A DNA stretch of 16,299 nt, from positions 1-16,299 of the forward strand of contig JALNXV010000031.1 in assembly GCA_023230175.1 (NCBI GenBank), written 5' to 3'. The stretch is from Candidatus Cloacimonadota bacterium (lineage in GTDB: Bacteria; Cloacimonadota; Cloacimonadia; Cloacimonadales; WRIO01). The notes under the pieces are model-generated. The model did no database searches and was not told the origin of the DNA. It saw only the letters and a list, made by a program, of their open reading frames with translations. The position numbers were made by a program, and so were the translations under genes. Shown in pieces: positions 1-16,299 of this stretch. Numbering within the stretch: position 1 is the first letter of the stretch; every line of letters begins with the position of its first letter.

Positions 1-2
1 TC

Positions 3-605
3 GGAATCTTGATTTTGATTTCTACAATGTTTTTGAGCAGATGGTTTTGCAATTATATTTGTTATTTTGGGATACTTCAGGAATGGCTATATAATTTATT
101 TCATTTGAAAAACAAAAAACGTTTTAAATTTACTATGAAGATAGATAACTTGTTGAAGAAGGTTAAATTTATAATTTTACTTATGACAGTGATTATGTCA
201 TTCATAGGGGTTAGTAAATATATGCGTTTTTGCCCTCATAATATTATTGCTTCAATTGGTAATTATTTAGAAAAAATCGGCGATGTAGGATTGATTAGCT
301 TTGTTTTTTTATTTATCTTGCTTGTGTTAAGTGTCTTGATAGAAAGATTTTGGTGTAGATACCTGTGTCCTTATGCTGCTTTAATGATTATATTCATTAA
401 AATGGCTGATTTATTAAAGATTAAAAGATTAAAGATTCATAGAAATTTAGAGACTTGCATAGATTGTTATAAATGTAATAATAACTGCCCTATGCAAGTA
501 AATTTATTAGATAGTGAATATGTTCAAGATGCTGAGTGCTTACAATGTAATCGCTGTCAAAATGTTTGTCCTAAAACCGGTACTTTAACAAAAAAATGGA
601 GATAA
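3..605 (+). CDS. 4Fe-4S membrane polyferredoxin, NapH/FixG-like, 5' end outside the window
   Basis: This is the C-terminal part of an electron-transfer membrane protein. The frame is open back to the first base, so the TTG at position 9 is probably internal and the true start lies upstream. Counting from that TTG, the protein has a CxxxC pair (C14, C18, in WFCNYICYFG), a second CxxxCP pair (C116, C120, in RFWCRYLCPY), and then two classical ferredoxin clusters, CxxCxxCxxxCP at C150-C160 and C177-C187. Hydrophobic segments at about 53-70 and 96-114 are likely membrane helices. The paired CxxxCP motifs next to membrane helices and two 4Fe-4S sites are the known pattern of NapH/FixG-type proteins, which pass electrons between quinols and periplasmic or cytoplasmic redox partners. 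The partner cannot be seen here. The next gene has its own promoter, so this is probably the last gene of an upstream operon. Confidence 0.8.
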   Translation, partial: GILILISTMFLSRWFCNYICYFGILQEWLYNLFHLKNKKRFKFTMKIDNLLKKVKFIILLMTVIMSFIGVSKYMRFCPHNIIASIGNYLEKIGDVGLISFVFLFILLVLSVLIERFWCRYLCPYAALMIIFIKMADLLKIKRLKIHRNLETCIDCYKCNNNCPMQVNLLDSEYVQDAECLQCNRCQNVCPKTGTLTKKWR

Positions 606-608
606 TTA

Positions 609-637
609 TTGACTAATTATTAAATTTAGTCTATACT
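609..637 (+). promoter_or_regulatory. sigma70-type promoter of the phosphofructokinase gene
   Basis: TTGACT at 609-614, a 17-nt spacer and TATACT at 632-637 are near consensus. They lie directly after the stop codon of the ferredoxin gene and about 30 bp before the phosphofructokinase start. The gene can therefore be transcribed independently of its upstream neighbour. Confidence 0.7.
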
Positions 638-666
638 ATTAACATTATTTGTAGTTGGGAGTGTTT

Positions 667-1764
667 ATGAAAAAAAGAGTTCTTGTCTTAACAGGAGGCG
701 GTGATTGCCCGGGCCTAAATGCTGTAATTAGAGCAATCGTAAAAAGAGCCGGTCAAGAAAGAGATTGGGAAGTGATTGGTAGTATCAATGCTTTTGATGG
801 AGTTTTAAATGAGCCTACTGAAATAGTGGTTTTAGATGATAAAAAGGTTGCCGGTATTCACGTACAAGGCGGAACAATTATTGGCACTACTAATAAAGGT
901 GGCCCCCTTGCTTGGCCTATTAAAGATAAGGATGGCAATTGGTCAACTGTTGATAGATCTGATGATTTAATTCGGAAATTACAATATTTAGGTGTTGATG
1001 CTGTTATTAATATCGGCGGAGATGGTTCACAAAGGATTTCACAGAAACTTTTTGAAAAGGGTTTAAATATTATAGGAGTCCCAAAGACTATTGATAATGA
1101 TTTGAGTGCTACAGATTTTACTTTTGGATTTCAAACTGCTGTTGAAGTCGCAACAGATGCTGTTGATAAATTAGTAACTACTGCAGCAAGCCATAATAGG
1201 ATTTTAATTGTAGAAGTTATGGGACGTTATGCAGGATGGATAGCTTTGCACGCTGCAATTGCCGGCGGTGCAGAAGTTTGTCTTATCCCTGAAATACCAT
1301 ACAATATTGATAAAATTAAACAAAGACTTCATGAAAGAATTGATAAAGGAAGAGGATTTGCGATTATTGTTGTTGCAGAAGGTGCTAAACCTCAAGAAGG
1401 AACAATGACTTATCGGACTTCAAATGAAGTTGGATATGAGAATATCCGTCTTGGAGGTGCAGGACATAAACTTTTACAAGAATTAAAAGAGATGGATTTA
1501 GGGGTAGATATTCGTGAAACTATTTTAGGTCATCTACAGCGTGGAGGTATTCCTTGTGCCTACGATAGAATTTTAGCTACTCAGTTTGGAGTAAAAGCAT
1601 TTGAATTAGTTTTACAAAAGAAATTTGGTCATATGGTTGCATATAATTTCCCAAAGGTGATTGCAGTTCCAATAAAAGAAGCTATTGACAAATATAATTT
1701 TATAAAGTTAGATTCTGAAATAATTAATACTGCACGCGGAATGAATATTAATCTCGGGGATTAA
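667..1764 (+). CDS. 6-phosphofructokinase, mixed Gly/Lys active-site type
   Basis: It phosphorylates fructose 6-phosphate to the 1,6-bisphosphate, the committed step of glycolysis, in the cytoplasm. The ATG at 667 is preferred over the in-frame TTG at 655 because GGGAG lies just before it and the protein then begins MKKRVLVLTGGGDCPG, as is typical of the family (365 aa). Visible motifs are the phosphate-binding GGGDCPG (10-16), GGDGS (117-121), PKTIDND (139-145, catalytic Asp) and MGRYAG (185-190). At the two positions that separate donors, it has Gly120 (E. coli Gly104, ATP-like) and Lys140 (E. coli Gly124; Lys is typical of pyrophosphate enzymes). The Gly/Lys combination is known from group III enzymes, several of which use ATP. 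ATP use is therefore likely but not certain. It has its own promoter and terminator. Confidence 0.93.
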   Translation: MKKRVLVLTGGGDCPGLNAVIRAIVKRAGQERDWEVIGSINAFDGVLNEPTEIVVLDDKKVAGIHVQGGTIIGTTNKGGPLAWPIKDKDGNWSTVDRSDDLIRKLQYLGVDAVINIGGDGSQRISQKLFEKGLNIIGVPKTIDNDLSATDFTFGFQTAVEVATDAVDKLVTTAASHNRILIVEVMGRYAGWIALHAAIAGGAEVCLIPEIPYNIDKIKQRLHERIDKGRGFAIIVVAEGAKPQEGTMTYRTSNEVGYENIRLGGAGHKLLQELKEMDLGVDIRETILGHLQRGGIPCAYDRILATQFGVKAFELVLQKKFGHMVAYNFPKVIAVPIKEAIDKYNFIKLDSEIINTARGMNINLGD

Positions 1765-1771
1765 AAAAATT

Positions 1772-1813
1772 AGCCGGACTGATTAAGAATCTAATAATCA
1801 AGTCCGGCTTTTT
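1772..1813. terminator. Bidirectional rho-independent terminator between convergent genes
   Basis: AGCCGGACT (1772-1780) pairs with AGTCCGGCT (1801-1809), and the inner GATTA/TAATC extends the stem past a single bulge. On the plus strand the stem is followed by TTTTTATTTT. On the minus strand it is followed by AATTTTTTT. It can thus end both the phosphofructokinase transcript and the urocanase transcript, whose genes converge here. Confidence 0.85.
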
Positions 1814-1823
1814 ATTTTAAAAT

Positions 1824-3827
1824 TTATAATAAATTATTTAAGAAATCTTCGTCAGGTAAAAATGGTATAGTTATATGTCCTTCACCTTGGTGTTTTTGAT
1901 TCCATTCTATTGATCTGTCGATAGCATTTTCATTTCTTGCCCAGTTTCTTCTTGAAACACCTCCCATAACATCCCAAGAAAGAGCTGATTTTACTATATC
2001 ATCCATTCTTTTTGAGCCATCAAGCACTATGCCGTTTCCACCATTAATAGCTCTTCCGATTCCAACTCCGCCACCATTTGATAAGACTACCATTGTCATA
2101 CCGCGAGCAACATTGCCGGCAAAGCATTGAGTTGCCATATCAGCCATAACATTGCTGCCATCATATATATTTGAAGTTTCTCTAAAAGGAGAATCAGTAC
2201 CTGATACATCATGATGATCACGTCCTAAAATAACCGGACCTATTTCTCCACGTCTAACCATATCATTGAATTTTAAAGCTATTTTTACTCTACCTTCTTC
2301 ATCAGCGTAAAGAATTCTTGCTTTTGTCCCTACGACTAATTGATTTTTTTCTGCATTGGCAATCCAGTGATAATTATCCCTGTCTTGTGGACAGCGTTTT
2401 GGATCTATACTGTCCATTGCGGCCTGGTCAGTTTTTCTTAAATCTTCGTCTTTTCCGCTTAAACATACCCATCTAAATGGACCATAACCATTGTCAAAAC
2501 AAATAGGTCCCATAATATCTTCAACATAGGAAGGCCAGATAAATCCATTATTTGTATCCTTGCCGTTTTTAGCGATTGAGGTTTCACCTGCATCAAATAT
2601 GGATGCCATAAAACTATTGCCGTAATCCCAGAAATAAGAGCCTTTTTGGGTAAGATTTTTAATTATATGAAAGTGTTTTTTTAATGATTCATCTACTTTA
2701 TTCTTAAAGTCTTGAGGATTTTCTTTGATTAGTTTCCTTCCTTCTTCAAAACTTATTCCTGCAGGAGTATAGCCCCCTTCATAGACTGCATGACAAGATG
2801 TTTGGTCTGAGATAAGTTCAATTTTGATATTGTTTTTGTCAAAATATTCTAATAAATCGACAATATTACCATGATAAGCAATAGAAATTGCTTTTCCACT
2901 TTTACGATATTCTTCAATCCAGTTAGCAATTTCATCTAATTTATTAGAGACTAAGCCAACCCAACCTTGAGAATGTCTTGTTTCGATTCTGCTATAATCG
3001 ACTTCTGCTATAATTCCGATACCACCTGCAATTTCGCAAGCTTTTGCTTGAGCACCAGACATTCCACCGAGACCGGAAGAAACATATACGATTCCGCTTA
3101 AATCTTTATCTGCGGGAATATTAAGATATTTTCTGCCTGCATTTAATAAGGTTATATATGTTCCGTGAACGATTCCTTGGGGTCCTATATACATCCAGCC
3201 CCCGGCAGTCATTTGTCCGTAATTTGCAACTCCAAGTGCTGTAAGTCTTTTGAAATCATCCGGATTATCCCATTTTCCGATTACTAATCCTTGAGTAGAT
3301 ATTACTCTTGGTGCTTCAGGTTTAGAAGGAAATAGTCCGAGAGGATGACCGGATTCGATAACGAGTGTTTGGTCCTCAGTCATAACTTCAAGGTATTTTT
3401 TTATTAATTGGTATTGCATCCAGTTTTGGCATACTTGACCGGTTTCTCCGTAAGTTACTAATTCATAAGGATAAAGGGCAATATCAAAATCGAGATTGTT
3501 ATCTATCATTACTTGAATGGCTTTTCCTTGAGTGATGCCTTTATATTCATTAATTGGTTTTCCATAAATCTTGCCTTCAGGTCTATACCTATAACCATAA
3601 ATTCTACCCATTGTTTGTAATTCTTCTAAAAATTCAGGGGCTAAGGTTTTATGTAAATGTTTAGGGATATATCTTAAAGCATTTTTAAGGGCTAAGATAG
3701 TTTCTTCTTTGTTAAGGAAATAACCTCTATCGGGTGCACGTCTGATATTAGGTAAAAAAGGTTTTTTCTCAGGTAGTTCATCAGGAAGCCTTACTTGCAT
3801 AGCTGATTTAATTAGGTCGTTTTTCAT
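1824..3827 (-). CDS. hutU: Urocanate hydratase (urocanase), long form
   Basis: Urocanase converts urocanate to 4-imidazolone-5-propionate, the second step of histidine breakdown, using tightly bound NAD+ as an electrophile. At 667 aa this is the long form found in eukaryotes and many anaerobes rather than the roughly 555-aa Pseudomonas/Bacillus form. Supporting segments are TAGGWMYIGPQGIVHGT (207-223), the NAD-binding YVSSGLGGMSGAQAKA (248-263), and GPICFDNGYGPFRW (440-453), whose Cys443 aligns by context with the active-site Cys410 of the Pseudomonas enzyme. A C-terminal GNVARGMTMVV/GGGVGIGRA stretch is also typical. The ATG overlaps the stop of the upstream gene (ATGA), with GGAGG 5 nt before it, so translation is coupled to that gene. 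No histidase, imidazolonepropionase or formiminotransferase gene is present in the window. Confidence 0.96.
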   Translation of the reverse strand: MKNDLIKSAMQVRLPDELPEKKPFLPNIRRAPDRGYFLNKEETILALKNALRYIPKHLHKTLAPEFLEELQTMGRIYGYRYRPEGKIYGKPINEYKGITQGKAIQVMIDNNLDFDIALYPYELVTYGETGQVCQNWMQYQLIKKYLEVMTEDQTLVIESGHPLGLFPSKPEAPRVISTQGLVIGKWDNPDDFKRLTALGVANYGQMTAGGWMYIGPQGIVHGTYITLLNAGRKYLNIPADKDLSGIVYVSSGLGGMSGAQAKACEIAGGIGIIAEVDYSRIETRHSQGWVGLVSNKLDEIANWIEEYRKSGKAISIAYHGNIVDLLEYFDKNNIKIELISDQTSCHAVYEGGYTPAGISFEEGRKLIKENPQDFKNKVDESLKKHFHIIKNLTQKGSYFWDYGNSFMASIFDAGETSIAKNGKDTNNGFIWPSYVEDIMGPICFDNGYGPFRWVCLSGKDEDLRKTDQAAMDSIDPKRCPQDRDNYHWIANAEKNQLVVGTKARILYADEEGRVKIALKFNDMVRRGEIGPVILGRDHHDVSGTDSPFRETSNIYDGSNVMADMATQCFAGNVARGMTMVVLSNGGGVGIGRAINGGNGIVLDGSKRMDDIVKSALSWDVMGGVSRRNWARNENAIDRSIEWNQKHQGEGHITIPFLPDEDFLNNLL

Positions 3828-4681
3828 TTTTCCTCCGAGTAATTATTATTTATAAAATCTATATTTCCATAGGGAACAATGTCTTCGATTGATGCACTTC
3901 TTTCTGTTATAAATTTATGTATTTTGCTTTCAATTTGAGCAAAAAGATTTAAGTCAATATGTTTATAAGTCCCTTTATATGCTTTTCTTAAAACATAGAT
4001 ATCATTTTTTATTGGAGATAAGCAGTCAATGTAAGTTTTTTCTATGTATTCAGATAGACATAAAATTAATGCATTTGGATTTAAAGCTTGGATGTCGTTT
4101 TTAAGTTTTTTTATATTTTCTACATCATAGTTTGTAAAGTAATTTCTAATGTAGAATACAATTAACGGTACATAAATCTTTATCTTAGTGAAAGATTTAC
4201 TTATAGCTAATCTATATTGTAGGTCAAGTTCTAGGCAAAGGCTGTAGTAATTATCAGAAAAGGAGTATTTAAGATAGGGTTTTTTGATTGCACTGATAAA
4301 TGAGTCATTATTTAAACTTAACCCTGTATGAAAATATCTTTTTCTTAAGGATAGTCCGCGAGTGGAATCTGTAATATTATATTTTTTAAGGATTTGTAAT
4401 AATATGTCAAAAATATAGTATGGTTTAAATATATCGTGATCAGGTGTAAAACCGGTTTTTGATCTTTCTGAGTAGGTAAATTTTTTATTTATTGATAATT
4501 GTTCAGTGTAGAGTGAGATTTCTTTTATAAAGTTTGGTATAAATTCTTCTGAATATTCATCTATATTATCATAAACAGCATCAACGTTTTGCCAATACAA
4601 GAGTAATTCATTTAAATACATTTGAAGAATGGGGTCTTTTTCATTTTTAAGATTCTCTTTGAGTCTCTCTTTATATAGCAT
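3824..4681 (-). CDS. Unidentified 285-aa protein translationally coupled to urocanase
   Basis: The family is not firmly recognised. The protein is cytosolic in appearance: it has no signal peptide and is rich in Lys, Ile, Tyr and Asn. The N-terminal ~65 residues look helical and charged. The middle contains TGFTPDHDIF (76-85) and RGLSLRKRYFHTG (108-120), and the C-terminal third has a buried strand ALILC (204-208) followed by NDIYVLRKAYKG (226-237). This last pattern reminds me of the C-terminal part of Bpu10I-type restriction enzymes, but I see no E-x-K catalytic pair where such an enzyme would need it (around PLIVFYIRNYF, 172-182). That resemblance is weak and from memory. Its stop overlaps the urocanase ATG by 4 bp, so the two are one transcription unit. 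Start: ATG with AGGAG 6 nt upstream. A role linked to histidine use is possible only by context. Confidence 0.8.
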   Translation of the reverse strand: MLYKERLKENLKNEKDPILQMYLNELLLYWQNVDAVYDNIDEYSEEFIPNFIKEISLYTEQLSINKKFTYSERSKTGFTPDHDIFKPYYIFDILLQILKKYNITDSTRGLSLRKRYFHTGLSLNNDSFISAIKKPYLKYSFSDNYYSLCLELDLQYRLAISKSFTKIKIYVPLIVFYIRNYFTNYDVENIKKLKNDIQALNPNALILCLSEYIEKTYIDCLSPIKNDIYVLRKAYKGTYKHIDLNLFAQIESKIHKFITERSASIEDIVPYGNIDFINNNYSEEK

Positions 4682-4703
4682 TTTTTCTCCTAAAAAAACA
4701 TAT

Positions 4704-4810
4704 TCTTTGAGTGTATTTTTTTTTATAGGATTCTTTTGTCAATGTAAAATTTCATAAACATAGGAGTTAAAGTTAGTTATTTACTATGAAAATAGTTAAT
4801 CACTCAAAGA
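4704..4810. repeat. Inverted decamer pair flanking the urocanase operon promoter
   Basis: TCTTTGAGTG at 4704-4713 is repeated exactly in inverted form as CACTCAAAGA at 4801-4810. The copies are separated by 87 nt, and the left one overlaps the candidate -10 box. They could be paired operator half-sites or a long-range stem. No T-tract follows, so a terminator is unlikely. Confidence 0.35.
4710..4742 (-). promoter_or_regulatory. Possible promoter of the urocanase operon with an overlong A-tract spacer
   Basis: Read on the minus strand, TTGACA (4742-4737) is a perfect -35 box. The best following -10 is TACACT (4715-4710), but the spacer is 21 nt and includes an uninterrupted run of nine A (4724-4716). 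A 17-nt spacer would be normal. The assignment is tentative; an unrecognised -10 is equally possible. Confidence 0.35.
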
Positions 4811-4821
4811 TACTATAGTTT

Positions 4822-6087
4822 TTATGTGCTTTTTAAAATTTCTTCTGCCAAGATGATTCCATGGGCGGTTGCATAGGTAATTGAACGTGTCCATCCTGAA
4901 CAATCTCCGATTGTAGAGAGTCCCGGAATGATATTATTATTGAGTTTATTGCTATAAAACTTAACTTCAGTTCCATACATTAGATTATCGGGATTGGCAA
5001 TTCCTGGGATAACTTTGTCGAGAGTGTCAATAAAATCGAGTATAGATTCTGTTGTTTTTCTTGGAAAAGCGAGATTTAAGTCTCCTAAAATATAATCGTT
5101 ATTGTTTAAGGTTGGATTTACTCTGTATAGTTTTTTTGTTCTTTTTGATTCTTTAAAGTTTCCGAAGGTTTGTAATATGACTTTATTTTTACCTGCGAGA
5201 ATATTAGTTAGTTTTGCAATGTAAGACCCGTAAGAAACAGGGTCATTAAAGGGTTCAGTAAATTGATGAGTAACTAAGATAGCAAAGTTTGTATTGTCAG
5301 ATTTTTCAAAACGTTTTGCATGGCCGTTAACAGTTTTAAAATCTTCATATTCTTCAGTGACGACAAAGCCGGAAGGGTTATTGCAAAAAGTTCTTGCCAT
5401 ATACCCGGTTCTTGTTTTGAGTTTTAGTTTAAACTCATACATTTCTTGGTTAAGAGTTTCTACAATATGGTTGGGTAATTCGAATCTAATTCCTAAATCT
5501 ACTTGCATATTATCCATAATGATGTTTGGTTCTTTTTTGATGATTTTTTGAATTAATTTATGTCCGCTTCTACCGACACCAATAATTACTTTATCAAATT
5601 TATATGATTGTTCTTTCGTATTTACGTGAAATTTGTCATTAATATCAATATCTGTCACTTCAGAATTAAAGTGAAAATGATAATTTGGTATTGTTGAAAA
5701 TTCATCAAAGATATTTTTTAATACAGTTTTTAGTTCATCAGTTCCGATATGCCAAAATTTTGAAGAAACAGGTTGAAATCCATATTTATAAAATTCATTA
5801 AATAAGCTTTTATTAGCAAATGAATCACCTTTTTCTATTTCGTTATCGGGACAACTTGTTTTGCTTAAATAGTATTGTACAACTTTTTCTTGAATTTCTA
5901 AATCTATATCTAAATCTCCACCCATTTCTTTAGAGATAAATATTTTTCCGTCTGCTCTTATTCCTGAAACAGATGTAGAAAATATATCTTTAGCTTTTTC
6001 AAAGATATGTATTTCGTGATCAGAATGCTTCATTTTTAGTAAAAAACCAATACCTGAAGCACCAAAACCTATTAAGGCAATCTTCAT
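4822..6087 (-). CDS. FAD/NAD(P)-dependent oxidoreductase
   Basis: This is a 421-aa flavoprotein of the FAD-dependent dehydrogenase group. The N-terminus MKIALIGFGASGIG carries the dinucleotide-binding GxGxxG Rossmann motif (7-14), followed by an acidic strand end (HIFEKAKD) that would hold the FAD ribose. A second strand, FDKVIIGVGRSGHK, is typical of the flavoprotein core. The C-terminal TIGDCSGWTRSI (392-403) matches the GD motif that closes over the FAD in such enzymes and is followed by ATAHGIILAEEIL. The substrate cannot be deduced. Start: ATG with GGAG 7 nt upstream. It lies 140 bp upstream of the urocanase operon and 93 bp downstream of the kinase gene, and has its own promoter, so it is probably monocistronic. 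Confidence 0.85.
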   Translation of the reverse strand: MKIALIGFGASGIGFLLKMKHSDHEIHIFEKAKDIFSTSVSGIRADGKIFISKEMGGDLDIDLEIQEKVVQYYLSKTSCPDNEIEKGDSFANKSLFNEFYKYGFQPVSSKFWHIGTDELKTVLKNIFDEFSTIPNYHFHFNSEVTDIDINDKFHVNTKEQSYKFDKVIIGVGRSGHKLIQKIIKKEPNIIMDNMQVDLGIRFELPNHIVETLNQEMYEFKLKLKTRTGYMARTFCNNPSGFVVTEEYEDFKTVNGHAKRFEKSDNTNFAILVTHQFTEPFNDPVSYGSYIAKLTNILAGKNKVILQTFGNFKESKRTKKLYRVNPTLNNNDYILGDLNLAFPRKTTESILDFIDTLDKVIPGIANPDNLMYGTEVKFYSNKLNNNIIPGLSTIGDCSGWTRSITYATAHGIILAEEILKST

Positions 6088-6123
6088 AATAACTCCATTT
6101 GAACATATTAAAATCTATGTGAT

Positions 6124-6151
6124 AAGATAAAATTTGCTAATAAATAGTCAA
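6124..6151 (-). promoter_or_regulatory. sigma70-type promoter of the FAD oxidoreductase gene
   Basis: On the minus strand TTGACT (6151-6146) is followed after 16 nt by TATCTT (6129-6124), about 37 bp before the ATG. It is the only good promoter in the 93-bp gap between the kinase gene and the oxidoreductase gene. Confidence 0.5.
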
Positions 6152-6180
6152 TCAAAAAATATGAAAATGATTAGCTTGTA

Positions 6181-8805
6181 TTAATTTTGTTTTCGATAAA
6201 GAATATTACTGATTATTTTGCTTATTTCGGCAGTATTGTATGGTTTGCGAATAAATCCATTTAAGCCGGCTAATTTTAATTCTTCAATATCACTTTCTTG
6301 AGAAAATCCTGAAGACAGGATAACCTTTACATCTTTATTGATTTTCTTTAACTGTTTAAAGCATTCTTTACCATTCATCTCTGGCATTATCATATCAAGT
6401 ATTACTAAGTCAATATTATCTTGCATATTCAAGTAAATATCTAAGGCTTCTTTTCCATTGTTAGCAATAATTACAGAATATCCCATATTTTCTAAAACTG
6501 CTTTTGCCATAACTTGAATGATATATTCATCATCAACGATTAGGATAGTACCGGAGCCATGAGTGAGTTTAGTTTCATATTGTTGTTTTTCTTCATTATA
6601 TTCAACGATTGGCAGGTAAATAGTAAAGGTTGTCCCTTCGTTAAGTTTACTTTTTACAAATATTGCTCCATGATGTTGTTGAACTGTTCCATATACTGCA
6701 GGTAGTCCTAATCCTGTTCCTTTGCCTTGTTCTTTAGTAGTAAAGAAAGGTTCAAAAATTTTATTTAAATGTTCTTTTTTTATACCGGTTCCTGTATCTT
6801 GGACATTAATTTTTATAAAATTACCGGGTTTGATGTCGAAAAGTGAGTTTTTGCAAAATTCATTATCAAGCAATACATTTTCGGTTTCTATTAAAATATA
6901 GCCTCCTTTAGGCATTGCGTGGTCTGCATTAATTCCCATATTAAGAAATATATTCATAAGTTGAGTATAGTCTCCGATAATATGATATTGTTCAGATTTT
7001 AAGTTTAGCTTGATATTGACAGTTTTATTTACTGTACGTTCAAGAAGGGCTACTGCGTCGTTGATAGCTTTGTGAACACTAATTTGAGTAGAGTCTATTT
7101 TACCTTTTCGTGAAAAAATAAGTAATTTTTTTGTTAAATCTGATGCTCTTTGACCTGAGTTAAGGAGTATTTTCAAGTTTTTCATTCTTTCTTCGTAGGA
7201 ATAATCTTTAATTGTCATAAGTTCAATTATGCCTAACATCCCGCCAATAATATTGTTAAAGTCGTGAGCTATTCCACCTGCGAGTTGTCCTACTGCATCC
7301 ATTTTTTGAGCGTGATTTAATTGTTCTTGAAGGTTTTTAAGTTCGGTTATGTCGCTGTAAATAGAACAAATACAAAGATTATCTTTATATTTGATTATTC
7401 TTGAAGAATACATTAGAAAGTGGGACTCATCATTAAGTTTGATAGTTTTTAACTGATTATCTAATTTGCCTGTTTGTTTTAATATTTTAAAGGATATATC
7501 ATCAAATTCATCAATTTGCATATTAAGTTCTTCGGGTTTTTTGCCGATTATGTTTGAGATGTCTAATTGGCTTGCGTCAATAAATGTTTGGTTAACCATT
7601 AGATATTTCAAGTCATTAAGAGTTAAGATAGTCATAAAGAAAGGGCTTATTTCAAAAATAGTTCTAAACAATTCCTCATTTTGTATTACTTCATTTTTGA
7701 GTACTAATTCTTTTGTAATATCTTGGAATACAATAACTAAACCTTCAATTTCAGTGTCAGATTTTTTTATATAGTTTGCGTTTATGGAAATATTAATTGG
7801 GCTTTTTGAATTTACTAAAAGTAAGCATTCTTTAATCTTAATTAATCTTTCTAAAGCTTGGAAATAACTGTCTTTGTTGTGAATTAATAATCTATCGGCA
7901 TTAATTTCTTTAATTTTTATAATATCATAGATATATAAGTCTTGTTGTTCTGTAAATTGAATATTTAATATTTGTTTTGCAATTTTATTAATTTGTATTA
8001 TTTTACCGGAAGTATCAGTTGAGATTACAGCATCGCCGATAGATAGTAAGGTAGTTTTAATCCTATCCTCACTTTTAATTAGTTTTTTGAGTGCTTCTTG
8101 TTCGCTAATCTTAAGTTTAATACTTTTTATAGAAATTAATAGGTTAATAAGCATTGATAAGGCAATCATTAAGGAACCGTATAGTAAGAGTTTCTTTTTC
8201 CATATAGAAATATCTTTTTTTATGTCGTCAAGGTATACTCCTGCTCCTATGACCCAATTCCATGGTTCAAATTTTGTTACCCATGATATTTTTTTTGTTA
8301 ATATATTAGGATTTTCATTAAATTGCCACATATATTCAACTAATCCGGAATTATTATCTTTGACAGTTTCATTAATCATATCAAGAAGTTTGTTTAATAA
8401 TATGCCGTCAGGGCCTCTAACAGTTTTAGGGTCAACATTAACTATAGATTTAATGTAGGGATGCATAATAATGTAACCTCGTTCATCCATAATCCAAAAA
8501 TAATCACTATTATCTTTTCCAAACCGGAGTTTTTCATATCTGCGTATGACGCGTTGTTTATGTTCTTCTTCAGAAACTAAGCCTTGTAAGATTTCTTCAT
8601 TCCTTGTACTTAAATCACTATATAGGAGTTGTGAGAGTCTTTTTGTCGTAGAGATTTTTTCATTATAGAGATTTTTTTCTAATGTCGGGATAATCATCCC
8701 ATAGACAAATAGCAGATATAAAATTAAAAGGATAATAAAGGGGATAATGATTTTGAAAAAATTTTTATAAAATAATGAATTTTTAATAACATCTATAACA
8801 CTCAC
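6181..8805 (-). CDS. Hybrid sensor histidine kinase: Cache, two PAS, kinase core, receiver
   Basis: A membrane sensor that autophosphorylates on His and passes the phosphate to its own receiver domain. Domain order in 874 aa: transmembrane helix (~18-40); extracytoplasmic Cache-type sensor (~45-195, with DYFWIMDERGYIIMHP at 101-116 and WVTKFEPWNWVIGAGVY at 175-191, typical of single-Cache domains); second helix (~205-226); PAS domains at ~245-365 and ~375-490; dimerisation helix with phosphoacceptor His514 in GGIAHDFNN; ATPase domain with N-box N626, DTGTGI (670-675) and GKGTGLGLP (695-703); receiver with acidic pair D758/D759, phosphoacceptor Asp804 and Lys854. All catalytic residues are present. 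Start: GTG at 8805, with AGGAGG only 4 nt away. No output regulator lies nearby; the terminal receiver implies a separate phosphotransfer partner. The ligand is unknown; Cache domains often bind small organic acids or amino acids. Confidence 0.95.
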   Translation of the reverse strand: MSVIDVIKNSLFYKNFFKIIIPFIILLILYLLFVYGMIIPTLEKNLYNEKISTTKRLSQLLYSDLSTRNEEILQGLVSEEEHKQRVIRRYEKLRFGKDNSDYFWIMDERGYIIMHPYIKSIVNVDPKTVRGPDGILLNKLLDMINETVKDNNSGLVEYMWQFNENPNILTKKISWVTKFEPWNWVIGAGVYLDDIKKDISIWKKKLLLYGSLMIALSMLINLLISIKSIKLKISEQEALKKLIKSEDRIKTTLLSIGDAVISTDTSGKIIQINKIAKQILNIQFTEQQDLYIYDIIKIKEINADRLLIHNKDSYFQALERLIKIKECLLLVNSKSPINISINANYIKKSDTEIEGLVIVFQDITKELVLKNEVIQNEELFRTIFEISPFFMTILTLNDLKYLMVNQTFIDASQLDISNIIGKKPEELNMQIDEFDDISFKILKQTGKLDNQLKTIKLNDESHFLMYSSRIIKYKDNLCICSIYSDITELKNLQEQLNHAQKMDAVGQLAGGIAHDFNNIIGGMLGIIELMTIKDYSYEERMKNLKILLNSGQRASDLTKKLLIFSRKGKIDSTQISVHKAINDAVALLERTVNKTVNIKLNLKSEQYHIIGDYTQLMNIFLNMGINADHAMPKGGYILIETENVLLDNEFCKNSLFDIKPGNFIKINVQDTGTGIKKEHLNKIFEPFFTTKEQGKGTGLGLPAVYGTVQQHHGAIFVKSKLNEGTTFTIYLPIVEYNEEKQQYETKLTHGSGTILIVDDEYIIQVMAKAVLENMGYSVIIANNGKEALDIYLNMQDNIDLVILDMIMPEMNGKECFKQLKKINKDVKVILSSGFSQESDIEELKLAGLNGFIRKPYNTAEISKIISNILYRKQN

Positions 8806-8821
8806 AAATCCTCCTAATTAA

Positions 8822-8850
8822 ATTATAGTAAAGATTATTGTGCTTGTCAA
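8822..8850 (-). promoter_or_regulatory. Perfect-consensus promoter of the hybrid kinase gene
   Basis: On the minus strand TTGACA (8850-8845), a 17-nt spacer and TATAAT (8827-8822) match the sigma70 consensus exactly. The expected transcription start, about 7 nt downstream, falls at the first bases of the AGGAGG (8815-8810). The message would therefore have a leader of only about 10 nt. Confidence 0.85.
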
Positions 8851-8908
8851 TAGTTTTTTTGAAAAAGTTAATCATTTAATGTTTTAGTTACCTATTGTTA
8901 GATTTATC

Positions 8909-8963
8909 AAAGGCTGTTTAATATTTAATTTCTTCTCTATGTAGGTCTTATATTAATAGCCTT
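8909..8963. repeat. Imperfect inverted repeat with the AAAGGCTGTT motif
   Basis: AAGGCT...TTAATAT (8910-8924) pairs with ATATTAA.AGCCTT (8950-8963) across a 25-nt loop, with a small bulge. No T-tract follows on either strand, so it is not an ordinary terminator. The left arm, AAAGGCTGTT, recurs around 15250, 15383 and 15517 in the repeat-rich region. Confidence 0.5.
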
Positions 8964-9008
8964 GATTGGTTGTAATAAAACTCATTTACGAGGATTTATA
9001 AAAAAATA

Positions 9009-9037
9009 TTGACATCTAATTGTTTTAAAAATAAACT
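9009..9037 (+). promoter_or_regulatory. Promoter of the macro-domain/aminopeptidase operon
   Basis: TTGACA (9009-9014) with a 17-nt spacer to TAAACT (9032-9037, 4 of 6 consensus bases), about 38 bp before the macro-domain ATG. The gene upstream is divergent, so a promoter is required in this gap. Confidence 0.55.
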
Positions 9038-9075
9038 GTAATAAATTTTGTAGATTATGTGATAGTGAGTTTAGT

Positions 9076-9591
9076 ATGGTAGAAATTGTTAAAGGGGATA
9101 TAGTTATTCAAGAGATTGAAGCAATTGTAAATGCTGCAAATAATAGTTTGTTGGGTGGAGCCGGTGTAGATGGTGCTATTCACAGTGTAGCCGGTAAGGA
9201 ATTACTTGCCGAATGCAAAACCATAGGTTTTTGTAAAACTGGGCAAGCAGTTTTAACTAAGGCTTATAAACTTAAATCTGATTTTGTAATCCATACTGTT
9301 GGTCCGATTTGGTATGGTGGGGGTAATAACGAAGAACATTTATTGTCATTATGTTATAGAAATGTTTTTAATATAATTAGAGAAAAAAATATCAAAAGTG
9401 TTGCTTTCCCGGCTATAAGTACAGGTGTTTATAAGTTTCCGGTTGATTTAGCGACTGATATAGCTTTACGAGAAACAAGAGAATTTTTAAAATCTAATAT
9501 AAATAATGTAAAAATAGTATTTGTATGTTATGATGAAAATACATATAATGTTTATTTAAATAAGTTTAATCAATTATTCAGGAAAGGATGA
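9076..9591 (+). CDS. Macro-domain protein, O-acetyl-ADP-ribose deacetylase / ADP-ribosyl hydrolase type
   Basis: A stand-alone macro domain of 171 aa. MacroD/YmdB-type members hydrolyse O-acetyl-ADP-ribose and remove mono-ADP-ribose from acidic residues. Motifs are complete: GDI (7-9), NAAN (19-22), the catalytic-loop GVDGAIH (30-36) and ISTGVY (114-119), which binds the diphosphate. The length is normal for the family. The ribosome binding site is weak (GTGAG). Three nucleotides separate its stop from the next ATG, and the AGGAAAGG serving the aminopeptidase lies inside its last codons, so the two genes are one operon. A biological link between ADP-ribose turnover and the peptidase is not established by this pairing alone. 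No ADP-ribosyltransferase or sirtuin gene is visible in the window. Confidence 0.93.
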   Translation: MVEIVKGDIVIQEIEAIVNAANNSLLGGAGVDGAIHSVAGKELLAECKTIGFCKTGQAVLTKAYKLKSDFVIHTVGPIWYGGGNNEEHLLSLCYRNVFNIIREKNIKSVAFPAISTGVYKFPVDLATDIALRETREFLKSNINNVKIVFVCYDENTYNVYLNKFNQLFRKG

Positions 9592-9594
9592 GTT

Positions 9595-11640
9595 ATGAAA
9601 ACTAAACAAACTCTTATTCAAAAAAAGAATGAACAATCTCAAAAAGATTATGAAGAGTTATTTGTAAAAATTAAAAAAATTAATACTGAAACTGCTAATC
9701 AATCAGGAGATAAATGGAAAGTATTTTTTTATGAGCTAAGTTTAATAATGTTAAATGCTGTTAAAGTTGAGAAAGATATTTCAGAAGAATATTTTAAAAT
9801 ACATAGCATTGAGCATCTAAAAGAATTAAATGTAAAACTTAATAAAGAGGTTCTATTTGATAATTATAAGCAAAGCTATTTAAATCCTAAATATTCTGTA
9901 CAAGTTTTTGGTGAAAAATTTGGACAGTTAAATTCTGTAATATCTGCCATTGTGTATTCAGTTAATGCTTTTGCTTGTGAACATATAATTTATAAAATGG
10001 CTTATGTATTTAGCTTTTTTAATGACTATTATAAAACGTGGCAAGAAAATAATGAGAATTATGAAGTGCTTTTAAAAGTATTGAATGATTATCAATTGTC
10101 ACATCTTTATGAAAGTTCAAGTGATAGTTATTATAAAAGATTTTCTTCTGAAAATGATTTTTATACAAGATGGATAAAAGATGTAGATTTAAGTGATTTA
10201 AGATATTTGTTTTACTATGGAAGTTACATAAGTGATAATGATATAAAGATTGCTAAATTTTTAAATAGTCTCACTCAAGAAAAGATAGATAGAGTTATGC
10301 ATCAGACAGCTAAGGCTTATATTTTAGGTTTTAAAGAAGGTGATAAAGATTTTACAAAAAAGAAGACGGTTGCATTATATTTTAGAGTTGGTATGGAACG
10401 CCTTGCAAAGAGTTTAGTAAATGAGATAGAAAGCAAGTATGGGTTGAAGGTTTTAATAAGTGTAATTATTCCGGGTAAGTATAATCAACAGTATAATTAT
10501 GATCATAGATTTGATAGTGCATTATTTTTGGATGATGAATTTAAGAAAAATTTATTAGTTGAAACTGAAAAAGCTATAGAAGATAATAAAGAAATAATTC
10601 AAGAATGTTCCGGTAATATTTATTTTGATCCTTTTGGAGATAAGCCTTTTGCTCCGGAAAATAAAAAAGAGTGTTTAAAACTTAATGATCAACAAATGAA
10701 ATTAAATCAAGAAATTAGAGCAAATATGTCAATGATGATTAATAAGTATTATAAACGTAGTGAAATTTCTTTTTGTATTATAGGATTCCCTACTCCGGAA
10801 ATTGGTGAAAAATTTGAAGAAATATTTGATAAAACTATTGATATTAATATGCTTGATCATGAACATTGGCTTAAGATACAGCAATATTTAATTGATGCTT
10901 TAGATCAAGCAGATAGAGTTTTAGTGAAAGGTACAAATGGCAATAGAACTAATTTGACAGTCAAGCTTCCTACTTTAGATAATCCTGAAAAACAAACTAA
11001 TTTTAATAATTGCGGTGCTACTGTAAATATTCCTGTAGGTGAAGTTTTCAATACTCCTCAATTAACCGGTACTAATGGTAATTTACATATATCTGAAACT
11101 TTTTTGAATAGCCTGTATTATAAAGATTTAGATATTAAATTTGAAGATGGTAGAATTGCTGAATATAATTGTAAAAATTATGATAACGATGAAGATAATA
11201 AAAAGTATATTGAAGAAAATTTAATCTTCCCTCATAAATCATTACCGCTTGGTGAGTTTGCTATTGGTACAAATACTCTGGCTTATGCTGTTGCAAAAAA
11301 ATATAAGATTTTGGATGTTTTGCCTATCCTGATTATAGAAAAAATGGGACCACATTTTGCGATTGGTGATACTTGTTATAGTTGGGAAGAAGATACTCCG
11401 GTATTTAATCCTGATGGTAAAGAAATAATTTCAAGAGATAATGAACATACTTTAATTCGTAAAGAGGATCCTTCTAAAGCATATACAAATTGTCATGTGG
11501 ATATTACTTTACCTTATGAAGAAATTGGTGTTATTCAAGCTGTAAAACCAAACGGTGACACAATTGATATTATTAAAAATGGTCGATTCGTTCTTAAAGG
11601 TACTGAAGAATTAAATACTTATTTAGATGATATTAAATAA
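9595..11640 (+). CDS. M29-family metallo-aminopeptidase with long N-terminal extension
   Basis: It removes N-terminal residues from peptides with a two-metal centre. The C-terminal ~300 of 681 aa carry the M29 (AmpS/AmpT) ligand set in order: Glu483 in VGEVFNTP, Glu554 in LGEFAIGTN, His587 in GPHFAIG with a nearby Tyr595, and His634/Asp636 in CHVDITL. NLTVKLP (453-459) precedes these, as in the family. Classical M29 enzymes are about 410 aa. Here the first ~270 residues are an extra region, mostly helical, rich in Lys, Tyr, Phe and Asn, without a signal peptide or a domain I recognise. Similar long versions occur in clostridia-like bacteria as I recall. It is cytoplasmic. It is translated from an AGGAAAGG inside the macro-domain gene and is followed by a strong terminator. 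Confidence 0.93.
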   Translation: MKTKQTLIQKKNEQSQKDYEELFVKIKKINTETANQSGDKWKVFFYELSLIMLNAVKVEKDISEEYFKIHSIEHLKELNVKLNKEVLFDNYKQSYLNPKYSVQVFGEKFGQLNSVISAIVYSVNAFACEHIIYKMAYVFSFFNDYYKTWQENNENYEVLLKVLNDYQLSHLYESSSDSYYKRFSSENDFYTRWIKDVDLSDLRYLFYYGSYISDNDIKIAKFLNSLTQEKIDRVMHQTAKAYILGFKEGDKDFTKKKTVALYFRVGMERLAKSLVNEIESKYGLKVLISVIIPGKYNQQYNYDHRFDSALFLDDEFKKNLLVETEKAIEDNKEIIQECSGNIYFDPFGDKPFAPENKKECLKLNDQQMKLNQEIRANMSMMINKYYKRSEISFCIIGFPTPEIGEKFEEIFDKTIDINMLDHEHWLKIQQYLIDALDQADRVLVKGTNGNRTNLTVKLPTLDNPEKQTNFNNCGATVNIPVGEVFNTPQLTGTNGNLHISETFLNSLYYKDLDIKFEDGRIAEYNCKNYDNDEDNKKYIEENLIFPHKSLPLGEFAIGTNTLAYAVAKKYKILDVLPILIIEKMGPHFAIGDTCYSWEEDTPVFNPDGKEIISRDNEHTLIRKEDPSKAYTNCHVDITLPYEEIGVIQAVKPNGDTIDIIKNGRFVLKGTEELNTYLDDIK

Positions 11641-11651
11641 AAATATTACTG

Positions 11652-11686
11652 AAAAACAGCGGGTGATTTGACCCGCTGTTTTTTTT
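11652..11686 (+). terminator. Rho-independent terminator of the macro-domain/aminopeptidase operon
   Basis: ACAGCGGGT and ACCCGCTGT form a perfect 9-bp GC-rich stem, with flanking A/T runs extending it to 13 bp (11652-11664 with 11671-11683). The loop is GATTTG and a run of T follows. It begins 12 nt after the stop codon. Confidence 0.93.
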
Positions 11687-11724
11687 ATTTGTTCAATAAG
11701 CATCCTAGTTTGTTGTTTTAGTTT

Positions 11725-12058
11725 AGCCGGACTTGACTTGCAACGAAGCGAAGCGAGTGTGAGTTGAGAACGGCTGTTAAATTTCATTCAAGCCGGAAAC
11801 TTAAACAACATCAATATTTTAATTCTTAGCTATGTGTTTTAGAACAAATAATTGGTAGCGGACTTGAGTCTCTAATCACGCAGTGAGAAGGGACTTGAGG
11901 GCAAGAAGCTAATGAATAATGAGTAATGTCGCTCGACCTGTCGTTGCGATGAGCCTGCGAAGAAGCAATCTATTGACTGCTATGCTTCGCTTGCAGTGAC
12001 AAAACCTTGCCACCCTCGACTCACACTCGCTTCGCTTCGTTGCAGGTCAAGTCCGGCT
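11725..12058. repeat. Large inverted repeat, 44-nt arms, in a 459-bp gene-free gap
   Basis: The left arm (11725-11768, beginning AGCCGGACTTGACTTGC) and the right arm (12015-12058, ending GTCAAGTCCGGCT) are reverse complements at 42 of 44 positions. Both differences would be G-U pairs in RNA transcribed from the plus strand. The arms contain GAAGCGAAGCGAGTGTGAG, which is much richer in G+C than the neighbouring genes. The 246-bp centre holds smaller inverted pieces, such as GCGAAG...CTTCGC (11957-11962 and further right near 11984-11991), and copies of GGACTTGA at 11860 and 11891. I see no ORF of useful length, tRNA or transposase. It may be a non-autonomous mobile or intergenic repeat, and its right arm can also end the decarboxylase transcript. 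Confidence 0.8.
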
Positions 12059-12099
12059 TTTAAGCCTCGTTCAAGTTGCAGAATGTTCATACAATGCTA

Positions 12100-13269
12100 C
12101 TATTCAATATCTTTTATATAATAAGTCTTTAATGGGGGGAATCCGTTAAATTCTATTGAACTATATGAAGTTGTGTATGCACCGGTTGAAAACCAATAAA
12201 GTCGGTCCCCAATTGATAAACTTAAAGGTAAATCATATTTAAAATCTTCATACATAATATCTTGAGAATCACAAGTTGGACCGGCTATAATGCATTCTTC
12301 TGTTTCACCTTTGCGTTCAGTAAAAATAGGAAACTTAATTGATTCTTCGAGAGTTTCAATTAATCCATTAAATTTACCTATGTCAGTAAAGATCCATCTG
12401 TTTAGAGCTGTACGTGATTTTCTTGAAATTAAAACAACTTCGCTAACTATTACACCCGAATCTCCTAGTAGGGATCGACCGGGTTCTAAAATTATTTCCG
12501 GATGGTCAGTTCCAAAATCTTCGATTAAGTATCTTGTGATTTCTTCAGCATAAACAGAGATCTCGTTAGTTCTTGAAGTGTAATTAGCCGGAAATCCTCC
12601 ACCCATATTAATCATTTTAAGATTGATATTTTCTTCTTCTTTGAGCCAACTAAATAAATAACGTGCTTTTGATATTGCTGCGTCCCATGTAGCAATATCT
12701 CTTTGTTGAGAACCTACATGAAATGAAATACCATAAGGCTCTAAGCCTAATTTTTTGGCTAAGATTATTAAATCTCCTGCCATATCTGCTTGACAACCAA
12801 ATTTTCTTGACAAAGGCCAATCAGCTGTTTCAACACCTTCTGTTAATATCCTTACAAAGACCTTTGAGCCGGGAGCAGCCTTTGCGATGTTTCTTAAATC
12901 TGCTTCGCTATCGGTTACAAAAAGTCTAACTCCTGCTTCGTAATGTTCTCTGACATCAGATGCTTTTTTTATTGTGTTACCGTAACTAATCCTATGAGGT
13001 TCAACACCTAAACTAAGGAGCTTGCGAAGTTCATAGACAGAGGCAACATCAAAATTTGAACCTAAATCTCTTAAAAGTGTAAGTACTTCTGTAGCCGGAT
13101 TAGCTTTTACAGCATAGTGGATTTTTGCATAAGGAAAGTTAGCGGTTAGTTCTTCGTATTTTTTCTTTACAATGTCAAGGTTGATGATTAAAAAAGGTGT
13201 TTCTTTGTCTTCAGCAAAGTCTTTAATTTTCTTCCAGTCTTCATTTGATATGTAAGTATCTCTATTCAT
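12100..13269 (-). CDS. PLP-dependent ornithine/lysine-type decarboxylase (fold III)
   Basis: It decarboxylates a basic amino acid, most likely ornithine to putrescine, the entry to polyamine synthesis. The 389-aa length and motifs match the alanine-racemase-fold ornithine decarboxylases: YAVKAN with the PLP-binding Lys55, SFHVGSQ with His184 stacking on PLP, GGGFP (223-227) and EPGR (262-265) holding the phosphate, and GPTCDSQD with Cys333 and Asp334 contributed across the dimer interface. The Cys-Asp pair argues for ornithine decarboxylase over diaminopimelate decarboxylase; lysine as an alternative substrate cannot be excluded. Start: ATG with GGAGGA 5 nt upstream. The binding site begins just after the stop of a 32-codon leader ORF, so expression is probably tied to translation of that leader. 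It ends near the inverted repeat at 11725-12058. Confidence 0.93.
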   Translation of the reverse strand: MNRDTYISNEDWKKIKDFAEDKETPFLIINLDIVKKKYEELTANFPYAKIHYAVKANPATEVLTLLRDLGSNFDVASVYELRKLLSLGVEPHRISYGNTIKKASDVREHYEAGVRLFVTDSEADLRNIAKAAPGSKVFVRILTEGVETADWPLSRKFGCQADMAGDLIILAKKLGLEPYGISFHVGSQQRDIATWDAAISKARYLFSWLKEEENINLKMINMGGGFPANYTSRTNEISVYAEEITRYLIEDFGTDHPEIILEPGRSLLGDSGVIVSEVVLISRKSRTALNRWIFTDIGKFNGLIETLEESIKFPIFTERKGETEECIIAGPTCDSQDIMYEDFKYDLPLSLSIGDRLYWFSTGAYTTSYSSIEFNGFPPLKTYYIKDIE

Positions 13270-13274
13270 TTAGT

Positions 13275-13310
13275 TCCTCCGATTAATATTTTTTTATAAA
13301 AAACAGAGGA
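13275..13310 (-). promoter_or_regulatory. Possible hairpin hiding the decarboxylase ribosome binding site
   Basis: In the minus-strand RNA, UCCUCUG (13310-13304), inside the second Pro-Pro-Leu codons of the leader, can pair with CGGAGGA (13281-13275), the decarboxylase Shine-Dalgarno. This gives seven pairs including one G-U, around a 22-nt A/U-rich loop. The same CCUCCU (13312-13307) can instead pair with the leader's own AGGAGG (13393-13388), six perfect pairs. The two pairings exclude each other. This is seen only as complementarity; no fold energy was computed. Confidence 0.45.
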
Positions 13311-13381
13311 GGGACTTGATAACAAAAAGACTTCAAATCCGGTGGTTGATAGATGACATTACGAAAAAGTCTTGTGTTCAT
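13283..13381 (-). CDS. 32-aa leader peptide upstream of the decarboxylase, with two Pro-Pro motifs
   Basis: A short ORF with an ideal ribosome binding site: AGGAGG (13393-13388) 6 nt before ATG. The peptide begins MNTRLFRNVIY, has Pro-Pro-Asp at residues 13-15 and Pro-Pro-Leu at 24-26, and ends FFIKKY. Its TAA lies 13 nt before the decarboxylase ATG, and that gap contains the decarboxylase binding site. Pro-Pro-Asp is a known strong pausing motif that needs EF-P in bacteria, and nascent-peptide leaders before ornithine decarboxylase are known (SpeFL in enterobacteria senses ornithine). I see no clear sequence likeness to SpeFL beyond short aromatic and basic runs. It is more likely a regulatory leader than an independent small protein. 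The rest of the gap to 13545 shows no promoter that I can assign with confidence. Confidence 0.75.
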   Translation of the reverse strand: MNTRLFRNVIYQPPDLKSFCYQVPPLFFIKKY

Positions 13382-13545
13382 TTGTATCCTCCTTTTATTC
13401 ATATATTAAATTGTTAAATAAAATATAGTCATTTTTATGCAAGCTTTTTTTTGAAAAATTAAAATAATTTTATAATCATATAATAGACAAACAAATACAA
13501 CTAAGCTTAAATTTTAAAAATTTATTGTTTAACGAAAAAAATATT

Positions 13546-13845
13546 TTAAAAATTATTGTTTTTATACAATGAATTGATTAGTATTTGAATCCCGATTAGT
13601 ATTAGTATTGCCGGCCAAAAAATATTAAAATAGAAGATTAAAAATAATCCTGCAAGCCAAATAAAACCACTCAAATTAGAACGTTTATTACTACTAAAGA
13701 AAAAATTCTTTAGATAAATTAATGAGATAACTAAAAGAATCCAAGGGAAAAGGGAAAAAGGCTTAATTAAAAAAATCAATCCTAACCCAATTAGGATAAT
13801 ACCTAAAGAGAAATCGCTTCTATTATGTTTAAGATTGTTGCCCAT
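13546..13845 (-). CDS. Small membrane protein, 99 aa, function unknown
   Basis: After a short polar start (MGNNLKHNRSD) the protein is almost wholly hydrophobic, with about four membrane segments: FSLGIILIGLGLIFLI (~12-27), LFPWILLVISLIYL (~32-45), a central pair around FIWLAGLFLIFYF (~61-73) and PAILILIGIQILI (~78-90). Gly-rich paired helices of this kind occur in small LiaF/DUF5668-like bacterial membrane proteins, but I cannot place it firmly. The binding site before ATG is weak (GGTG). The start lies inside a 57-aa ORF ending at 13829, so it is probably translated by coupling to it. Confidence 0.7.
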   Translation of the reverse strand: MGNNLKHNRSDFSLGIILIGLGLIFLIKPFSLFPWILLVISLIYLKNFFFSSNKRSNLSGFIWLAGLFLIFYFNIFWPAILILIGIQILINSLYKNNNF

Positions 13846-14002
13846 AAATACACACCATTTCGTTATTTGTCGATTTGTTGATTATGTATAAAGATGAAAT
13901 ATCTAAATCAATTTCTTTCTTCCATGCATATAAGACACTATTAATTTTTTCAGTCAGCATACTATTGATGTTGTCAAATTCTTTTGCAAAATTTTTTATC
14001 AA
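13829..14002 (-). CDS. Small 57-aa ORF overlapping the membrane-protein gene
   Basis: It uses a TTG start at 14002 preceded by AGAGGTG and ends in TAA 17 bp inside the next gene. The product begins MIKNFAKEFDNINSM, continues with an alternating charged, probably helical stretch around LYAWKKEIDLDISS, and ends MVCIYGQQS. It has no membrane segment. A TTGACA element lies upstream, and the next gene has only a weak binding site, so a coupled two-gene unit is plausible. It is not recognised as a known family; it could instead be only an upstream regulatory ORF. Confidence 0.5.
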   Translation of the reverse strand: MIKNFAKEFDNINSMLTEKINSVLYAWKKEIDLDISSLYIINKSTNNEMVCIYGQQS

Positions 14003-14039
14003 ATTTCACCTCTTTATATATTCTCTCCACCAATGTACT

Positions 14040-14068
14040 ATGAAATATTAATGTTTAAAATTTGTCAA
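14040..14068 (-). promoter_or_regulatory. Candidate promoter of the small-ORF/membrane-protein unit
   Basis: On the minus strand TTGACA (14068-14063) with a 17-nt spacer to TTTCAT (14045-14040, 4 of 6 consensus). The rest of the gap up to 14164 is extremely A/T-rich with short ATAATTAG repeats. It shows no GC-rich terminator for the methyltransferase gene upstream. Confidence 0.4.
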
Positions 14069-14164
14069 CCTTTTTTTATTTTTTTTTAAGTTATTGTCTA
14101 ATTGTATCATAATTAGCAATTTTAATTAAATTATAATTAGTAGAATTATAAGGTATTTTGTAAT

Positions 14165-15031
14165 TTAATTATCAATAATAGCATACAATATAGTATCTCC
14201 CACAAAATGATATTGTCTGACATAAAAATGATAATCCGGGACTAAGGAGCTAAGATATTGAAAAATTTCTACCATATCTTCACATTTATGATAGATGCTT
14301 ATTGCCAGTTTTGGTTTATCTCTTAAAATGGTTTTTTCAGCTCCTTTTAATGCTGATAGCTCAGAGCCCTCCACATCCATTTTAATAAAGCTTACTTTAT
14401 CTAAATTCAAATTATCGATTGCTTTTAGTTTTATTGATTGTGAGTCTATGTTTGAATCGTTACTAACTACTTGTTTATTTTTATTTGATAATAGCATCTC
14501 GCAATCTTTATCATAAACTCCTGCTTTGAGTATTTTAATTTTTTGATTATTTTGAAATCTTTTTAAGAGCCTGTTATAATGTTTTTCATTCGGCTCAAAG
14601 GCTATTATTTCTTTGTATTTAGGGCATTTTTTAATAAATAAATCAATAGTTACACCACTTGCACCACAATCAATATATACTTCATCTTCGGTAAATTTAA
14701 GTTGTTTAAGAAAGTATTGATGTTCTTTTATTATATGAAAAGGATAGTCCTTTATATCTCTACTTTGTCGAAATTTTATCATTCCTTTATATATTTTTTT
14801 GCTTTTTTCATCAGAAAGTTTATTAGTAAGGGTTTCAATTAACTCTTTATTATTGGCAAAAAAATTATTTTTATCAAATAAAGGCCAGCCATATTTTGTA
14901 TGATAATAATCAGTTTTATTGTAATGTAGATAAAAATTACACAATTTTTTGAAAAAACGAAAATTAATAAAGATTGGGCCATTCTTAATTATTTTATGGA
15001 AAATTACGAAATTAGAGTCTTTTTTAAGCAT
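14165..15031 (-). CDS. FkbM-family SAM-dependent methyltransferase
   Basis: A class I methyltransferase of 288 aa, of the FkbM family that O-methylates sugars or small molecules and is often found with glycan genes. An N-terminal ~110 residues specific to this protein are followed by motif I VYIDCGASGVTIDLF (118-132) binding SAM, IAFEPNEKHY (143-152) with the acidic residue for the SAM ribose, VSFIKMDVEGSELSALKGA (213-231), the family hallmark, and PKLAISIYHK (240-249). The length is typical. Start: ATG with GGAGG 7 nt upstream. There is no glycosyltransferase or surface-polysaccharide gene beside it in this window, so the acceptor is unknown. Its neighbours on both sides are separated by long A/T-rich gaps, which fits a mobile or recently acquired gene. 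Confidence 0.9.
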   Translation of the reverse strand: MLKKDSNFVIFHKIIKNGPIFINFRFFKKLCNFYLHYNKTDYYHTKYGWPLFDKNNFFANNKELIETLTNKLSDEKSKKIYKGMIKFRQSRDIKDYPFHIIKEHQYFLKQLKFTEDEVYIDCGASGVTIDLFIKKCPKYKEIIAFEPNEKHYNRLLKRFQNNQKIKILKAGVYDKDCEMLLSNKNKQVVSNDSNIDSQSIKLKAIDNLNLDKVSFIKMDVEGSELSALKGAEKTILRDKPKLAISIYHKCEDMVEIFQYLSSLVPDYHFYVRQYHFVGDTILYAIIDN

Positions 15032-15073
15032 TATAATGCCTCCATATTTATTGTTCTTATTTAACTATTAAAT

Positions 15074-15104
15074 TTATCAATAATTATCAATACTTTGATG
15101 TCAA
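15074..15104 (-). promoter_or_regulatory. TTGACA box and tandem decamers upstream of the methyltransferase
   Basis: On the minus strand TTGACA (15104-15099) is followed by two copies of TATTGATAA (15092-15084 and 15082-15074) spaced one helical turn apart. No convincing -10 sits at 16-18 nt. The decamers may be a regulator site in the promoter region. Confidence 0.3.
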
Positions 15105-15133
15105 GTATTTTTATAAAATTCTTATTACAATTC

Positions 15134-15181
15134 TACAAGTGACCTCCAGGATGCTTTAAAGCATCCTGGAGGTCACTTGTA
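15134..15181. repeat. 48-bp perfect palindrome
   Basis: The 24-bp arms are exact reverse complements with no spacer; the centre is CTTTAAAG, and each arm contains GACCTCCAGGATGC. A run of T follows on the plus strand only, so it would act as a strong terminator for plus-strand transcription. Yet the flanking genes are divergent and no plus-strand gene lies just upstream. Confidence 0.9.
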
Positions 15182-15222
15182 ATTTTTTTGTTTCAAATTT
15201 TAAAAATTAGTAATAATATATG

Positions 15223-15515
15223 AGGATGTTGAATAATACCAAACATTTCAGAGGCTGTTCCGAAATAAATGTTGTGCGAGCATCCCTGCTTGCACTCAAA
15301 ACTTTATAGGTATTCAATATGTTATGAAACTACAAGCTAAAAGCTTGTAGAACTTTTCTGCATCTTAGGACAGTCTCTTTTTAAAGGCTGTCTCAAAATT
15401 AATGTTGTGCAAGCAAGGATGCTCACACAACAAAACAAAGTGCAAGCAAGGATGCTCACACAACAAAACAAAGTGCAAGCAAGGATGCTCGCACAACTTA
15501 ATTATTCAACAGCCT
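15223..15515. mobile_element. MITE-like module with 15-bp terminal inverted repeats
   Basis: AGGATGTTGAATAAT (15223-15237) and its inverted partner (15501-15515) match at 14 of 15 positions. Inside are two direct repeats of 33 nt (15250-15282 and 15383-15415, 27 of 33 identical), a perfect small stem CTACAAGCT/AGCTTGTAG (15330-15350), an inverted repeat TTGAATAATACC/GGTATTCAA, and the tandem array described separately. TATG adjoins the left end and lies two bases beyond the right end, a possible but imperfect target duplication. No transposase is encoded. A non-autonomous mobile element or a composite of intergenic repeats are both possible. Confidence 0.5.
15407..15497 (+). repeat. 33-bp tandem repeat, 2.8 copies, plus one inverted copy at 15271-15295
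   Basis: Units start at 15407, 15440 and 15473, the last one 25 nt long. Each begins GTGCAAGCAAGGATGCTC, and the first two end ACAACAAAACAAA. The core is partly self-complementary (GTTGTG...CACAAC with AGCA/TGCT), so each unit can form a small stem. The sequence at 15271-15295 is the reverse complement of unit three at 24 of 25 positions. There are no unique spacers, so this is not a CRISPR array. Confidence 0.9.
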
Positions 15516-15562
15516 TTTATGGTAGATTTAACAAATATTTTTAAAAAAAACTTGACTTTTTT

Positions 15563-15583
15563 AAAGCTATAATCTTTAGCTTT
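15563..15583. repeat. Short inverted repeat upstream of the DNA methyltransferase gene
   Basis: AAAGCTA (15563-15569) and TAGCTTT (15577-15583) flank TAATCTT. It lies just after a TTGACT box (15552-15557) and about 105 bp before the methyltransferase start. It could be an operator; no T-tract follows. Confidence 0.3.
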
Positions 15584-15688
15584 TAAAATAGAAAATAAAA
15601 TTGTTGAAAGTTTGTTAAAATAAGTAAAATAATATCCACAAAATATAAAATGCAAAACATTTTAACAAGAAATAATATAGGAGTTATA

Positions 15689-16299
15689 ATGGATAAAAGT
15701 ATTGAGCTGAAGGATATTTTGTATAACGAGCTTGAAAAGTGTACAGATATTTGGGTTGAAGAAACTAATAATAAAAATGAAACAGAAAAATTCTTAAATT
15801 ATACATTACTCATTGATAGATTAGAAGGCCATAATCCTGAACTTATAAAATTACTAATATCAAATGAAGCACTAAAAAATAAATTCTTTATAAAAATTGA
15901 AGATGTACTTGTCTTTAAGCTTAGAGATTTTATCTTCTTTTTGCAAAAAAATAAAGTAGATAATAGCTATACCAGATATAAAAACCAAATAGGTTTAACT
16001 GATGGCAATAAATTTTTAAAGTATAACAATGACATTGTATTAGACTTTCCATTTAAGGATTGTATCTTAGAAGGTGGACAAAGTACGGAGGAAGGATTAG
16101 ATAATTATTTTGAATATGATGAAAAAACTGAACATTACAAAAAGAAAACTGCCAAAAGAAAAGAGATATTCTATAATCAAATAATAGCTTACGATGAAAT
16201 AGATCGATTGTTAGACCCAAAAGCACTTATAAACTGGAAAAGATATACTGTTAATGGAGAAGAACAAGTCAAAGAAATTAAAAGAGATGCTGATGGTAC
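15689..16299 (+). CDS. Type III-like DNA adenine methyltransferase (Mod), N-terminal part, cut by window edge
   Basis: The frame starts at ATG 15689, with GGAG 5 nt upstream, and stays open to the end of the window (203 codons). The sequence matches the N-terminal region of type III restriction-modification Mod subunits and related site-specific DNA methyltransferases: NQIGLTDGNKFL (99-110), VLDFPFKDCILEGGQ (117-131) and RKEIFYNQIIAYDEIDRLL (157-175), followed by PKALINWKRY (177-186). The catalytic DPPY and SAM-binding motifs would come after the cut. Such proteins are usually about 550-700 aa, so roughly a third is visible. A Res subunit would be expected downstream, outside the window. Upstream lie a repeat-rich gap and no other restriction gene. 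No simple-sequence repeat suggesting phase variation is seen in the part present. Confidence 0.85.
   Translation, partial: MDKSIELKDILYNELEKCTDIWVEETNNKNETEKFLNYTLLIDRLEGHNPELIKLLISNEALKNKFFIKIEDVLVFKLRDFIFFLQKNKVDNSYTRYKNQIGLTDGNKFLKYNNDIVLDFPFKDCILEGGQSTEEGLDNYFEYDEKTEHYKKKTAKRKEIFYNQIIAYDEIDRLLDPKALINWKRYTVNGEEQVKEIKRDADG

Follow-up and report, generated by a model that had tools for sequence, protein, structure and literature searches.

The window, by which we mean the whole 16,299-nt stretch of DNA considered here, carries a gene for a fold-III PLP-dependent decarboxylase preceded on the same strand by a short open reading frame (ORF) with its own Shine-Dalgarno sequence (SD). The features of this leader region and of the gene that it is proposed to control are collected in Table 1.

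Table 1. Features of the leader region and the downstream gene (window coordinates)
Feature	Position	Strand	Remarks
Fold-III PLP ornithine/lysine-type decarboxylase gene	12100..13269	-	389 aa; the controlled gene in the proposal
SD region of the decarboxylase gene, CGGAGGA	13275..13281	-	predicted 3' arm of the hairpin
Leader ORF	13283..13381	-	32 codons and TAA (13283-13285), ATG at 13381, read from the sequence; MNTRLFRNVIYQPPDLKSFCYQVPPLFFIKKY; basis: sequence, simulations, homologous ORF at L002:877-963
Predicted anti-SD, codons 24-26 (CCTCCTCTG, Pro-Pro-Leu)	13304..13312	-	5' arm of the hairpin UCCUCUG at 13304-13310
Proposed pause site, codons 12-15, Gln-Pro-Pro-Asp	13337..13348	-	Gln-Pro-Pro-Asn in L002
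SD of the leader, AGGAGG	13388..13393	-	6 nt ahead of the leader ATG; basis: sequence, opening cost

The leader ORF and the decarboxylase gene

The closest solved structures of the encoded enzyme are lysine/ornithine decarboxylases (5gjm, E 3.8e-55), followed by ornithine decarboxylases, with diaminopimelate decarboxylases ranking later (best E 8.4e-31); the NCBIfam lysA model scores 185.7, under its cut-off of 297.9, and several of the 120 database proteins, among the matches listed, carry the source name ornithine decarboxylase. These relatives put the enzyme in the ornithine/lysine type, as a sequence-only reading of the region had proposed, without distinguishing the two substrates. Among the best 80 of 567 relatives, the nearest on named genome contigs belong to two Cloacimonadota (L001 and L002, each 82% identical to the window protein and 78.5% to one another), followed by a Spirochaetales contig (75%) and then mostly by Marinobacter and the Pseudomonas group (about 68-73%). 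The gene is found in 38 of 124 Cloacimonadota genomes (39 matches) and in 84 of 392 Spirochaetota genomes at E 1e-120; no relative was found in viral contigs.

The stop codon of the leader lies 13 nt before the decarboxylase ATG (13267-13269), and the two starts are 112 nt apart. A longer in-frame alternative, starting at the ATG at 13402, would give 39 aa and place the SD within the ORF. Only three ATGs in the whole window, both strands included, are preceded by GGAGG at a distance of 4-10 nt, namely, that of the leader and the starts of two real genes, the decarboxylase (13269) and the gene at 14165-15031 (15031). The SD of the leader has the lowest opening cost (1.7 kcal/mol) among the 11 starts scored in the window, or 2.0-2.9 kcal/mol in a longer context. 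In 20,000 regions simulated with a first-order Markov model of the 576 nt at 13270-13845, an SD-led ORF of 15-60 codons appeared in 57 and such a short ORF containing Pro-Pro in none. These chance figures come from simple models (first-order Markov, dinucleotide shuffles) and the folds below from energy models; neither implies function. A look for promoters gave no candidate site on the minus strand.

The leader contains Pro-Pro at codons 13-14 (followed by Asp) and 24-25 (followed by Leu). Thus the sequence bears out what had been read from it earlier as regards the 32 codons, the AGGAGG, the 13-nt distance, Pro-Pro-Asp and Pro-Pro-Leu. The span of 13283..13393 given then is correct at the TAA end; its other end falls at 13393, where the SD begins, while the ORF itself starts at the ATG at 13381.

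Elsewhere in the window, a macrodomain protein (9076-9591, plus strand) is encoded 3 nt before a 681-aa protein (9595-11640, plus strand), which has no NCBIfam match and whose C-terminal half, we assume, resembles M29 aminopeptidases. On the minus strand, a urocanate hydratase (1824-3827) scores above the family cut-off and has about 96 additional N-terminal residues; its gene overlaps by 4 nt that of a 285-aa protein (3824-4681, minus strand) without an NCBIfam match.

Conservation of the leader among decarboxylase homologs

The contig L002, from another Cloacimonadota species, has an SD-led ORF in the equivalent place (L002:877-963): MSNRLFQGAKYQPPNNVSMLIINLLGFL. Its segment MSNRLFQGAKYQPPN corresponds to MNTRLFRNVIYQPPD in the window. 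Codons 1-15 align without gaps; M, R, L, F, Y, Q, P and P are shared, 8 residues in all, with 7 of 12 identical over codons 4-15, and the best-kept part of the peptide, RLF....YQPP[DN], is away from the hairpin described below. The nucleotide identity over these 15 codons decreases from 13 at the first position to 9 at the second and 6 at the third, and the Tyr codon and both Pro codons carry synonymous changes. Between the decarboxylase genes of the window and L002, the identity is 46% at fourfold sites (85 sites) and 50% at the third positions of conserved residues (316), so that unselected sites have largely diverged. Since L002 retains the leader segment at this level of divergence, we do not believe that the leader ORF is there by chance, and consider with confidence that it is real. 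The leader score in the L002 upstream region, 40, was equalled in 0 of 2000 dinucleotide shuffles. Leader-peptide translational attenuators are characterised by a short SD-led ORF immediately ahead of the gene and by selection at the peptide level; both are apparent here, in these two sequences only.

Conservation of the ORF and of its Pro-Pro codons in relatives was the check named in the sequence-only reading. It is seen in L002, where the Tyr codon and both Pro codons differ only synonymously; however, the leader segment is present in just 1 of the 137 distinct homolog upstream regions, each 300 nt long (80 for the best 80 of the 567 relatives, 28 from the Cloacimonadota genomes and 29 from the Spirochaetota genomes, the duplicates L081, L082 and L131 being dropped), the runner-up scoring 25 against 40, and L001, which is as close as L002, has neither the leader nor CCTCC upstream. 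Likewise, the first Pro-Pro, followed by Asp or Asn, is common to the window and L002 in frame, whereas the second is out of frame in L002 and is kept there as the DNA of the predicted anti-SD, a role absent from the earlier reading. The second Pro-Pro is therefore not supported as a conserved stall site.

After codon 15 the leader peptide is hardly conserved, and the C-terminus in L002 is different. Another frame of the leader end in L002:877-990 reads HKPPRVFIKNI followed by a stop, resembling YQVPPLFFIKKY in the window. The reading frame at CCTCC differs because L002 has one base fewer before it (23 vs 24 nt). That the other frame still reads Pro-Pro may reflect a recent indel or a sequencing error in L002, or else conservation at the RNA level only.

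The loci read were 30 of the 84 matches in Spirochaetota, none with a similar leader, and 30 of the 39 matches in Cloacimonadota. SD-led short ORFs precede some other homologs, none resembling the leader and one containing Pro-Pro (L107, -234 to -159). Against 5.8 billion proteins only one ORF matched the leader; it has 40 aa and is evidently that of L002 itself, its contig of 4257 bases being as long as the L002 contig. Short ORFs are frequently left uncalled, which limits any search of protein databases. When the leader was searched as a protein in the 124 Cloacimonadota genomes, 31 of them had a weak match (listed E 0.05-1.4); this search is uninformative either way, because it missed the true L002 case (G002, 0 candidates).

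Two other conserved elements were seen upstream of the decarboxylase in other groups. In Pseudomonas/Stutzerimonas (L029:1780-2000 and 14 further loci; 19 loci aligned) a near-invariant element GCCTTGGGAAGTAGGCGAACCAAAGTGGGGAAACTGAT..GGCGTTC is mostly preceded by CCATCCGGCTCAAGTACTGACGACGAGA; it has no Rfam match in L029, L040 or L079, 1 of its 20 predicted pairs is changed on both sides, and it is possibly an undescribed regulatory RNA. In 19 aligned loci of the Marinobacter group (L004 to L062) the element TTATGGGTAGATATGCTCATATC ... GCCCGATGATCGCG lies within about 230 nt upstream of the gene; its conservation is at the DNA level and does not follow a single reading frame, and it has no Rfam match in L006 or L058.

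A predicted hairpin over the decarboxylase SD

L002 retains the CCTCCT of the second Pro-Pro region at the DNA level, although in a different frame. Between CCTCCTC and CGGAGGA, both included, the block is identical between the window and L002 in 34 of 41 columns, or in 27 of 34 with the SD excluded (binomial p 7e-5 at an expected identity of 46% and 0.003 at 55%). The two ends of the block are predicted to form a local hairpin, UCCUCUG/CGGAGGA at -11.0 kcal/mol in the window (1 of 500 shuffles as low) and CCUCC/GGAGG at -10.5 kcal/mol in L002 (23 of 500). All seven SD bases of the window pair with the anti-SD tract at a probability of 0.86-1.0 in three contexts, and six of seven do so in L002 at 0.89-1.0 when the RNA is folded from the leader ATG on. 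With the 5' end of L002 included, the pairing per base drops to 0.07-0.86, because the SD of the leader competes: the best fold joins CCUCC to that SD (0.66 vs 0.2), and the opening cost of the decarboxylase SD in the free RNA falls to 3.7-4.9 kcal/mol. The anti-SD may therefore serve both SDs.

When folding starts at the leader ATG, opening the decarboxylase SD takes 7.8 kcal/mol in the window and 9.0 kcal/mol in L002. The cost is 4.8 kcal/mol in the leaderless L001; in the 135 other homologs, with the SD and start chosen by rule, the median is 4.4 kcal/mol and 39 reach at least 6.5, and in the 48 of these under 42% GC the median is 3.5, with 5 at 6.5 or more and the highest at 7.8. The stability of the whole leader, when folded, is ordinary (z -0.81 and -1.06). 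The covariance models of Rfam 15 gave no match at the gathering score in the window or L002 (two weak matches were below the cut-off), and no intrinsic terminator-like site was found at 13200-13700. We consider translational coupling through the anti-SD hairpin to be probable.

The position of a translating ribosome was modelled by stepping it codon by codon with a footprint assumed to reach 14 nt to either side of the first P-site base. With the ribosome at codons 13-16, the decarboxylase SD costs 3.6-6.4 (window) or 5.5-8.3 (L002) kcal/mol to open, and from codon 22 onward 0.5-3.8 or 2.1-2.9, respectively. The difference is not uniform in the window: at codon 14 the cost (3.6-3.8) is already below that of the free RNA (6.1-6.5), at codons 11-12 it is lower still (2.6-3.2), and in the shortest downstream context (20 nt) codons 23 and 25 (3.6 and 3.8) are no better than codon 14. 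The SD of the window is most frequently open with ribosomes at codons 24-29 (0.17-0.27), whereas in L002 its openness stays at 0.03 or below. The model favours the notion that passing Pro-Pro eases the start of the enzyme and that a pause there would keep this start mostly shut.

A proposed Pro-Pro-gated attenuator and its alternatives

As described for E. coli ribosome profiling, PPD and PPN are seen only among pausing motifs (PMC4140641), so that the replacement of Asp by Asn between the two relatives preserves the pausing class. EF-P domains are present in all three Cloacimonadota genomes searched (G001-G003, 4 matches), to which the genome of the window does not belong; the tip KPGKG is found at 3 of the 4 loci and was not seen in the fourth, a weaker second match in G001.

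The best explanation, to which we give an even chance, is a translational attenuator similar to orf34-speF in which a Pro-Pro pause serves as the gate. The leader, having a fairly open SD, would be translated first, while the decarboxylase SD would be shut in the hairpin, whose partner arm CCUCCUC lies within leader codons 24-26. A ribosome past about codon 21 would melt the hairpin and enable the decarboxylase start, either through a new initiation event or through reinitiation 13 nt past the leader stop. Gln-Pro-Pro-Asp/Asn at codons 12-15 would be the pause gate ahead of the hairpin; a ribosome held there leaves the anti-SD arm uncovered, and the enzyme would therefore stay off. The ORF, its SD, RLF....YQPP[DN] in the two relatives and the conserved anti-SD can be regarded as established at the sequence level, and the hairpin is predicted. 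From these we infer that the leader is translated and pauses at Pro-Pro, that the pause would depend on EF-P and on polyamine or ornithine, and that it would act as an off state, i.e., a feedback brake. The sequences that speak for the attenuator are only two, the window and L002. That Pro-Pro is a regulated gate at all seems to us about evenly balanced; that the leader senses polyamine, ornithine or EF-P, as the sequence-only reading had it, is doubtful.

The conserved 3' block could be accounted for by the hairpin and the coupling geometry alone, and the leader is patchy among relatives; both would suit plain translational coupling, in which the leader merely opens the decarboxylase SD and senses nothing, Pro-Pro being incidental. 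We regard this as the less probable but credible alternative, considering that the best-kept peptide part is away from the hairpin and has synonymous changes in its Tyr and Pro codons. A switch of the opposite sign, in which ornithine or polyamine stalls the ribosome near the leader end (Val-Pro-Pro-Leu or the stop) and thus opens the SD and turns the enzyme on, as with SpeFL, agrees with the openness of the window SD at codons 24-29, and, as described, SpeFL arrests at its own end and the C-terminus is the most conserved part of MdtU; in L002, however, the leader frame does not include the second Pro-Pro, the C-terminus is different and the SD hardly opens, and we find this switch rather unlikely.

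In a further alternative, Rho would load on the pyrimidine-rich tract once an early end of leader translation uncovers it; for Salmonella, a CU-rich tract of 12 nt facing the speF RBS has been proposed as both an anti-SD and a Rho site (PMC6386406). The tract is nevertheless short here (UCCCUCCUCU; CCUCCUC in L002), the leader is AT-rich, and the search at 13200-13700 offers no intrinsic terminator-like site either, so that Rho-dependent attenuation appears highly improbable. Finally, a chance ORF or an assembly artefact might be suspected, as there is one relative only and the sole match of the protein search is evidently the ORF of that same relative; but the same design on a contig of another species, together with the simulations and shuffles, leaves this almost no room.

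The gene downstream is a fold-III decarboxylase and not speF, which sets the leader apart from the SpeFL/orf34 family; SpeF is a fold-I enzyme non-homologous to fold-III decarboxylases, and we know of no motif common to SpeFL and the window leader. The designs are nonetheless alike as described for Salmonella and E. coli (PMC6386406, PMC8429421): a leader ORF of similar length precedes an ornithine decarboxylase gene, and the pause codons are 12-13. In Salmonella, orf34 has 34 codons with two Arg codons at 12-13 and a CU-rich tract opposite the speF RBS, which is an anti-SD ahead of the leader stop, and its translation interferes with Rho and helps to unfold that RBS (PMC6386406). The differences are Arg-Arg and ornithine sensing there against Pro-Pro here, 484 nt from the leader start to the speF start against 112 nt, and the direction, since the Arg-Arg pause keeps speF on and the opposite is proposed here.

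The 18-aa leader mgtP before Salmonella mgtCBR has three consecutive Pro codons, which were shown to make stalling, and hence downstream expression, dependent on EF-P (PMC5299641). Our leader likewise has consecutive Pro codons of a pausing class (PPD, PPN), with EF-P present in G001-G003; mgtP, in contrast, is the transcription attenuator of a Mg2+ operon, and its stalling turns genes on. Polyproline pausing is also described as able to uncouple transcription from translation (PMC5021804). MdtU, a 34-codon upstream ORF of the polyamine gene mdtJI in E. coli, is required for the spermidine response, and its conserved end overlaps a stretch of RNA whose pairing with the mdtJI RBS is predicted (PMC7815308); it differs in that the gene encodes an exporter, the stop is 106 nt before mdtJ and the C-terminus is the conserved part. 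The odc1 (uORF-25-1) motif of alphaproteobacteria, compared by its description (PMC8632094), also combines a short peptide ORF with an RBS-sequestering RNA before an ornithine decarboxylase, but its peptide has 11 aa and begins 2 nt ahead of the main start, and the motif has UUG starts and a pseudoknot. In eukaryotes, the upstream ORF of AZIN1 contains a Pro-Pro stall (PPW) in a polyamine-control gene; it involves scanning and ribosome queuing and controls antizyme inhibitor (PMC11550727).

In the open-access literature, we found neither a description of a Pro-Pro-gated leader of a fold-III decarboxylase nor a paper on a leader peptide in Cloacimonadota. A bacterial counterpart of the animal AZIN1 upstream ORF, in which the Pro-Pro-Asp/Asn pause would read polyamine- or ornithine-dependent EF-P performance and shut the decarboxylase off with its SD left in the hairpin, would be a feedback loop that arose in Cloacimonadota independently of SpeFL and acts on a non-homologous enzyme; we consider this version unlikely. 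If the proposal is true, a translated leader carrying an anti-SD close to its end would have come to control ornithine decarboxylase more than once, on unrelated enzymes and here in a Pro-Pro-gated form, and a bacterial connection of EF-P with polyamine synthesis would become directly testable, in parallel to eIF5A and antizyme inhibitor. It would also be a case of a conserved short regulatory ORF of an uncultured phylum discovered by sequence alone.
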